Assembly (NCBI GenBank): GCA_022827095.1
Contig: JAJDTP010000019.1
Span: forward strand, 186,001-250,000
Direction of reading: 5' to 3'
Length of the DNA stretch: 64,000 bases
Source: Dehalococcoidia bacterium
GTDB taxonomy: Bacteria; Chloroflexota; Dehalococcoidia; Lucifugimonadales; UBA3495
Shown one piece after another: positions 1-64,000 of this stretch. The first letter of the stretch is position 1, and each line of letters begins with the position of its first letter. The translations under genes were made by a program, and so were the position numbers. Below the pieces are notes generated by a model that was given only the letters and a program-made list of their open reading frames with translations, searched no databases and was not told the DNA's origin.

Positions 1-1
1 C

Positions 2-1441
2 TTCGCCCGGACCAGCCCCACCGACAACGGCTATGCCCGGCCCATCGAGGGCGTGACCGCCGTGGTGGACCTGAACAAGATGGAAGTGGTGCGCATCGAC
101 GACTACGGATTCGTGCCCCTGGCGCCGGAGCCCGGCAACTACGGCGCGGAGTTTGTGGGCAAGTTCCGGGAGGACCTGAAGCCGCTGGACATCACCCAGC
201 CGGAGGGAGCGAGTTTCCAGGTGGACGGCTGGAAAGTCACCTGGCAGAAGTGGCACCTGCGGGTCGGGTTCACGCCGCGAGAGGGGCTGGTGATACACAC
301 CGTCGGGTACGAGGATCAGGGCCGGGTGCGTCCCATCGTGTACCGGGCGGCGCTGTCCGACATGGTGGTTCCCTACGGCGACCCTGGCAAGGACCACTAC
401 CGCAAGAACGCCTTCGACGCCGGGGAGTACGGCATCGGTTCGCTGACCAACTCGCTGACCCTGGGCTGCGACTGCCTGGGCGAGATTTACTACTTCGACG
501 CGGTGCTGAACAGCGGGCAGGGGGAGCCCTTCACCATCCCCAACGCGGTGTGCATGCACGAGGAGGACTACGGCATCCTGTGGAAGCACACCGACTGGCG
601 CAGCGGGCAGACCGAGGTGCGCCGCTCACGGCGGCTGGTGATTTCCAGCATCGCCACGGTGGGCAACTATGAGTACGGTTTCTTCTGGTACTTCTACCAG
701 GACGGCACGATCCAGATGGAGATCAAGTTGACCGGCATCATCAACACCGCCGGCATCGCCGATGGCGAGACTCCGAAGTACGGGACGATTGTTGCGCCCC
801 AATTGAACGCGCATATCCACCAGCACTTCTTCAACTTCCGCATGGACATGAGCGTGGACGGCGAGGAGAACTCGGTATTCGAGGTGAACACGGTGGCCGA
901 GCCGCCGGGTCCGGACAACCCGCACAACAACGCCTTCTACGCGGAGAAGACCCTGCTGGGTACGGAACATGAGGCGCAGAGGGTGATCGACCCCATGAGC
1001 GGGCGGTACTGGCTGGTGTCCAGTTCCACGGCGAAGAATGCGCTGGGGCAGCCGGTGAGCTACAAGCTCATGCCTGGGGAGAACATCCTCCCCTTCGCGC
1101 ATCCTGACGCCAGCATCATCAAGCGCGCGGGGTTCATGACCAAGCACCTGTGGGTGACGCCCTACCACCGGGACGAGATAGCGGCGACGGGGCCGTACCC
1201 CAACCAGCACCCGGGCGGCGCGGGTCTGCCCGAGTACACCAGGAACAACCGCAACGTGGCGGACACGGACGTGGTGCTCTGGTACACGCTGGGCTACCAC
1301 CACGTGCCGCGGCCGGAGGACTGGCCCATTTCGCCGGTGGCCTACTGCGGGTTCAGCCTGAAGCCGGTGGGGTTTTTCGACACCAACCCGGTGCTGGACG
1401 TGCCGCCCAGCGACCACTGCGACGAGGCTTGCCATCCATAA
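2..1441 (+). CDS. Copper amine oxidase (primary-amine oxidase), 5' partial
   Basis: This is the C-terminal part of a copper/topaquinone amine oxidase, which oxidises primary amines to aldehydes with release of ammonia and hydrogen peroxide. The frame is open to the first base of the window and already reads conserved family sequence (RTSPTDNGYARPIEG), so the true start lies upstream and the GTG at 53 is not the start. The topaquinone precursor is the Tyr of the VGNYEYGFFWY motif, and HIHQHFFNFRMD supplies two copper-ligand histidines. A further His-rich stretch (YHHVPRPEDWP) near the C-terminus fits the family. The gene ends with TAA and is followed by an R1 repeat. Family assignment is secure; the substrate is unknown. 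Confidence 0.93.
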   Translation, partial: FARTSPTDNGYARPIEGVTAVVDLNKMEVVRIDDYGFVPLAPEPGNYGAEFVGKFREDLKPLDITQPEGASFQVDGWKVTWQKWHLRVGFTPREGLVIHTVGYEDQGRVRPIVYRAALSDMVVPYGDPGKDHYRKNAFDAGEYGIGSLTNSLTLGCDCLGEIYYFDAVLNSGQGEPFTIPNAVCMHEEDYGILWKHTDWRSGQTEVRRSRRLVISSIATVGNYEYGFFWYFYQDGTIQMEIKLTGIINTAGIADGETPKYGTIVAPQLNAHIHQHFFNFRMDMSVDGEENSVFEVNTVAEPPGPDNPHNNAFYAEKTLLGTEHEAQRVIDPMSGRYWLVSSSTAKNALGQPVSYKLMPGENILPFAHPDASIIKRAGFMTKHLWVTPYHRDEIAATGPYPNQHPGGAGLPEYTRNNRNVADTDVVLWYTLGYHHVPRPEDWPISPVAYCGFSLKPVGFFDTNPVLDVPPSDHCDEACHP

Positions 1442-1466
1442 GGTCGGAGCGATACCGGCGCGCTAC

Positions 1467-1598
1467 TCACGCGCACCCAGTTTGTCATCGCGAGGAGTGT
1501 AACGACGTGGCGATCTCGTTGCCGTGAGAGTCAGCCTGACTGCGCCGAGATTGCCGCGCTTCGCTCGCAATGACCTTGCCTATGAACTGGGTACGCAT
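1467..1598. repeat. R1 palindromic intergenic repeat, copy 1
   Basis: Imperfect inverted repeat. One arm begins GTCATCGCGAGGAGTG and the other ends CTTCGCTCGCAATGAC, with GGCGATCTCG and CGAGATTGCC inside. The outer flanks (CGCGCACCCAGTT and AACTGGGTACGC) also pair. The same element recurs at eight other sites in the window, always between genes. Confidence 0.8.
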
Positions 1599-1632
1599 CA
1601 GCGGCGCGCTGGGGTGGCCCGGCGATACGAGG

Positions 1633-2880
1633 CTATGCCACCCGCACCGGGTGCCGCAGCGGCTGGTTGAAGAGGTACCCCTTCTCGTTGAAGTGCACGT
1701 GGTCGGGTTGCGTATTGCCGGCCGCGTCGGTGGCCCGCGTCATTATGACGTGTTCGCCGGGCGCGGCGTCCCACTGGAACTCGAACCGCGCCCAGGAGTG
1801 GTCGGGCTGAGAACCCGACAGTGTCGCGTCGTTCCACGTCCGGCCGGCGTCTGTGCTCCACTCCACGCGCGAGATGGAGCCTCGCGGCGAATGAGCGTAG
1901 CCGTGAATCCGGTGTGGACCGGGCGGCAATTCCGCCGGCCACGACAGGGCCAGGGCGCTCTTGATGATCTGCTCGGTTACGGGCTGGCCGAGCGATTCTC
2001 CCACTGGTGGGTATTCATCGCCAATGAGCGTGTACGACGTGGTGTTGTTCCGGGTCCACATGGGCTCGGATGACATGACGATGCGGCCCAGCCACTTCAC
2101 GTTGGCGCTGCCGACCCACCCGGGCACCAGCGCGCGCACCGGGAAGCCGTGGTCTCGGGGCAGCGTCTCGCCGTTGAGGACGTAGGCAAGCAGGGTGTCC
2201 GGATCCATCGCCTTTTCCACCGGCAGGACGTAGCGAAAGCCTTCCTCGGGAGATTCGACGTCCAGGCCCACCAGCAACACGGAGACGGCGTTGGGCTGGA
2301 TGCCGGCCAGCGTCAGGACGTCGTGCAGTTGCGCGCCGACCCATTCGCCGTTGCTCACGGCCCCGGTCATCCACTGGGTGCCGGACGCTTCTTGACCGTT
2401 CATCACGCCGAACATGGCGCGGTGATTGCCGGCGCACTCCAGGTATGAGGTCAGCGTGCGGCTGGGCAGGGCGCGAATATCGGCGTAGGTCAATTCCAGA
2501 GGTTCGGAGACGGCGTCGCCTTCCACGGTTAGGCGCCAGTCCTCGGCGTCCAGGTTCAGGCTGACTGAGTTGTTGCGGACGAAAAACAGCCGGTTGGGCG
2601 TGATGGCGCCCTGCATGTTTTCCAGTCGCGCCTCCAGGCCCTTGTCGCCGCGGACGATGAACGGCGCCGGGTCTTTGAACCACGGCGACACCCGCGCCGG
2701 GCCGGTGTCGGCGGGCGATGAGGGCGTCATTCCCACCGCATCGGGCGCATCCATGCCGCCGCACGCGGCGAGAACGGCAGCCGCGCCGCCGGCCGCCATC
2801 AGGCCCAGGAACCGGCGACGGTCCATGCCCCGGGCGCTGGCGTACTCCCATAGCAAGGGCTTGTCTCTTGGTGTGCCCAT
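1633..2880 (-). CDS. Secreted sulfite oxidase-like molybdopterin oxidoreductase
   Basis: Sulfite-oxidase-family molybdenum enzyme, probably exported and lipid-anchored. The N-terminus has a Tat-like signal (DRRRFLGLMAAGGAAA) followed by a lipobox-like VLAACGG. The molybdopterin-binding domain holds the expected Mo-ligand cysteine in SYLECAGNHRAMF. The C-terminal third (ending near HVHFNEKGYLFNQPLRHPV) matches the Mo-co dimerisation domain. The open frame runs back to 2928, but those first residues are encoded by the neighbouring R1 repeat, so I place the start at the ATG at 2880 (MGTPRDKPLL). No strong ribosome binding site decides this, and the Met before DRRRF is another option. No cytochrome partner gene is adjacent. 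The physiological substrate is not determinable here. Confidence 0.88.
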   Translation of the reverse strand: MGTPRDKPLLWEYASARGMDRRRFLGLMAAGGAAAVLAACGGMDAPDAVGMTPSSPADTGPARVSPWFKDPAPFIVRGDKGLEARLENMQGAITPNRLFFVRNNSVSLNLDAEDWRLTVEGDAVSEPLELTYADIRALPSRTLTSYLECAGNHRAMFGVMNGQEASGTQWMTGAVSNGEWVGAQLHDVLTLAGIQPNAVSVLLVGLDVESPEEGFRYVLPVEKAMDPDTLLAYVLNGETLPRDHGFPVRALVPGWVGSANVKWLGRIVMSSEPMWTRNNTTSYTLIGDEYPPVGESLGQPVTEQIIKSALALSWPAELPPGPHRIHGYAHSPRGSISRVEWSTDAGRTWNDATLSGSQPDHSWARFEFQWDAAPGEHVIMTRATDAAGNTQPDHVHFNEKGYLFNQPLRHPVRVA

Positions 2881-2895
2881 TGGTTTGTGACCGAG

Positions 2896-3030
2896 CTCAC
2901 GCGTACCCAGTTTCGCCTGATTTGTCATTGCGAGCGCAGCGTGGCAATCTCGTCAGGACAATGGCCGCCGCCCCGGGAACGAGATCGCCACTTCGCTGTG
3001 CTCCTCGCGATGACAAACTGAGTACTCGCG
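2896..3030. repeat. R1 palindromic intergenic repeat, copy 2
   Basis: Arms TCATTGCGAGCGCAGCGTGG and CGCTGTGCTCCTCGCGATGA with internal CAATCTCGT/ACGAGATCG. The outer flanks CTCACGCGTACCCAGTT and AACTGAGTACTCGCG also pair. It lies between the sulfite-oxidase-like gene and the amidohydrolase. Confidence 0.8.
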
Positions 3031-3053
3031 GGAGCGCGAGGTATTGCGCTGCC

Positions 3054-3878
3054 CTACGGCGCTTGCAGCATGGGCCAGAAGGTGGCGGCGGCTCCGCCCA
3101 TCATCCAGTCCAGGTCTTCGGCGGACAGCCAGGGGAGCGCGGTTTTGCCCAGTTCCACCTGGCCGATGAAGCCGCCGGCGCGCGAGGACGGGAAGTTGGA
3201 GCCCCACATCATGCGACGCGGCGTGAAGGCCTCGATTACGCGACGGAACAGGTCCTTTTCGTCGTCGGACAGGTCGCCGTAGGGGCCGAGGCTGGTGCTG
3301 GAGTACCGCAGGTGGGCGTTGGGCAGTTGGGCCAGTTGTTCCAGGGCGGCGGTCATGCCGGCCTTGTCGTCGGAGTTGCTCCATCCCGCGAAGTGGTCCG
3401 GGGCGAACTGCACGTTGGGGTGGCGGCTGGCGATGTTGCGCATCCGATTGACCCGGTCGGCCGTACCGCCGCCGCCGATGGAGATGGGGATGCCCAGCGA
3501 TTCGGCGCGGTCCCACAGGGCATCGCATCGCGGGTCGTCGGGTTCGGCCTGGCTCTGCAGGCGCACGCCCCACATGCCGCGCTCGTTGGTCCAATAGGAG
3601 AGCTTGTCGGCGGCGTCGTCAGCGGCGGGGTCGAGAATGCCCACGGCGACGGTGCGCGGAGCGTACTGAAGGGCGCTGTCGCACTGGTAGGAATTGTCGA
3701 GGCCGTAGGTGCCGTTGGGCTGGACGAGGGTGGCGCACTCGACGCCGGCGGCGTCCATCTCGCTGATGAGGTCCTCGACGTTGTTGCTGACTTCGAGAGA
3801 CCAGCCGCTGGCGTCGGGATGGAGCGGGTGAGCGGACCGGTCGCTGCTGACCACGTGGGTGTGGGTATCGATGATCAT
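3054..3878 (-). CDS. Amidohydrolase family 2 (metal-dependent TIM-barrel hydrolase)
   Basis: A 274-residue protein of the amidohydrolase-2 (PF04909-like) family, which hydrolyses or decarboxylates ring compounds in a metal-bound TIM barrel. The first metal motif HTH is at residues 6-8 (MIIDTHTHVV). FAPDHFAGWS holds a mid-barrel His, and the C-terminal signature is MMWGSNFP, where many relatives have an Asp in the W-G-S/T-D-x-P position. The length is normal for the short members. A second family member is encoded at 14341-15357. The actual substrate cannot be told from sequence. Confidence 0.85.
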   Translation of the reverse strand: MIIDTHTHVVSSDRSAHPLHPDASGWSLEVSNNVEDLISEMDAAGVECATLVQPNGTYGLDNSYQCDSALQYAPRTVAVGILDPAADDAADKLSYWTNERGMWGVRLQSQAEPDDPRCDALWDRAESLGIPISIGGGGTADRVNRMRNIASRHPNVQFAPDHFAGWSNSDDKAGMTAALEQLAQLPNAHLRYSSTSLGPYGDLSDDEKDLFRRVIEAFTPRRMMWGSNFPSSRAGGFIGQVELGKTALPWLSAEDLDWMMGGAAATFWPMLQAP

Positions 3879-3953
3879 CTCGGTGACTCCTTGGGTGATT
3901 GGGCCGGACGGTTTGGCGTCATTCTACGCCACGGGACGAGACCGTCGGTTGGA

Positions 3954-5099
3954 TCAGAATAGCTCCCGGCTGGCGATGTCGGCGCCCTCGCGCATGGCCT
4001 GGAGCTTGAGCCAGATGATGGCGGCCTCGACGCGGTTGGAGCCGGCCGAGGTGTCGAAACCGCAGTCGGTGCCGGCCAGCACGCGGGTTGGATCGCCACC
4101 GGCGGCGGCTACGGCCTGGTGCAGGCGGTCGGCCACCAGCCGGGGGTGTTCGGCGTAGTTGGTCTTGGTGTCGATTACGCCGGCCACCAGCATCATGTTG
4201 TCCGGCAGCGGGAAGTTGCGGTAGACGCGGTGCTCGTGGGCATGGCGAGGGTTGGCCATTTCCATGACCAGCGCGCCGACGTTGGCCTCGTACAGCAGGT
4301 CGACGATATCCTCCAGCGGGACGTCGTAATGGTGAGGGCCCTCGCTGTTGCCCCAGCAGACGTGGAGGCGCACCTGATCGGGCGGGGTGTTCGTCAGGGC
4401 GTGGTTGATGGCGCGGATGTGCAGGGCGACCACGTCGCGGAAGTCCGCCAAGGGTTCGTCCTGGTAGGAGATGTGCCTTTCCATGGCCAGGTCGGGACAG
4501 TCCAACTGCAGGGTCAGGCCGTTGGACACGATGATCTCGTACTCCTTGCGGAGCTCCTCGGCCAGGGCAAAAACGTAGTCCTCGTGGCTGTCGTAGTAGC
4601 GATTCCCCAGGGTCAGGGCCACGATGCCAGGCGATGCGGCGGTCATGAACAGGTCTTGCGGCTGGCTGCCCGAAGCGGCGACGGCGTCGACGAACTGGCG
4701 GCACTCCTGCTCGACCAAATCCAAACGCTCGTAGTGCAGCGGGCCCACGCAGGTGGGCACGTCGCGCATAAGTTGCACCACGCGAGGTCGCACCAGCGAA
4801 GGGTATTCGTTCTGATCGCGGTGCCCGCGACGCGTCCACGAACCGCCGAAGCCGGCCATGCGCTGGGTCACGTAGGTGGAGAAGCTGATCCGGGACTGCT
4901 CTCCGTTGTTGATTACGTCCACTCCGGCGTCCAATTGCGCCGATACGACATTGACGGTGGCCTCCTGAGCGGCCGCGTCCAGCGCGACCTGATCAACCGG
5001 CTCGCCTCGGGACAGCGAACCCAGCATCTCAACCAGGCTTTGGGGTCGGGGCAGGCTGCCGGTATGGGTGGTCAGAATGCGGTTTTCGCTGCGTTGCAT
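3954..5099 (-). CDS. MetE C-terminal-domain-like (cobalamin-independent methionine synthase family) protein
   Basis: Single-domain homologue of the catalytic half of cobalamin-independent methionine synthase. The same fold is used by epoxyalkane:coenzyme M transferase and related thiol methyltransferases. Visible landmarks are HTGSLPRP near the start, the metal-site candidate HVCWGNSEGPHHY, and the C-terminal zinc-site segment LAGTDCGFDTSAG. I chose the ATG at 5099 (MQRSENRILTTHTGS) because it lies just before the conserved start and has GAGGG upstream. The longer frame to 5189 adds unlike sequence. It lacks the N-terminal folate domain of full MetE (about 750 aa), so it is probably not the housekeeping methionine synthase. 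Confidence 0.82.
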   Translation of the reverse strand: MQRSENRILTTHTGSLPRPQSLVEMLGSLSRGEPVDQVALDAAAQEATVNVVSAQLDAGVDVINNGEQSRISFSTYVTQRMAGFGGSWTRRGHRDQNEYPSLVRPRVVQLMRDVPTCVGPLHYERLDLVEQECRQFVDAVAASGSQPQDLFMTAASPGIVALTLGNRYYDSHEDYVFALAEELRKEYEIIVSNGLTLQLDCPDLAMERHISYQDEPLADFRDVVALHIRAINHALTNTPPDQVRLHVCWGNSEGPHHYDVPLEDIVDLLYEANVGALVMEMANPRHAHEHRVYRNFPLPDNMMLVAGVIDTKTNYAEHPRLVADRLHQAVAAAGGDPTRVLAGTDCGFDTSAGSNRVEAAIIWLKLQAMREGADIASRELF

Positions 5100-5267
5100 G
5101 GGTGGCTGGACCCTCGCTGGGGGGAGAAACGGGTTTTGTTGACGGGCGTAGAGCGAGGCAAGCGAGTCGGTCGTCGAAGCCGGTAACAAGACAGGAGATA
5201 GTCAGCAACACAGCCGGTGTTGGTGCAGTAACTGGGGAATCGGAGTGAAAACTGACTATGCTCCCGG

Positions 5268-5296
5268 TTGCTCAATCGCTTCACGGGGCATATTAT
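5268..5296 (+). promoter_or_regulatory. Sigma-70-like promoter upstream of dodecin
   Basis: TTGCTC (5268-5273) and TATTAT (5291-5296) are separated by 17 bases in the AT-richer gap between two divergent genes, about 65 bases before the dodecin start. The match is visible in the sequence; activity is inferred. Confidence 0.5.
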
Positions 5297-5359
5297 ACTT
5301 GGGCGCAATAAACGGAAGCGCGAGAACGGCAACATCCTCATACATAATGGAGTGAGAAA

Positions 5360-5593
5360 ATGGCAGTAGGAAGCACTTACAAGGTAGTCGAGCTGGTGGG
5401 ATCCTCCAGCGCCAATTTGCAGGAGGCCATTGACGGCGCGATCGCGCGGGCGGCCCAGACGATCCGAAACCTGGACTGGTTCGAGGTGCGGGAAATCCGT
5501 GGCACCATCGACGATGGGCGCGCCAACTGGTACCAGGTCAAGCTGGGCGTGGGGTTCCGTGTGGACGGCGGCGAAGACATCCGCGAAGACTAG
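5360..5593 (+). CDS. Dodecin family flavin-binding protein
   Basis: A 77-residue protein that fits dodecin, a small dodecameric flavin storage or buffering protein. The characteristic pattern is present: a first strand YKVVELVGSS, a helix SANLQEAIDGAIARA, then the NLDWFEVREIRGTI strand, whose Trp stacks on flavin in the family, and a last strand WYQVKLGVGFRV. Length is typical. It starts at ATG 5360 after a GGAG-type site (ATGGAGTGAGAAA). It appears to be a single-gene unit between a promoter and a hairpin. Confidence 0.92.
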   Translation: MAVGSTYKVVELVGSSSANLQEAIDGAIARAAQTIRNLDWFEVREIRGTIDDGRANWYQVKLGVGFRVDGGEDIRED

Positions 5594-5621
5594 ACCGACC
5601 GCAATCCCCTTTGTGAATACA

Positions 5622-5648
5622 GCGCCCGCCGCCGGTGGTGGTGGGCGC
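5622..5648 (+). terminator. Hairpin downstream of dodecin
   Basis: GCGCCCGCCGCC and GGTGGTGGGCGC form a 12-bp stem, two pairs being G-U, with a 3-base loop 29 bases past the dodecin stop. There is no run of T after it, so termination is only likely. Confidence 0.4.
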
Positions 5649-5733
5649 GATTTCAGCGTGTGCGGTGAGGTCAATCTGACGCCGCCCTGCCCGGTCTGCG
5701 ATTGACGGCCGAATTCTCCGCTGTTGCCTGCCC

Positions 5734-7716
5734 ATGCTCGTCGCATCCGATCTCAGCAAGGCCTACTCTGAACGCACTCTGTTCAGCGGGCTGAACCTCT
5801 CTACGGCGGCCGGCGACCGCATCGCCCTGATCGGCGCCAACGGTTCCGGCAAGACGACGCTGCTGGATATCCTGGCCGGCGAAACCCTGCCGGATTCGGG
5901 TTCCATTGCCGGACGGCGCAACACGACGGTTGGGTATCTGAAACAGGAGCCGGGCTCGTTCGCGGGCCGGTCGCTGCTGGAGGAGGTGCTGGCCGCCGAC
6001 GCCGAAGTGGTCGCGCTGACGGACCAGATTGCAGACACGCGAGATGCCCTGTCCCTGGCCGCCGACCCGGCGAATCAGCAGGAGTTGATGAACCGGCTGT
6101 CGCAACTGGACGGGGAACTGGAAGCCGCCGGCGGGGCCGACCGGGACCACGAGGCCAAGGCGATCCTGTCGGGCCTGGGGTTCAAGGACCGTGATTTTTC
6201 CCGGGACATGCGCGAGTTCAGCGGCGGCTGGATCATGCGCGCCGAACTGGCTCGCCTGCTGTTCCGCAATCCGGATGTCCTGCTGCTGGACGAGCCGACG
6301 AACCATCTGGACCTCGAGGCCAACCTGTGGTTCGAGAAGTACCTCTCGTCGTTTCCCGGCGGCGTGATCATAACGTCCCACGACCGCGCCTTTCTGAACA
6401 CGGTAGCCAACCGGATCCTGGCCATCGAGCCGGGAGAGGTGGTGCACCATCACGGCAACTACGACGAATACCTGGTCGCCAGGGAGCGCGCGCTGGAACT
6501 CAAGCAGGCGGCCGCCGCCCGTCAGGAACGCGAGATGCAGCGGCAGATGCGATTCGTCGAGCGGTTCCGATACAAGGCCACCAAGGCGAGGCAGGTGCAG
6601 AGCCGGCTGAAGCAATTAGAACGGATCGAGATCATCGAGCTGCCCCGGGCGACCCGCAAGGTCAACTACACGTTCCCCGAGCCGCCACGCAGCGGTTCCG
6701 ACATCATCAGGCTGGACCAGGTAGATAAATCCTACGGCGACAACGTGGTGTATCGCGGCTTGAACCTGACGCTGGAACGTGGCGACCGCGTCGCACTGGT
6801 CGGACCCAACGGCGCCGGCAAGTCGACGTTGCTGAAAATCCTCGCCGGCGTGCTGCCCATCGATCAGGGCCAGCGCCGGCTCGGCCACAACGTGATCACC
6901 GCCTACTACGCGCAGCATGTCCTCGACCTGTTGCACGCCGACAACACCGCCCTCGAAGAATTGCGGGAGGCCGCGCCGTCCGAATCGGAGCAGAACCTGC
7001 GCACCACGCTGGGCGGCTTTCTGTTCAGCGGCGACGATATCCTCAAGCCCATATCCGTGTTGTCGGGTGGCGAAAAGGCGCGGGTCGCGCTGGCCAAATT
7101 GCTGCTGCAGCCCAGCAATTTCCTGCTCATGGACGAACCCACCAACCACCTGGACATCACGTCGCGGGAGATTCTTGCCGACGCCCTGGGCGACTACCGG
7201 GGCTCGATCTGTCTGGTGACCCACGACCGCACGCTGATCCGCCAGGTGGCCAACAAGGTCATCGAGATCGACGGCGGGTTGCCTCGGGTCTATCCGGGCG
7301 ATTACGACGGCTACCTGTATCGCAAGCAGCAGGAGGCGGAAGCGAAACCCGCCGCCATAACCGCAAAGCACGAGATCTCGACGCCTTCGGAAAACGGCTC
7401 GGGCCGGCGACGCTCGCGGCGACCCCTGACCGCCAGGGAAGAAGAGGAGCGCGCGCTGAGTCGGAAGGCCCGCCAACTGGCGACGCGGATCGACGAAATC
7501 GGCGCGGCCATCACCGAGCGGGAAGCCGTGACGTCGGAACTGGAAACCATGTTCGCCAACCCCGATCAGTTCGAAGACCGGGCCGAGCTTGAGGATACCG
7601 GCGAGCGGTACCGGATGCTCAAGGAAGAGGAGCAGTCGCTGTGGGACGAGTGGGAGCGGCTTTCCCTGGAGGCAGAGGACGTGGACCGCACGCTAGTGGA
7701 GCTCAAAGCCGGCTGA
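5734..7716 (+). CDS. ABC-F family ATPase (Uup/YheS-like)
   Basis: Soluble protein with two ABC ATPase domains and no membrane segments, as in ABC-F ribosome-associated factors. Domain 1 has Walker [10 protein letters not shown] (about residue 33), signature FSGGW and Walker [12 protein letters not shown]. Domain 2 has GPNGAGKST (about residue 357), [15 protein letters not shown] and [11 protein letters not shown]. Between them lies the basic linker rich in Arg/Gln ([19 protein letters not shown]). The C-terminal 120 residues are charged and predicted coiled-coil (about 545-655), as in Uup. The length of 660 aa is normal. Whether it gives antibiotic protection or is a general translation factor cannot be told. 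Confidence 0.93.
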
Positions 7717-7735
7717 CGCGCCGGCCGGGCCGGGA

Positions 7736-8557
7736 CTACGCGTCTCCCGGAGACCAGATCCAGTACTTCGAGACCGCGCCGGCGTCCACGCGCAGGTCGA
7801 ACCCCGTGATCATCTCGGCGTCGTCGGAAGCCAGGAAGACGGCCGCCTTGCCGTAGTGCGACGGGCCGGGCAGCCGGAGTAGGGGAGCGCCCCGGCTGGC
7901 ATCCGGCAGCAGTCCGGCGGCGCGCTGTCCCCCGCGTGGCCGCGGCCATTCCACGCCCCACCTTTCGGCGCGTTCCCGACCCTCCGTCGCGTTGGTGGCG
8001 GTCGGGGTCAGGCTATTGACCCGGATGCCGTAGCGGGACAGTTCCATGGCCACCGAGCGGGTGAAGTTGAGTAGCCCGGCCTTGGCGGTGCCGTAGCCCA
8101 CGTTGCCGGGCTCGCCTTGGTGTCCAGCAGTGGAGATGATGTTGATGATGTTGCCCTGGCGTTCCTGCTGGATCATCTGGTGGGCGACGTGTTTGGTGAA
8201 CAGGAACGCGCCGGTGAGGATGATGTCGGTCTGGCGTCGCCACTCGTCCAGGGGCATGTCCAGCACGCCCTTGAAGTTGAACAGGGCGGCGCCATTGGCC
8301 AGGATGTCGATGCCGCCGAAGCGTTCCGCGGCCTGAGCGATGGCGGCGACCACCTGGTCCTCATCCGTCACGTCGCAGACGACGCCCATGGCGTCGCGCC
8401 CCTCGGCGACGATGGACGCGGCGCACTTCTCCGCGTACTCCTTGCGGATGTCCACGCAGACCAAGTTGGCGCCAGCGCGGGCCAGTTCCTCAGCGATGCC
8501 GCCCATGATGTTGGGGCTGGTGCCGGTGACCAGCGCCGTTTTACCTTCGAGTTTCAA
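7736..8557 (-). CDS. Short-chain dehydrogenase/reductase (SDR)
   Basis: NAD(P)-dependent oxidoreductase of the SDR superfamily. The dinucleotide-binding turn is TGTSPNIMGGIA, a variant of TGxxxGxG. ANGAA stands where most members have NNAG. The catalytic tetrad is represented by the Ser of NIISTAG and by YGTAK. The stretch after the active site (about 195-225, RGRERAERWGVEWPRPRGG) is Arg/Pro-rich and unlike usual SDR sequence, perhaps an altered substrate lid. It faces the same way as the ring-hydroxylating oxygenase genes that follow, so it may act as a dihydrodiol dehydrogenase in that set. This is an inference from position. Confidence 0.85.
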   Translation of the reverse strand: MKLEGKTALVTGTSPNIMGGIAEELARAGANLVCVDIRKEYAEKCAASIVAEGRDAMGVVCDVTDEDQVVAAIAQAAERFGGIDILANGAALFNFKGVLDMPLDEWRRQTDIILTGAFLFTKHVAHQMIQQERQGNIINIISTAGHQGEPGNVGYGTAKAGLLNFTRSVAMELSRYGIRVNSLTPTATNATEGRERAERWGVEWPRPRGGQRAAGLLPDASRGAPLLRLPGPSHYGKAAVFLASDDAEMITGFDLRVDAGAVSKYWIWSPGDA

Positions 8558-8601
8558 ACGTTAACCTCTACCGCGTGGAATGAAGATAGTTGCCGGGATT
8601 C

Positions 8602-8678
8602 GTCAGAAGCAGGATTTGCCGGATTTCAGGATTTCCAGGATTGCTTTCCCCCAATCTTGAAAATCCTGCTTCTGACAA
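8602..8678. repeat. R3 palindromic repeat, copy 1
   Basis: Inverted repeat with outer arms GTCAGAAGCAGGATT and AATCCTGCTTCTGAC and further AGGATT-type motifs inside. A second, diverged copy lies at 45422-45513. Confidence 0.7.
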
Positions 8679-8692
8679 AATTGCCATTCGCC

Positions 8693-9187
8693 TCAGAAGA
8701 TGATGCTGACTGCGCCGTGCCAGGATAGGGCTTCCAGGTCCAGCACCGCGCGGCGGTAGGCGATTTTCAGATCGTCTCCATCCCGACGCAGGATGTACTC
8801 AATGCTGCCGACGTAGGGAGCGCCCTCGCCGGCGCGGAACCGGTAGACCAGCACGTTGGAGTTCACGGCAAGCTCGCCATTGTCGGTTTCCGTCACCCGC
8901 ACGTTGGAAATGAACCGCCGGGTACGGGACCAGGGATACTCGCGGTGGGCGTGGCGGGAGTTCAACCGCACGGCGCGGGCGCGCAAGCGGGTGATGTCGT
9001 CGTCAATGAACACCAGGTCGCGCTTGGGGTCTCCCTCCGGCAGGTCGGTGGTGGGCACGATGTACCGGGCGTCTTCGGTGAAAAGGTCCACCCAGTCGTC
9101 CAGGCGCCAGTCATCCAGGAGGGCAGCTTCGCGGAAAAGGAAGTCCTCCACCTGTTCGCGCAAAGTGGGTTGGTTGGTGGTGGTCAT
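8693..9187 (-). CDS. Aromatic-ring-hydroxylating dioxygenase, beta subunit
   Basis: A 164-residue cone-fold (SnoaL/NTF2-like) protein matching the small subunit of Rieske ring-hydroxylating dioxygenases, which has a structural role in the alpha3beta3 enzyme. Typical segments are EQVEDFLFREAALLDD at the start, LFTEDARYIVP, and SRTRRFISNVRV in the middle. It lies 22 bases after the alpha-subunit gene in the same direction, so the two are probably co-transcribed. The reductase and ferredoxin components are not seen nearby. Confidence 0.9.
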   Translation of the reverse strand: MTTTNQPTLREQVEDFLFREAALLDDWRLDDWVDLFTEDARYIVPTTDLPEGDPKRDLVFIDDDITRLRARAVRLNSRHAHREYPWSRTRRFISNVRVTETDNGELAVNSNVLVYRFRAGEGAPYVGSIEYILRRDGDDLKIAYRRAVLDLEALSWHGAVSIIF

Positions 9188-9209
9188 GGTTCACCTGATG
9201 GCGCGAGGG

Positions 9210-10532
9210 TCAGTCGTCTGCCAGAGCCAGCGCGGCTTCCGCTTCCTCGACGGGCGCGTCCTGCACGTTGGTGTGGCTATGGCCCTGCATGTTGGCGTGC
9301 CATTGCCGCCAGAACCCGCGCATCTGGAGTTCGTCGGTGGACTTGGCGGGCCGGAGCATGCCGCGGGAGATATCGGACCATTCGGTTTCCGTGGCGCGGA
9401 AACCGATCTGGCAGGACTCCAGGGCCTCCACGTCGTCGGGCGTGGCGAAGCCGCCGGGGCCCAGGAAGGTCAGGAAGCTGTCCAGGCGGGTGGCCAGCAT
9501 GGACTCCGACTCCTCTCGTGGCACGAGATGCCAGGCGGTGACCTCCATGTTGTCGGGGGCAAGCGGTTCGAAGTACCGGACGGTGATGGCCATGATGTCG
9601 TTGATCACCAGGTTGGGATAGATGATCAGGTTGCGGGAGGTATCGGCCATGCGGAAGGTGCGTTCCTCGCCGTACTTATCCACCAGCCGCTGGCGGACCT
9701 GTGCGATAGGCTCCCGTGCCTCCTCGCCGAACAGCGGGTGCCAGTGAGCGATGGGCCGGCCGTTGCGGACGGGGGATTCGATCACGCAATGACCATTGCC
9801 AAGGGCTCGCGCTTTGCCGACGATGCGGGATGCTGCCGTCTGGCCGCTGTCGTCGGAGCCCAGGCCGCTGATGTAGTCCAGGTAGGTCTGGTGCGTGGGT
9901 ACGAGGTGGTATCCGTCGAGGCTGTTTTCCACCAGGAGTTTCCAGTTGGCCTTCATGGTGTACTTGTTGGAGCCGGCGACCATCCGCATTCCTTCCTCGG
10001 ACTGGTCCATGATCAGGTCGAGGTACTCCCTGGCTCCGGCCAGATAGGTGACCAGGTCTTCGGCGTAGGGGTTGAAGTTGACGAAGTAAAAGCCGCGATA
10101 GCTTTCCACGCGCGGCGGTTGCTTCAAGCCAAGCTCGTCCCGGTCGAAGTTTGGGCCGTACGCTTCTTGGTCCGGGACGCCGATCAGCTCGCCGTTAGTG
10201 TTGAAGGACCAGGCGTGGTAGAAGCACTGCAGGACTTCGGTATTCCCCGCGTCGCGCCGGCAGATCAGCGCGCCCCGGTGGGGGCAGGAATTGAGGAATA
10301 CGCGTACCTGGCCGTCCCGACCCCGGGCGAAGAACAGCGGCCGTCCTGCAACCGTGCGGCGGCGGTAGTCTCCGGGGTTTTCCACCTCCGACTCGTGCCC
10401 CAGATAAATCCAGCACCGGCTGAAGATCAGCTCCCGTTCCCGCTGGAACAAGTCGTCGGAGGTCATGGATGACCGGTGGACTCGGAAAACGCCCCGTTCG
10501 CGGTCGTCGATGATCAGGTCTTTGATATCCAT
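9210..10532 (-). CDS. Aromatic-ring-hydroxylating dioxygenase, alpha subunit (Rieske)
   Basis: Catalytic large subunit of a Rieske non-haem iron oxygenase, which inserts dioxygen into an aromatic ring. The Rieske [2Fe-2S] ligands are in SCPHRGALICRR and CFYHAWSF (CxH and CxxH, about residues 84-107). The mononuclear iron site is in LDGYHLVPTHQTYLD, with two histidines, and a C-terminal Asp is expected. The length of 440 aa is standard. The ATG at 10532 is kept; the upstream gap holds an R1 repeat. The gene order alpha then beta is as in known operons. Substrate class is not predictable, but the nearby HpaB-type monooxygenase and SDRs suggest aromatic degradation. Confidence 0.93.
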   Translation of the reverse strand: MDIKDLIIDDRERGVFRVHRSSMTSDDLFQRERELIFSRCWIYLGHESEVENPGDYRRRTVAGRPLFFARGRDGQVRVFLNSCPHRGALICRRDAGNTEVLQCFYHAWSFNTNGELIGVPDQEAYGPNFDRDELGLKQPPRVESYRGFYFVNFNPYAEDLVTYLAGAREYLDLIMDQSEEGMRMVAGSNKYTMKANWKLLVENSLDGYHLVPTHQTYLDYISGLGSDDSGQTAASRIVGKARALGNGHCVIESPVRNGRPIAHWHPLFGEEAREPIAQVRQRLVDKYGEERTFRMADTSRNLIIYPNLVINDIMAITVRYFEPLAPDNMEVTAWHLVPREESESMLATRLDSFLTFLGPGGFATPDDVEALESCQIGFRATETEWSDISRGMLRPAKSTDELQMRGFWRQWHANMQGHSHTNVQDAPVEEAEAALALADD

Positions 10533-10615
10533 AGGGTCACCCGTTCCCCCGGTGTAGCTTGGCAGATTGGGCTAGGCTAGATGCGTCGCCCGGGGTTGTC
10601 AACAAGTGTGCGGCC

Positions 10616-10748
10616 CTACGCGCACCCACTTTTGGCGGAACGGTCATTGCGAGCGAAGCGCGGCAATCTCGCCGGTGCAACGGATGCCGCCGGAACGAGA
10701 TCGCCACGTCGCTGCACTCCTCGCGATGACAAACCGGGTATGCGTGAG
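10616..10748. repeat. R1 palindromic intergenic repeat, copy 3
   Basis: Arms GTCATTGCGAGCGAAGCG and CGCTGCACTCCTCGCGATGAC; flanks ACGCGCACCCA and GGGTATGCGTGAG. It fills most of the gap between the Rieske operon and the next SDR gene. Confidence 0.8.
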
Positions 10749-10782
10749 GTGTGCGGTGCGACGATCGCGTAGTGAAAGGAGG

Positions 10783-11550
10783 TTACGGCTCGATGCTCGG
10801 CCCCCACGTCGTGCCGAAGTCGAACCGCGACGCCAACTGGCCGGTGAAGGTGCTGGCGTCCTGCAGGGCCAGGTACACGGCCAGCGGGCCAATGGCGCTG
10901 GGGTCCACGCGCTCATGCCAGTCGCGCTGGGTCCACGGGATGGCCGCCGAGCCCTCGCTGCGCAGGCCGCCGGGGCTGAGGATGTTCACGGCGATGTTGT
11001 GCTCGCGCACCTCGTCCGCCAGGCAGTAGCTGAACATGTGGACTGCCGCTTTACTGGCGCTGTAGAGGACGCCGCCGCCCTGGTTGGGGTCGGTGGCCAT
11101 CCGCGAACCGATGTTGATGATGCTGCCGCGCTGCTGTTCGATCATGGTCGGGAGCACGGCCCGGCTGCACAGATAGGGGCCGTTGACGTTGATCCGCATC
11201 AGTTGTTCCCAGCGAGGGGCGTCGATGTCCATGATCGTCTCACCCAGCACCATCATGCCGGCGTTGTTGAACAGCACGTCGATGCGGCCGTACTGGTCCA
11301 CCGCCTTGCGGACCATATCGTTGACCTGCGCTTCGTCGGTCACGTCGCAACTGACGGCGAAGACGTCGCCGCCGGCATCCCTGATGTCGTTCGCCGTTTC
11401 TTCCAGGGTGCCGGCCAGACCCGTGGGAGACTGGCTGCGCGCCGAGATGACCACGCCCGCGCCTTCCTCCGCATACGCTTTGGCTATGGCCCGCCCCAGG
11501 CCCCGACTGGCGCCGGTGACGATCGCGACCATTCCGTCCATCTGTCCCAT
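10783..11550 (-). CDS. Classical SDR family oxidoreductase
   Basis: A 255-residue NAD(P)-dependent dehydrogenase with all classical SDR signatures: TGASRGLG (residues 13-20), NNAG, the Ser in NIGSRM, and YSASK. Loss of a carbonyl or hydroxyl hydride is the general chemistry; the substrate is unknown. It starts at ATG 11550, 31 bases after the stop of the HpaB-like gene on the same strand. The two probably form one transcript with the upstream SnoaL-like gene. Confidence 0.92.
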   Translation of the reverse strand: MGQMDGMVAIVTGASRGLGRAIAKAYAEEGAGVVISARSQSPTGLAGTLEETANDIRDAGGDVFAVSCDVTDEAQVNDMVRKAVDQYGRIDVLFNNAGMMVLGETIMDIDAPRWEQLMRINVNGPYLCSRAVLPTMIEQQRGSIINIGSRMATDPNQGGGVLYSASKAAVHMFSYCLADEVREHNIAVNILSPGGLRSEGSAAIPWTQRDWHERVDPSAIGPLAVYLALQDASTFTGQLASRFDFGTTWGPSIEP

Positions 11551-11581
11551 GGTTGACCTGCCTGTGCGTGTCGTCGCTCGA

Positions 11582-13087
11582 CTACGGGTTGGGTGCTACC
11601 GTATTGACCTGCGGTATCCGGCGCGGTGGCGGGGCGACCTCCTGGAGGCTGGACAGGTCCATGTGCGGCAGGTCCATCTGGACGAGATCGTGGACGCTGT
11701 TGGCCAGTTCGTTGTGACGGTCGAACCAGGCCGCCAGTTGGTGGCGCCACGCATCCAGCCCGCCGCTGGCGTGGAGCTCGAAGGCCGCCTCGCGTCCGTC
11801 CAGGCCCGATGACACCTGGTCCCAGGCGAGCTGGAGCAACGCGGCCCGTTGCATGGCGGTGTAGCCGCCACCGCCGAAAGCGTCTTCCAGCTCAGCGGCC
11901 ATAGTGGGGTCTTCAAAGTCGGTGTCGGCCGGGGCGTTAATCAGCGACGAACCGGGCAGGCCGCGCAGGATTTCGCCCATGCGCTGGCGGACCCGGAGGG
12001 TGTTGACGCCGGCGGCGGCCACGTGGACCTGGTTGGGTAGGACGTATCCGCTGGCCGTCGTTTCCGGTTCCAGCTCCGCCGCGGCCATGCAGGTGCGGGT
12101 GGTCTGGACGTTGACGGTCAGCTCGACAAGCTGCTCAATGGTCTGCGGGTTGTCCTTGAGACCCATGATCTCGGCCAGGGCCAGGGCAAGGCCCAGGGTC
12201 AGTTCCGCCTTGGCCAGCCAGCCGTAGCTGTGGTGCCAGAGCATCCAGGACACCAGCCCGTGGCGGCGGTTCCGGTTGGCCGGCTCACCGCCGAAAACCC
12301 GGTTGCGGGGGATGAAGACGTTGTCGAACCAGACCATGGAATCGAGCTCGTCGAACCGGCCGCTCAACGGGGACAGGAACGGGTTCTTGTGCCGGGCGGC
12401 CGGCCGCCGGGTGACGACCTTGAGGCCCGGAGCGTTCACCGGCACGATGAACCAGGGGTACTTGCCGCTGCCGGGCGGCATGTCGTTCCGGGTGGACACC
12501 AGGAGGTCCTCGGCGAAGGCCGTGCTGGTGTGCATCTGGATCTTGCCGCTGATCACGATACCGTCGGCGGTGTCGCTGACCAGGCGCATGGCGGCGCGGT
12601 CGTTCTCGTCCGGTCGGAGGCGAGCGCCGATGAGCGGTCCGCCGCCGGCGTAGGTGAGGAACCGGCCGCCCTTTGGCAGCGACGCCAGGTAGTCCCGAGC
12701 CACCTCGATTTCCTCGGTGGATTCGTCCACCCTCGAAAGGACGTTCAACAGCCCCAGGGAGATCAACGCGCCGTAGGCCGGGGTGTGGGTGACGTTTCCG
12801 CCGCCGGCGAAATGGGTTGCGCTGATCGCCTTGCCCAGGTGTCTGAGATCGTCGGTGGTTTCCGGCGGGGTGAGCAGGACGGGCTGGCGGTTTCCCTTTC
12901 CGTCCGGCTTGGTCAGTAGGGTGTCCTGCCAGTCGGGGTCGAAGTGACGGTCGTACCAGGTTACGTACTCCTCCACCATGGCCGAGGTGGACGGGTGGGT
13001 GGTGATGTCTTCCACGCGACCCTCGCCCAGCACCCAGACGTCGCGCCCGTCGTGCAGGCTCTGCTTGTAATCCGCCCCAGTTCGCAT
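11582..13087 (-). CDS. 4-hydroxyphenylacetate 3-monooxygenase-like (HpaB family) FADH2-dependent monooxygenase
   Basis: A 501-residue member of the HpaB/PvcC family of two-component flavin monooxygenases, which hydroxylate phenolic rings using FADH2 from a separate reductase. Family landmarks are MRTGADYKQSLHDGRDVWVLGE at the start (Y/L-G-R substrate motif), ISATHFAGGGNVTHTPAYG, and the flavin-loop region QMHTSTAFAEDLLVS. The acyl-CoA-dehydrogenase-like helical C-terminus is complete. No HpaC reductase is next to it. Its neighbours are an SDR downstream and a SnoaL-like protein upstream. Confidence 0.9.
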   Translation of the reverse strand: MRTGADYKQSLHDGRDVWVLGEGRVEDITTHPSTSAMVEEYVTWYDRHFDPDWQDTLLTKPDGKGNRQPVLLTPPETTDDLRHLGKAISATHFAGGGNVTHTPAYGALISLGLLNVLSRVDESTEEIEVARDYLASLPKGGRFLTYAGGGPLIGARLRPDENDRAAMRLVSDTADGIVISGKIQMHTSTAFAEDLLVSTRNDMPPGSGKYPWFIVPVNAPGLKVVTRRPAARHKNPFLSPLSGRFDELDSMVWFDNVFIPRNRVFGGEPANRNRRHGLVSWMLWHHSYGWLAKAELTLGLALALAEIMGLKDNPQTIEQLVELTVNVQTTRTCMAAAELEPETTASGYVLPNQVHVAAAGVNTLRVRQRMGEILRGLPGSSLINAPADTDFEDPTMAAELEDAFGGGGYTAMQRAALLQLAWDQVSSGLDGREAAFELHASGGLDAWRHQLAAWFDRHNELANSVHDLVQMDLPHMDLSSLQEVAPPPRRIPQVNTVAPNP

Positions 13088-13191
13088 GTCTCACCGTCCG
13101 CAGGATGATCTAATTGAGTTTCTTGTGTTGAGAAGAGTGCTGACGTTGGCGGCAGGCGTCGCCGCTGGCCAGTTTACTGGGGCGGACGATG

Positions 13192-13656
13192 CTACACGAA
13201 TTGGGCCTCGACCCAACCCTGGTCGAAGGGGGTCCAGAAGTTTGACGTCAACCTCAGGTGTTTGAACATCCATACGCCATCGACCCTGACGTACTCCTCG
13301 TCGTATCTGGCCGAGCCCCATACGGCCCGGTTTCCGTCCGCATAGGTGCACGGCTGAAACAGGTACCAGATGCCGGTGGCCGTGTCGCCGTTCACCTCGA
13401 TGATGGGGTTCATCACCATGTGCACGGCGAAGGGCAGCCGGTTCGGCGCGTTGACGAAGAAGTTGCGGATGCCCTCCCGTCCCTCGGCTCGGCCGCGTAT
13501 GCCGCCGTCCCAGATGGCGTCCTCGACGAACAGGCTGGCGATGCCGTCGGCGTCGTATTGGTCGTCGCAGTAGGCGCAGTAGCGGGCCTTGAGACGCTTG
13601 ATCTCCTCGATGTCCTCCACGACCCGCAGCCGGCGCTCGATGTCTTCCAGGCTCAT
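13192..13656 (-). CDS. SnoaL-like / nuclear transport factor 2-fold protein
   Basis: A 154-residue protein of the SnoaL_4 type (polyketide-cyclase or dehydratase-like, NTF2 fold). It begins with a long helix (EDIERRLRVVEDIEEIKRLKARYCAYCDD) followed by LFVEDAIWDGG and the RGREGIRNFF-like helix. These residues, with the Tyr/Asp pair, line the pocket in this family. It lies upstream of the HpaB-like gene on the same strand with a gap of about 100 bases. Function in the family ranges from dehydratase and isomerase to ring-hydroxylase small subunit, so only the fold is claimed. Confidence 0.83.
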   Translation of the reverse strand: MSLEDIERRLRVVEDIEEIKRLKARYCAYCDDQYDADGIASLFVEDAIWDGGIRGRAEGREGIRNFFVNAPNRLPFAVHMVMNPIIEVNGDTATGIWYLFQPCTYADGNRAVWGSARYDEEYVRVDGVWMFKHLRLTSNFWTPFDQGWVEAQFV

Positions 13657-13706
13657 GACCCGCTCCCTCCGAAAGTGTGCGCAGTGCCCGACGACAGCGT
13701 GCCCGG

Positions 13707-14144
13707 CTAGGCGCCGGCCAGCTCTTCAAACGACGGCTCGGGCATACCAGCCGTCCAGGTGGGGTCGCGCAGTTCCAGCCGGTTGCCGCTGGGGTCGAAG
13801 AAGTACAGCTCGCGGCCGGTGAAGAAGCCCTGGGCGCGGTAGGTCAGGTGGTCGATCCTGATGCCCCGCTGGTGGAATTCCTTGCAGGCGACGTCGAAGA
13901 TATCGGGCGACACCGTGAACGAGTGGTGCGCGCCGCCGTTATCGGCCTGCGTTCCGTCGACTGCGCTGGAGCGCTCGCACAGCAGGATGTTGTGGTCGCC
14001 GACGTTGAAACACGACATAACGCTGTTTCCCAGACGGCCCTTGGGCTCGAGGCCCAGCAGTTCTCCGTAAAATGCTTCGGCTTCGTTCAGGTCGTTCACG
14101 GGGATCGACCAGTGGGTCACGCCTTCAATTTTCAAGACTGCCAT
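13707..14144 (-). CDS. VOC (glyoxalase/extradiol dioxygenase-fold) family protein
   Basis: A 145-residue vicinal-oxygen-chelate protein. The conserved first strand VTHWSIPVNDLNEAEAFYGELLGLE carries the metal-ligand His. The second module has GAHHSFTV and ends with ELYFFDPSGNRLELRDP, which supplies the Glu ligand. I place the start at ATG 14144 because AGGAGG sits 5 bases upstream; the frame is open back to 14417 but has no such site. It is adjacent to the aromatic catabolism genes and could be a ring-cleavage or isomerase enzyme. This is an inference. Confidence 0.87.
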   Translation of the reverse strand: MAVLKIEGVTHWSIPVNDLNEAEAFYGELLGLEPKGRLGNSVMSCFNVGDHNILLCERSSAVDGTQADNGGAHHSFTVSPDIFDVACKEFHQRGIRIDHLTYRAQGFFTGRELYFFDPSGNRLELRDPTWTAGMPEPSFEELAGA

Positions 14145-14340
14145 GTCGCCTCCTGTAGCGCGCACCACGCGCGGCTTGACGTCCGGCTCGATGTTGGCGG
14201 CCATTATAGGCACAACGGCGGCGGCTGGTACCCCTTTTGAGTGGTGGAAGGTAGACGTGTCCGAACATTCCCCATAGGTGTCCAAACGCAAAATCGCCCG
14301 TGGTAGTATCGGACGCGACGACATCACCGAGGGGGACGAC

Positions 14341-15357
14341 ATGGTACTGAAAGGCGAAGACTGGCTGGCGCAAACCGTCGAGGAAACCCTGGAGCCGGAC
14401 CTGCCGATTTGCGACACGCATCATCACTTCTGGGTATCGCGCCCGGAGCCTCCCGCGTACCAGCGGTACCTGCTGCCCGAGCTGACCGCCGACGTGGGCA
14501 GCGGGCACAACGTCACGTCAACGGTGTTCATCGAGGTTCGGTGCGAATACCGGCCGGACGGGCCGGAGGAGATGCGGCCGGTGGGAGAGGTGGAATATAT
14601 CGAGACCATCGCGGAGGAGTCTGCCACCGGCAGCCACGGCCCCACGAAAGCCGCCGCGGCCATCATGGGGCACGCGGATCTGAAGCTGGGTGAAGGGGTC
14701 CGTCCGGTGCTGGAAGCGATGGTGGCTGCCAGTCCCGGGCGATTCCGCGGCGTCCGGCACTCCACCGGATGGGACGCCAGCCCTGAATTGGTGCAACGCG
14801 ACATCCAAGGTGCTTTGTCCACCGATGGCTACCGGGCCGGCGCGAGGGTGATGGCCGAGATGGGACTGGTGCTGGAGAACTCGCTGTACCACCCGCAGTT
14901 GCCCGAGTTGGCTGAATTCGCCCGCGCCGTTCCCGACCTGACCATCGTGCTGAACCACATCGGCGGCTTGGTGCGCGTTGGTCCCTACGCCAACCGGGAT
15001 GACGAGGTGCTCCCCGCGTGGCGGCGTGGCGTGGCCGAGGTGGCCCAGTGTCCCAACGTGGTGATCAAGTTGGGCGGTGTGGGACAGGTCCGCTACGGCT
15101 ATAACTGGGACCAGCGGGACACTCCCATCGGCTCGGAAGAGCTGGCCGGAACTCTGGGGCCGCTGATGAACTACTGCATCGAGCAGTTCGGGCCGGACCG
15201 CTGCATGTTCGAGAGCAACTTCCCGGTGGACAAGCCGTCCTACTCCTACAATGTCCTCTTCAACTCGTTCAAGCGCCTGTCAGCCGGCTACTCGGCCACA
15301 GAGCGGACGGCGCTGTTCCATGACACCGCCATGCGCGTGTACAGCATCAGTGAGTAA
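14341..15357 (+). CDS. Amidohydrolase family 2 protein
   Basis: A 338-residue amidohydrolase-2 enzyme. The metal motif HHH is in PICDTHHHFWVS near residue 29, further ligands are in VLNHIGGL, and the C-terminal signature is MFESNFPVDKPS, similar to lactonase-like and gluconolactonase-like TIM-barrel hydrolases. The chosen start, ATG 14341, has GAGGGGG 6 bases upstream; an in-frame ATG-less extension to 14278 is less likely. It is divergent from the VOC gene. It may be a lactonase or dicarboxylate hydrolase in the neighbouring catabolic set, but no substrate can be read from sequence. Confidence 0.87.
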   Translation: MVLKGEDWLAQTVEETLEPDLPICDTHHHFWVSRPEPPAYQRYLLPELTADVGSGHNVTSTVFIEVRCEYRPDGPEEMRPVGEVEYIETIAEESATGSHGPTKAAAAIMGHADLKLGEGVRPVLEAMVAASPGRFRGVRHSTGWDASPELVQRDIQGALSTDGYRAGARVMAEMGLVLENSLYHPQLPELAEFARAVPDLTIVLNHIGGLVRVGPYANRDDEVLPAWRRGVAEVAQCPNVVIKLGGVGQVRYGYNWDQRDTPIGSEELAGTLGPLMNYCIEQFGPDRCMFESNFPVDKPSYSYNVLFNSFKRLSAGYSATERTALFHDTAMRVYSISE

Positions 15358-15485
15358 TCCAGGTGTTCCGATAGTGGGGTATGTCGCTCGTACCCGCTCT
15401 AGCGGAGCGTGTGGACAAATCGCTGCCGATGCCTGACGATGGGAACTATAGCGGGCGAGAATCAGCGCGCGTAAACGAGGCCGCA

Positions 15486-15761
15486 ATGAAACTGCATGGT
15501 ATTGTCAAAGGCTTGACGATCGAATTGGAAGGCGACCCTGATTTGCCGGATGGCCAACGAGTCCTGGTGGAGTTGGAAATCCCCAAAGCAGGGATTAACG
15601 CCAAGCCGTTGTCTGATCGAGAACTCGAGAACCGAATAGCTAAGGATCTGGCGTTCGAGGACATACGGCAAGCCAGGGCTCTCCGGGAGCGGGTCGCAGC
15701 GCGTTTGGAGGGAAATCTCGCCAGCTCCGTCGGCCTGGTCAGAGAGGATAGGTCCCGTTGA
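15486..15761 (+). CDS. Probable VapB-like antitoxin
   Basis: A 91-residue protein starting MKLHGIVKGLTIELEGD, a short beta-rich segment like those at the start of many antitoxins, followed by an acidic helix region (SDRELENRIAKDLAFEDIRQARALRERVAAR). GAGG lies 6 bases before the ATG. Its TGA overlaps the TTG start of the PIN-domain gene (TTGA), the usual coupling of antitoxin and toxin. Function is inferred from size, position and coupling; I do not recognise a specific antitoxin family. Because the toxin is broken, this may be a decaying pair. Confidence 0.6.
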   Translation: MKLHGIVKGLTIELEGDPDLPDGQRVLVELEIPKAGINAKPLSDRELENRIAKDLAFEDIRQARALRERVAARLEGNLASSVGLVREDRSR

Positions 15762-16187
15762 CGACCCATGTCGTTGACACCAGCGCGCTGGTTAAGTACG
15801 TCCTGCCCGAGCAAGACTCGTCAGTAGCGGAAAGGCTTGTAGCGTTACACCGCGCCGGCGTGGTGGACCTGATAGCTCCGCAATACATCCTGGTTGAATC
15901 TGCGAACGTGCTTTGGAAGCAGTTGCAACGGCCTATCTGAAGAGGCCGCCGCATCGTTTGCCGCGCTCAGAAACCTGTCAATACGGTTGGTGCCCGACGC
16001 AGAATTGGTGGAAAGCGCGTTGACCATCGCCGCGGACAACGGCATCACGGTGTACGATGCATTGTTCTGCGCGTTGGCCGTCCGTGAGAGCGTGCCACTG
16101 ATTACCTCAGACCACGCTTTGGTCAGGCGCGTCGCCGGTTCCGGGGTCCATGCCACCTTGTTGTCGGATTGGAATGCTCCCGGTTAA
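15758..16187 (+). pseudogene. PIN-domain (VapC-like) ribonuclease, frameshifted
   Basis: PIN-domain toxin broken by a single frameshift near 15930-15937. The first frame reads VVDTSALVKYVLPEQDS and ESANVLWKQLQR, then hits TGA at 15938. The second frame takes over with LSEEAAASFAALRNLS and continues to TVYDALFCALAV and LITSDHALVRR. Joined, they give a full-length VapC of about 140 residues with the four acidic PIN positions (DTSA, ESAN, YDAL, SDHA). One extra base explains the break. A sequencing error is possible; otherwise the toxin is dead. Confidence 0.75.
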
Positions 16188-16258
16188 CGCGATTCCCTGC
16201 TTCTTGCGCATGTTCGCTTTGCTGGTGATGCCATGTCCGCAGGGTTGCAGCCACGCTG

Positions 16259-16303
16259 GCGAGATTGCCACGCTCCGCTCGCAATGACGAAGCGTGGCAA
16301 TCG
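16259..16303. repeat. R1 repeat, half copy
   Basis: Only the right arm of R1 is kept (GCGAGATTGCCACGCTCCGC). It is followed by AGCGTGGCAATC, which makes a perfect 12-bp stem with GATTGCCACGCT (16263-16274). It lies between the PIN gene remnant and the convergent MBL gene and could act as a terminator. Confidence 0.6.
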
Positions 16304-16331
16304 TGGGGCTGGGGTTTGATTTGCAGCAGGC

Positions 16332-17192
16332 CTACAGCGCAATCCGCATCAGCTCTTCGGAGAAAACGATTTCGCCGTCGTAGATGCGGCTGATGTCGCC
16401 GATGCCCTGCTCCATGGGGCCGTGGCCCGAGAGGTGCGGGCCGATGTGGACGAGCACCAGTTTCTTCACGCCGGCGGCCTGGGCCATGCGGGCCGCGCCG
16501 GTGGTGCCGCACTGGCCGCCGGCCTCGCCGTTGCTGTCCATCACCGCCTGGTCGTCCCAGCACATGCAGAGCATCATGTCGGCGCCCCGGGCAAGCTCCG
16601 TCACCGTGTCGCAGGGCTGGGTGTCGCCGGTGAAAATGACGCTGCCGTCGGGGGTGTCGACGCGGTAGGCCAGCGAGTCTAGATAGGGCTGGACGTGTTC
16701 GGCGGGCGCGGCGGTGACTTCCCAGTCTGGCCCGCTGAACACCTTGCCCGGTCCCACGTCGGTTGCCGATACCGACGGCGCCGGCCGGGGCAGCGTGCCT
16801 CCGCGGTTGACGAATACCGCCTGGCTGAGAGGGTGGTTGACCCGGGCCTTCCAGTCGTGGGCGAAGAGGCCGTTTTCGCCGATGATGCCCTCGGTGATCT
16901 TCTCGGTCAGGTCGGGTCCGAAAACCTGCAACTGGTTCTCCCTGCCGACGCTCTGGTCCCACCGACACAGTAGAAAGCAGGGGTAGTCGATGTCGTGGTC
17001 GAAGTGGTGGTGCGTGAAGAAGAGGTAGTCCACCTGAGTAGGGAACAGGCCGGCCTTGACCAGCTTGTGCGTGGTGGCCGGCCCGCAGTCGAACATCAGG
17101 TGCTGGTCGCCCAGCTTGAGCACGTGGGAACTGCCGAAGCGGGTTGGCGTGGGCGTGGGGGTTCCGGCGCCCAGGGTGTAGATTTCAGCCAT
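16332..17192 (-). CDS. MBL-fold metallohydrolase (RNase Z/arylsulfatase-like)
   Basis: A 286-residue metallo-beta-lactamase-fold hydrolase. The zinc motif is THHHFDHDIDY (HxHxDH) near residue 65, with further ligands in APAEHV, FTGDTQ and LVHIGPH. The overall pattern (TLGAGTPTPTPTRFGSSHVL at the start, then FDCGPATTHKL) is that of RNase-Z-like MBL proteins. These include phosphodiesterases and arylsulfatases, so tRNA processing is not implied. The start ATG at 17192 (MAEIYTLGAG) has GAGGA 6 bases upstream; the longer frame to 17300 is not supported. It stands alone, convergent with the PIN remnant. Confidence 0.88.
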   Translation of the reverse strand: MAEIYTLGAGTPTPTPTRFGSSHVLKLGDQHLMFDCGPATTHKLVKAGLFPTQVDYLFFTHHHFDHDIDYPCFLLCRWDQSVGRENQLQVFGPDLTEKITEGIIGENGLFAHDWKARVNHPLSQAVFVNRGGTLPRPAPSVSATDVGPGKVFSGPDWEVTAAPAEHVQPYLDSLAYRVDTPDGSVIFTGDTQPCDTVTELARGADMMLCMCWDDQAVMDSNGEAGGQCGTTGAARMAQAAGVKKLVLVHIGPHLSGHGPMEQGIGDISRIYDGEIVFSEELMRIAL

Positions 17193-17356
17193 GCTGGTCC
17201 TCGCTGATTGCGCACTGGTTAACTCAACCAACCGATGACAGCGCCGGGTCGATGCGCCGCCAGGTTTGCGGCCGGAGTCGTCGTCCGTTGATCCTACCAC
17301 TGTGGGCTGAGGAAGGCCCTGTATAATCCGTCCAATTATGCCCGCGCGGCCACCGC

Positions 17357-17493
17357 CTCACGCGCACCCAGGTTCGCGGAAATTGTCGTTGCGAGCGCAG
17401 CGCGGCAATCTCGTCAGGACGACGGACGCCGCCGCGGGAACGAGATCGCCACGTCGCTGCGCTCCTCGCGATGACAAAGTGGGTGCGCGTGAG
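17357..17493. repeat. R1 palindromic intergenic repeat, copy 5
   Basis: Arms GTCGTTGCGAGCGCAGCGCG and CGCTGCGCTCCTCGCGATGAC, flanked by CTCACGCGCACCCA and GGGTGCGCGTGAG, which also pair. It lies between a TATAAT-like box (17322-17327) and the dipeptidase start, so it would be in the dipeptidase leader if that box is used. Confidence 0.8.
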
Positions 17494-17517
17494 GATTGCC
17501 GCAAAGGGAGTTGCATC

Positions 17518-18639
17518 ATGACGCCAGGACGGTTCCATTTCGTCAGCCAGGTGGGGCGCGTGCCCTCGATGACCGTGCCGCTGGACGCCCAGCAGGAACT
17601 CCGGTTCCAACGCCTGATGGAAGAGTCGATCATGATCGACCTCCACCAGCATCCCATGGTGATTCCGGAGGACTTCAGCCAGTACTGGGAGTACCTGCGC
17701 AGCGACCGCTACCTCTGGGGCTACGACGCGGTGCGGGCCGGGGGCTTCACCGCCGTGGGTACGGCCAACGTCTTTCGCGGGATGGTGCACACCAACGAGA
17801 TGTCCTTCATCCGCTTCGCCGACCTGCTGGAGGAGGTCAGCATGATGATCTCGGACATCTCACAAAACGATGATGTGCTGCAGGTCAGCACTGCGGACGA
17901 GATCGAGGCGGCCAAGAGCCGGGGCAAGGTGGGATTTTTCCCCACGGTGGAGCACCTGGCCATCGGCAACGAGCTGAACCTGGTGGACGTGCTGTACAAC
18001 GCGGGGATACGGCTGGCGGGTCTCACCTACAGCCGCAAGGCGTTCATCGGGGATGGCATCTTCGAGCGCAACGACGGCGGGCTCAGCGACTTCGGGCTGG
18101 AGGTGGTGCAGCGGATGAACGATCTGGGCATGGTGGTTGACGTGTCCCATGCATCATTCCGCACCGCCATGGACGCCATCGAGGCGTCGGAGACGCCGGT
18201 GACCTTCAGCCACGACGGTTCCTACACGCTGGCCAGCCACAGTTTCCAGGCGCGGCGGCTGCGCCGGGACGAGGAGTTGCTGGCCTGCGCCCGCAAGGGC
18301 GGCGTCATCGGGATCACCGCCGTGCCCAACCGCCTCAGCAACGACCCGGAGCAGAGCATCGAGTGCGTTCTGGACCACTACGACTACATGGTCAACCTGG
18401 TGGGCATCGACCACGTTGCCATCGGCACCGACACCAGCATCGGCGACTCGGTAGGCGTCGGCGAGTCCGTGATGGGTCGCCCCGGGCCCACGCCGGCGCG
18501 CTACGTGGACGGCCTGGAGTCCCCCGCCGACGGCAAGAACATCATCCGCGGCCTGATCGCCCGCGGGTATTCCGACGATGACGTGCGCAAGATCGCCGGG
18601 GGGAACGCGCTGGCGCTGTTCCGCCGGGTGATGGGGTGA
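17518..18639 (+). CDS. Membrane dipeptidase, peptidase family M19
   Basis: A 373-residue metallopeptidase of the renal-dipeptidase family (M19), which splits dipeptides, including D-amino-acid forms, in a two-zinc TIM barrel. Motifs seen are MIDLHQHP (first zinc His pair), the bridging-Glu region FFPTVEHLAIG, MVVDVSHASF, TFSHDGSY, and HVAIGTDTSIGD near the C-terminus. The start at ATG 17518 has AAAGGGAG about 8 bases upstream; the open frame extends through the R1 repeat to 17338 but that part is repeat sequence. It has no signal peptide, so a cytoplasmic role is likely. Confidence 0.9.
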   Translation: MTPGRFHFVSQVGRVPSMTVPLDAQQELRFQRLMEESIMIDLHQHPMVIPEDFSQYWEYLRSDRYLWGYDAVRAGGFTAVGTANVFRGMVHTNEMSFIRFADLLEEVSMMISDISQNDDVLQVSTADEIEAAKSRGKVGFFPTVEHLAIGNELNLVDVLYNAGIRLAGLTYSRKAFIGDGIFERNDGGLSDFGLEVVQRMNDLGMVVDVSHASFRTAMDAIEASETPVTFSHDGSYTLASHSFQARRLRRDEELLACARKGGVIGITAVPNRLSNDPEQSIECVLDHYDYMVNLVGIDHVAIGTDTSIGDSVGVGESVMGRPGPTPARYVDGLESPADGKNIIRGLIARGYSDDDVRKIAGGNALALFRRVMG

Positions 18640-18920
18640 GGCGTAATCGCCTCAATATTCCTGGCGAAATCGTAGGTGTGGCGGTGTTTGTCCCGACCGC
18701 ACCTACCTACACAACGCTGCTCCTATTCTCGGCGATGGCGGCGGGGAGTGTAGATGGGCTGTGCCTAGCAAATCATCGAGATGTGGCGACCTGGGGGTGT
18801 GAACTGCTGAGCTTAGGCCGAGCCTATTTTGGACGAGTGCGTACTCAGGGGTCGTTAGGCTTGCACGCCGTGGAACCACACAGGCGACGCATTGCGTCAC
18901 CCGCCTGAACACCCGGGCTC
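18640..18920. other. Gap between dipeptidase and the DUF262 gene, no gene seen
   Basis: The gap is about 350 bases in all, up to the DUF262 start. A 90-codon frame is open at 18636-18908, but it has no family similarity, no ribosome binding site and overlaps the dipeptidase stop, so I do not call it a gene. Confidence 0.5.
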
Positions 18921-18929
18921 TGTTATACT
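18921..18929 (+). promoter_or_regulatory. Extended -10 element upstream of the DUF262 gene
   Basis: TGTTATACT is a TGnTATACT extended -10 box 60 bases before the start. No good -35 hexamer is found at the usual distance, as is usual for extended -10 promoters. Confidence 0.4.
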
Positions 18930-18989
18930 ATGCGCACCTCAAACGTACCCTCATCGTCCTGAGCGCGTATGAGACTTGGAGGGGTTCTC

Positions 18990-20681
18990 ATGGCCCGATT
19001 CAACAGCCTAATGGATTTCGAGACTGTCGGCATTGGCACCGCCTTGAAAAGAAATCGCTTGGTAGTGCCTTTGAATCAACGTGAGTACTCTTGGGAGGAC
19101 AGGCACGTGGAAGACCTCTTCCACGATTTGGCCGCAGCAATAGACTCGCGTAAGCAATCTTATTTTTTGGGTACAATCGTCCTCACCAACGGCAAAGCGG
19201 GCACCCTAGAGATTGCAGACGGTCAACAAAGGCTGGCTACAACGAGCATCTTGCTCGCCGCATTTCGTGACTACTTTCACATAAGAAATGATGAGTTGAT
19301 GGTGAGAGATCTGGAAGACTTCTTGTACACGTTCGTGCGTGGCACTAGGGAGATTGACCCACGGCTCCACCTTAACGTTACGGATCACGATTTTTTCCGG
19401 CGGCGTGTGCTGGAAAGGCCCGACCAAACCGCGCGACAGAGCGTATCGCCGCAAGTGCCTTCGCACAGTCTGATCGATCGTGCAGCTACACTCGCGGAGT
19501 CGCACGTAGCAGACATCCTCCGACCGTTTGGAGATTCCACTAAGAATGACCACCTGAACACATGGATCGATTTCATTGAACAGTCGGTTCAAGTCATCCT
19601 GCTGACAGTTCCAGACGACATGAACGCCTACGTCATGTTCGAAACCCTCAATGATCGTGGGCTCAAAGTATCCCAGTCGGACTTGGTGAAAAACTATCTG
19701 TTTTCCGAGACCGACCGCCGGATCGATGAAGCTCAAGAGAGATGGGCGTCGATGAACGGAACGTTAGAAGCCTTGGATGACGACGATGTCGCAATAAATT
19801 ATTTGCGGCACCTTCTGATCTCGATTCATGGTCACGTCCGGGAAAAGGATGTCTTAGAAAAAGTGCGGGAGAGCGTCCGAGGTAGAGCTCCTGCGATAGA
19901 GTTCTTGGACGCTCTAAGCTCTGCTGCTCGTGATTATGTCGCGATACAAATCCCGACGCACCAGAGGTGGTCAGCGAACTCTCTACGTGTTAGACAGCAC
20001 GTCGAAACCCTGCTGCTATTGAGGGTTACTCCTCTACGTCCGCTAATGCTTTCAGTCGTCCGGAGTTTTGCTCCCGCAGAAGTAGAAAACACCTTCCGTC
20101 GGTTCGTGTCTTGGTCTGTTAGGTTGCTGATAGCTGGTGGTGCCAGGTCTGGCAGAGTCGAAAGCGGGCTGGCAGAAGTAGCGAGGAAAGTTACCGCGAA
20201 AGAAGTCGGAACCGCTGATGACTTGACTGCACAATTGGAACCCATTTTGCCGAACGACACCGCTTTCGAATTAGCTTTCGCTAACGCGACTGTTGCCAAT
20301 CACAGATTGGCCAGGTATTATCTGCGCTCACTAGAGCGCACCTACCGTGATGATCCGGAACCCGAGTGGATACCGAACGATGACAGGGTGATCACGTTAG
20401 AGCATATTTTGCCGCAGAGCCCGGGTGAGAACTGGCCTTCCGTAGAGCCAGCCGTGCATTCGACTTATTACAGGCGGCTTGGCAATATGACGCTACTAGC
20501 GGAGACTCCTAATCGCGACATTGGCAACGATGCCTTCGACGAAAAAAAGGATACTTACGGGTTATCGACTTACCGCCTCACTAGGGAAATAGCAGCCCAT
20601 AACAAATGGGGATCTACCGAAATTGAACAAAGGCAGCAACGATTGGCCGAATTGGCTGTCAAAACTTGGCCGTTGAATTGA
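18990..20681 (+). CDS. DUF262/DUF1524 protein, GmrSD-like type IV restriction nuclease
   Basis: A 563-residue single-chain member of the GmrSD class. The N-terminal DUF262 (ParB-like NTPase) has VPLNQREYSW, YFLGTIVL and EIADGQQRLATTSILLAAF. The C-terminal DUF1524 domain has the HNH-type motif VITLEHILPQSPG with RRLGNMTLLAETPNRDIGN. Family members cut phage DNA carrying modified cytosines. The ATG at 18990 has AGGGG 6 bases upstream; the ATG at 18969 is an alternative. The gene is clearly more AT-rich than its neighbours and has no partner, which suggests horizontal acquisition. I infer phage defence; the modification it senses is unknown. Confidence 0.86.
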   Translation: MARFNSLMDFETVGIGTALKRNRLVVPLNQREYSWEDRHVEDLFHDLAAAIDSRKQSYFLGTIVLTNGKAGTLEIADGQQRLATTSILLAAFRDYFHIRNDELMVRDLEDFLYTFVRGTREIDPRLHLNVTDHDFFRRRVLERPDQTARQSVSPQVPSHSLIDRAATLAESHVADILRPFGDSTKNDHLNTWIDFIEQSVQVILLTVPDDMNAYVMFETLNDRGLKVSQSDLVKNYLFSETDRRIDEAQERWASMNGTLEALDDDDVAINYLRHLLISIHGHVREKDVLEKVRESVRGRAPAIEFLDALSSAARDYVAIQIPTHQRWSANSLRVRQHVETLLLLRVTPLRPLMLSVVRSFAPAEVENTFRRFVSWSVRLLIAGGARSGRVESGLAEVARKVTAKEVGTADDLTAQLEPILPNDTAFELAFANATVANHRLARYYLRSLERTYRDDPEPEWIPNDDRVITLEHILPQSPGENWPSVEPAVHSTYYRRLGNMTLLAETPNRDIGNDAFDEKKDTYGLSTYRLTREIAAHNKWGSTEIEQRQQRLAELAVKTWPLN

Positions 20682-20925
20682 ACTCAGGCAGGTCATTCGA
20701 GCATCCAGGTCGCTGACGGTTAGGTCCGGGTTGCCGCTCCCCACAGTGAACACAGGACGCTAAAATAAAACTGACAATCAGGATTTTCGCAGCCTGCAAG
20801 GTACCAGCAACTTTGTTGCGACGACTGCTAGTGCTACTCACGCGTCTATGCTGCCAGTAGACAAAGCCACACTGGTTCGATAGCTGATCCCGTAGAAATC
20901 GTCGCCAGTGTAGGGTGAATATTAC

Positions 20926-21270
20926 TCACACGTTCGGCTCCAAAATATAAAACCCTCCCCGCAGCCGATCCACCACGCAGACAATACAGTTTTCGTCCAC
21001 TTGGACGTCGTTGATGCCGTTGGTGTCGGTGCCCTCGGGGATGCTGGGGATGTAGTAGGTGACGTCCTGGGGCTGGAAGGGGTTGGTGGTGTCTAAGACG
21101 TGGATGCCGGCTTTGAAGGAAGTGGCGTACACCAGGGTGCCGGAGCGCAGGGACAGAGGGCCGGGCCGGTTCTCGTGGATGTTGTGCTCGCCGTAGCGGT
21201 CCGGGCGCAGCACACCCTTCTCAAGACCTGTACAATCCCAGGCAGTTAGCTTGAAGGAGGGCCGCGTCCG
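20926..21270 (-). pseudogene. C-terminal remnant of an LVIVD-repeat protein
   Basis: About 115 codons of open frame. They encode the end of an LVIVD-repeat beta-propeller protein (HNIHENRPGPLSL, YATSFKAGIHVLDTTNPF, RLRGGFYILEPNV). Whole family members are several hundred residues with an N-terminal signal; here the upstream part is missing and the frame ends at a stop just inside the start of the luciferase-like gene. The first usable start is GTG 21213. It is best read as the tail left by a deletion or rearrangement that brought in the next gene. Confidence 0.65.
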
Positions 21271-21272
21271 TC

Positions 21273-22319
21273 ATGAAGTTTGCCCTGTTTTTGCTCGGTT
21301 CCTGGACGGAACCGGAGGTCAGCGCCCAGAGCCGCATCTTCGGCGAGATGCTGGAGCAGGTGGAGTATGCCGAGGAGCTGGGCTTCGATTCGATGTGGAT
21401 CGCGGAGCACCACTCCAGCCGGTACGGGATCTGCCCGTCGCTGATGCCGCTGTTGACCCACATCGCCGCCCGCACGAAGAAGATACGCATCGGGGCCGGC
21501 GTCAGCGTCCTGCCCTTCTACAACCCCATCTTCCTGGCCGAGGAAAGCGCCATGCTGGACGTGCTGAGCCACGGCCGGCTGGACTTCGGGGTCGGGCGCG
21601 GCTCGGCGGATTACGAGTACGGCAACTTCAACATCGACATGGACACGCGGGACGTGCGCACCCAGGAGGCGCTGGACATCATCCTGGGCCTTTGGACGCA
21701 GCAGGATTTCTCCTACCAGGGCGAGTTCTACCAGGTGCAAGACCTGACCATCGCGCCGTCGCCCGTGCAGAAGCCGCATCCGCCGGTGTACATGGCGGTG
21801 TCGCGGACGCCGGCCAGCGTGGACGTGGCCGTCGAGCGGGACCTGCCCATCCTGACCAGCTTCTCGACGCCGGAGGCCGACAACCTGGGGCTGTTCTCGC
21901 TTTACGCCGAACGATGCGCCGCCGCCGGCAAGGACCTGTCCGTGGCGGATATGCCCTACTTCCGGTTCGTGTACCTGGACGAGGATGAAAAGGCAGCGCG
22001 GGAGTACCCGCGGCAGTCGCTGACCTGGGTGCGGGACCTGGCGACCTACCGGCGCACGCTGACCCGGGGCGACGAGATCAACGTGGACCTGGACCAATGG
22101 CGTCGCATCCGCCCCTCCGAGCCGGCCAGCTACGAGTCGGAGCTGGAGGGCACCGTGTACTTCGGCACGCCGGACGACTGCGTGCGGCGAATCGAACGGC
22201 TGCGGGACGAGCACGGCATCGGATATTTCGGCGCCAGCATGTCCTTCGGGCACATGGAACACGCGAAGGTGATGCGATCCATGGAACTGTTCGCCAAGGA
22301 AGTGATGCCCAGATTCTGA
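21273..22319 (+). CDS. Luciferase-like (LLM class) flavin-dependent oxidoreductase
   Basis: A 348-residue TIM-barrel FMN/F420-dependent monooxygenase of the bacterial-luciferase family. Typical segments are MKFALFLLGSWTEPE, SMWIAEHHSSRYGICPS, IGAGVSVLPFYNPIFLAEE, the GRLDFGVGRGSADYEY loop and YFGTPDDCVRRIERL. GGAGG lies before the ATG. It is followed 22 bases later by the PuuE-like gene on the same strand, so the two are probably co-transcribed. Members of this family are abundant in environmental Chloroflexota; the substrate is not predictable. Confidence 0.92.
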   Translation: MKFALFLLGSWTEPEVSAQSRIFGEMLEQVEYAEELGFDSMWIAEHHSSRYGICPSLMPLLTHIAARTKKIRIGAGVSVLPFYNPIFLAEESAMLDVLSHGRLDFGVGRGSADYEYGNFNIDMDTRDVRTQEALDIILGLWTQQDFSYQGEFYQVQDLTIAPSPVQKPHPPVYMAVSRTPASVDVAVERDLPILTSFSTPEADNLGLFSLYAERCAAAGKDLSVADMPYFRFVYLDEDEKAAREYPRQSLTWVRDLATYRRTLTRGDEINVDLDQWRRIRPSEPASYESELEGTVYFGTPDDCVRRIERLRDEHGIGYFGASMSFGHMEHAKVMRSMELFAKEVMPRF

Positions 22320-22341
22320 GAATAAGACAAGGAGTTATCTC

Positions 22342-23235
22342 ATGACTCAACGCGACCTGATCGGCTACGGCCCCAACCCGCCGGCGGCGGAGTGGCCCAA
22401 CGACGCCCGCATCGCCGTGTCTTTCGTCCTCAACTACGAGGAGGGTTCCGAGAATTCGATACTGGACGGCGATCCGCACGGCGAGACGGTGGGCGAGTCG
22501 CCGTCGCCGGTGGCCCGGGGCGAGCGGGACCTGGCGAACGAGTCTTTCTTCGAGTACGGGAGCCGGGTCGGTGTCTGGCGCATCCTGGACATGCTGGACG
22601 AGTACGGCATAGACGGGACCATCTTCGCCTGCGCGCTGGCGCTGGAGCGCAACCCGGAGGTGGGGCGGGAGATCGTGCGGCGGGGCCACGAGGTCATGGG
22701 CCACGGCAACCGATGGGAAGAGTACTACACGATGACCCGCGACGAGGAACGTCGGGCCATCCACGAAGCGGTGGCATCCATCGAGCGTTCCTGCGGGGAG
22801 CGGCCGCTGGGCTGGTACACCCGCTACGGTCCCAGCGTGAACACCCGTGAGCTCGTGGTAGAGGAAGGCGGCTTCGTCTACGACTGCAACGCCTACAACG
22901 ACGACCTGCCCTACTACACCCAGGTGCACGGCAACCCGTGGCTGGTGGTGCCTTACTCGCTGGAGGTCAACGACTACGGGTTCTGGCGCGGGCAGCTATC
23001 GACGCCCATGGACTTCTTCGAGGCGGCGCGCAACTGCTTCGACACGCTCTACCGCGAGGGGGCGACCCACCCCAAGATGATGTCGGTTGGGCTGCACTGT
23101 CGCATCATCGGCAAGCCGGCCCGGGCGGCGGCGCTGCGGCGGTTCATCGAGTATGTGAAGAGCAAGCCGGGAGTGTGGCTGCCCCGCCGCATCGACATCG
23201 CCCGTTGGTGGCTGGAGAAGTATCCGGCCCAGTAA
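22342..23235 (+). CDS. PuuE-like allantoinase / polysaccharide deacetylase family protein
   Basis: A 297-residue NodB-fold hydrolase closest to PuuE-type cofactor-independent allantoinases. The family start is present (LIGYGPNPPAAEWPNDARIAVSFVLNYEEGSE), then the EVMGHGNRWEEYYTM segment where deacetylases carry metal histidines, and the late motif VGLHCRIIGKPARAAALRRF. AAGGAG precedes the ATG at 22342. It is directly downstream of the luciferase-like gene and convergent with the DAO gene. A ureide or related C-N hydrolase role is inferred. Confidence 0.87.
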   Translation: MTQRDLIGYGPNPPAAEWPNDARIAVSFVLNYEEGSENSILDGDPHGETVGESPSPVARGERDLANESFFEYGSRVGVWRILDMLDEYGIDGTIFACALALERNPEVGREIVRRGHEVMGHGNRWEEYYTMTRDEERRAIHEAVASIERSCGERPLGWYTRYGPSVNTRELVVEEGGFVYDCNAYNDDLPYYTQVHGNPWLVVPYSLEVNDYGFWRGQLSTPMDFFEAARNCFDTLYREGATHPKMMSVGLHCRIIGKPARAAALRRFIEYVKSKPGVWLPRRIDIARWWLEKYPAQ

Positions 23236-23238
23236 GGA

Positions 23239-24432
23239 TTATTCCTCTGCGGACTGGGCGGCCACGAGGAAGTCGTCGTCGGCGAAATCCGCGAACCGGT
23301 CGGGCAGGAACTCGGTCATGTCCGAGACGGCCTGGGTGGAACCGTGGCGGATGTAGTCGGCGATGATGCGGCCGGTAACGGGGCCCAGGTGGATGCCCTT
23401 GGTGGTGTGGCCGGTGGCCAGGTATATGCCATCCCAACCCGGTACCGGACCGATGATGGGCTTGCTGTCGGGGCTCAGCGGACGGGAGCCGGCCAACTGC
23501 TGGACCAGTTCGGCGCGCTCCAGGTCGGGCAGGACGTCGATGGCGCGCTGGAGCAGTTCCAACCGGGCGGATTCGGTGGGCTGGCGGTCGAACTCCTCGC
23601 CCGCGAAAAGGTCTCGCTGGTCGTAGTCCCGGCCGCCGGTGCTGCCCACGCTGGTGAGGCCATCGGTGCGGCTGATCATGTGGCCGCGCCGGGGCGAGCT
23701 GATGAGTACAGGCAGCGGCTCGCCGGGGTAGTTGAGCAACAGCCGCTCTCCCTTCATGGGGCGCACGGGTACGGGGAAGCCCAGCCAGGGAGTGAAGGCG
23801 CGGCTCCAGGTGCCGGCGGCCACGACCACCGCGTCGGCATGCACATCGCCGGACGCGGTGCGGACGCCGGAAACAGTGTTCCCGTTGGTGATGAGGCCGG
23901 TGACCTCCCGGTGGAGAATTTGCGCGCCCTTGAGTTCGGCGCCGCGGGCCAGGGCAAGGTTGAAGCGGTAGCTGTCCAGTTGGGCGGACTCGTCCTCGTA
24001 CATCGCGCCGATGATGGACGGCGAGAGGCGCGGCTCGATGGCCCGGACTTCGTCCGCATCGATCCAGCGCATGCTCACGTGCGGTTCCTGCCAGACCATC
24101 AACTCCCGGATCAGATCGACCTCCCCGTCGTCCAGGGCCAGGCGAAGGGACGGGCGGCGCTGGTAGAGCAGGTCCATCGCGGTGGGCTCTTCAAGCTCCG
24201 GAACGAGCTGGTGGAACTCGGCGTAGGAGGCGCGGGCCATCTCGAAAGAAGTGCCGGGGGAGAACTCGGCGCCCAGCAGGCTGAGCGAACCGGTGGCGTG
24301 GGCGGAAGCGCCGCTGCCGATGGCCTCCCGCTCAAGGAGGGTCACCTTGATGCCCTCCCGGGCCAGGTAGTAGGCGACCGAGCAACCGACCACGCCGGCA
24401 CCGATCACGATCACGTCCGCGGTTTCAGGCAA
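23239..24432 (-). CDS. FAD-dependent oxidoreductase, DAO (glycine oxidase/sarcosine oxidase) family
   Basis: A 397-residue amine or amino-acid oxidase of the DAO family. The FAD-binding Rossmann motif is VIVIGAGVVGCSVAYYLAREG, ending in LLERE. FAD contacts continue in GSGASAHATGSL and VVVAAGTWSRAF, and the C-terminal FAD signature is LATGHTTKGIHLGPVTGRIIADYI. It oxidises a C-N bond in relatives (glycine, sarcosine, D-amino acids); the real substrate is unknown. It is convergent with the PuuE-like gene, with only 3 bases between the stops. Downstream of its start lies the R1/R2 repeat pair. Confidence 0.9.
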   Translation of the reverse strand: MPETADVIVIGAGVVGCSVAYYLAREGIKVTLLEREAIGSGASAHATGSLSLLGAEFSPGTSFEMARASYAEFHQLVPELEEPTAMDLLYQRRPSLRLALDDGEVDLIRELMVWQEPHVSMRWIDADEVRAIEPRLSPSIIGAMYEDESAQLDSYRFNLALARGAELKGAQILHREVTGLITNGNTVSGVRTASGDVHADAVVVAAGTWSRAFTPWLGFPVPVRPMKGERLLLNYPGEPLPVLISSPRRGHMISRTDGLTSVGSTGGRDYDQRDLFAGEEFDRQPTESARLELLQRAIDVLPDLERAELVQQLAGSRPLSPDSKPIIGPVPGWDGIYLATGHTTKGIHLGPVTGRIIADYIRHGSTQAVSDMTEFLPDRFADFADDDFLVAAQSAEE

Positions 24433-24470
24433 AGCAGGCTCCTATGGGTTAACAGGGTTGGGGGGGTTGG

Positions 24471-24579
24471 CTCATGCGGATCCAGTTTGTCATCGCGAGA
24501 AGCGTAGCGACGTGGCGATCTCGTTCCCGCACCATCGTCTGGTACCCCGACGAGATTGCCGCGCTTCGCTCGCAATGAC
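24471..24579. repeat. R1 palindromic repeat, copy 6 (joined to R2)
   Basis: Arms GTCATCGCGAGAAGCGTAGC and GCGCTTCGCTCGCAATGAC. The right end runs directly into R2 copy 1, and the usual right flank of R1 is missing or shifted beyond R2. Confidence 0.75.
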
Positions 24580-24750
24580 ATAGGACTTACGCAGTTGGAC
24601 GCCTTTACACTCGTCATTCCCGCGAAAGCGGGAATCCAGCGGCCGAAATTGTCAATAGTGTTCCAGATCCGTTCACTATAAAGTCAATGGATTCCTGCTT
24701 TCGCAGGAATGACGGGCGTGTGGCTTCAAGTGCGTAACTCCTATGACATT
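24574..24750. repeat. R2 MITE-like element, copy 1 (177 bp)
   Basis: A 177-bp element with terminal inverted repeats (AATGACATAGGACTTACGCA and TGCGTAACTCCTATGACATT) and an inner inverted repeat (GTCATTCCCGCGAAAGCGGG and CCTGCTTTCGCAGGAATGAC). It has no coding capacity. The second copy at 25831-26007 has the same length. Confidence 0.75.
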
Positions 24751-24792
24751 AGGGAATGGTCGCGATGACAGTGGGCAAAAGGGTAGCCGAAA

Positions 24793-24841
24793 GGCCCCGG
24801 TGTTCCTGCCTGCGTCGGTTGGTCGGCGGAACACCGGGGCC
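24793..24841 (-). terminator. Hairpin terminator of the alpha/beta hydrolase gene
   Basis: GGCCCCGGTGTTCC (24793-24806) and GGAACACCGGGGCC (24828-24841) form a perfect 14-bp stem 25 bases after the hydrolase stop. On the minus strand it is followed by CTTTCGGCTACCCTTTT, only weakly T-rich. Confidence 0.6.
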
Positions 24842-24866
24842 CAGATGGGTAGACCAGCGCCGGTGG

Positions 24867-25634
24867 TCAGGCGGCGGCGCCCACGGGTGCGTGGGTCTTC
24901 ATGAAGCGACGGGCGTGCTCCACGGCCTCGTCGATGTGCTCTTGGGAGTCCTTCCAGGGATAGATGGTCATCTCGGAGTTCGGGGCGAGATCGGCGACTT
25001 CCTTGGCGACCGCATAGGGGTGCGCCGGCACGTCCTCGGGCGCGACCAGGATCGGGGTTTGCAGGTTGCGCACGAAATCGCGGTCAACGGTGAAAACGAA
25101 GTCGGCGCGGTTGGTGTACATGTTCGTTAAGAAGTCATGCACCATGTCCATGGTTATGTCCGAACGTTTCTCGCACAGGGGCGGTCCCCAGCCGGCGATG
25201 TTGTTCTGGTAGAACAGGTCCGGCAGTTCCGGCCGGAACCCGCTGGGCTGCATGAAGCAGGCCCCCACGATGCGATCCGAGGCCAGTCGGAGCAGGTTGT
25301 GCATCATCGGCCCGCCGATGCAGAACCCCATGACCAGGAACTTGTCGATGCCCAGGTAGTCCATCAGGCCCAACTGGTCCTCCGAGTAGGCGTCCCAGGG
25401 TCGGTCTATTTCCAGCGGGCCGGTCGACTGGCCCGGAGGGGCATTGCGCAGGTCGGCGGCAATGACGCGGAAGTCGTTGCTGAAGGCCGCCAGCGGGTTG
25501 AAGGGATGCGACGTCCGCAACCCCTCCACGGTGGAGTTGAGGCCACCGCCGGGGACGATCAGCAGGGGGAAGCCCGAACCGACCTCTTCGTAGTAGATGC
25601 GCGTGGAGCCTCTTTCGTAAAACGGCATGGTCAT
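24867..25634 (-). CDS. Alpha/beta hydrolase with Cys at the nucleophile position
   Basis: A 255-residue alpha/beta-hydrolase-fold protein. The oxyanion segment is LIVPGGGLNS, the nucleophile elbow reads MGFCIGG, and a C-terminal His is in DSQEHIDEAVEHARRF, with an acid in LVAPEDVPAHP. The elbow holds Cys where most relatives have Ser; Cys is the natural nucleophile in dienelactone hydrolase. The gene may therefore encode a dienelactone-hydrolase-like enzyme, or the change may alter the reaction. It starts at ATG 25634 or two codons later, with AGGAAA upstream, and is followed by a strong hairpin. It stands alone between repeats. Confidence 0.85.
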   Translation of the reverse strand: MTMPFYERGSTRIYYEEVGSGFPLLIVPGGGLNSTVEGLRTSHPFNPLAAFSNDFRVIAADLRNAPPGQSTGPLEIDRPWDAYSEDQLGLMDYLGIDKFLVMGFCIGGPMMHNLLRLASDRIVGACFMQPSGFRPELPDLFYQNNIAGWGPPLCEKRSDITMDMVHDFLTNMYTNRADFVFTVDRDFVRNLQTPILVAPEDVPAHPYAVAKEVADLAPNSEMTIYPWKDSQEHIDEAVEHARRFMKTHAPVGAAA

Positions 25635-25727
25635 TTTCCTCCGTAGTCTGATTGCGGTTTAGATTCTTTTAATTTTGATGGCCTGAATGTAACCCGCGAT
25701 GGCGCGGATGGTCAACGCACTTGGTTC

Positions 25728-26032
25728 CTCACACGTACCCAGTTAGTCATCGCGAGGAGGGTCGCGACATGGCGATCTCGTTCCCGCACCAGGGTCCCAT
25801 GCCCTGTCGAGATTGCCACGCTTCGCTCGCAATGACATAGGAGTTACACAGTTGAGCCCTTTTACATTCGTCATTCCCGCGAAAGCGGGAATCCAGTGAC
25901 CGAAATCGTTAACATTATTCCGGGTTCGTTCACCATGAAACACTTGGATTCCTGCTTTCGCAGGAATGACGAGCTTGTAATCTCAACTGCGTAAGTCCTA
26001 TGACATTTCGAATGAAACTGAGTACGCGTGAG
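25728..26032. repeat. R1 palindromic repeat, copy 7, interrupted by R2
   Basis: The left part (CTCACACGTACCCAGT, GTCATCGCGAGGAGGGTCGC, CGCTTCGCTCGCAATGAC) ends at about 25836. The usual right flank (AAACTGAGTACGCGTGAG) is found only after R2 copy 2, at 26015-26032. This shows R2 inserted into an older R1 copy. Confidence 0.75.
25831..26007. repeat. R2 MITE-like element, copy 2 (177 bp), nested in R1
   Basis: Same length and layout as copy 1: termini AATGACATAGGAGTTACACA and TGCGTAAGTCCTATGACATT, inner arms GTCATTCCCGCGAAAGCGGG and CCTGCTTTCGCAGGAATGAC. Sequence between the arms differs from copy 1 at several places. Confidence 0.75.
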
Positions 26033-26077
26033 ACTTGGTTCACACCGTCGTTCGGTCTGCGAATTCGGCTCAGCCGG

Positions 26078-26908
26078 TCACCTCCAATCGTGGCGCGGTA
26101 TCCAGCCCAGCATACTCTGTGCCTTGGCGGTGCTGATGACGCTGGCGGTGCCGTCGAGCCCGTCCCGAAGTTCCACCCGGTCGCCGAAGTTCCGCTTGAT
26201 GATGTCAATGGTTGGCTCGGCGAAGCGGCTGGAAGGCTGGGCGAGCATGAACGCCTCGTACTCTTCGATCTCGGCATCCACCGCCAGCACGTGGGCTTCG
26301 GCCACGTCGCGAGCGTCAGCGTAGGCCCACATGACCAGCGTCAGGGGCTCTTCTGGCGTGGGAGCCGGCCAGGGGAACTCGGCCTGCACTTCGGGCAGGG
26401 CGACGTTGGTGAAGCGGAGGCTGACCACCGTCGTGTCCGAGTTGCGGGCGATCATCCGGCCGATGTCCTCGCCCACCTGCTTGGTCAGACCATAGGGCTC
26501 GAAGGGCATCATGGGATGATTCTCGTCCAGCGGCAGGTACAGCGGAACGAAAGCGTTGCCGTCGTGGGCCCAACCCATGCCAAAGGCGCTGGAGGAGAAC
26601 ACCACGCGCCGCAGACCCAGTTCAGCCGCCGACATCATGACGTTGAAGTCGCCAGCCACATTGTTCTCGAAGATGACCCTCGGCTCGGCCCGCTGGGGGC
26701 CAGGGATCGCGCCCATGTGCACGACGGCGTCCGCGCCCCTGAGCAGGTCCGTCACGCCCGCCGCATCCGACAGTTCGCAGCGCACAAACTCCGCGGGTAA
26801 GTCTTCGGCCGGGACGCAGTCGCTGGCCCGAACTTCCCGGCCCTGATCGATCAGCAGTTGCACCACCCGGCGGCCCAGTCTGCCGGCCGCTCCCGTTACT
26901 ACAATCAT
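26078..26908 (-). CDS. NAD-dependent epimerase/dehydratase-type (extended SDR) protein
   Basis: A 276-residue extended-SDR protein. The NAD motif MIVVTGAAGRLGRRV (GxxGxxG) is at the extreme N-terminus, followed by VVHMGAIPGP, VVFSSSAFGMG with the active-site Ser, and YGLTKQVGEDI with the YxxxK pair. The C-terminal substrate domain (ADARDVAEAHVLAV) fits uronate-dehydrogenase or nucleotide-sugar-epimerase-like members. It starts at ATG 26908 with a GGAGG-like site, 12 bases after the amidase stop and on the same strand, so the two form an operon. Substrate unknown. Confidence 0.9.
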   Translation of the reverse strand: MIVVTGAAGRLGRRVVQLLIDQGREVRASDCVPAEDLPAEFVRCELSDAAGVTDLLRGADAVVHMGAIPGPQRAEPRVIFENNVAGDFNVMMSAAELGLRRVVFSSSAFGMGWAHDGNAFVPLYLPLDENHPMMPFEPYGLTKQVGEDIGRMIARNSDTTVVSLRFTNVALPEVQAEFPWPAPTPEEPLTLVMWAYADARDVAEAHVLAVDAEIEEYEAFMLAQPSSRFAEPTIDIIKRNFGDRVELRDGLDGTASVISTAKAQSMLGWIPRHDWR

Positions 26909-26920
26909 GGCTTCCTCCGG

Positions 26921-28435
26921 CTAATCCCGTGGGTTGTTGCGGTCGTAGGCGTCGGCGGCGCGGAGGACCGTTGCATCGTCTCCGGTGCGGCCGACCAGCA
27001 TCATGCCGATGGGCAGGTCGTCGGATGTTCCGCACGGAACGGAAATGGCGGGATGACCGGTGACGTCGAAGGGGCAGGTGTTGGGGATCATCTCCAGCGC
27101 CCGGTCGGTGTACTCCTGGCGGCTGCAGTCGGCCGGCGGGATGACGGTGGCCTTCATGGGCAGCGTGGGCATCACCAGCAGGTCGTACTCGCTGAGGGCA
27201 TGGTCGTAGGCGGCGGTGAGCGTGCGGGCCAGGTTCTGAGCCTTGGCGTAGTAGCGGCCGTGATACCGGTCCTGCATGTACTGGCCCATCAGGACCACCA
27301 GCTTGGTGGTTTCCGAGAGGTCGTCGGCCCGAGTCTGCCAGCCGCGAGCATAAACGTCCTGCAAGCCGGTGGTGTAATGGCCCTTCCAGTTGGTGCCCAT
27401 GCTGTTGCCGGCCACCATGAGCATGGTTGCGCCCTCCACCGCGATGGCCCGCCAGACGTGGATACCGTCCCGGTGCCAGGGTATGGACACCGTGCCCACC
27501 GTAGCTCCCATGCTCTCGAACGAACGGGCGGCCCTCTCCACCGCGTCATCCACGTCGGCCTCCGACTCAGGCAGGCCAAAACCCTCTTGGACTATGCCGA
27601 TGCGCAGACCGGATACGTCGCCGGTCAACGCCTGAGTGTAGCTCTGGCCGACCAGACCGGCGCTCTGCCGGGGATCCAGGCCGTCCGGGCCGGCGATGGC
27701 TTCCAGCATCAGCGCCACGTCGGCGGCGGTCCGGGCCATGGGCCCAGTGTGATCGAGGGTCAGTTCAATGGGAAAGACGCCGGTGTAGGGAACCAGCCCG
27801 TAGGTCGGCTTGAGGCCGTAGATGCCGCACCAGCTGGCGGGAATGCGGATGGATCCGCCCTGGTCGCCGCCGATGGCCAGGTCCACCTCCCCTGCTGCCA
27901 CGAGAGCGGCGCTGCCGCTGGATGAGCCGCCGGCCGTGCGCGTGGGGTCATGAGGATTGCGCACCGGGCCGGTGTCCGAGGTATGGCTGCCGCCGGAGAA
28001 GCACAGGCTCTCGCACACCGCTTTGCCCCGAATGGAACCGCCGGCGTCCAGGATGCGCGTGACGATGGTGGCGTCCACGTCGGGGACGTAGCCCTCGAGT
28101 ACGCTGGTGCCGTTCATCATGGGCACGCCGGCAACGCAGACGTTGTCCTTGATGGCCACGGTCTTGCCGGAGAGCAATCCGCCTTGAGGTCCGGTGATGT
28201 CGGAACGCCAGTACCAGGCGCCCAGCGGGTTGTCGTCCGGTTGGGGTCTCGCGCCTGGAGAGCGCGGGTATTTGACCTCCAGGCTGGGGGCGGTGAGTTG
28301 GTCGAGACGGGCGTAGGAGTCCAATATCGGCTGGCTCAGCTCGATGTAGGACTCCACATCGGCTGGCGAAGGGTTCAGGTTGTAGGCTTCCGCGATGCGG
28401 AAAATCTCGTCGACGGTAGGGCGTTTTGCTGCCAT
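26921..28435 (-). CDS. Amidase (amidase signature family)
   Basis: A 504-residue amidase-signature hydrolase. The Ser-cisSer-Lys triad is represented by the Lys of TVAIKDNV and the serines of AGGSSSGSAALVA and GGDQGGSIRIPAS. The TGPMARTAADVALML segment is also typical. The start is ATG 28435 (MAAKRPTVDEIF), with GGAGGTGG 6 bases upstream; the open frame continues to 28606 through the R1 repeat but without a start signal. It would hydrolyse an amide or nitrile-derived amide. It is the first gene of an operon with the epimerase-like gene. Confidence 0.92.
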   Translation of the reverse strand: MAAKRPTVDEIFRIAEAYNLNPSPADVESYIELSQPILDSYARLDQLTAPSLEVKYPRSPGARPQPDDNPLGAWYWRSDITGPQGGLLSGKTVAIKDNVCVAGVPMMNGTSVLEGYVPDVDATIVTRILDAGGSIRGKAVCESLCFSGGSHTSDTGPVRNPHDPTRTAGGSSSGSAALVAAGEVDLAIGGDQGGSIRIPASWCGIYGLKPTYGLVPYTGVFPIELTLDHTGPMARTAADVALMLEAIAGPDGLDPRQSAGLVGQSYTQALTGDVSGLRIGIVQEGFGLPESEADVDDAVERAARSFESMGATVGTVSIPWHRDGIHVWRAIAVEGATMLMVAGNSMGTNWKGHYTTGLQDVYARGWQTRADDLSETTKLVVLMGQYMQDRYHGRYYAKAQNLARTLTAAYDHALSEYDLLVMPTLPMKATVIPPADCSRQEYTDRALEMIPNTCPFDVTGHPAISVPCGTSDDLPIGMMLVGRTGDDATVLRAADAYDRNNPRD

Positions 28436-28537
28436 GATGCCACCTCCGGTTTCGTTTGGACCACGGTTAGGGACTATACTATGCCCTGAGAAATCTGACC
28501 CAAACATCGTTACCAGTTCAGTAAAATCCCCATCAAC

Positions 28538-28672
28538 CTCACGCGTACCCACTTCGCCTAAACTGTCATTGCGAGCGAAGCGCGGCAATCTCGTTGGGGC
28601 AAGCAACGCTGCTGCCGCAACGAGATCGCCACGTCGCTACGCTCCTCGCGATGACACATGGGTACGCGCGAG
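28538..28672. repeat. R1 palindromic intergenic repeat, copy 8
   Basis: Arms GTCATTGCGAGCGAAGCGCG and CGCTACGCTCCTCGCGATGAC; flanks CTCACGCGTACCCA and GGGTACGCGCGAG pair. It lies in the divergent gap between the amidase and the MNT-HEPN gene. Confidence 0.8.
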
Positions 28673-28690
28673 CGCCGGGAGACGAATCAG

Positions 28691-29482
28691 ATGCAACATC
28701 ACGACCCCAAAGCGCTGCGCATAGCGAAAGCGGTGCAGCAACGTGAGCAGCCCGATCTCGTCATCCTCTTCGGCTCCCGTGCTCGGGGTGACCACGAGGA
28801 ACTGCTGTCGGATATCGACGTCATGCTGGTGCAATCCACCGAACCTGACGACGCCATCCAAAAGGCTGCCGCCGACGCGGCCGCTCGGGTCGCCCGGGAG
28901 ACCTACGGACGGGAAGTGCCGGTGGAACTGGCGTGGAGGACCATCGAAGAGTTCCGGTACAACCGCCGCTACGTCAACAGCGTCGAGACCCACGCCGTCA
29001 AGGACGGAATAATCATGCCCAGGGACCCGAATGAGTATGGCTCGTCACAATACGAAGACTCGGACACCGAATATTCTTACGACTGGGAAAATTACGACAT
29101 ACTCATCGAAAGAGCGGAGGCGCACCTGTCCGCCTTCCAGTCGCTGGCAAGCAACCACCAGCCGGATTTCCCGATAGGCCAGCAGGCCCACTTTGCTCTG
29201 GAGTGCGGTTTGAAAGCTCTTTTGGAAGCCCGGCAGATTCCTTATGGCTACAACCACAGCATGGCGGACCTGCTGGGCACGCTGCGCCACTTCCACCCCG
29301 AAATGCAGGACTTCCGCTTGTCCATAGCCCCCGACATCTACGCGGAGTATGCTGGGCGACGCGGCTACCGAGCGCGGCGACAACCGCGTCTGACCGACCA
29401 GCCGGACTACCTGGAACAGGCCGTTGCCGACGCCCAGTTCCTGATCGAGCGGGCCAAAGCTGCGAGAGAAGAAGCCAGTTAA
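28691..29482 (+). CDS. MNT nucleotidyltransferase fused to a HEPN-like domain
   Basis: A 263-residue two-domain protein. The N-terminal half is a minimal nucleotidyltransferase (MNT) with ILFGSRARGDHEELLSDIDVMLV, the Gly-Ser and Asp-x-Asp of the active site. The C-terminal half (about 125-260) is helical and HEPN-like (FPIGQQAHFALECGLKALLEARQIPYGYNHSMADLL). MNT and HEPN usually come as two adjacent genes of an antitoxin/toxin pair in which MNT adenylylates the HEPN RNase; here they are fused. The Arg-to-His spacing in the candidate HEPN motif is 7 residues, longer than the usual 4-6, so RNase activity is uncertain. The start at 28691 has GGGAG about 10 bases upstream. Confidence 0.8.
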   Translation: MQHHDPKALRIAKAVQQREQPDLVILFGSRARGDHEELLSDIDVMLVQSTEPDDAIQKAAADAAARVARETYGREVPVELAWRTIEEFRYNRRYVNSVETHAVKDGIIMPRDPNEYGSSQYEDSDTEYSYDWENYDILIERAEAHLSAFQSLASNHQPDFPIGQQAHFALECGLKALLEARQIPYGYNHSMADLLGTLRHFHPEMQDFRLSIAPDIYAEYAGRRGYRARRQPRLTDQPDYLEQAVADAQFLIERAKAAREEAS

Positions 29483-29533
29483 ATATCAGCCGCCCGAACC
29501 GAGAAGCAAACATCCCAGACACGGAGGCCAACT

Positions 29534-31294
29534 ATGCCAGTTAAAGGGACCACGATGAGCAGTTACCGACCGCTAATGCAGGGGGTGAACGGCATGGTTG
29601 CGGCCAGCCACCCCAGCGCGGCCATGGCCGGCCTGGAGGTGTTGAAGAAGGGTGGCAACGCGATTGACGCCGGTGTAGCCGTCGGCCTGGCGCTGAACGT
29701 CGTACACGTCGACGATTGCAGTTTCCTGGGCGTGGCGCCCACGGTCATTTACCTGGCCAACCGCAAGGAGGTTGTCACCGTCGATGGCCTGGGCGTATGG
29801 CCCAGGGCAGCGTCGGTTGATTACTTCCACAAGCACCACGGGGGGAGGATGCCGCCCGGCGTGTTGTCGTCTCTGACGCCAGCCGCCGCCGATTCGTGGA
29901 TCACGTCCCTTTCGAAGTTTGGCACGATGACCTTCGGACAGGTGGCGTCCGCCGCCATCGACTTGGCCGGCAACGGTTTCCCCATGTTCCGGTACCTGGC
30001 CGGCCGGTTCAAGACGGCCTACGACCAGTACAATGCCTACCCGTCGACCGCCGAGATCTACCTGCCCGGAGGCCGCCCGCCCAAGCAGGGCGAGATGTTC
30101 TACCAGAAGGACCTGGCCGCCACCCTGTCCAAACTGGCGGACATCGAGGCTTCAAACGCGGGCAAGGGCCGGGAAGCGGCAATGAAGGCGGCTCGGGACT
30201 ACATCTACACCGGCGAACTGGCGCACAAGATTGTCGCCTTCAACCAGGAGATGGGCGGTCTGCTCACCGAAGAAGACCTGGCCGCGTACCACGTCCAGGT
30301 GGGGCCGCCGGTGACGGTCAACTACAAGGGCTATGACGTCTACAGCACCGGGCCGTGGGGACAAGGGCCGACGTTCCCCCAGGCGCTCAAGATCCTCGAG
30401 GGCTTCGACCTGGCGTCCATGGGCCACAACTCCACCCAGTACGTCCATACCGTAAGCCAGGCGCTGAACCTGGCCTTCGCCGACCGGGAGCGATACGTGG
30501 GTGATCCCGATTTCGTGGATGTTCCGATCAAGGAAATGTTCGCCGAGGAATACCTGACCAAGCGCCGCGCCCTGATCGACCCCGACCTGGCCTGGCCAGG
30601 GACGCCACCGGCGGGCGACCCGCGGAAGGGGAAAGCGACCGTGGAGGGCGCGCCGCAGTCTCCGCGGGAGGCCGGCGTGCCGGTGGGCACCGCCGGAGTC
30701 AGTGGCGGCGGAACGTCCTATTTCGCCGTGATCGACCGGGACGGCAACATCTTCTCCTGCACGCCCAGCGAGGGCACCAAGAACGGCGGGCCGATCATCC
30801 CGGGCACGGGCCTGGCCTTCTCGCTGCGCGGCACCCAGTCCAAGCTGAACGAAGACCATCCGGCGTCGGTGGTCGGCGGCAAGCGTCCCCGGCTCACCCC
30901 GGCGCCGGCGTTGGTGCTGCGGGATGGAGAGTCGGTCATGGCATTGGGCGCCCATGGCGGCGACCACATCCCGCAGGGCACGCTGCAACTGCTGCTCAAC
31001 GTGCTGGAGTTTGGCCGGGATCCCCAGGAGGCCGTGGAGGAACCACGCTTCTACAGCTACAACTTCCCCAGCTCCAACTGGGCGTCGCGGTACGATCCGG
31101 GAATGTTGCGCCTGGAGGGCCGCATCTCCGACGAAGTGGTCGACGGCCTGCGCCAAAAGGGCCACACGATAGAGCAATACCCGGAATGGTGGGAAGGCTC
31201 GGCCCTGTATTGCGTCATTACGCGCAACCCCGAGACTGGAGTGCTGCAAGGTGGCGCTGATCCTAGGTGCGAGGCCTACGCCGTGGGCTATTGA
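29534..31294 (+). CDS. Gamma-glutamyltransferase family protein
   Basis: A 586-residue Ntn-hydrolase of the GGT family. The N-terminal half has GMVAASHPSAAMAGLEVLKKGGNAIDAGVAV. The self-processing nucleophile is the Thr in GVSGGGTSYFAVIDRDGN, and the second substrate loop is KRPRLTPAPALVLRDG. Where many GGTs have Thr-Thr-His at the nucleophile this one has Thr-Ser-Tyr. There is no signal peptide, unlike periplasmic GGTs, so it may work in the cytosol, perhaps on glutathione conjugates or as a cephalosporin-acylase-like amidase. GGAGG precedes the ATG at 29534. A hairpin follows the stop. Confidence 0.9.
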   Translation: MPVKGTTMSSYRPLMQGVNGMVAASHPSAAMAGLEVLKKGGNAIDAGVAVGLALNVVHVDDCSFLGVAPTVIYLANRKEVVTVDGLGVWPRAASVDYFHKHHGGRMPPGVLSSLTPAAADSWITSLSKFGTMTFGQVASAAIDLAGNGFPMFRYLAGRFKTAYDQYNAYPSTAEIYLPGGRPPKQGEMFYQKDLAATLSKLADIEASNAGKGREAAMKAARDYIYTGELAHKIVAFNQEMGGLLTEEDLAAYHVQVGPPVTVNYKGYDVYSTGPWGQGPTFPQALKILEGFDLASMGHNSTQYVHTVSQALNLAFADRERYVGDPDFVDVPIKEMFAEEYLTKRRALIDPDLAWPGTPPAGDPRKGKATVEGAPQSPREAGVPVGTAGVSGGGTSYFAVIDRDGNIFSCTPSEGTKNGGPIIPGTGLAFSLRGTQSKLNEDHPASVVGGKRPRLTPAPALVLRDGESVMALGAHGGDHIPQGTLQLLLNVLEFGRDPQEAVEEPRFYSYNFPSSNWASRYDPGMLRLEGRISDEVVDGLRQKGHTIEQYPEWWEGSALYCVITRNPETGVLQGGADPRCEAYAVGY

Positions 31295-31322
31295 TCGCCC
31301 GGCAATGCGAAACCAGGGCCAG

Positions 31323-31348
31323 GGGCAACGGCGTCACGGCCGTTGCCC
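31323..31348. terminator. Hairpin between convergent GGT and deiodinase-like genes
   Basis: GGGCAACGGC (31323-31332) and GCCGTTGCCC (31339-31348) form a perfect 10-bp stem with a 6-base loop in the 60-base gap between two convergent genes. It could serve both. Confidence 0.5.
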
Positions 31349-31354
31349 TGAAAT

Positions 31355-32110
31355 CTATCGGCTGACCACGGATGCGGCGCAGGCTTCGATTGCGTGCTCC
31401 CACTGATCCAGGTTGAAGAAATGAGGTCCGGCCCCGCCGTGGTACGCCACGTTGCCGTCGACGTCCACCAGGTACAGGCGTTCCGGCGCCGCGCCGTATG
31501 CTTCGTCGATGGCGTTGTCCATTTCCTCGATGATGATGGGTAGGCCGATGTGCAGGTCGATGCTGCACGATTGGGCAACCGATTCCCGTTCCTGATAGCT
31601 CTGGTGCTGGCGGAACAGTATCCCTTCCGCCACGTTGCTGTCCGTCTGCCAGCCGTCGGTAGGGTGGGCCTCCTGGACGTAGACGACAAAGAACTCCACC
31701 GATTCATTGTAGCGACGGTAGATTTGGGTCATGCGCTCAGACTGGGCGCGGAAGGGCGGTCAAGTGTAGCTGCCAAAGGCCAGCGCCACCGGCCGCTGCC
31801 CGCGAAAATCGGACAGGCGAACCCGTTCGTCAGAACCCAACCGTTTGAGGTCGAAGCCCGGGGCAACCTCGCCCACGTGGGGACCCATCTCGTCCCGCGC
31901 CACCACCGCTTCCAGGGCCAACTTGACGTCCCCGGGCAGTGGCTCATCCCAGTTCTCCATGACCTGGCGGGCGGTCACTTGTCCGGCGTCGGTTTGGCCG
32001 TTGGGGCTGTACGCCCTGGCCTCCTTCATTGCATCGACAACTCGCCTGAAAACCCGCCGGTCCTGGGCGCCGAGCCGGGTTATGGCGTTGTCACGTTCTG
32101 CTTTCAGCAT
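31355..32110 (-). CDS. Iodothyronine-deiodinase-like selenoprotein (UGA as selenocysteine at codon 117)
   Basis: Two open frames (32110-31763 and 31759-31355) are joined in the same frame by a TGA at 31762-31760. Translating it as Sec gives a 251-residue thioredoxin-fold protein with ALAFGSYTUPPFRAQ. This is the same context as the catalytic Sec of vertebrate deiodinases (FGSxTUPPF). The family pattern continues after the UGA with FFVVYVQEAHPTDGWQ and ends AYHGGAGPHFFNLDQW. The N-terminal part (GEVAPGFDLKRLGSDERVRLSDFRGQ) is peroxiredoxin-like. GGGAGG lies 6 bases before the ATG at 32110. The likely role is selenium-based reduction (peroxidase or reductive dehalogenation); the substrate is unknown. 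SelA, SelB and SelC are not in the window. Confidence 0.85.
31733..31749 (-). promoter_or_regulatory. Candidate bacterial SECIS hairpin
   Basis: In the mRNA the UGA is followed by 10 bases and then GCGCCCAGUCUGAGCGC, a 17-nt hairpin with a GCGC/GCGC stem and GU in the loop. The upper stem-loop of the E. coli fdhF SECIS is of this size and lies at nearly this distance from the UGA. The sequence and spacing are seen; recognition by SelB is inferred. Confidence 0.55.
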
Positions 32111-32151
32111 GGTGGCCTCCCCCGGGCTCTACCCGCCCGGCTGTGCTACCC

Positions 32152-32706
32152 CTACCGGCTGGCGACCGCGGCTTCGGTCAGGTCGCGGATGGCGTCCACC
32201 GTTTCCGGGCCGGCGGGCGTGCCCATCCGTACGTTTTTGACCGCCTCGTAGGACCGCAGCACGTCCGCCATGACCGCGTCGTCAGACTGGTCAATGTCGA
32301 TGGGGATGCCGACCTGCGCCCACGATGTGTACCCGGTCAGCCAGAACACCTCGGTGGGGTTGTTCTCCGGGTCTCGGAAGTAGCAGCCGATAGCGCTGGC
32401 GTGGCTGACGATGCGGTCCAACTGGTATCCGCGTTCGTGGATGCGCCGCTTGAAATCGCGCAAATCATCCAGGGATTCCACACGCATCGAAATCTGCTGA
32501 ATCCAATGCGGATCATCCAGCGAAGGCCGTCCGTTGATCAGGGCGATTTCGTGATCGCAGCTTTCCGGATCCGCGCTGAAAAAGGCGCCCAGCGGGCCGA
32601 CCTTGGTACGCTGCATTCCCATGAAATTCTCGTAGAAGTCCATCATGAGTTCGAGGTCATGAACGTAGAAGCCGATATGACCGAGGCCCGTAACTTTCGC
32701 CGACAT
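32152..32706 (-). CDS. VOC family (glyoxalase/extradiol dioxygenase-like) protein
   Basis: A 184-residue vicinal-oxygen-chelate protein. The first module starts VTGLGHIGFYVHDLELMMDFYENFMGM with the metal His, and the second ends CYFRDPENNPTEVFWLTGY with the Glu ligand position. The C-terminal tail of about 50 residues is helical and unusual in length. The start ATG 32706 has GAGGAG 6 bases upstream. It is on the same strand as the deiodinase-like selenoprotein, 41 bases upstream of it, so they may share a transcript. Ring cleavage or isomerisation is possible; no substrate can be assigned. Confidence 0.88.
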   Translation of the reverse strand: MSAKVTGLGHIGFYVHDLELMMDFYENFMGMQRTKVGPLGAFFSADPESCDHEIALINGRPSLDDPHWIQQISMRVESLDDLRDFKRRIHERGYQLDRIVSHASAIGCYFRDPENNPTEVFWLTGYTSWAQVGIPIDIDQSDDAVMADVLRSYEAVKNVRMGTPAGPETVDAIRDLTEAAVASR

Positions 32707-32906
32707 GTTCAACTCCTCAAATGATTGGCATGTGGGCGCATTATGCGCTCTACCCGGTTCCCGTGTCGACCTGGCCGGGACATATTGCTGGGCGAGCGTT
32801 ATTCCCGCGCGCCGAGTGTGTCTTGCCCGCCAACCCGGACTGGTGTTACAAATATCCGAGGACCGGGCAGGTTCTTCCATTTTAGTCATGACAGCGAGGT
32901 GTCGCC

Positions 32907-34061
32907 GTGGCCGCAAATTCGCACAGCATCGTACAGGACGCCATCGACGTCGCCATAGGAGAGCGCGGGGAGATCGGGGTGCAGGTTGCAGCCTATTTGG
33001 ACGGCGAACTGGTGATCGACCAGTGGGGCGGCCTGGCCGACGAGACCACCGGCCGGGAAGTGGACGGAGACACCCTTTTCCCGGTGTTTTCCAACATTAA
33101 GGCGGTGACTGCCACCGCGCTCCACATCCAGGCTGAGCGAGGACTGGTGGACTACTACCAGCCGGTGGCGAAGTACTGGCCGGAGTTCGGAAAGTACGGC
33201 AAGGATAAGGGCACGGTGTTCGACGCGCTGACCCACCGCATCGGCGTGCCCCTGATGCCGGTGGGAGTTACGCCGGAGCTGATGTGCGACTGGGACTGGA
33301 TGGTGGGCCAACTAGCGGAGATGCACCCGCTCTTCGAGCCGGGCACACGCAGTGGCTACATGGCCTATACCTTCGGCTGGGTGGTGGGCGAGGTGGTGCG
33401 CCGTACCGACCCCAAGCACCGGCCCTTCGGACAGTTCATCCAGGAAGAGATCTGCCGGCCCCTGGACATCACCGACCTGTGGGCCGGTATCCCGCCGGAG
33501 GTGGAGCCCCGCGTGGCCAAGCTCACCAACGTGCCGCCGCTCGGTCCCGGCGCGCCGGGCCTGCCTCCGGACTCGCTCCGGTTCCGCGCCACTCCGCCGG
33601 AGGTGGGAACCACCCAGGAGGTGTTCGGGCGTTCGGACGTGCGCCAGGCCTGCATCCCCGGAGCTCAGGGGATCATGACCGCACGCAGCCAGGCGCGGTT
33701 CTGGGCCATGCTGGCCAACGGTGGCGAGTTGGACGGTGTGCGCCTGCTTTCCGAGGAACGGGTGCGGACGTTTCACGTTCCCCGCCCGCCCAGCGATTAC
33801 GATCCGGTGCACGGCCGGCCGCATCACGGCACCATCGGCGGCTTTCATTTCGCTGGCAGCCCCGGCATGGGCGCCATGGGCAATAGCTCGCTGGCCTTTG
33901 GCCACAACGGAGCCGGCGGCTCGGTGGGCTGGGCTGACCCTCAGCACCGGCTGGCCGTGGCAATCCACCACAACCGCATGGTGCCCCACGGCCCGCCGGA
34001 AGAAAGCCCGCTGACACCTATCGGCGCGGCGGTGCGGGGGGCATTGGGAATACCGGAGTAA
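32907..34061 (+). CDS. Beta-lactamase family serine hydrolase (class C-like esterase)
   Basis: A 384-residue serine hydrolase of the class C beta-lactamase/EstB family. The SxxK motif is FSNIKAVTA near residue 62. The Tyr motif is in SGYMAYTFGWVVGEVV, with YTF rather than YxN, and the third box is FGHNGAGGSVGW (HxG). It has no signal peptide, so a cytosolic esterase or D-aminopeptidase-like role is more likely than antibiotic resistance. The start is GTG 32907 with GAGG 8 bases upstream. It is convergent with the NHL-propeller gene, with 8 bases between the stops. Confidence 0.9.
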   Translation: MAANSHSIVQDAIDVAIGERGEIGVQVAAYLDGELVIDQWGGLADETTGREVDGDTLFPVFSNIKAVTATALHIQAERGLVDYYQPVAKYWPEFGKYGKDKGTVFDALTHRIGVPLMPVGVTPELMCDWDWMVGQLAEMHPLFEPGTRSGYMAYTFGWVVGEVVRRTDPKHRPFGQFIQEEICRPLDITDLWAGIPPEVEPRVAKLTNVPPLGPGAPGLPPDSLRFRATPPEVGTTQEVFGRSDVRQACIPGAQGIMTARSQARFWAMLANGGELDGVRLLSEERVRTFHVPRPPSDYDPVHGRPHHGTIGGFHFAGSPGMGAMGNSSLAFGHNGAGGSVGWADPQHRLAVAIHHNRMVPHGPPEESPLTPIGAAVRGALGIPE

Positions 34062-34069
34062 CGTCGCCT

Positions 34070-35104
34070 TTAGTCCGGAACCCTGACCAACTTCTGCATC
34101 GAGCGTAGCTCGCGGGGTGGGTCCATGTGCCGGCCGTAATCGGTCCAGGACACCTCTGCCACGTACAGGTTGCCCCTGGAGTCGATGGCGATGCCGTGGG
34201 GCGAATAGAAGCGGCCCGACTGGTCGCCGTAGCTCTCGCGGCCGACGCGGGCCAGGACCTTGCCCCGGGTGTTCATGACCGTCACTCGCGGACCCAGATC
34301 GGTGCCGATGTCGTTGGTACCGATGCCACAGAAGTACTCGCCGATGTAGATCAGCTCCTCGCCGGAACGGTCGTCGATGCAGATTGCGGCGGCACGGGAG
34401 AGGTTGCCCCACTGGGTCTCATATTTGCCGTCGGCGCTGAAGACCTGGATGCGGTGGTTCTCCCGGTCGGCGACGTACACCCAGCCGTCGTTATCCACGA
34501 TTACGTTGTGGACGATGTTGAACTGGCCGTCGCAGGTCCCCGACTCTCCCCATGAAAAGAGGAGCCTGCCGTCGGGCGTGTACTTGTGCACTCTCGCGTT
34601 GGAATAGCCGTCGGCCACGTAGAATTCTCCGGTGCGCCGGTCGAAGGCCACGTGAGCAGGGACGCTGAACGGCTCGCCGCTCATCCTCGGGCTCGGCCGG
34701 TGTGGGGTGCCCAGCGTCATCAACAGCTTGCCGTCCGGCGTGAACTGGCGCACGGTGCTGTCACCGTTGTCCACGCAGAAGACGGTGTTGTCCGGAGCGA
34801 TGGTTACACCGTGGGGGTTGGCGAATACTCCCTCGCCCCAGGTGCGCAGGACGTTGCCATCGGTGTCAAACACGATCATCGGGATGGTGCCACGATTGAA
34901 CACGTAGACCTGATCATTGGCGTCGACGGCAACCGAAGTTCCCTCCTTGTACACGCACCCATCCGGGAGACGGCCCCAGTTCTCTCCCGACACCCGGTAG
35001 TGGAAGCCGTTCTCGCCGATCACTGCCGGCTCGCGGCCGCCGGCTTCGGCGCCGTGCCCCTCGGTGCGCAGGCCGTATTCCCAGTCCTGTTCCTTGTCGA
35101 CCAT
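34070..35104 (-). CDS. NHL-repeat beta-propeller protein 1
   Basis: A 344-residue six-bladed propeller with repeating NHL units (VAVDANDQVYVFNRG, VTIAPDNTVFCVDNGD, VIVDNDGWVYVADRENHRIQVF, IAIDSRGNLYVAEV). Members bind ligands or proteins or act as peptidylglycine-lyase-like or lactonase-like enzymes. No signal peptide is seen. The start ATG 35104 has GGGAGG 7 bases upstream; the longer frame to 35476 overlaps the regulator gene and is not used. A close paralogue lies at 40372-41253, and each is near an MFS transporter gene, which suggests a duplicated functional set. Confidence 0.88.
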   Translation of the reverse strand: MVDKEQDWEYGLRTEGHGAEAGGREPAVIGENGFHYRVSGENWGRLPDGCVYKEGTSVAVDANDQVYVFNRGTIPMIVFDTDGNVLRTWGEGVFANPHGVTIAPDNTVFCVDNGDSTVRQFTPDGKLLMTLGTPHRPSPRMSGEPFSVPAHVAFDRRTGEFYVADGYSNARVHKYTPDGRLLFSWGESGTCDGQFNIVHNVIVDNDGWVYVADRENHRIQVFSADGKYETQWGNLSRAAAICIDDRSGEELIYIGEYFCGIGTNDIGTDLGPRVTVMNTRGKVLARVGRESYGDQSGRFYSPHGIAIDSRGNLYVAEVSWTDYGRHMDPPRELRSMQKLVRVPD

Positions 35105-35292
35105 CAGTCTGACCTCCCTGAAACTGGGACGGCTGCCCAGTGTTCCATGGAATATATCACGGGGCTCGCCGGTGTCTCCTATGGTCTCGGTGGCCACCCC
35201 TCCGCTTGACCATCCGGGGGAGCAATCCGGCCGAGGCCGGGCTGCCGGCCCGCCGCGGAGTGGCTTGCTGCGAGCGATGCGGATCGCGGCGG

Positions 35293-37758
35293 TCAGGAAC
35301 GCGAGCCCACCGGCATGGGACGGGTGGTCCCGTACTCTGATCTCGCCATTCGGTAGCCGATCCCATGCTCCGTAAAGATGTACGTGGGCTTCCTCGCATT
35401 GTCGCCAAGCTTCTGGCGAAGCGTCTTGATGTAAGAACGCAAAAGCTGGGATTCGCCGGTGTATTCCGGCCCCCACACCCTCTGCAGCAGCATGTCCTGG
35501 GTGAGGACTCGGCCCGCGGCGTTGGCCAGTTCGGTGAGCAGCTTGTACTCAGTAGCCGTCATTGGCACCGGTTCGCCTGACAGGTTGACGGTCTGTTCGT
35601 CGAAATTGATCCGCACCTCTCCGGACCGGTATGTGCGGGCGCCGGTTTCTTCACCGCCGGAGTTCATCCGGCGGAGTGTAGCTCTTATCCTTGCGATCAG
35701 CTCGGAAGGCGAAAATGGTATAACCATGTAGCCGTCCGCGCCCATCTCGAATGCGTGGATTACGTATTCCTCGTCGCTGCGATTACAGAGCACGATCGCC
35801 GGCAAGTTGCGCGGATTGCCGTCCCCTCGCAACGCTAGGAAAGCCTCGTCTTCTCTCCCGGCGATGTCCAGAACTATCAGTTGCGGGCCCCCGGAGGAAG
35901 CGTGCTCCTCCAATTCGTCCAGACCTGATGCCTCCACCGATTCGTAACCGGAATCGAGCAGCGCCTGGCGAACCGTTCGCTGGGATCTCGGATCCTGAAT
36001 CGACACCAGTATCTGGGTTTTCTCAGCGAGCCCCGGCCGCCGGTCTTCAGCACTATCCCCGGCGTTGGGCGATCCCTTCTCCTCTACGTCTTCGACTGTG
36101 GGTAAGGTGAATGTTAGTGTCAACCTGCCATCAGGCTCTTCGAGTTTGGTCCGGACGCGTCCCCCGTGAGCCTCGACGACGCCACGGCAAAATCCCATCG
36201 CCAACCCCTCGCCTTTGGAAGCCAACTCCACCGCTTTGGTGTGGGCGCGTGTCGTGTTCTCGAACAGCTGAGGATCTTCGGCCACATTGTTCGGCAATGC
36301 AGTTCTTGCCGGAGGAGCAGTTGAGCCTTCCGCCGAGACGGAAATTGCTACGTAGATGTCGATCTCTTCAGCGGTGATAGTGACCGGCCACCTGTCGCCC
36401 GCATGTATCGCGACGTCCCTGAGGAAATTGTGCAGCACCTTACCGATATACTCCTCATCCGCCATTACGGCAGGGAGCCCGTCGGAAATCTCGAAACTGA
36501 TGGTCACCGCAGAAACGTCTCTGAGATATTCGTCGCAACACCGCTCGATCAATGCTGCAATGTCCGTTCGCTCGGTGTTCAGGGACAGGGTTCCCGTCTC
36601 GATCTGGGTCAATTCAATCAAGCTGTTGATTTGACCACGCATCAGGTCCGCCTGCTGGTCGATGATCCGGAGCCACTGCATGGTTTCGGCCGGGGCCGCC
36701 GTGTCAATTGCGCCGGTCAAGGCCGCGGCGGAACCCTTGATGCTGATTAAGGGGGTCCGGAGTTCCTCGCTGACCGTGGTCAAGAATTCGGCCCGCCACA
36801 ACTCCTGGTCCTGCAACGGCGTGAGGTCTTGAGAAGCGGTGAGCACCGACACGATATCGCCGGTTTCGGAAAATATAGGAATGCAATTTACCAACTGGGT
36901 CAAGTTGAGGCCGTTAGAGAAATGGGATACCACCTCTTCGGCGATCACGGTCTCTCCGCTTTGAAGCGCCCTGGTGCCCGGGAGTTCCTCGAAAGACAAT
37001 TCTCGCCCGTCTGCGCGCGTGAACCTCGTCGAGATGAAGAGGTCATCGAGGCTGCCTTCCGAATCCGCAACCATCTCCACCATGCGGCGGCTTTCCTGGT
37101 TCATGTATGCGATTTCGCCCAATCGCGTGTCGAATATCGAGACCGCGATGGGGCAGAGATCCATCAGCGTCTCCATATCCTCCCTGGCCTGTCGCGCTTC
37201 CTCATATCTGCGCGCATTGGCGATTGTCGATCCCGCCTGTGCGGCGAACATCGCCGCCATGAGCTCATCATCCGCCGTGAACTCCGGTTCTCCCTCCTTC
37301 TCCATCAGGTACATGGCGCCGACGTGCTCGTCGCCATGGTTCACGGGCACCGCAAGGAGAGGCGTAACGGCCTGATGATCCGCCGCGATTCCCGCGAAGC
37401 CGGATTGGAACTCCAAGTCCTTGAGCCTGACCGGAACTTCCCCAGGGCTGCGATCGTCCGGGACGCCCAGCTCCCGGAGCGACTGCGAAATGCCCGCCTG
37501 CCGGTCGGCAGTGATGCCGTAGGTGTAAGTGTCGCGAATGCCTGCCGGAGCGTTGGTGATCAGGAGCACACCGTACCGGGCGCCGCTGAGGTTTCAAGCG
37601 CTGTTCACAACTTCCTGGAAGATGGCCTCGGTGTCGAGGTTTTCGGAGATGCGGATGTTGGCTTCGCTGAGCCTGGAAAGGCGATTTTTCAAGGCTTCAT
37701 TTTCTTTGCGCAGTGCTTCCGCTTCGGTGGTTGCAGTATCTACTTGTGAAAGGCTCAT
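35293..37758 (-). CDS. GAF/PAS - degenerate histidine kinase - receiver - winged-helix regulator with in-frame UGA
   Basis: One-protein sensor and regulator. Domain order: N-terminal coiled coil, GAF (about 45-185), PAS-like (195-315), HisKA-like and HATPase-like (320-555), receiver (580-695), OmpR-type winged helix (715-805). The H-box reads VSEELRTPL, with Glu 331 in place of the phosphorylated His. Only the G2 ATP box (GEGLAMG) is well kept. The receiver keeps LIVLDIAG (Asp 631) but has Ile 680 for the conserved Lys (YMVIPFSP). The start ATG 37758 has GAGG 6 bases upstream, but codon 55 is TGA (37596-37594) within EVVNSA-stop-NLSGARYG. Without readthrough, translation could begin only near 37569, losing the start of GAF. 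Probably a DNA-binding sensor not driven by its own kinase. Confidence 0.82.
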
Positions 37759-37764
37759 GCTCAT

Positions 37765-38200
37765 CCTCGTGGATTGGGACGGATCCGGGGGTGGCCGATC
37801 CAGCTACGTCTCCGGTTCTAATCACCTGCCGGCAATCGGCCCAATTTCCCGGCCCGGGAACGGTTCGATAGCTGGCAGCCCCGGTATGCGACCGCCACGG
37901 CGCTGTTAGGGCTGGGGAAAGAGGGCGAGTCATACTACCAATCAACCATGCGAGAAATAAACGACTCATGCACACTCCGAAGCACAGACTCACATTGTTT
38001 TCACAAGTGTTTATGTCCGCATTCACAAAAATTTCACAAACGGCCGGTAAGTGCGTTCATCTGGCTGTACCACCCCACGATGGAACGCCGGGCCCGGCGT
38101 TCCAGTGGATTCCCCGGTTCCCTGGGCCCGCGCCGTTGTGCGGTCTGAAGAAGCCGCGGACCACGAGGCGCCGACGGCGGACGTTGGCGGGACCTCCGCG
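37765..38200. other. Intergenic region, no gene seen
   Basis: About 435 bases between the regulator and the MFS gene, both on the minus strand. The part at 37940-38050 is AT-rich (ACAAAAATTTCACAAACGG) and could hold the regulator's promoter. No conserved reading frame or RNA gene was found. Confidence 0.5.
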
Positions 38201-39529
38201 CTAGGCGGCCGGTCTGAGGTTCGGCGGCAGGTGTGTCTCCCAATCGGGGATTTGTCGAACCCGTGGCGAGGGCAGCAACCAGGACTGGACAAGCGCCATG
38301 GTGCTGAAACCAAAGGACATCAGCAGTGGCGCCAGGTAGGTTCCCGTGAAGTCCCACAGGAGGCCGGCGCAAACCGGCGCCAACCCCATGCCGAGGCCGC
38401 TGCCCAGGCTTTGCCATCCGTAGAGGCTACCCTGCGGGACGTTGCCGTAATACTGGCGATTGGCGATGGGGAACGTGGGCACTTCGGTGCTCTGGCCGAT
38501 CCCAAAGAGTACGCCGAACAGGTAATACGCCCAGAGGTCGTTGAAAAAGAGGATAAGCAGCAGCGGGAAAACCTGAAGGGCCATGCCCACGACCCAGACC
38601 AACCGGCAGCCCCAGCGTTCCGCGACGATGGGCACGGCGCCCCGGGCGATCACGCCTACGGTTTGCTGGGCGGCCAGCACGCCCACGGCCGCTTCCAGGG
38701 ACATGCCGCGGTCAACGGCAATGGCCACGATCAAAACATTGATGATCTGGTGGCCCATGCATCCCCAGTAGTGGATGCCGATCAGGTTCCAGAATGTGGG
38801 GGTGCGCCTGGCCTGCTGGATGAACACCCGGGCCCTTATCTTGGCAGTCTCATCCCTTGGGGTCCTTCGAATCGGTTCATCCCCAAGGTCGCCGAAAGGC
38901 CGTATGCCGATGTCCGCCGGGGAATTGTAGAAGAACTTGACCAACACCAGCAAGAGCGCTCCGCCCGCTATGCCCGGAAGCCAGAAGATCCACTGGATCC
39001 CCAGCTGGCCGAAGGCCGCGCCGATCAGGAACAGGAACGCGACCACTCCGATTCCCTGGAACGACCAGACGACCCCCATTGCGGCTCCCAAGTGCCGCCT
39101 GAACCACAGGGTGACGCCGGACACCGGCAACACGGTATAGATTGTGGAGGCGATGCCCAGGATCACGCCGAAGTAGAGGTAGAACTGCCAGAGGTTGTTC
39201 ATGATGCCGGTCAGCAGCATCCCGATGATGAACAGCGCGGCGCCGACGAGCAGGAACCAGCGCACGCCGTAACGGTCCCCGAGCCAGCCAACGTACGGGC
39301 TCGCCAGCCCGAATATGATCCACTGGAGACTGAAAGCCAGGCTGATGGCGCCGTAGCTCCAACCGAATCCCGCGGCCGGGTCGCTGAGGTGGGGCACCAA
39401 AGCGGCCGCCGCAAACCGCACCGAAGAGGTGATGAACCCCATCATCGCGGCGATGGCCACGATGATCCACGCGTAATGAATGCGGTTCCTCAGGTACATT
39501 GGCTCGGGTAATCCGGGGCAAGGTGGCAT
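38201..39529 (-). CDS. MFS transporter, oxalate/formate-antiporter-like 1
   Basis: About 12 hydrophobic membrane segments, as in the major facilitator superfamily. The loop between segments 2 and 3 has the MFS signature WLGDRYGVRWFLLVG, and the first segment is AWIIVAIAAMMGF. Closest in style to the OFA-type monocarboxylate carriers. A cytoplasmic middle loop (RPFGDLGDEPIRRTPRDETAK) separates the two halves. The start is uncertain: ATG 39529 gives an N-terminus like that of the paralogue at 41523-42896; ATG 39499 and 39571 are alternatives. It probably imports or exports a small organic acid, perhaps one handled by the nearby enzymes. Confidence 0.88.
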   Translation of the reverse strand: MPPCPGLPEPMYLRNRIHYAWIIVAIAAMMGFITSSVRFAAAALVPHLSDPAAGFGWSYGAISLAFSLQWIIFGLASPYVGWLGDRYGVRWFLLVGAALFIIGMLLTGIMNNLWQFYLYFGVILGIASTIYTVLPVSGVTLWFRRHLGAAMGVVWSFQGIGVVAFLFLIGAAFGQLGIQWIFWLPGIAGGALLLVLVKFFYNSPADIGIRPFGDLGDEPIRRTPRDETAKIRARVFIQQARRTPTFWNLIGIHYWGCMGHQIINVLIVAIAVDRGMSLEAAVGVLAAQQTVGVIARGAVPIVAERWGCRLVWVVGMALQVFPLLLILFFNDLWAYYLFGVLFGIGQSTEVPTFPIANRQYYGNVPQGSLYGWQSLGSGLGMGLAPVCAGLLWDFTGTYLAPLLMSFGFSTMALVQSWLLPSPRVRQIPDWETHLPPNLRPAA

Positions 39530-39631
39530 TGTACCCGAAACCATTACCGGATGCAGAGCCGGTGATTGCAACGTCGTATAGACGTAACCCAGGACCGGAC
39601 GAAACGTGCAGACGAGATGTTCCCCAGGTCA

Positions 39632-39637
39632 TATAAT
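39632..39637 (+). promoter_or_regulatory. Possible -10 box upstream of the VOC gene
   Basis: A perfect TATAAT lies 89 bases before the VOC start in the divergent gap, but no convincing -35 hexamer is at the right distance. Confidence 0.3.
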
Positions 39638-39726
39638 CAAGGCCAAACTTGGCAGTTTACGGAGGCAAAAGAACCAATCTGTCGGTATCGTGGAACTGCC
39701 GGAGCGTTTGACAGGAGGAAATCGTC

Positions 39727-40269
39727 ATGGGCATTCAGATCAAGCGAGTTGGACACGTGGGGATCCTGGTCTCCGATTTTGAACGGTCTTTCGATTTTTA
39801 CACCAGGGTGCTGGGCTGCAAGGTGACTTCCCGCCGCCGCCGACCCGACGGAGCCGAGACGGCCTTCCTGCGGTTCGACGAAACGCACCACGATTTCGTC
39901 ATCGCAACCGCTCCCGAAGGCGTGGACGTTTCCGAGAACGTTCCCGGGCGGGCCCGGCTAGTGCAGCAGGTGGCCTTTGAGGTGGAGAACCGGGACGAGT
40001 TCATGCGGGCGCTGGCCCACATTCACACTCACGGCGCGGAGATCGTCAGCGGCCCACTGACCCACGGCATCGAGGCCGGCGGGAACCTGGAAGGCAGCGG
40101 CAGCCGCTCATTCTATTTCCTGGATCCGGACGGCAACCGGCTGGAAATTTTCTGCGACGGCATGAAGGTTCCCAACGGCGAGCAGTTCCCCCGGGCCGAG
40201 TACGCCGACGCCATCAAGGACTTCATGGAAAAGCAGGCCGCAAAATCGGCGCCCGTTGCCGCCGACTAG
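39727..40269 (+). CDS. VOC family protein (glyoxalase/bleomycin-resistance/dioxygenase fold)
   Basis: A 180-residue VOC protein. Module 1 begins IKRVGHVGILVSDFERSFDFYTRVLG with the metal His, and FDETHHDFVIAT supplies a second histidine pair. Module 2 ends SRSFYFLDPDGNRLEIFCDG with the Glu ligand. This is the pattern of catechol-type extradiol dioxygenase or fosfomycin-resistance-like members. AGGAGG lies 8 bases before the ATG at 39727. A strong bidirectional terminator follows. It is placed between the MFS and NHL genes, as the other VOC gene is near the first NHL gene. Confidence 0.9.
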   Translation: MGIQIKRVGHVGILVSDFERSFDFYTRVLGCKVTSRRRRPDGAETAFLRFDETHHDFVIATAPEGVDVSENVPGRARLVQQVAFEVENRDEFMRALAHIHTHGAEIVSGPLTHGIEAGGNLEGSGSRSFYFLDPDGNRLEIFCDGMKVPNGEQFPRAEYADAIKDFMEKQAAKSAPVAAD

Positions 40270-40310
40270 GCGACGCTGGAAACAACGGCCGATCGCACAG
40301 CCGGAAGAAA

Positions 40311-40336
40311 GACGGCGGGGAGCCATCCCCGCCGTC
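40311..40336. terminator. Bidirectional rho-independent terminator
   Basis: GACGGCGGGGA (40311-40321) and TCCCCGCCGTC (40326-40336) form a perfect 11-bp stem with a GCCA loop. CTGTTTTGTC follows on the plus strand and TTTCTTCC on the minus strand. It lies between the convergent VOC and NHL genes. Confidence 0.8.
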
Positions 40337-40371
40337 CTGTTTTGTCTGGTGGCTGAGCCCGCCGTACCGGC

Positions 40372-41253
40372 CTAGCCCTGTCTCACGAACTTGTCAATCC
40401 CGGTGCCGTCGCTGAGGCCGACGTAGATGTCGCCCCGGGAGTCGACCCAACTGCCGTGGCCCGGGCCGCGACAATCGAACCGGGACAGCACGTTGCCGGA
40501 AGTGTCCAGCACGCTGACCCTTGCCGACGAGTCGTTGACGCTGCCCTCGCTGATCACCAGGTTCCCGTTGCTGTCCGCCGAGATGTCCATGGGCCGCTGG
40601 ATGTCGTCCCAGATCGTGATGAACTCGCCGTCCAGGCTGAAGAGTTGCATCCGGTGGTTTTCCCGGTCGCACAGGAAGATCGTGTCGTTGTGGATCAGCA
40701 GGCTGTGGGGCAGGTGGAAGTGCCCGGCCTCGCTCTTCCCGGGTTCTCCCCAGGACTGCTTGAGCTGACCATCCCAGCTGAACCGGTGGACGCGGGCGTT
40801 ACGGTATCCGTCGGCCACGTAGAGGTCTCCCGATGGCGATGGGACCAGTTCCGCCGGGTAGTTGAAAGGCCCGGCGGACCGGGGGCAGAGGTCGCCCGGG
40901 TTTTCGCACCCGGTGTCGGAGTGCACGCCGTGACGCCCCAGCATCTGGATTGGCTTGCCATCGATGGTGTAGACCAGGCATACCGAGTTGTCCCGGTCGG
41001 TGAGGTAAACCGTGTCCTCGGCGTCGATGTAGATGCCGTGGGCGAAGGTGAAGGCGCCGTTGCCCCAGCTGTCCAGCAGGTTTCCGTCCCGGTCGAAAAT
41101 CAGGATGGGCGGGTCCTTGCGCTGGAAGGCGAAGACCCTGTCCTGCGAGTCAGTGGCGATGGCGCTGACCATGGCGAAGGTATCGCCCTCGGGCAGCCTG
41201 GCCCAGTTTTCCACCACTTCGTAGGTGTAATTGCCGCTTCCTACGGTCGTCAT
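40372..41253 (-). CDS. NHL-repeat beta-propeller protein 2
   Basis: A 293-residue propeller with NHL blades (AIATDSQDRVFAFQRKDPPILIF, IYIDAEDTVYLTDRDNSV, LVPSPSGDLYVADGYRNARVHRF, LLIHNDTIFLCDRENHRMQLF). It shares blade sequences with the 34070-35104 protein, such as VADGY-NARVH and DRENHR-Q-F, so the two are paralogues. This one is one blade shorter. No signal peptide. It lies on the same strand as the MFS gene upstream but is separated from it by an R1 repeat. Catalytic or binding role unknown. Confidence 0.88.
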   Translation of the reverse strand: MTTVGSGNYTYEVVENWARLPEGDTFAMVSAIATDSQDRVFAFQRKDPPILIFDRDGNLLDSWGNGAFTFAHGIYIDAEDTVYLTDRDNSVCLVYTIDGKPIQMLGRHGVHSDTGCENPGDLCPRSAGPFNYPAELVPSPSGDLYVADGYRNARVHRFSWDGQLKQSWGEPGKSEAGHFHLPHSLLIHNDTIFLCDRENHRMQLFSLDGEFITIWDDIQRPMDISADSNGNLVISEGSVNDSSARVSVLDTSGNVLSRFDCRGPGHGSWVDSRGDIYVGLSDGTGIDKFVRQG

Positions 41254-41330
41254 GTTTCTGGCCTCCTTGTCGTGTGAATGCGTACGCGTTGGCTGTCGTC
41301 GCTATTGTACCGCCGAAATCGCTCATCAAC

Positions 41331-41468
41331 GCTGACGGGTACCCAGTTTCCGCAAACCTGTCATTGCGAGGCGCGAAGCGGCGTGGCAATCCCGTTGGTG
41401 TAGCGACGATCCTGACCGCAACGAGATTGCCACGCTGCGCTCGCAATGACAAACCGGGTACGCGCGAG
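41331..41468. repeat. R1 palindromic intergenic repeat, copy 9
   Basis: Left arm GTCATTGCGAGGCGCGAAGC and right arm GCTGCGCTCGCAATGAC, flanked by GACGGGTACCCAGTTT and AAACCGGGTACGCGCG, which pair. Here both arms are of the GCAATGAC type, unlike most copies. Confidence 0.78.
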
Positions 41469-41522
41469 CTCGCCATTGCAGTTGCGGCCCGGCTCGGTTT
41501 GCAAACGGCCCGTGTCTGCCGG

Positions 41523-42896
41523 TCACGAAGATGCCGGCGAGGTTTGGCCCTCCCGGGGCAGGGAGTCTTCCCAGTCGGGGATGAGGACTCGGGAGGATGA
41601 CTCCAGCAGCAGTATGAATACGACACCGGCGAGACTGGCGGCAATGGAAATGGTCCAGGCCAGGTCGTAGGAGCCTCCACCGAGGTCGATGAAGCCAAGC
41701 AACCGCGTCGGAGCCTCCGCATTGCGGTAGTCGTAGATCACGCCGCCAATAAGTCCCCCTAGCGCCATGCCGAAGCCGGAGCCCAAGTGCTGGAATCCAA
41801 AGATCGACCGAACCGGCCCCATGCCATAGTATTGGCGGTTGGCGATGAGGAAGGCGGACATCTCCCCGCCGAAGCCGATGCCGAACAGCACGGCGAAGAG
41901 GTAGAACTCCCACGCGCTCTGGGCCCAGAAGAGCATTACGACCGTAACCCCCTGCAAGGCGTAGGGCAGGATCATCGTGACCTTGGCGCCCCACCGGTCG
42001 GCAAGGATGGGAATGAACAGGCGGCTGCTCACGCTGGCCATCGTGTAGATGGTGACGATCCAGGCTGCCGCGGCCAGCGACAATCCCTGCTCGGTGGCGA
42101 AGAACACGACGTGCCAGATGACGATGGCGTGGCCCATGCACCCGAGGAAGTGGATGAAGGGCAGGTTCCAGAAGGCCCGGGTCCGGCGGGCGTGTTGCAG
42201 AAAGACCTTGCTGCGCAGCTTGGCGGTCGCGGCGTTGACCGGGGCCGGTGCCGGCTCGTCGTCAGTGGCTCCCAAAGGTTTCATCCCGCGGTCGGCGGGG
42301 TCGCTGTGGAAAAAGAACAACAGGGCGAACAGGATCACGCCGCCCACGGCGGCGATTATCCAGAACCCGACCTGCCACCCGGTCAGGGCCACCAGCAGCG
42401 CCAGGGCTGGGGCCGTAACCGATGCTCCCATGCCTCCGATGGACTGCTGGATACCGACGGCGACGCCCAGTTTCCTCTTGAACCACGCGGCGACGGTGGT
42501 GGGAATGTTGACGGTGAAGAGCGCCTGGGCCAACCCCAAAACGAGGCTGTAATAGATGTAAAGCTGCCAGAGTTGGCTCACGGTGCTGAGCAGCAGCATC
42601 CCGACCACGTAGAGGGCGGCCGCAACAAACAGGGACTTGCGCGCTCCGTAGCGGTCGCCGACCCATCCGGAGACAGGAGAAAGGAGTGCGCTGGCGAGGC
42701 TGCGGAAAACCTGGGCCAGGACGATTGCAGTGACGCCCCAGGCAAAGTCGGTCTGGAGGACGACGAGAATTACGGCAAAGGCCTGGCTGACGAAATTGGC
42801 GGTGACCCGGAGCATGGTGCCCATTCCGACCACGAGCCAGGCGTAGTGGTACTGCTCCCGCAGGTAGGTCGTCAGGTCCGAAACGCCGGTGTTCAA
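41523..42896 (-). CDS. MFS transporter, oxalate/formate-antiporter-like 2
   Basis: A 457-residue major facilitator with about 12 membrane segments. The first begins YHYAWLVVGMGTMLR, and the loop-2 signature is GWVGDRYGARKSLFV. The N-terminal layout, the middle cytoplasmic loop (ADRGMKPLGATDDEPAPAPVNAATAKLRSKVFLQHARRTRAFWN) and the motif FLIANRQYYG are shared with the transporter at 38201-39529, so the two are clear paralogues. Substrate unknown; small carboxylates are typical of the family. Its neighbours, an NHL protein downstream and the TPP decarboxylase pair upstream, may handle the cargo. Confidence 0.9.
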   Translation of the reverse strand: MNTGVSDLTTYLREQYHYAWLVVGMGTMLRVTANFVSQAFAVILVVLQTDFAWGVTAIVLAQVFRSLASALLSPVSGWVGDRYGARKSLFVAAALYVVGMLLLSTVSQLWQLYIYYSLVLGLAQALFTVNIPTTVAAWFKRKLGVAVGIQQSIGGMGASVTAPALALLVALTGWQVGFWIIAAVGGVILFALLFFFHSDPADRGMKPLGATDDEPAPAPVNAATAKLRSKVFLQHARRTRAFWNLPFIHFLGCMGHAIVIWHVVFFATEQGLSLAAAAWIVTIYTMASVSSRLFIPILADRWGAKVTMILPYALQGVTVVMLFWAQSAWEFYLFAVLFGIGFGGEMSAFLIANRQYYGMGPVRSIFGFQHLGSGFGMALGGLIGGVIYDYRNAEAPTRLLGFIDLGGGSYDLAWTISIAASLAGVVFILLLESSSRVLIPDWEDSLPREGQTSPASS

Positions 42897-43151
42897 ACCG
42901 AATCACTCTCCGTCGCCAGGGATCAGCACGTGTGGTTGTCTGCCGGAACAGAAGTCGTCGGGAAGGGACGCAGCAACTCCCGGCATCCGCAATTGCGGCA
43001 TTGTAACCACGCCAGGAAGAGGTGGCAAACTCGTCAGGGCGTCGGACACATGGAAACGCCCCGGAACCATGTCAGATCCCGGGGCGCATTTCTGGCATCG
43101 TCCTCGATCGCTCAGGCGCAATCGCTGCCTGAGTGTCGATAGCCACAGAAA

Positions 43152-43742
43152 CTAATCGGCGCTGATGCCCAGCTCCGACCGCAGGTCCCGAATGGTTTCG
43201 GCGCGGCTGCGGGTCGGGGGACGCACCCGCATACCGATTGGCTCGTTCTCCACCTCGGGAACAACCTTGATGGCGACGAATACCGGGCCGGTTGCCTGCA
43301 TGATTTCTTCCACGTTGGTGGCGAACTCTTCCAGATCGTCGAAGCTGTAGGCAGAGGAATAGCCGGACTCCTTGGCCATGCCGGCATAGTTGATCTCCTG
43401 CGCGTTGGGAACCGGCTGCCCGCCGGTGGTGGCGTAGCACTCGTTGTCCAATACGATGTGGCAGAAGTTTTCCGGCTTCATGCCGGCGATGGTCGCCAGG
43501 ATTCCCAAGTTCATCAGCAGCGCGCCTTCGGAATCGAACAGCACCACCTTTTCATCGGGCAGACCCAGGGCCAGCCCCAGGGCCGCCGAGGTCGTCTGCC
43601 CCATTGCGCCACCCATGTTCAGGTCGCGGTTTTCGTTGGTGGTGAATTCGCGCCAGTGGCGGCCGGAAGTACCGGTGGGGATCACGATGGCATCGCCCCG
43701 GTGCTCCTGGAAAACTCGGAATACGTCCGCGGATTGAATCAT
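43152..43742 (-). CDS. ThDP-dependent decarboxylase beta subunit (ComE/sulfopyruvate decarboxylase-like)
   Basis: A 196-residue protein equal to the ThDP-binding (PP) half of an alpha-keto-acid decarboxylase. The ThDP/Mg motif is DSEGALLMNLG, followed by IVLDNECYATTGGQP. This matches ComE-type sulfopyruvate decarboxylase and phosphonopyruvate decarboxylase beta chains. The gene for the other half (43856-44374) is upstream on the same strand with a 113-base gap. Together they would make one enzyme that decarboxylates a small 2-oxo acid bearing a sulfonate or phosphonate. No coenzyme M or phosphonate biosynthesis genes are visible near, so the substrate is open. Confidence 0.85.
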   Translation of the reverse strand: MIQSADVFRVFQEHRGDAIVIPTGTSGRHWREFTTNENRDLNMGGAMGQTTSAALGLALGLPDEKVVLFDSEGALLMNLGILATIAGMKPENFCHIVLDNECYATTGGQPVPNAQEINYAGMAKESGYSSAYSFDDLEEFATNVEEIMQATGPVFVAIKVVPEVENEPIGMRVRPPTRSRAETIRDLRSELGISAD

Positions 43743-43855
43743 ACGTTGCCTCCGTTGGTTTGGTCTTTATTGCTCCGTACCCGCCCGGTCCCAGGAACAC
43801 CTGCGGACGTGGTCGTGGGTCACGGAGCGATGAATTTTGGCGAATGGTTGTTCCT

Positions 43856-44374
43856 CTAGCGGTTGAAACCGTGGTATTCGTCGCCCACGAGGATGGCAAC
43901 CGGCCGATTGGTGGCCCGGGCCTCCTCGAAGGCCGTGGAGATGCGCGTACTGTCGGCGTCCTGCTCAACCAGATAGTAGTTGATGCGGAAGGCGTTCAGG
44001 AACGGCTCGGTATAGGTGGCTGCCGAGTCGGTAATGATGCCGTGGCGGTTCCAGCCACGATAGCCCACTACCATTACCAGCGGGAACCCGGCGTCCAGGA
44101 CCATGCCCCGGATGGAGTCGCCCGATTCCATCATGCCCGTGTTCTGGATCAGCACCACCGGGGTCTTGCCGGCTACCAGCAAACCAAGGGCTATGCCGAA
44201 AGTCTCGCCTTCCCGGGAGGTGGGGACGATCTCCAGCCCGTCCTGCTCCTTCATCAACTCGTACAGGTAGTTGGTTTCGCTGTCGGGGATGGTCACCACG
44301 TGGGTGACGCCGTTCTTCTCGAACTCCTCTACCATAGCCTCCGGGCTCAGCACCGCTGCCTGTTGTGTAACCAT
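43856..44374 (-). CDS. ThDP-dependent decarboxylase alpha subunit (ComD-like)
   Basis: A 172-residue protein equal to the pyrimidine-binding (Pyr) half of split ThDP decarboxylases. Motifs include GVTHVVTIPDSETNYLYEL, PTSREGETFGIALGLLVAGK with the ThDP-activating Glu, and VVLIQNTGMMESGDSIRGM. The start ATG 44374 has AGGAGG 6 bases upstream; the longer frame to 44476 is not needed. It precedes the beta-subunit gene as in comDE pairs. Sulfopyruvate, phosphonopyruvate or a similar acid is the likely substrate; this is an inference from the family. Confidence 0.85.
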   Translation of the reverse strand: MVTQQAAVLSPEAMVEEFEKNGVTHVVTIPDSETNYLYELMKEQDGLEIVPTSREGETFGIALGLLVAGKTPVVLIQNTGMMESGDSIRGMVLDAGFPLVMVVGYRGWNRHGIITDSAATYTEPFLNAFRINYYLVEQDADSTRISTAFEEARATNRPVAILVGDEYHGFNR

Positions 44375-44583
44375 GAAAGTCCTCCTAACGTACTCAGTGG
44401 ACCAACAGTCACGGTTTCCGCTGCCTGGGCAAAGACCCGCTCCTGCTGTGAAACTCCGCCGATTATAGTAACCCATATCAAGGGGGTCAATTTTGGGTAC
44501 GCCGGTTTTCCCCGGGTCGGCCCGCCGTTGCGGGAAACGCGATTGGCCAGCTCATTCGTGGAGCCGGGTCGCTGGGTTGTATG

Positions 44584-45282
44584 CTACCGGCCCTCGCGCA
44601 GCCGGAGAATCTGGTCCTCGAGCTCCCGTACCCGTGCCTCGGCAGTTTCAGCGCGGGTCGTTTGGGTTTGGAGGGTCGGGATATGGTCTCCGGTGGCGGG
44701 GTCATGCCATCCCAGGTAGCCGTCCCCGGCCCTCAGGTTCAGGTTGAGCATTGCACTGTAGCCCTGGAGCACGCTGGGACCGATTTCGCTTACCTCGATG
44801 GGTTCGTATCCGCCTTGCGTCAGCCGGTAGCCGGCGAGGGTGAAACCATAGAATTCTGCCTCGACGTCGAACAGCCAGTACTCGACTACCCCCAGCCGCT
44901 CGTAGTAGTCCTTCTTAGCTCCCAGATCCTCGGCGGCGCTTCTCCGTGAGGCCACCTCCAGGATGAAGTCCGGCGGCTTGCCCTGTTGGGATACGATGTA
45001 GCCGTTGCTGTCCCGGTAAGCGGTGGGATCCGAGTCGAATGCCACCAGCAGGTCGGGATAGCGGCTCTCTCCGGCTACGTAGGACGGACCGGGCACAATG
45101 TAATGCTCGGCGCTGACGATCGTGTTTTCGGGATTGCCCAAGTACTGGATTATATTGGCCATTGCACCGTGCTGGTGAAGGTTGTCGACGCTGGTCATGT
45201 CGTCAGGGTGCTTCTCCGGAATGTCTGGTAGGCGGAAGGGCGCGGCCGGACCAGGCGGTTTGGTAGGTCGTACTGTGGTCAT
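44584..45282 (-). CDS. Uma2 family (DUF820) putative endonuclease
   Basis: A 232-residue protein of the Uma2/DUF820 group, a PD-(D/E)xK nuclease-fold family common in cyanobacteria and Chloroflexota. The likely catalytic set is the Asp of SRYPDLLVAFD, the Glu of PDFILEVASRRS and the Lys of LGAKKDYYERLGVVEYWLFD. The last 30 residues are a coiled coil (TTRAETAEARVRELEDQILRLREG), also usual for the family. The start ATG 45282 has GAGG 6 bases upstream. Biological role is not established for the family; mobile-element or defence functions have been suggested. Confidence 0.85.
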   Translation of the reverse strand: MTTVRPTKPPGPAAPFRLPDIPEKHPDDMTSVDNLHQHGAMANIIQYLGNPENTIVSAEHYIVPGPSYVAGESRYPDLLVAFDSDPTAYRDSNGYIVSQQGKPPDFILEVASRRSAAEDLGAKKDYYERLGVVEYWLFDVEAEFYGFTLAGYRLTQGGYEPIEVSEIGPSVLQGYSAMLNLNLRAGDGYLGWHDPATGDHIPTLQTQTTRAETAEARVRELEDQILRLREGR

Positions 45283-45421
45283 GCTGAACCTCGACGGGCT
45301 GTGATAAGCGTGGCCGGGCGGCGATGCGGTAGTATCGCTGGCGGAAAAGATCATACCACTGCGGTAGTTGGCGTCGCAGTCGTCAGCGAATGAGCCATGC
45401 GCCGCGGGTAACCGGCGGCAA

Positions 45422-45513
45422 CTGTCAGAATCAGGATTGCCAAGTTTAGAAGATTTTCAGGATTTATGAACATCCTGAAAATCTCAAAATCCGGCAAGTC
45501 CTGATTCTGACAG
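45422..45513. repeat. R3 palindromic repeat, copy 2
   Basis: Outer arms CTGTCAGAATCAGGA and TCCTGATTCTGACAG pair perfectly, with TTTTCAGGAT and ATCCTGAAAA inside. The copy at 8602-8678 has the same order of motifs. Confidence 0.7.
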
Positions 45514-45631
45514 ACTCTGCACAAGCCGTGACGCTGCGAAGCCTGTCGTTGACCGCTCGTATCCGCAGTGTTAGCGTGCCCCCAACCGACGCAGCCAATC
45601 CATTTGGCCAATCAGGCGGAAGGGATCAGAC

Positions 45632-47680
45632 ATGACCGGAGCACTGGAGCACATCAGGGTAATCGACTTTGGGCAATACATCGCCGGCCCCCTGGCCGGG
45701 ATGCTGCTGGCCGATCAGGGCGCCGACGTGGTGCGGGTTGACCCTCCCGGCGGTCCCCGCTGGGAGACCCCAGCCAACTCAACGTGGAACCGGGGCAAGC
45801 GGAGCATCACCCTGGACCTCAAGCAGGCGGGCGACTTGGCCATTGCCCGGTCGCTCATCGAGAGCGCAGACGTGGTGGTCGAGAACTTTCGTCCCGGCAT
45901 CATGGAGCGGTTGGGTCTGGGAGCCGAAGAGATGACTCGCGCCAATCCCCGCCTGGTCTACTGCTCCATCCCGGGATTCGCGTCGGACGATCCCCGGGCG
46001 GCCATTCCGGCCTACGAAGGCGTTGTAGGAGCGGCGTCGGCCACCTTCCGGCCGCCCAACCCCGATGGCCCGCGTCCGGTTTATACGGCCATCCCCATCG
46101 CTTCGGTCTATGGGGCGTTCCAGTCGGTGGTGGCAATCGTTGTCGCCCTGAACGCCCGGGAGCGCGATGGCGTGGGGCAACGAATCGAAGTCCCGCTTTT
46201 TGACAGCATGTTCCAGTCCATCGGCCGGTTCGGGGTGCGGGTGCACAACGCACCGCCGGCGATCCCCACGCTGCAGGAATTGTGGGGTGGTATCTTCCAG
46301 TGCAGTGACGGCGAGTACGTGCGATTCGGCGGCTCCGGCAACCAGAACTTCCGTCAGTTCGTCGAGGCCGCCGGGATTGTTTCCTGGGATGACGAGGGAC
46401 TCACCGACTTCGACCGACCCCTGGACGGCCCCCAATTCCGCGCCGAGGCCCAGCAGCGGATTGAGGAACTATTCCTGTCTCGAACTGCACAGGAATGGGA
46501 AGACCTTATCGCCGAGGCGGGCAGCGAGGGCGCGGTCTGCCGCACCAGCGCCGAGTGGTTCGACCATCCCCACGCCCGGGACTCCCGGATGGTGGTGGAG
46601 GTCGACGACCCCACCTACGGCAAGATGCTCCAGCCGGGGGTCAACGCCCGCATGTCCCTGACACCTGGCACGGTGCGCGGCCCGGCGCCCACGCCCGGCC
46701 AGCATCGGGAAGAGATCCTCGCTGAGCTGAAGCACCGCTCTGCCGCTGCGGCGTCGGCGCCCCCGGACATCATGCGTGCTGCCCTTGACGGGGTGAAGGT
46801 GCTGGACCTGTGCATCATCCTGGCCGGCCCGACCATGGGCCGGACCCTCTCCGAGTACGGGGCCAACGTCATCAAGATTGACAACCCCCGCCGCGGCTCC
46901 ACCGTGGCCCGGCATAACGACATTAACCGGGGCAAGCGCAGCATCCTGCTGGACCTGAAATCTGAAGAGGGTCGCGACGTTTTCTGGAAGCTTCTGGAGG
47001 ATGCCGACGTGGTGGCCCAGAACTATCGCGCCGGCCGGCTGGAAGCGCTGGGCCTGGGTTACGAAGAGGTGAGAAAGCGCAAGCCCGACATCATCTACGC
47101 TTCGTTGAACGCCTATGGGCACATCGGTCCTTGGGCGGAACGGCCGGGCCACGAGGGGTTTGCCCAGGCCACCGCCGGGATGACCCGTCGTTTCGGCGGC
47201 GATGGCGTGCCCGAGTCGCAGCCCAACCCGGTGAACGACTACGGCACTGGTTTCATGGGCGCCTATGGTGTGGCCCTGGCCCTGCTGCACCGGCAGCGCA
47301 CCGGTGAGGGCCAGCACATCGACTCGGCCCTGGCCTACACCGCAATGACGCTGCAATCGCCTTTCATGCAGATGTACCAGGGCAAGCAGTGGGACGAGAC
47401 CAGCGGTCAGGATGCCTTGGGAAGCGGACCATTGCATCGCGCCTACCAGGCCAGCGACGGCTGGTTCTTTGTTGGTGGCTCAGAGTCCGCCCTATCAACG
47501 CTGTCCGGCCTGGACGGGTTGTCCGGAATAGACGTTCTGCGGGGGGATGCCCTGGCGTCGTCGCTGGAAGAACGTTTCCAGGGGAACACCGTGGCCTTCT
47601 GGGTGGAGGGACTGGCTGCCGCCGGCATCGGCGCGCAGAGGGTCATCACCAACGTCCGCGAGCTGATGACCGACCCCTAG
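45632..47680 (+). CDS. Tandem CaiB/BaiF (class III) CoA-transferase, ending at an in-frame amber
   Basis: Two class III CoA-transferase domains in one chain. Domain 1 (1-370) begins GALEHIRVIDFGQYIAGPLAGMLLADQGADVVRVD. Domain 2 (about 388-682) begins ALDGVKVLDLCIILAGPTMGRTLSEYGANVIKID and has LNAYGHIGPWAERPGHEGFAQATAGM. The catalytic-Asp region is best kept in domain 2. The frame stops at TAG 47678-47680 in RELMTDP-stop, where relatives continue with a Trp, and the rest of the family C-terminus follows in the same frame (see 47681-47908). A TGG-to-TAG change would explain it. The enzyme moves CoA between carboxylic acids; substrates unknown. Confidence 0.88.
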   Translation: MTGALEHIRVIDFGQYIAGPLAGMLLADQGADVVRVDPPGGPRWETPANSTWNRGKRSITLDLKQAGDLAIARSLIESADVVVENFRPGIMERLGLGAEEMTRANPRLVYCSIPGFASDDPRAAIPAYEGVVGAASATFRPPNPDGPRPVYTAIPIASVYGAFQSVVAIVVALNARERDGVGQRIEVPLFDSMFQSIGRFGVRVHNAPPAIPTLQELWGGIFQCSDGEYVRFGGSGNQNFRQFVEAAGIVSWDDEGLTDFDRPLDGPQFRAEAQQRIEELFLSRTAQEWEDLIAEAGSEGAVCRTSAEWFDHPHARDSRMVVEVDDPTYGKMLQPGVNARMSLTPGTVRGPAPTPGQHREEILAELKHRSAAAASAPPDIMRAALDGVKVLDLCIILAGPTMGRTLSEYGANVIKIDNPRRGSTVARHNDINRGKRSILLDLKSEEGRDVFWKLLEDADVVAQNYRAGRLEALGLGYEEVRKRKPDIIYASLNAYGHIGPWAERPGHEGFAQATAGMTRRFGGDGVPESQPNPVNDYGTGFMGAYGVALALLHRQRTGEGQHIDSALAYTAMTLQSPFMQMYQGKQWDETSGQDALGSGPLHRAYQASDGWFFVGGSESALSTLSGLDGLSGIDVLRGDALASSLEERFQGNTVAFWVEGLAAAGIGAQRVITNVRELMTDP

Positions 47681-47908
47681 GTGGAGTCCCACGGACTCAG
47701 CCTCACCCGGGAGCACGACGAGTTGGGACCGGTGACTACCTGCGGTCCCGCGCCGCGCCTGTCGCGCACCCCGGTGCGCCCGGGCATACCCGCTCCCAAG
47801 CCCGGCACCCATGCCCGCGAAATCCTGGAAGAACACGGCCTCGGGGGCAGCTACCAAAGCCTGCTGGATTCGGGAGTGATACTGACCGATGGGGTGGCGG
47901 CCGGGTAG
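47681..47908 (+). pseudogene. Severed C-terminus of the CoA-transferase
   Basis: Directly after the amber codon the same frame reads VESHGLSLTREHDELGPVTT, SRTPVRPGIPAPKPGTHAREILEEHGLG and SYQSLLDSGVI. This is the normal last 75 residues of CaiB/BaiF proteins. It has no start signal of its own beyond a GTG. It is either expressed by readthrough or lost by a nonsense mutation or a base-call error. Confidence 0.75.
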
Positions 47909-48112
47909 GTTTCCTGCCCGTCGCCACGTTGGGTTGGAGTTTCCCTGTTAAGGTTGCCCGCTCACCGGGCCTTGGCTGAGGGGTCCCGTGGGTCATGCCG
48001 GGACGTGCGCTGAAGCGTTCTCAAAATAGCCGATTTCCCAGCGTTGGAGACGCTCCAAATGGTGAAAACGGCCCCATAAGAGGAGCCGTTCGCAGGTCAG
48101 GGAATTGGAAAT

Positions 48113-48135
48113 TGGTGCCGAGGGAGGGACTCGAA
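48113..48135 (-). other. Attachment site: 23-bp copy of a tRNA 3' end (island left edge)
   Basis: Read on the minus strand, the 23 bases begin with the T-loop motif TTCGAGTC and end CTCGGCACCA, exactly as the 3' end of a tRNA including CCA. The bases before TTCGA do not form the T-stem and no D-arm or anticodon arm is present, so this is not a whole tRNA gene. With an integrase 120 bases away, it marks the chromosome side of an element inserted in a tRNA; the intact tRNA should be at the other end, to the right. Confidence 0.7.
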
Positions 48136-48257
48136 AGTAACGGTATCGTGGCGTCTTGTCGAGTGCTGTGAATTGGGGTTTTCTACTCAAATCTCTATAA
48201 CCGGTAGGGTAGGGTACTGTCCTGTCCTGTGAATTTGTCCAGCATTTGTCCAGCAAG

Positions 48258-49397
48258 TTACGCGGCCGGTTTCATTGCCTCAGCGAAGGCTTCCGCAGCG
48301 TCTTCCTGCCAGCCGGGAAGGGCGTGGGCGTATACCTCCATGGTGATCTTGGGGCTCGAGTGTCCGATCCGCTGCGCGACTACAGCGGGGTTCTGTCCGG
48401 CTTGCAGCAACATTGAAGCATGGAAGTGTCGCAGGCTCCTTGATGTGACTCCGGGACACCCGGCCTGTTTGCTCAAGGACCTCACCGCGTACCAGATTGT
48501 GTTGGGGTGAGTCCATCCGCTCAGATCGTGGCGGGGGAATAGTTTTTCAGGCGGGTTGATGCCTAATTCAGTGGCCAAGATACGCTGGTTGTCCCGGTGC
48601 GTCTTGAGGACTTCTGCGGTTTGTTGATCGAGGTCCACGGTGCGGATGCCGTTTTCGGTTTTGGGTGTCTCCTCTAGGACACCGCCCGCGGCAACGACCA
48701 GTGACTGGGCTATCGAAATTCGCATCTTGTCGAAGTCCACGTGCTTCCACGTCAAGGCGAGCGCTTCGCCCCTGCGCATCCCCGTGTAAGCGATGAGATA
48801 GATGCACGCCCATAGAGGGTGTCCATTGCTTTCCGCCAGTGACAACAGATTTCGCACTTGGCTCAATTCTGGGCTGTATGCTTCGGTTTTCGGGACTGTC
48901 GGCGGTGAGACAAGGGCAACGGGGTTCCTCGTGATCTGTTCAAGGCGCAACGCATATTTCATCGCGCCGCTCATCACGTTGTGGACTGCTTCAACCCCTT
49001 TTGGTTCCATTGGCTCTTTCGGCCCGCCCAGGAGCAACCGCGTTTCCAGGTTCTGCACGTCAAGCGGGGACAATTTGGATAGCTCAATGTGCCCTAGGGT
49101 GGGCTTGATGTGGAGTCGGATGATTCCCTCGTAACGGTCAACGGTTTTCGACTTGCAGTTGGGTGTGATCTTCTCTTCCAGCCATTTATCCAACCATTCG
49201 CCCAATTTGTAGCGGGTTTTGGTTGGGGTGATACCCTTATCCATGTCGGTCAGAATCTCGCGCAGCCGTCTCTCGGCGACTGATTTCTTCCCGCGCACCG
49301 TTTCCGTCTTCCTGATCCGTTTCCCGTTAGAGTCGCGGCCCAAAAAAACCTGGATTTCCCATGAACTGGGGCCTCGTTGTCTCAGGGTGCCTTTCAT
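48258..49397 (-). CDS. Site-specific tyrosine recombinase (integrase)
   Basis: A 379-residue phage-type integrase. The N-terminal arm-binding domain (RQRGPSSWEIQVFLGRDSNGKRIRKTETV) is followed by the SAM-like core-binding domain (about 60-165) and the catalytic domain. Catalytic residues are seen as TGMRRGEALAL (Arg I), the beta-hairpin Lys in PKTENGIRTVDL, SLRHFHASML (Arg II), GHSSPKITMEVYAHA (His/Tyr). Its stop lies about 120 bases from the tRNA-derived site, the typical place of an element's integrase. It most likely drives integration at that tRNA. Confidence 0.93.
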   Translation of the reverse strand: MKGTLRQRGPSSWEIQVFLGRDSNGKRIRKTETVRGKKSVAERRLREILTDMDKGITPTKTRYKLGEWLDKWLEEKITPNCKSKTVDRYEGIIRLHIKPTLGHIELSKLSPLDVQNLETRLLLGGPKEPMEPKGVEAVHNVMSGAMKYALRLEQITRNPVALVSPPTVPKTEAYSPELSQVRNLLSLAESNGHPLWACIYLIAYTGMRRGEALALTWKHVDFDKMRISIAQSLVVAAGGVLEETPKTENGIRTVDLDQQTAEVLKTHRDNQRILATELGINPPEKLFPRHDLSGWTHPNTIWYAVRSLSKQAGCPGVTSRSLRHFHASMLLQAGQNPAVVAQRIGHSSPKITMEVYAHALPGWQEDAAEAFAEAMKPAA

Positions 49398-49587
49398 GCG
49401 TATAACCTCCGTGATCCGTGGTGATGCGGTGCTCCGCCGCGGCCTTCTCCGGTGGCCGGCGTCGTCCGATTAGCGCTCGTTCGCCGATGCCCACGAGCGC
49501 CCGGATCGTGAGTCTAACAACAAGGGCAGATACTTTCCTACGGGCCCGGCGTGCTTATTATTTTTCTCGCACTCGCTGCTGCTGCTG

Positions 49588-49803
49588 TTACGAGCCCTCA
49601 CCAGGTTCGTTATCTCCGCCGTGATCGAATGGCCCTCCGAGGAGATTCTCTAAGGACCAGCGGGGGATCAGGATCCGCACTCCCATTCGGATGGTCTCGA
49701 TGCGACCGCGATTGATCTCCTCGCGAACTATCCACTCACTGACTCCTAACGCGACCGCGGTTTCTTTGACGGTGTATGCGATGCGTTCCGGCATTTGAGC
49801 CAT
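49588..49803 (-). CDS. Excisionase-like helix-turn-helix protein
   Basis: A 71-residue DNA-binding protein with a MerR/excisionase-type helix-turn-helix (IAYTVKETAVALGVSEWIVREEINRGRIETIRMGVRILIPRWSLENLL). It starts at ATG 49803 (MAQMPERIAY) with AGGAAA upstream; a longer open frame runs to 49890. Such small proteins direct excision together with the integrase, whose gene lies 190 bases downstream on the same strand. I infer a role as recombination directionality factor. Confidence 0.8.
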   Translation of the reverse strand: MAQMPERIAYTVKETAVALGVSEWIVREEINRGRIETIRMGVRILIPRWSLENLLGGPFDHGGDNEPGEGS

Positions 49804-50181
49804 ACCGTTTCCTGCCTCCTGTTTGGGATCGTGTTGCCGCGGTTTCCAGGGGATTTCTGCTTCCAGTGGAAACGGCGCCCATGAAGTCAATATAGGGAAA
49901 AACCCATCTCATTTGGGCCCAACCGTCGCTAGCGCACAGGCTCCAGCATTACGCAACGCCTTTGCGCGTGTGTGGACGATGCTCTCCCGGTCTCATCCGT
50001 ACCGTGCGTTACGCTCCATCAAACCGGTCGTTTGGACAGTACTTTCCTGAATAGGTCCACTTCCAGCATTCGCCACTGGTTGACTCCTCGTCCATTCACC
50101 GTTGCCCTCGCAGACGATCTCGCTCCGCGGTAGTGCGATCTCGCGCGGTCCGCGTGCATCGGCTAGCGACGTTGGTCCGGC

Positions 50182-50934
50182 TTGCCGGGTCTGCTGGCGT
50201 TCCGCGGGCGGATTTCCTGTTACACGCAAAGCCAACTACGTCGTTGCGCAGATGGGGTTCTGTCGCCGGAAGCTGGTTGCCTGGTGGCAGAGTTTGCGCC
50301 AAACTCTGCCACTTCTGACGTTGCTGCTGTTGTCGTCGTTCGTGGCGAACTGCTGACACCGGGCCCTTTCTGGCAGAGTTCGTTTAGTTATTCTGCCAAC
50401 ATAGATGTTCCCCACTACTGGACTGCTGACCAGGTCCAGCGCCTGCTGGACGCGCTGGCCAGCCACAACCGTCATCAGGCCCGTACCGCGGCGCTCATCA
50501 TGTGGCGCACCGGTCTGCGGGTGTCCGAGGTCCTCGAGCTGGAGTGGCGGGATCTGGATTACCAGGGAGATCCAGCGACGCTGCTGGTCCGGAAGTCAAA
50601 GACTCGTCGCGCTCGGACAGTGAGGATGCATGGTGAGCTGGTGCAGCTGTTCACGAACTGGCCAGCGAACCGGTCGCCGCGGGACAAGGTGGTGCCGCTG
50701 GCCATGCGGACTGTGTTACGCCACATCGCTGACGGCATCCAGTGGGCGGACCTCGACGACGAGTCGCCAGGGACCGGGAAGCGCCGTCCCGGTGCTCATT
50801 CGCTGAGGCATAGCGCCGCTCGGCACTGGCTGATGGCGGGTGGTGTCCCGCTCAACGTTGTTTCCGCGTGGCTGGGGCATGCCAACGTGCAGATCACGTT
50901 GAGAATATACCTGCCCATCGTGGGCAGTGACTAG
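50182..50934 (+). CDS. Tyrosine recombinase 2 (short)
   Basis: The catalytic domain of a tyrosine recombinase is clear from about residue 75: WTADQVQRLLDAL, TGLRVSEVLELEW (Arg I), KSKTRRARTVRMHGE (Lys), HSLRHSAARHWLMAGG (His-x-x-Arg), WLGHANVQITLRIYLPI (His, Tyr). The first 70 codons have no family likeness, and no start is well supported, so the real protein may begin inside the frame. It lacks a normal core-binding domain, which makes it shorter (about 180-250 aa) than typical integrases. A terminator follows. Its role could be resolution of dimers or mobility of a nested element. Confidence 0.8.
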   Translation: MPGLLAFRGRISCYTQSQLRRCADGVLSPEAGCLVAEFAPNSATSDVAAVVVVRGELLTPGPFWQSSFSYSANIDVPHYWTADQVQRLLDALASHNRHQARTAALIMWRTGLRVSEVLELEWRDLDYQGDPATLLVRKSKTRRARTVRMHGELVQLFTNWPANRSPRDKVVPLAMRTVLRHIADGIQWADLDDESPGTGKRRPGAHSLRHSAARHWLMAGGVPLNVVSAWLGHANVQITLRIYLPIVGSD

Positions 50935-50985
50935 GGGATGGAAGCGGTGCCGTAGCCGATTGGCTGAGGCCTTTCTGTCTGTCCT

Positions 50986-51005
50986 CGGCGCCTTTACCGG
51001 CGCCG
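50986..51005 (+). terminator. Rho-independent terminator after recombinase 2
   Basis: CGGCGCC and GGCGCCG form a 7-bp stem with a TTTACC loop, followed by CTTTTTTACC, 52 bases past the recombinase stop. Confidence 0.75.
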
Positions 51006-51114
51006 CTTTTTTACCCTGTCCACTGTGCCCGTTCGGCGCGGGTTTTGCTGTCTTTCCGGGATGTCCGGCCTACTTCCCTACAATCCCTGATATTGATTCT
51101 AGGGGGAACGCGAC

Positions 51115-51666
51115 GTGGGAAGAGGATCCGAAATACAGGCTGCTCCCCGCCAGTTCGTCTGCTTTGCTTCCTGGTTCTCTGGCCAGGTGCTGTCGTCGGC
51201 GTGGCGGGCTGATGACCGCGGTATCGCCCTTCTTGGGGAGGACGGCCAGGTCACCGTTGTCTCATGGCGTTCGCTGATGGCTGCTTGGTCGGACCATGAC
51301 GACTTTTCCGAGTTCATCATGGCTCATCACTTCCGGTTGCCTGATCGATGGTGCCGCACGTTGTTACCACGTGTGAAAGTGATAGCGGATGGTACGTTGA
51401 GTCTCAATAACCCGCAATCCGTGCTTGGAAATGGCCTTGTGCAGCCGGCGCAATGCCGGCTGCCCAGCTCCTCATCCGACTGTAGAACTTACGTTTTGCG
51501 GCGCTTTTCCTTCGTCTGGGGGCCACTTTCCAGAACGGAATTGATGACTTCCGCGCCTGTATCGGAACGCTCTCCCGGTGTTAGTATCAATAGGCCGAAC
51601 ATTCGTTCTCACCGCTTTTATACGGAAAGTGATAGCAGGGAGTACAACCATGAAACGCCCCTCTAA
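51115..51666 (+). CDS. Hypothetical protein upstream of recombinase 3
   Basis: A possible 183-residue protein with a GTG start preceded by GGGGGA 8 bases upstream. I recognise no family. The first 100 residues look protein-like (FASWFSGQVLSSAWRADDRG, VTVVSWRSLMAAWSDHDDFSEFIMAHHF), while the rest is Ser/Arg-rich and may be non-coding. The frame overlaps the next recombinase by 17 bases, which would couple them. It is not supported by similarity, so it could be spurious. Confidence 0.35.
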   Translation: MGRGSEIQAAPRQFVCFASWFSGQVLSSAWRADDRGIALLGEDGQVTVVSWRSLMAAWSDHDDFSEFIMAHHFRLPDRWCRTLLPRVKVIADGTLSLNNPQSVLGNGLVQPAQCRLPSSSSDCRTYVLRRFSFVWGPLSRTELMTSAPVSERSPGVSINRPNIRSHRFYTESDSREYNHETPL

Positions 51667-52843
51667 ATTGTCCAAAACCTTCGTCGAACGCGTGGCGACT
51701 CCTGGTCGTTACGGCGACGGTCGTGGTGGCCATGGGCTTAGCTTAGTGGTCAAGTGCCGGGTGAATGGTACGTGGTCAAAGACATGGTCGCAACGGATCC
51801 GGGTCGCTGGTCGGTTGACCAACCTCGGTCTCGGTTCCTATCCCGTCGTCTCTCTGGACATGGCTCGTGAGCAAGCGATCGAGAATAAGCGTCTCTCCGC
51901 TCTTGGCGAGGATGTTCGCCCTGCTCCTGTCCCGACTGTACGAGACTTTCTGCAGCATGAGTTTGATGCTCGTGTCGCTCGGAGGAGGGGGAGGAACTCC
52001 GTAACTGATGCGCATCGCCTGATGCGCTACTGCAGTTCGATCCTCGACACGCCCGTTTCATCTCTCACGTCGGCTGATGTGTTCAAGATTGTTGAGCCGA
52101 TGTGGGCCACTCGTACGCAGACTGCACGTGATGTCCGCAGTTTCATTTCTGCCGGCATGAGGCGTGCCATCACTCTGGGCCACCGGACTACTGACCCGGC
52201 ACCCCCTGATATCACTCGCGTACTCGGGCCTGGTCGTCCGGCGCTGCATCATCGATCATTGCCTCACCGCGAATTGGGCGTTGCTCTGGCGCTCATCAGG
52301 GATGCGGATGCTTGGTGGTCCACGCGATACGCGCTGCTCTTTCTCGCGCTCACCGCCGTTCGCAGTGCTGATGTCACAGAAGCGACGTGGGACCGGCTCC
52401 AAATCGAGTCTGACTTGCCCATCATGCACATACCGAGGACGAAGAATGGCGCGGCCCATGATGTGCCTCTGCCCACCCAGGCGGTTGAGATCGTCCTACT
52501 CGCCAAGGAACTTGGTTCTGGTCGCGAGCGCGTTTTCCCGCGCCCCGTCGCAGATACCGCCATTAGCGCTAGCACGTTCAAGGGTCTGCTCGATGCTCTT
52601 GGTGTCGACTCGGCTCCGCATGGTTTCCGTTCCAGTTTCAGGAACTGGGCCGGTGCTCGGCGCGGGGAAATCTCCAATCCCGCTGCTGAGGCGGCCTTGG
52701 AGCATAAAGCGCCTGGCATCGTGGGCGTGTATATGACTGACGACTTCTTCGAGGAGCGTGTCCTTTTGATGCAACAGTGGGCCGACTACCTTGCTGAAAC
52801 GATGGGGCCGGTGATCAGTGAGCGTGACCGGCCTCCCGGGTAG
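51650..52843 (+). CDS. Tyrosine recombinase 3 (P4-integrase-like)
   Basis: A 397-residue integrase of the P4 type. The N-terminal arm domain begins with a basic stretch and GRYGDGRGGHGLSLVVK and continues LGLGSYPVVSLDMAREQAIENKRL. The catalytic domain shows LTAVRSADVTEATW (Arg I), PRTKNGAAHDVPL (Lys), PHGFRSSFRNWAG (His-x-x-Arg) and EHKAPGIVGVYMTDD (His, Tyr). The ATG at 51650 has GGGAG 8 bases upstream; the frame is open to 51578. A second complete integrase inside the element suggests nested or successive insertions. No second tRNA-like att site was found beside it. Confidence 0.9.
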   Translation: MKRPSKLSKTFVERVATPGRYGDGRGGHGLSLVVKCRVNGTWSKTWSQRIRVAGRLTNLGLGSYPVVSLDMAREQAIENKRLSALGEDVRPAPVPTVRDFLQHEFDARVARRRGRNSVTDAHRLMRYCSSILDTPVSSLTSADVFKIVEPMWATRTQTARDVRSFISAGMRRAITLGHRTTDPAPPDITRVLGPGRPALHHRSLPHRELGVALALIRDADAWWSTRYALLFLALTAVRSADVTEATWDRLQIESDLPIMHIPRTKNGAAHDVPLPTQAVEIVLLAKELGSGRERVFPRPVADTAISASTFKGLLDALGVDSAPHGFRSSFRNWAGARRGEISNPAAEAALEHKAPGIVGVYMTDDFFEERVLLMQQWADYLAETMGPVISERDRPPG

Positions 52844-53093
52844 GGTCGGGTGGCGCTGTTCCCTCGAACACGCCCGGCACGTCATTGTCCGACCGGGCGT
52901 GTTCCTGGCCCGCGCTGGGCTCTGCTTATCGGCTCTCTACATCCACTTTGCGGGCATCTCGGCGCTGTCGGTGCCGTGGGTATCCGCTCGGGGAGTTTCG
53001 TGGCTCTATGCGCTTCTGGTGCGTCGCAAACCGGTTGCGCCGGTCCTCGCGAGCCGGCGCGTCGTGGTGCTTCGGTTTGTTGTTGCTCCTTGG

Positions 53094-53603
53094 TCAGTCA
53101 ACCCAGAGAGTTATTGCGTTGCTCATGCCTCCCTTGCCGTTGTCCTTCTCGGCGTGGATCCGGTAGACGTACTCGTTGTCGCCCGGCATGGACGTATCGG
53201 TGTAGCTGGTGTCCGTCAGCCCGATCGGGATTTCGGTCCAGTCCGGTGGTGCTACTCCTGCTTCCCGGCGCAGCACGTACTGGTTGGTGTAGTTGGGGTT
53301 GGTGTGCGCCGTCCAGCTCAGTATCACGCTGCGGCCGCTGGCCGTTCCGGTCAGGCTTGACGGCGGCATTTTGTCCATCGGCTGGCTGGGCTTGACTAGG
53401 CTCGCTGGCCTGGTGCCTCGCGTCGTGAGAGTGGTGACCTCGCTCCAGGGACCGTGGTCGGCTTCATCCTTGGAACCGTCGTCCCTCGTGCCGCGGATGG
53501 AGAGCCGGCCGTACGACGGTGCGCTCTGCTGGATGTACATCTCGAACATCGACCAGTGGTTCTCCGTGGTTGGCTGGCCTTGGTCTGCTCCGTAGTGCAC
53601 CAC
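53094..53603 (-). CDS. Fibronectin type III domain protein
   Basis: The C-terminal 90 residues form an Fn3 domain (PPSSLTGTASGRSVILSWTAHTNPNYTNQYVLRREAG, then YTDTSMPGDNEYVYRIHAEKD, NAITLWVD). A second beta-rich segment before it (SYGRLSIRGTRDDGSKDEADHGPWSEVTTL) may be another, diverged Fn3-like domain. The start is uncertain: the open frame runs to 53768, overlapping the nuclease gene, and I chose the GTG at 53603 near the end of that gene; the Met codons at 53549 and 53540 are alternatives. Fn3 modules in mobile elements are often in surface or adhesion proteins, but no signal peptide is seen here. Confidence 0.55.
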   Translation of the reverse strand: MVHYGADQGQPTTENHWSMFEMYIQQSAPSYGRLSIRGTRDDGSKDEADHGPWSEVTTLTTRGTRPASLVKPSQPMDKMPPSSLTGTASGRSVILSWTAHTNPNYTNQYVLRREAGVAPPDWTEIPIGLTDTSYTDTSMPGDNEYVYRIHAEKDNGKGGMSNAITLWVD

Positions 53604-53667
53604 CTCACGTCGGAGCGTTCTCGCTCGGTGTTTCCACTCGGCTCGTGCGCTTGGACGTCCAAGTGGC

Positions 53668-54318
53668 TCAGAAGTCGTCGGTGGCCACCGCCTTTCGCTT
53701 CGTATCCACCTCAATCCTCGCGGGGCAGTCCTCGCTCGTGATGTCGCAGAATCGGCATTCTTGGGCACTGGGTACCCGCCGGGCAGGTTCGTCGCTGGCC
53801 AGCCGTCTGATCAGGGCGCCCATGTCTCTGATAAAGCCTCGGTTGACGCTGCCTCGTGGTACGCGACTGACCCGGTCGCGGTAAACAACCTCGCCAGCGA
53901 TTCGCGCATCAGCAAACTCTGGGCGAGCCCGTGGAATCGCGTACATGTATATCCTCATTTGCGCTGCATGCCACGGCCGTTCCTGTCCCGCCTTGACGTC
54001 GATGACGCGGACGCGGTCGCCGTGTCTGGTGATCAGGTCCGCCTTTCCGCCGAGGATCGCCGTTTCGCCGACGAGCCTGAAGGCGTTCTGGTTTTCCACC
54101 GACACTTCATGACCGCGTTCCTCCCGCTCTTCGATCTGCTGGTTGAGCAAGCTGGTGTGGGCTTGCATCCATGCTGATTGGTCGAAGTCTGACGGCTGAC
54201 GGGCCCAGCCTTTGTGGTGCGCTTTGAACCAGACGGCCCATTCGCAGGAGTTCTCGCCGGTGAGGAGTTTGGGCAGCCAGGTTGCCCAGATGTAGGGGAA
54301 GTCTCGTTGCTCTGCCAC
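53668..54318 (-). CDS. PD-(D/E)xK nuclease, Cas4/RecB-like, with Cys cluster
   Basis: A 216-residue single-domain exonuclease of the RecB/Cas4 group. The catalytic core is GGKADLITRHGDRVRVIDVKAGQ (Asp and Asp-x-Lys) followed by the QMRIYMYAI motif of the family. A Cys in NSCEWAVWF near the N-terminus and three in ECRFCDITSEDC near the C-terminus have the spacing of the Fe-S cluster of Cas4 and AddB. No CRISPR array or cas genes are in the window, so it is a solo Cas4-like nuclease of a mobile element, probably for DNA end processing in recombination or replication. Confidence 0.85.
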   Translation of the reverse strand: MAEQRDFPYIWATWLPKLLTGENSCEWAVWFKAHHKGWARQPSDFDQSAWMQAHTSLLNQQIEEREERGHEVSVENQNAFRLVGETAILGGKADLITRHGDRVRVIDVKAGQERPWHAAQMRIYMYAIPRARPEFADARIAGEVVYRDRVSRVPRGSVNRGFIRDMGALIRRLASDEPARRVPSAQECRFCDITSEDCPARIEVDTKRKAVATDDF

Positions 54319-54560
54319 AGTGCGGCCGCCTCGGATGGAGTAGCCGTCGTCGGCCCGTTCCGAGTTTATGGGCCGGCCTCTTGGTGGCGCTATGGCCGGC
54401 TGTCATCAAAAACTTGGCCGCCCCGTTGGTCGGACCGGTGGGTTTTGCTACGGGTCGACGAACATTTCATTGGCTGCTGACGCTGCGAATAACTCGCCGC
54501 ATCAGCCTTCCCGATTTCCTCTCCCGCGCCCGTGCCCTGAACCCTGTTCTTCGGCTCTTT

Positions 54561-56381
54561 TCAGCCACTCAGAGAGTATTTTGGGGACTTCAGCGTCTCC
54601 AACTGCCTTCTGTGCATTTGCGTCTCTGTATGTGGCTGATTTGGGAACTGGCAGGCATTGGTATCACCTGCTCTCCGCTCCGGTGCCTCAACGCTGTTCG
54701 GAACGATTGGTACGCCCGGGGTTATGCGAGCGGCTTCGTTCCGTCGCGGCTCGGTACCCTGTTTGCCTCGGGGGACCGTAACGCTCAATCCGATACTGGC
54801 GACGCGGCCAGACTGTCTGGGGGAACTTGAACGTTCCAGTGGTGGCAGGCGGTCAGTAAGTTCGCTCAGGAAGGCTGGATCGATGTGTGGCTCCTCCTGC
54901 GGGCTGATGAAGCCCAGCCGTTCCGCTATCAGCAGGATCGCTGGTTCCGGCTCCCGTTGGCCGCTCAGGAACTTGCCCGTTTCTTCCACCAGTTCCAGCG
55001 GAGCTTTGCTCACTATGCGCCAGAACCTGATTGGCGATTGCTCCCCGTTCCGGATGGCTTCTATGCATCGGCGCATCGCCTTGAGCGCTCTTCCGGATTC
55101 GGTGTCCAGCCAGTCCTTTGTTCCCACATATCTCGCTCTGTGGAGGTATGGCATCGCTTCCGCGCGTTTGGCTTGCTTCTCTTCCGGCGTCAGGTAAATG
55201 TCGCGCTCGAACTCGAACCGGGGCTTCCACGACGCTTCGATCGCTTTGGCCCGCTCGCTCATCTGAACTCGAGTGATCGGTTCCCCATATTCGGGGATCC
55301 GTTCCGTCTTCTGTTCTCCGTCGAGCCAGTTCCTCTCCAGTTTCCGCTCCTTTGCCCAGCCCCTGACGAGCCGGCACGTTTCAACTGTGTTGCCGCCCTC
55401 CCTGATGATCGTCAACCCGTTCGGCATCATCTCTCGCAGAGTGTCGCCGTCGAGCGGTATCACATCGACGCGCACGTTATACATGCCGTTGTCGTCTGCG
55501 TGTTTTTTGATGGCCTCGCATTTATCCTCGGCCATAGGCCCGTCCCAGATGAGGATGCCGTGTGTCGGCATCTCCGAGCCGTCCTCGTCTGCTTCGAGGT
55601 AGTTTTGGTGCAGGAGGCTGATCCGACGAGTTGTCGCCCGTCTGTTGTGTTGGGCGTTCTTCCTGAACTTCCATCCTTCGAATGGGTTCGGGGCCGTGAA
55701 CTGCAGAACGGTCTGAAGTTCTGCCGGGTTACTGGCCAGGTACCTGAGAACCTTCAGGTCCAGCCTGTACCGGATGCAACCTTCGCATTCGTTGCACGTC
55801 TTTGGGATCGTTTTGGTTGCTCCGCCCGGATGAGCGATCGTGATTACGTTGCGCCCGAATCTCGAGCACCGCCACTCATCCTTTGCGGCTTGGCTCGGCG
55901 CCACGAAATAACCGCTTGGTGCGGTCCCTCCAGCTTTGATCCGCGCTGTCGACGTCGCCAAATATTGTTGCGTCGGGGAGGAACAGTATTTGCCGCCATC
56001 TGACGTTTCGTCCTGGTTAGTCCGGATCGCCCTCAGCCGCCTGTGGAGGTCCGCCCCGCTAACTCTCGGCGGACTGTTCTCTTTGGCCAGCTGCTTACCC
56101 TGCGACTCTTGCCGAGTGTCGGACTTGTCGCTGTCGATTAAGCCTGCTTCGGTGGCAACCTCTTTCTGGATCCTCTCGATTTTTTCGCCATCGGCCCATG
56201 CCTCAACGTTGATGCGCTTCTTGGCTGAAGGTTGCGTTGGCTCTGCAATATCGGTGTCAATCGGAATGAGCTTATTCTTGGTGGAAGTGGTTAAAACTTT
56301 GTTCAACGGCATTTCTTTTGCGCCGGGCGAGAGCCCGGCGGATTGGGCCGCCCTTATATCGCATGAGAGCCGAATACGCAA
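54561..56381 (-). CDS. Large element protein with CxxCxxC motif, possible replication initiator
   Basis: A 606-residue protein I do not recognise with certainty. The N-terminal 170 residues are charged and low-complexity. A candidate zinc knuckle follows (CSRFGRNVITIAHPGG, then CNECEGCIRYRLDLKVLRY). VLQFTAPNP, MPTHGILIWDGPM and RARYVGTKDW could be the three motifs of a HUH Rep nuclease, but the second has only one His. The order Cys-knuckle then beta/His/Tyr-Lys region is like rolling-circle Reps of phages and plasmids. The C-terminal 120 residues are Pro/Ser/Arg-rich. The start may be ATG 56312 (MPLNKVL) instead. Function is tentative. Confidence 0.5.
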   Translation of the reverse strand: MRIRLSCDIRAAQSAGLSPGAKEMPLNKVLTTSTKNKLIPIDTDIAEPTQPSAKKRINVEAWADGEKIERIQKEVATEAGLIDSDKSDTRQESQGKQLAKENSPPRVSGADLHRRLRAIRTNQDETSDGGKYCSSPTQQYLATSTARIKAGGTAPSGYFVAPSQAAKDEWRCSRFGRNVITIAHPGGATKTIPKTCNECEGCIRYRLDLKVLRYLASNPAELQTVLQFTAPNPFEGWKFRKNAQHNRRATTRRISLLHQNYLEADEDGSEMPTHGILIWDGPMAEDKCEAIKKHADDNGMYNVRVDVIPLDGDTLREMMPNGLTIIREGGNTVETCRLVRGWAKERKLERNWLDGEQKTERIPEYGEPITRVQMSERAKAIEASWKPRFEFERDIYLTPEEKQAKRAEAMPYLHRARYVGTKDWLDTESGRALKAMRRCIEAIRNGEQSPIRFWRIVSKAPLELVEETGKFLSGQREPEPAILLIAERLGFISPQEEPHIDPAFLSELTDRLPPLERSSSPRQSGRVASIGLSVTVPRGKQGTEPRRNEAARITPGVPIVPNSVEAPERRAGDTNACQFPNQPHTETQMHRRQLETLKSPKYSLSG

Positions 56382-56397
56382 GCAAAAGCCGCCGTGA

Positions 56398-56418
56398 ACG
56401 AGGAAATTTCGCTACTCC
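56398..56418 (+). repeat. 21-bp inverted repeat, left copy
   Basis: The 21 bases run from ACGAGGAAATTT to CGCTACTCC and match exactly, in inverse orientation, 63483-63503. A shorter conserved block (AGCCGCC and its complement) lies just outside both copies. Between them are the IS, the unknown gene and the SIR2 operon. Confidence 0.6.
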
Positions 56419-56702
56419 GATTCTGCGGTAACAGCAGTGGAAGTTGGTCGGTGATCTGGCGCTTTTCGTAATCGTCACAGAACACCAAAATCCGGGGTTT
56501 TGGCGGGTTCCGGGTAGCGCGGGCTTCGGATATTACATCAGCCCACGAACACAGATCTTCGGCCGGTCTGCCCAAATCCCGCACATAGCCGACCGTTTCA
56601 ATTTCCCGGAAGATTTTTCGGCTGAAGTCGCAAAAAGTCGGTCAGTGTGACTTTGATGAGCCGCTCGTAGGCTTCTGTAACGGGGGCGTGCAGGTTGCCC
56701 AC
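56400..56702 (-). pseudogene. Decayed gene remnant next to the IS
   Basis: Three frames in succession read like one protein: GNLHAPVTEAYERLIKVTLTDFLR from a GTG at 56702 with GGAGG upstream, then DFSRKIFREIETVGY, then RDLGRPAEDLCSWADVISEA and PKPRILVFCDDYEKRQITDQL. Two frameshifts would be needed. The first frame ends in TGA at 56598. I do not recognise the family. It looks like a small regulatory or DNA-handling gene of the element that has decayed. Confidence 0.4.
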
Positions 56703-56784
56703 TCGGCTAATCCTCCAGTGGCATGACCCCCTCGCAAATGAGCACTTTTCAAGTAGGAAAAGCGCTCAAGACCCCCATTTCGCG

Positions 56785-56813
56785 TTGAGCCCCGGACGCT
56801 GCCGGGGTATAAT
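56785..56813 (+). promoter_or_regulatory. Promoter of the transposase with palindrome in the spacer
   Basis: TTGAGC (56785-56790) and TATAAT (56808-56813) with exactly 17 bases between. The spacer carries the inverted repeat CCCCGG-ACGCTG-CCGGGG, a possible operator. It lies about 90 bases before the transposase start. A further hairpin (GACCGC/GCGGTC around GGCG/CGCC, 56843-56872) lies in the leader. Confidence 0.6.
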
Positions 56814-56904
56814 TTACGCAGCGAATTCCGAACAAAAAAGTTGACCGCCCGGCGCTGGAACGCCAAGCGGTCGATTGCCCCCTCAGACCCTGTGAAAAAT
56901 CCTC

Positions 56905-58389
56905 GTGGGCGATTTCTATTCTAATTATACCCACAATCACAATCAACCACCGAAAAGCGGCTTCGGCTTCCTCGAATCCGTTATCGATGGGGCGGTCTCG
57001 CATACTGACGATCTGGCCGGGGTCGTCGACGCTCCCCACGCAAAAGGCGGGAACCCAGGCTTCGCGGCCGCGCCCATGCTCCGTGCCTTGGTCATGCAGT
57101 ACGCGCTGACCGAGCGCTACGCCAATGTCTTCCTGAACCGCTTGGGCAGCGATGAGCGGCTGCTGCGCCTCTGCGGGCTGAAACACGCCCCCAGCGAAGG
57201 CGCCTACAGCCGGTTCAAGAAGAAACTGGCTCCTTACAAAGATTTCCTCCGCGTCGTCATTTCCGAGGCATTTCTCGAATGCGGACAGGAGATCGAGCGG
57301 ATGCGTGAAGAGGGCCTGATCCCGGAGGACACTCCCCCGCTGGGGCACTCGCTGGTCATCGACAGCACCGACGTTGAGGCTTGGGCGAGGCCCGGGCGGA
57401 CCAGCCGAAAGACCCGCGAGTGGGTTCCTTCGAAGGACCCCGACGCCGAGTGGGGACACCGCACCGCCAAGAACCCCCGCTCCTTGAAGGCTCGCGCCAG
57501 CGGGCAGGGCAAGTCCAAGTCCAAGACTCCCAAAGTGAAGGGCGACGAGGCGGATGGCCGGGACACCAAAGACGAGCTGTACTTCGGCTACAAGGTCGAT
57601 GTAATCGGGGACTCCAACCACGGGCTGCCGCTGTTCGCCGCCACCCGTCCAGCCAACGCCAGCGATGTTGCGGTGATGGTCCAGGATCTGGACGACTGCC
57701 TGGCGTTGTACCGCACGCTGAGCCCGCGGTACTTCCTCGGAGACAAGGGCTACGACAGCTTGGACAACATCTTGCATATCATCGGCTTGGGCATGATCCC
57801 CGTGGTCGCCATCAGGCGCCCCGAGAAGGACAAGGAGACCGGCCTACGGCTGTACGACGGCACCTATGTTGAAGACGGCCGGCCGCTCTGCATCGGCGGC
57901 ATGGCCATGGAGTACATCGAGACTCACCCAGAGTGGGGCCACCTGTTCCGGTGTCTCCCTGACAGCTGTCCCCTGAAGGAAACCGTCCAGTTCACGCGAC
58001 ACTGCGATTACGAGCACTACGAGAAGCCCGAGGGCTGGCTGCTGCGGATCGTCGGTCTGCTGCCGCGCTGCTCTGAGGAATGGAAGTCCGAGTACAAGAA
58101 GCGTCCGAGTGAGGAGCGGTATTTCAGCAGTGTCAAGCACAGCCGTTTGATGGACACCCACCGTTGCCTGAACGGCCCAAAGGTGTCGTTGCATGTGGCA
58201 CTGTCGTCGCTGGCCTACTTGGCCACGGCACTGGCTCACCTCAAGATCGACGACTACGCCCACATGAGGCACATGCGGATCAAGTTACCGTCGGCTGAGG
58301 GCACAAGCCGAAACCGGCCACGGTCGGCGACGCCGGCCTGCCGTGACCCTAGTTGCGGCTGTTGTATCCGGTGGCGCGAAGTGGCGTAG
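56905..58389 (+). mobile_element. Insertion sequence with DDE transposase (IS4/IS5/IS1182-like)
   Basis: The 494-residue transposase has a DUF772-like N-terminal helical part (PMLRALVMQYALTERYANVFLNRLGSDERLLRLCGL). The RNase-H-like domain has the likely DDE residues in LVIDSTDVEAW, FLGDKGYDSLD and RPSEERYFSSVKHSRLMD. The start is GTG 56905. It is full-length and unbroken, so possibly active. I could not see clear terminal inverted repeats or a target duplication by eye, so the element ends are not fixed; the coordinates are those of the transposase gene. Confidence 0.85.
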
Positions 58390-58672
58390 TGTCGTGCCAT
58401 CGGACTTCAGGATCAGTCTGACGGCGGCAAAGACAGTCTGCTCTGGGTAGGTTCCGAAACGGCCAGTTGCTTTATCCTTGGGGGCTAACGTTCCACGCAG
58501 ACCATGGCGAACCTCACGTCGGTGACACTTTGATTTTCTCGTGTCTCTCTTAGCCCGGAGAACCTCGCACGAATGGGTGTCTGCTTTCGATGCCAATTGC
58601 GGTGCCAGATCGTAATGGGCGTCGCGGTGCTATAGAATCGGTCTGGTGCCACTGCGCAGAGACGCCCAGCTG

Positions 58673-59227
58673 TCAAATTGTCTCGAACACCAAGCTTACG
58701 TATGATTGGGGCACATCGTAGGGTGACATCTTTGGGTTTCGCAGGTCGAAATCTTCGTGCCACCTCACCATATTCTCTGCGACCACCTGCCGCGCAGCGT
58801 CTGACAGTCTGGAGGTAGGCGTTGACGACTCTGCGTTGATCGATTCCCGGACAGCCGTCCTCTCAAAGGCCAATCTTTTTTGCCAAAGCCAAGAGTCAAG
58901 CCCGATGTTTACAATCGCCCATTCCCGCCACCACCGTCCGTCTCGCACGCAATGGGACAGGAACCATAATCCCTCGTCCATCGGCATCGTTTCCCACGAT
59001 GCAAGGTCGTTGGATAGCCAGAATTGCCAGAGTGCGTCGTCCAGGACAGTTTCTTCTAAGATGGCTTCCCGTTGTTGACCAACTATAGGGTCCCCATTTG
59101 GGCCAGTCAGCTGGAGAGTACTCCAACGATCTCGTATGCGACGGTGTGCCTCCTCTGAGATCGGAAACGATGGCACGAGATCGCCGTTGGGAGCTTCACG
59201 CAGACCTTGGAAAAAGAATCCGGACAT
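58673..59227 (-). CDS. Unknown protein, third gene of the SIR2 operon
   Basis: A 184-residue protein that I do not recognise. It is Trp-rich (DALWQFWLSNDLASWETMPMDEGLWFL, RWWREWAIVNIGLDSWLWQ) and seems all-helical and soluble. It follows the DUF4020-like gene on the same strand after 102 bases, so it could be the last gene of the same transcript or an accessory factor. The IS end lies 280 bases beyond its stop. No catalytic motif is seen. Confidence 0.6.
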   Translation of the reverse strand: MSGFFFQGLREAPNGDLVPSFPISEEAHRRIRDRWSTLQLTGPNGDPIVGQQREAILEETVLDDALWQFWLSNDLASWETMPMDEGLWFLSHCVRDGRWWREWAIVNIGLDSWLWQKRLAFERTAVRESINAESSTPTSRLSDAARQVVAENMVRWHEDFDLRNPKMSPYDVPQSYVSLVFETI

Positions 59228-59329
59228 TGATTGCCTCCCGATGCAGACACTACTTGAGCGGACCTTGTCGGTATAACCGCGAGGGATGAATGGGTAAGTG
59301 CCGCGTCGTTTTCGCCGTTTTCTCTTGGT

Positions 59330-60919
59330 TTACCGAAAGGCCTCGAGTATCGCTCTTATCTGGGCCTTGAGGTCCAGGATCTGCCCGGCCGCCCGTTCAC
59401 TCGGACTTGCTTCCTCAATCTTGTTCAGCACTTCCAGAGCTGTTCCCCATTCTGTTGTGATCCCTGATCTTTCGCTCCAGTTCATCAGCAAGTCGGTAGC
59501 TAGGTCAGGGTACGTGGACACCGCCCTGGAGCGTTTGAGCTCGATGAAAAGTGGAATGTCCGGCCCTTTCCATGGGGTCGCTTTTGCCAGTGTCACGGCC
59601 TCGGCGAAAGGCTCGGTCAGGTGAGGCACCCACCCGACCATGTGGGTCCCCTCCGCCGGGCTGATCGGTTTGGGCGAACCCATGTTGCGGTCTTGCCAGT
59701 ATTCCCTGACCCAGCGCTCCCACCAATCTTTCTGCTGTTCGGCGTCGGTTTCCCTGAGCCTGTTTTTCATGGCCTCGGCGATGAGTACGCTCGTTTCCTT
59801 GCTGCTGCTTTTGACGGTTTCCTTGAGCCACTCCCTTGGCTCCGCGGCGTAATGGCAGAGTAACTTCGTGTATGCGTCGGCGAAAAGGCGGTTGGTGCGG
59901 GGTTCGTTGTTCGGTTGCTCGACGAGTTCGCTAAATTTGTCTTGGAAAGTATGACCCAGCACTTGGGCCACTTGTGGGGTGATGTTCTGTGCTTCGACTA
60001 GCCCGCCCCATGCGGCGCTCTCCCTGTTTCCACCGCAAGTGAACATCGGTTGGATGGTTTCTTCGGCCCACGCCTGGTCAATGTGCCACAGAAACCCGGC
60101 CTGTCCCGCGAGGATTGCCGAGCCCAGGTCTCCTTTGAGAGAGTCATCGTCAACGATCTGGTTAAGACCACTTGTGCTGGTGGGACTGAATATTTCTCTC
60201 TGCGATGCCTGTGTCCTGACGGCTGTCGCTTCCAGCCAGAACGTGGCGAGGTATCCCATCTGGTAGAAATTGAACGCTGCTTCGTGCCACCCTTGGACCG
60301 GCATCTCGTCGCCGCATCTGATGTGGTCCCATAGCGGCAGCGCCACTTGCTCTGCTTCGTCGATGAGGTTGATGGCGTAGCTTTTGCCGCCGTTTCTCGT
60401 TAAAGCGTGAAGGCTTTCTGCAATGTCCCCGGCGTGGTGCGTATAGACGTCTCGCACGGAGAACCATTCCAGCACTTTCCGGTGTTGCTCCTCTTGTAGG
60501 TCGGCCACACGCCATCCCGATATGATGTCTTTCCATACAGGCTCCGACCACTGCTGTTGCTTGGCCAATTCTCGGGCTATGCCGTCCCCCCATTGGGGAT
60601 TTTGACGCGTCGTCTCCTGAACGCTCCACAGGCCTGGTATGAGCTCCTCGGGTTGCGCTTGGCGGTTGCTCTCCATGAGCCAACTGACGAGTTGCTCCGC
60701 AGCCGTTTCCTTCAGGGAATCCGGTGTAAAGGGGTCGCCGATGATGACCATGGGTTCACTTATCATCAGCCCCGGCTGTAGCGGATCTGTCCATTCCCAG
60801 CTGTGTGATTCCTCCATCGGGGCGATCTCATCCCTGAGTATCTGGCACTCCGGGGCGGTTTCTTGCAATGCCTTCAGGAGGTTGTACCGGCGGCGCTCGG
60901 TGGCGTTCTGAGTGGTCAT
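59330..60919 (-). CDS. DUF4020-like protein, partner of the SIR2 protein
   Basis: A 529-residue helical protein that resembles the C-terminal DUF4020 region of long SIR2 proteins. Its Met codon overlaps the stop of the SIR2 gene by 4 bases (ATGA), so the two are translationally coupled and probably bind each other. Segments such as LPLWDHIRCGDEM, FLWHIDQAWAEETIQPMF and KDWWERWVREYWQDRNMG are Trp-rich and helical. The assignment to DUF4020 is from memory of the family layout and should be checked. In a defence locus this part would sense the phage or regulate the NADase. Confidence 0.6.
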   Translation of the reverse strand: MTTQNATERRRYNLLKALQETAPECQILRDEIAPMEESHSWEWTDPLQPGLMISEPMVIIGDPFTPDSLKETAAEQLVSWLMESNRQAQPEELIPGLWSVQETTRQNPQWGDGIARELAKQQQWSEPVWKDIISGWRVADLQEEQHRKVLEWFSVRDVYTHHAGDIAESLHALTRNGGKSYAINLIDEAEQVALPLWDHIRCGDEMPVQGWHEAAFNFYQMGYLATFWLEATAVRTQASQREIFSPTSTSGLNQIVDDDSLKGDLGSAILAGQAGFLWHIDQAWAEETIQPMFTCGGNRESAAWGGLVEAQNITPQVAQVLGHTFQDKFSELVEQPNNEPRTNRLFADAYTKLLCHYAAEPREWLKETVKSSSKETSVLIAEAMKNRLRETDAEQQKDWWERWVREYWQDRNMGSPKPISPAEGTHMVGWVPHLTEPFAEAVTLAKATPWKGPDIPLFIELKRSRAVSTYPDLATDLLMNWSERSGITTEWGTALEVLNKIEEASPSERAAGQILDLKAQIRAILEAFR

Positions 60920-62832
60920 GGCGTCTCTTCCTCGTTGTTGTCCTGTTTGAGGGCCTCGACTACGCGTCGTCGATAGTCATCGCTGAGGTCCTTGAATGCC
61001 TCAATGAGCAGTTGATCCGTCTCAAGGTTTCTCCCGCTGTCCATGGGCACAGCCTTTCTGAATAGCCATTCGACTTTTTCGTCTGCCCTTTGGTCCGGTC
61101 TCATGCGGATGGAATGGACGGCCAGCCTTCTTGCCAGAGGGGACTGGGAGGCTATCAGGCGGTCCACCCGTGATTCCAGCAGTTCGGGTTCATTTTGTCC
61201 CATCCATTCCAAGCAGTCTCTGGCGATGTTCACCATCTGGTCGATGCCCGCTTCTCGGTGGTTGCTTTTGGAATCTCCTATCAGGTGCCGTCCCGAAGAG
61301 TCTGTGTCGCGTTCGGCGTTGCCTCGACCCCATTGCTCCAGGGTTCTATGTCGGTTTTCGATATGCCTCACCGCGTGTTCCAAGGTTATAGCCGCGACCG
61401 TTTCCATGTGCTGGCTCACGGCGGCCCAGGCAGCCGACAACATCCAGGTCTCTCCCAAGGTCGTCAGCTCAATTTGGTCCCCTGCGCGTCGCCTTGGCTG
61501 TGCTCTGATGACAGGCCGGAACAATTCGTCGAAGATGTTCGCGGCTTCCTGGTATAGTTCGCGCTGCACACATAGTTCAGCCAGCCTGTATAGGCCGTCC
61601 GATTTGCGGGAATCCAGTTCCGCTGGGGCTGCTGAGAGCAGGTACGACACCCAGCGGCTTATCGTGCTGGACGTTCTGGTATGTCCATCGGCGAGTAGCC
61701 GGTGGATGGTTTCCCACCAGAGCTGCGGATGCAGTTTTTGTCCGGCTTGCGTGATCGTGGCTATGGCTTCGTTTGGGTCGTGAGCAGCAAGTAGTCGCGC
61801 CAGCCACGTCAAAAGCAGGCCATTCTCCATGATGGGTGAGTCGTCAAAAGCCCCCACGGCATACTGCCTGTCTACGCACCATTCGATCCAGCCGAGGCTC
61901 TGTGCGTTGGATGTGAATGCCGGCGTGAGTTCCGGGTCCTGCAATGCTCGGGCGACGATGTTCTGCGATCTTGTGTCAGGGGGAGGATTCGGTTGGCTCG
62001 CTATTTGCGCGATCATTTGGTGCCATGTTGAGGAAGACCTTCTCTGGTACTCCGCCAGCTCGGCGATGGCTTGGGCTGCCTCGTCGTGGTTTTGGTTTTC
62101 CCTTAGCTGGTACGCGATGGGTTCTATACCTAGGGAATTCCAACTTTGATTGCCAACCGTCAGTTCGTGCGTGAGGATGAACCTCCGCGCTGGTTCGTTG
62201 CTGGCCGGCATGGCCCGCGCCAGATAGCGCACTATCGGGTCTTGGTGGCTGTATCCGACGAAGAGAATGTGCTGTGTCCTGAAAAGTCCTTGGAGGAACT
62301 CCAATGCCCAACGCTCGTCCAAGTAGGCTCTGCCTATGTCTGAGTCCGTTAGGACCATGTCTTGAGGCTGATCAATTACTCCGTGCAGATTTACTATTCC
62401 GGTGAATCGTCCGCCGGGTGGAAGTGCCGGTGCGGCATAAACCTTCCCGGCTTTTTGTAGGTCCTCTCCTGTCCCCGTCGCCTGGAACAATTGGTCGAAG
62501 TTGGTGGTTACGAGTTTTGGCCGCGCCCCCCTTGGTCGAATGTCCAACAGGTCGCGATGAAGTTGGTTTGGATCGGCGTCGGTGAGTTGCCCGACGATGT
62601 AGGACCTTATGTCGTGGTCCTCCATTTCAAGCCTACCAAGGAACTGATCGACGTTTTCCTCGTCGGTTTGGTTCACTTGGAAGTACTTCTGCACTCGTTG
62701 TAGCAGAACAGGAAAGCTGGGCAATTTCGATGGCTTTGGGACCGACACGCCAGCTCCGGCAAAGACCACCAAGTTATCGTCGCGAAGCGCGTTCATCAGC
62801 CTATCGTTGAATTCGACGTTCCCGAATTTCAT
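60916..62832 (-). CDS. SIR2-domain protein (putative NADase, antiphage defence)
   Basis: A 638-residue protein with an N-terminal SIR2_2 domain (about 1-250). NAD-binding and catalytic motifs are VVFAGAGVS (22-30), VTTNFDQLF (108-116) and VNLHG (His 150), with FVGYSHQDP later. The remaining 390 residues are helical repeats. Deacetylase-type zinc cysteines are absent, as in prokaryotic defence sirtuins that destroy NAD+ after phage infection. The gene is first in an operon with the coupled DUF4020-like gene and the unknown 58673-59227. Location in an integrated element beside an IS supports a defence role, which is inferred. Confidence 0.82.
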   Translation of the reverse strand: MKFGNVEFNDRLMNALRDDNLVVFAGAGVSVPKPSKLPSFPVLLQRVQKYFQVNQTDEENVDQFLGRLEMEDHDIRSYIVGQLTDADPNQLHRDLLDIRPRGARPKLVTTNFDQLFQATGTGEDLQKAGKVYAAPALPPGGRFTGIVNLHGVIDQPQDMVLTDSDIGRAYLDERWALEFLQGLFRTQHILFVGYSHQDPIVRYLARAMPASNEPARRFILTHELTVGNQSWNSLGIEPIAYQLRENQNHDEAAQAIAELAEYQRRSSSTWHQMIAQIASQPNPPPDTRSQNIVARALQDPELTPAFTSNAQSLGWIEWCVDRQYAVGAFDDSPIMENGLLLTWLARLLAAHDPNEAIATITQAGQKLHPQLWWETIHRLLADGHTRTSSTISRWVSYLLSAAPAELDSRKSDGLYRLAELCVQRELYQEAANIFDELFRPVIRAQPRRRAGDQIELTTLGETWMLSAAWAAVSQHMETVAAITLEHAVRHIENRHRTLEQWGRGNAERDTDSSGRHLIGDSKSNHREAGIDQMVNIARDCLEWMGQNEPELLESRVDRLIASQSPLARRLAVHSIRMRPDQRADEKVEWLFRKAVPMDSGRNLETDQLLIEAFKDLSDDYRRRVVEALKQDNNEEETP

Positions 62833-63590
62833 GAGCGTTCGCGCTTCAATTGGTCCACTGATTTATGACACGGCCCGGATTGCAGTCGTCGGTGACTCGG
62901 ACAACCGGAGTGCCTTGTTTTTGTGGCTTCCCGTTCGTCACCGAGCATCGTTGCCGCGGCTTTTTCACGCCGCGCCGCGAGCAGAAATCATTGAGCCTGG
63001 GGCGTCTCGAAAACGCCTCAGGCTTATCAGGCGAAGCGGCTTGAAGCGAGGCCAACGCGAGGACTTCTTGTTCCGCGCTGGACCGGGATGGTGATGCCCA
63101 GTCAGTTGCCGGCAATCTTGTTCCACTCCATTCGCGTGTCCGCTGGGACTATCCCAGCGTTCCGCCCTTAAGATAGAAGCCTGACGGGCGGAGAACCGTG
63201 TAGCGGCGGTTTGGACAGCCGGCTATGATGTTCGCAAACAAACCGCCGCAACGCGATTGCGGATGCTAATGTTACATCGCGCTAAGGTTTCGGTAAAGTA
63301 GCGCGGCGTCGGTCCATGATTTCTGCACTCCGCGGGGTCGGCACCAACCCGTTTGGCTACTCTGCGGTCACAGTCATCTGACTGCGGTAAGGTCTTGGCG
63401 ATTTACCAAATTATCTTCAGTGAGGACGGTTGCGGAATTCGTCGGTGTATCGGTCAATATCCGCCCCTGATCCCAAGGATTTGGAGTAGCGAAATTTCCT
63501 CGTGAACGCAGCGGCGGCTCTTCGCCGAGTCCTTGTGCGCGGATGAGAACCCGCGGACACGGCGGCGTCAGGAGTAAACGCGCTTGCATT
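62833..63590. other. 758-base gap upstream of the SIR2 operon, with hairpins and no gene
   Basis: No supported gene. Two strong hairpins are seen: a 12-bp stem with one G-U pair (62994-63005 with 63013-63024), and a perfect 8-bp stem CGCTGGGA/TCCCAGCG with a 3-base loop (63141-63159). The right copy of the 21-bp inverted repeat also lies here. The promoter of the SIR2 operon is expected in this gap. A minus-strand frame of 79 codons at 63374-63613 has no supporting signs. Confidence 0.5.
63483..63503 (-). repeat. 21-bp inverted repeat, right copy
   Basis: Exact inverse match of 56398-56418, reading GGAGTAGCG then AAATTTCCTCGT on the plus strand. GGCGGCTCTTCGC, similar to GGCGGCTTTTGC beside the left copy, lies about 10 bases further on. 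Confidence 0.6.
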
Positions 63591-63941
63591 CTACGCCACC
63601 GCGGGGGTGGCATCTCCGGTTAGCATGATGTATTTGTCGGGTCTCCATTGGGTGTCGTCATCCCACGGGCAATCGCACTCGTCTTGGTCGTGTGCGCAAT
63701 CCGTTCTGTAGTGGAGAAACGTGGCGATCCTGACGCCCTGCTTCGGCGCTATTCGGACTGCGGCTTCGCGGTCGGGCTCCGCATTATCCATGACCCAGTC
63801 GGTGTCGGGTTTGTCCGGCAGGCCGTGCTGGCCTCCCAGCTCCGGTCCCCGTTCGAGCGGTATGTACACGAACTGGGGCGTCGTATCGCAGCCGCTGCAT
63901 TTTGAGGGCATCGTTTCGGTGGCCAGCCACTCGTCGATCAT
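63591..63941 (-). CDS. Small Cys-rich hypothetical protein
   Basis: A 116-residue acidic protein with paired cysteines (MPSKCSGCDTTP near the start, then HYRTDCAHDQDECDCPWDDD near the end) that suggest a zinc site. I recognise no family. The reading frame is complete and protein-like (DTDWVMDNAEPDREAAVRIAPKQGVRIATFLHY). It is probably a cargo gene of the integrated element; the next genes to the right are outside the window. Confidence 0.5.
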   Translation of the reverse strand: MIDEWLATETMPSKCSGCDTTPQFVYIPLERGPELGGQHGLPDKPDTDWVMDNAEPDREAAVRIAPKQGVRIATFLHYRTDCAHDQDECDCPWDDDTQWRPDKYIMLTGDATPAVA

Positions 63942-64000
63942 GGCGGCGTGGTCGCAGAGCTTGTACGGCGGCGGCGGGCCGCCGTTGGCCCGCGGTCTCA

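Follow-up and report, generated by a model that had tools for sequence, protein, structure and literature searches.

Bacterial deiodinase-like selenoproteins are already known from marine metagenomes of 2005 and 2008. Four such sequences, with both Sec and Cys forms, were reported from the Sargasso Sea data in 2005 (PMC1088965), and 22 were reported from the GOS data in 2008 (PMC2398784). A redox function for these proteins had already been proposed at the time of those two reports (PMC1088965, PMC2398784), and recent catalogues list the bacterial proteins as UxxC (PMC9312934, PMC13188914). For the animal enzymes, the proton-relay residues of Dio2 have been described as Ser127, Thr129, Tyr157, Glu160, His162 and His182 (PMC11592359). 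Another point of reference is the atypical two-cysteine peroxiredoxin Tpx, in which C61 and C95 form a pair within one subunit (PMC3288085).

The gene described here lies in a 64,000-nucleotide stretch of a Dehalococcoidia contig, which is referred to as the window, and is one more member of this group. It shares with the bacterial proteins of the earlier reports (PMC1088965, PMC2398784, PMC9312934, PMC13188914) the family PF00837, an in-frame UGA with a bacterial hairpin, an origin in marine or uncultured bacteria, and a proposed redox role. In contrast to the catalogued UxxC type, the window type has UPPF and a distal cysteine, Cys182, and unlike in the earlier reports the gene is tied to a host lineage (Chloroflexota, SAR202-like) with the full Sec machinery. 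No paper joining SAR202 with a selenoprotein or a deiodinase was found in the open literature. The unremarked part, and the part worth following, is a cysteine swap among the relatives. Standard gene callers split such genes; placing the family in a named lineage whose Sec machinery is complete offers tangible material for the question of what the forerunner of the thyroid-hormone deiodinases did, and the cysteine-swap pattern makes that question experimentally approachable by mutants. The features of the locus are as follows:

31355..32110, minus strand: deiodinase-like selenoprotein gene, 251 aa with Sec117 (from frame analysis, PF00837, and Dio3 and Dio2 as the best solved relatives)
31760..31762, minus strand: UGA read as Sec, the predicted catalytic Sec117 in FGSYT-U-PPF (from TGA in 18/18 close relatives and in distant ones, and from the host Sec genes)
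31733..31749, minus strand: putative bacterial SECIS hairpin (from its position after the UGA, covariation, folding surplus, and published bSECIS spacing and loop rules)
31565..31567, minus strand: codon of Cys182 (AQSC), the proposed resolving cysteine (invariant in alignment A1; reciprocal with Cys at Sec+3)
32152..32706, minus strand: glyoxalase/extradiol-dioxygenase (VOC) family gene (PF00903), directly upstream on the same strand with a 41-nt gap

Two minus-strand ORFs, 31760-32110 (116 aa, starting with ATG) and 31355-31732 (125 aa), were found to lie in one common frame, and the TGA at 31760-31762 is the sole interruption of that frame. When this codon is read as U, a single 251-residue protein results (M...FGSYT-U117-PPFR...EAHPTDGW...GPHFFNL...*), and a Shine-Dalgarno-like GGAGG is located 5 bases 5′ of its ATG. 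The first-pass annotation had proposed a deiodinase-like protein whose two frames are joined in phase by a TGA at the catalytic Sec position of deiodinases, with EAHPTDGW and GPHFFNL downstream, and had expected it to be split into two short ORFs under the standard code. Each of these points was borne out; both ORFs have a start codon of their own, and membership in the Pfam family T4_deiodinase is above the cutoff. The protein consists of a helical N-terminal extension (residues ~1-74) and a thioredoxin/deiodinase-fold domain (residues ~75-250). The N-terminal segment (MLKAxRD...) is conserved, and the Pfam and NCBIfam matches start only at residues ~65-79. As read by eye from the sequence and the model, this part is charged and helical and has no evident hydrophobic segment or anchor.

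The gene is predicted to encode a bacterial deiodinase-family selenoprotein. It scored 119.9 bits against PF00837 (T4_deiodinase), for which the gathering cutoff is 27. Its C-terminal half also matched positions 173-340 of the 347 positions of NCBIfam NF038285 (deiodinase_rel, "deiodinase family protein") with 191.6 bits, although this is below the curated cutoff of 250 bits and the N-terminal half is not shared. By sequence, the best solved relatives were mouse Dio3 (E 1.5e-27) and Dio2 (E 1.1e-21). Dio3 and Dio2 also ranked first with Foldseek; ResA, AhpE and Tpx were matched by both Foldseek and VIA, and with VIA, ResA, AhpE, Dio2 and Dio3 were tied at Z ~18. The AlphaFold model had a mean pLDDT of 75.5, with the loop-D region (148-166) mostly below 50. 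A plasmid search gave a single match, which was distantly deiodinase-like. When mouse Dio was included in the tree it fell on a very long branch, and its placement was not used.

Compared with animal Dio2 and Dio3 (4tr3, 9h48), the protein is 26-34% identical across the catalytic core, with the value varying by aligner, and has the TUPPF motif, the EAHPxDGW loop-D and the relay residues. In the alignment it carries Sec in TUPPF together with the Ser/Thr/Tyr/Glu/His/His relay by which iodothyronine deiodinases are recognized; all six named Dio2 residues are matched, and nearly all of the relatives match them except at the second His. In clade L042-L055 this second relay His (His169 in the window protein) is replaced by Pro, with Sec kept. 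Unlike the animal enzymes, the window protein has the helical residues ~1-74 with no evident hydrophobic anchor (a by-eye reading), a distal cysteine located elsewhere (Cys182, in the helix after loop-D) and an in-frame bacterial SECIS, and thyroid hormone is not expected as its substrate. With ResA, AhpE and Tpx it shares the fold (VIA Z 16-19) and the location of a redox-active residue, where the same helix begins, but identity to them is ~15-23% and it has the deiodinase loop-D. Peroxiredoxins have the active-site motif PxxxT/SxxC, with a Pro at -7. In the window protein the Ser at Sec-3 is present, but this Pro is absent and Leu stands at Sec-7.

To describe the cysteine swap, the 51 Sec sequences were compared at two positions, 182 and Sec+3. 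All 42 relatives with Phe at Sec+3 have Cys at position 182, while in 8/8 relatives with Cys at Sec+3 there is no Cys at that position. The UPPC and UPYC relatives (L059-L064, L084 and L087) are without Cys182 and so show the opposite arrangement to the window type, and one UPPA-type Sec relative (L065, near 1004 on the minus strand) has neither Cys at Sec+3 nor Cys182. The swap was first spotted in the sequences in hand and the prediction was noted; eight phylum sequences that were fetched later agreed with it (6 + 2). Because no more than one to three events on the tree account for the swap, the 42-to-8 split does not represent 50 independent tests, and its Fisher value overstates the pattern. 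The natural reading, by analogy, would be that a single resolving cysteine has two alternative positions, which recalls the atypical two-cysteine peroxiredoxins, for example Tpx. The pattern thus suggests a movable resolving cysteine, which points to a selenenyl-sulfide redox cycle rather than to proven dehalogenation. The distal Cys of animal deiodinases occupies a further, different position (PMC11592359). A broader and more tentative proposal, which we hold to be possible though not the likelier outcome, is that Chloroflexota deiodinase-family selenoenzymes switched the site of their resolving Cys, with Sec+3 and the helix that follows loop-D as the alternatives, that animal deiodinases use a third place, and that thyroid-hormone deiodination evolved out of an ancestral family that worked by selenenyl-sulfide redox chemistry.

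In terms of function, the explanation that fits best, and which we regard as probable, is a bacterial deiodinase-family selenoprotein with hairpin-directed insertion of Sec117 that acts as a Sec/Cys182 redox enzyme. SelB loaded with Sec-tRNA would bind the hairpin and Sec117 would be inserted, and the product would be a soluble thioredoxin-fold redox enzyme. The Sec selenolate would then attack an oxidised or electrophilic substrate, which may be a peroxide, a disulfide or a carbon-halogen bond; Cys182 would close the selenenyl species to a selenenyl-sulfide, and thioredoxin-like reductants would recycle it. A role as a thiol/selenol peroxidase or reductase, to which we give a better than even chance, is favoured over deiodination, which appears unlikely. 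The missing peroxiredoxin Pro at Sec-7 and the lack of either cysteine in L065 count against this favoured redox reading.

The complete deiodinase relay would also suit dehalogenation, and the strongest competing explanation is that the protein is a true reductive dehalogenase that, like animal deiodinases, uses its selenolate to abstract I or Br, here from halogenated aromatics, and feeds a catabolic pathway. The equivalents of Dio2 Ser, Thr, Tyr157, Glu160, His162, Trp167 and His182 are all present (residues from PMC11592359), the TUPPF motif is animal-like, and loop-D has the same length as in Dio2. Gene neighbours that would suit this explanation are the dioxygenase-superfamily gene adjoining the deiodinase-like gene in the nearest lineage and, for a different clade, a gene upstream of it that by eye resembles dienelactone hydrolase. 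However, no constant halogen-pathway neighbour was found among the relatives, one clade swaps the second relay His for Pro yet retains Sec, and a Cys at 182 or at Sec+3 suits a dithiol or selenenyl-sulfide cycle. Dehalogenation is for these reasons considered an improbable main role, and the redox enzyme with a resolving cysteine is the preferred reading.

The VOC gene upstream of the deiodinase-like gene occurs in the same order in L018-L020 and in them only, and may be an operon partner in this nearest lineage alone. No pathway common to the gene neighbours of the relatives was found, and the neighbours, which differ between clades, do not discriminate between the redox and the dehalogenase reading. 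In the second marine clade (L025-L035), the conserved dienelactone hydrolase-like gene (named by eye) is located ~0.2-1 kb upstream on the same strand, and downstream on the other strand there are two genes that resemble a thiamine-dependent decarboxylase pair (also named by eye). The window itself is rich in catabolic-type genes between 21273 and 42896, where a luciferase-like monooxygenase, an amidase, an FAD oxidoreductase, VOC and beta-lactamase-like genes, NHL repeats and MFS transporters were seen.

The UGA in the deiodinase-like gene is almost certainly read as Sec, a prediction that is based on the conserved TGA, the coding evolution after it, the covarying hairpin, the Sec genes, and the T4_deiodinase match with its relay residues. 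A contig scan of genomes yielded 20 relatives, of which 18 were Chloroflexota covering the site, one was from Verrucomicrobiota, and one was a fragment without the site. TGA was kept in 18/18 of the close relatives covering the site, all from independent Chloroflexota (SAR202/Dehalococcoidia) assemblies, and the class and phylum searches gave further, more distant copies that mostly have TGA. A Cys form, with TGC at the site, was seen in the Verrucomicrobiota relative (L036). In comparisons of the window with the three relatives nearest to it, dN/dS after the TGA was ~0.13-0.14, lower than in the stretch before it. As judged from these sequences, the conservation of the TGA together with codon evolution that continues across it is far beyond chance. 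The neighbouring gamma-glutamyltransferase gene (29534-31294) ends in TGA, which indicates that the code is standard and that TGA is otherwise a stop.

The 17-nt GCGCCCAGUCUGAGCGC starts exactly 10 nt after the UGA and can form a hairpin with 6 pairs, one of which is a C-A mismatch in the window copy and also in L021-L024, and with a 5-nt loop, AGUCU, that starts 16 nt after the UGA. According to published bSECIS rules, the loop lies 16-37 nt after the UGA and has a G in its first two positions, and -7.5 kcal/mol serves as an energy guide (PMC13188914). The window hairpin agrees with the loop and spacing rules (16 nt, AGUCU/AGGUY), but its 39-nt MFE of -6.6 kcal/mol misses the energy guide (PMC13188914). 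Among 18 sequences the six-pair stem was formed in 95.4% of cells, as against 19-68% for slid versions, and 3/6 pairs had changed on both sides, for example from C-G to U-A. For 42 sequences, the 39 nt after the UGA gave a mean z of -0.96 relative to codon-preserving shuffles. Since other stretches of the same genes gave values near zero (-0.33 to +0.32), the folding surplus is confined to the region after the UGA. Taken alone, the 39-nt MFE of the window's copy was not below that of synonymous shuffles, a 56-nt fold of this copy favours another structure, and no SECIS was matched when the gene was searched against Rfam. The evidence for this putative element is therefore comparative, and the window's own copy is weak. 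As read from the sequences, L042-L051, which belong to a more distant clade, seem to have the hairpin a few bases further downstream, with the loop G kept.

All four Sec genes were found in the host genome, the completeness of which is 97.65%. The scores were 540.9 bits for selA (cutoff 267.9), 355.5 bits for selB (cutoff 242.25), which includes the SECIS-binding winged helices SelB-wing_2 and SelB-wing_3, and 376 bits for selD (cutoff 125). A tRNA-Sec (selC) with anticodon UCA was found by Rfam (66.4 bits) and by ARAGORN; as the Rfam search also scores ordinary tRNAs in control genomes, this claim rests on the ARAGORN tRNA-SeC call. The selD gene (L015, 1393-2445, minus strand) has an in-frame TGA of its own in LSHCAGUAAK, and this CAGU motif makes SelD a second predicted selenoprotein in the same genome. 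Across the class, raw hand counts from the tables gave selA in 23/27 genomes with a TGA copy and in 197/294 genomes overall; its absence in the remaining 4/27 is possibly due to incomplete assemblies. The first-pass annotation's inference that the host makes selenocysteine was thus upheld, and its proposal of a hairpin with near-SECIS geometry stood with regard to position, spacing, loop, covariation and, on average across the relatives, folding better than shuffles, but not with regard to the window's own copy, which has the mismatch and a fold that is not significant.

That the UGA is a true stop, with the halves being separate genes or the downstream half unexpressed, would accord with the two ORFs and their start codons under the standard code and with the weakness of the window hairpin on its own. 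We consider it very improbable, since TGA is retained in 18/18 relatives and in diverged copies where the annotation's alternative of true stops with separate genes was not observed, purifying selection acts on both sides of it, the genome has Sec machinery and a SelD that uses Sec, and the second half would begin inside the thioredoxin fold without the catalytic residue. A sequencing or assembly error for TGC or TGT (Cys) might be suggested by the TGC form in L036, but this reading is in practice refuted by the same TGA across 18 independent assemblies as well as more distant Chloroflexota, and by the hairpin, which goes with the Sec forms.
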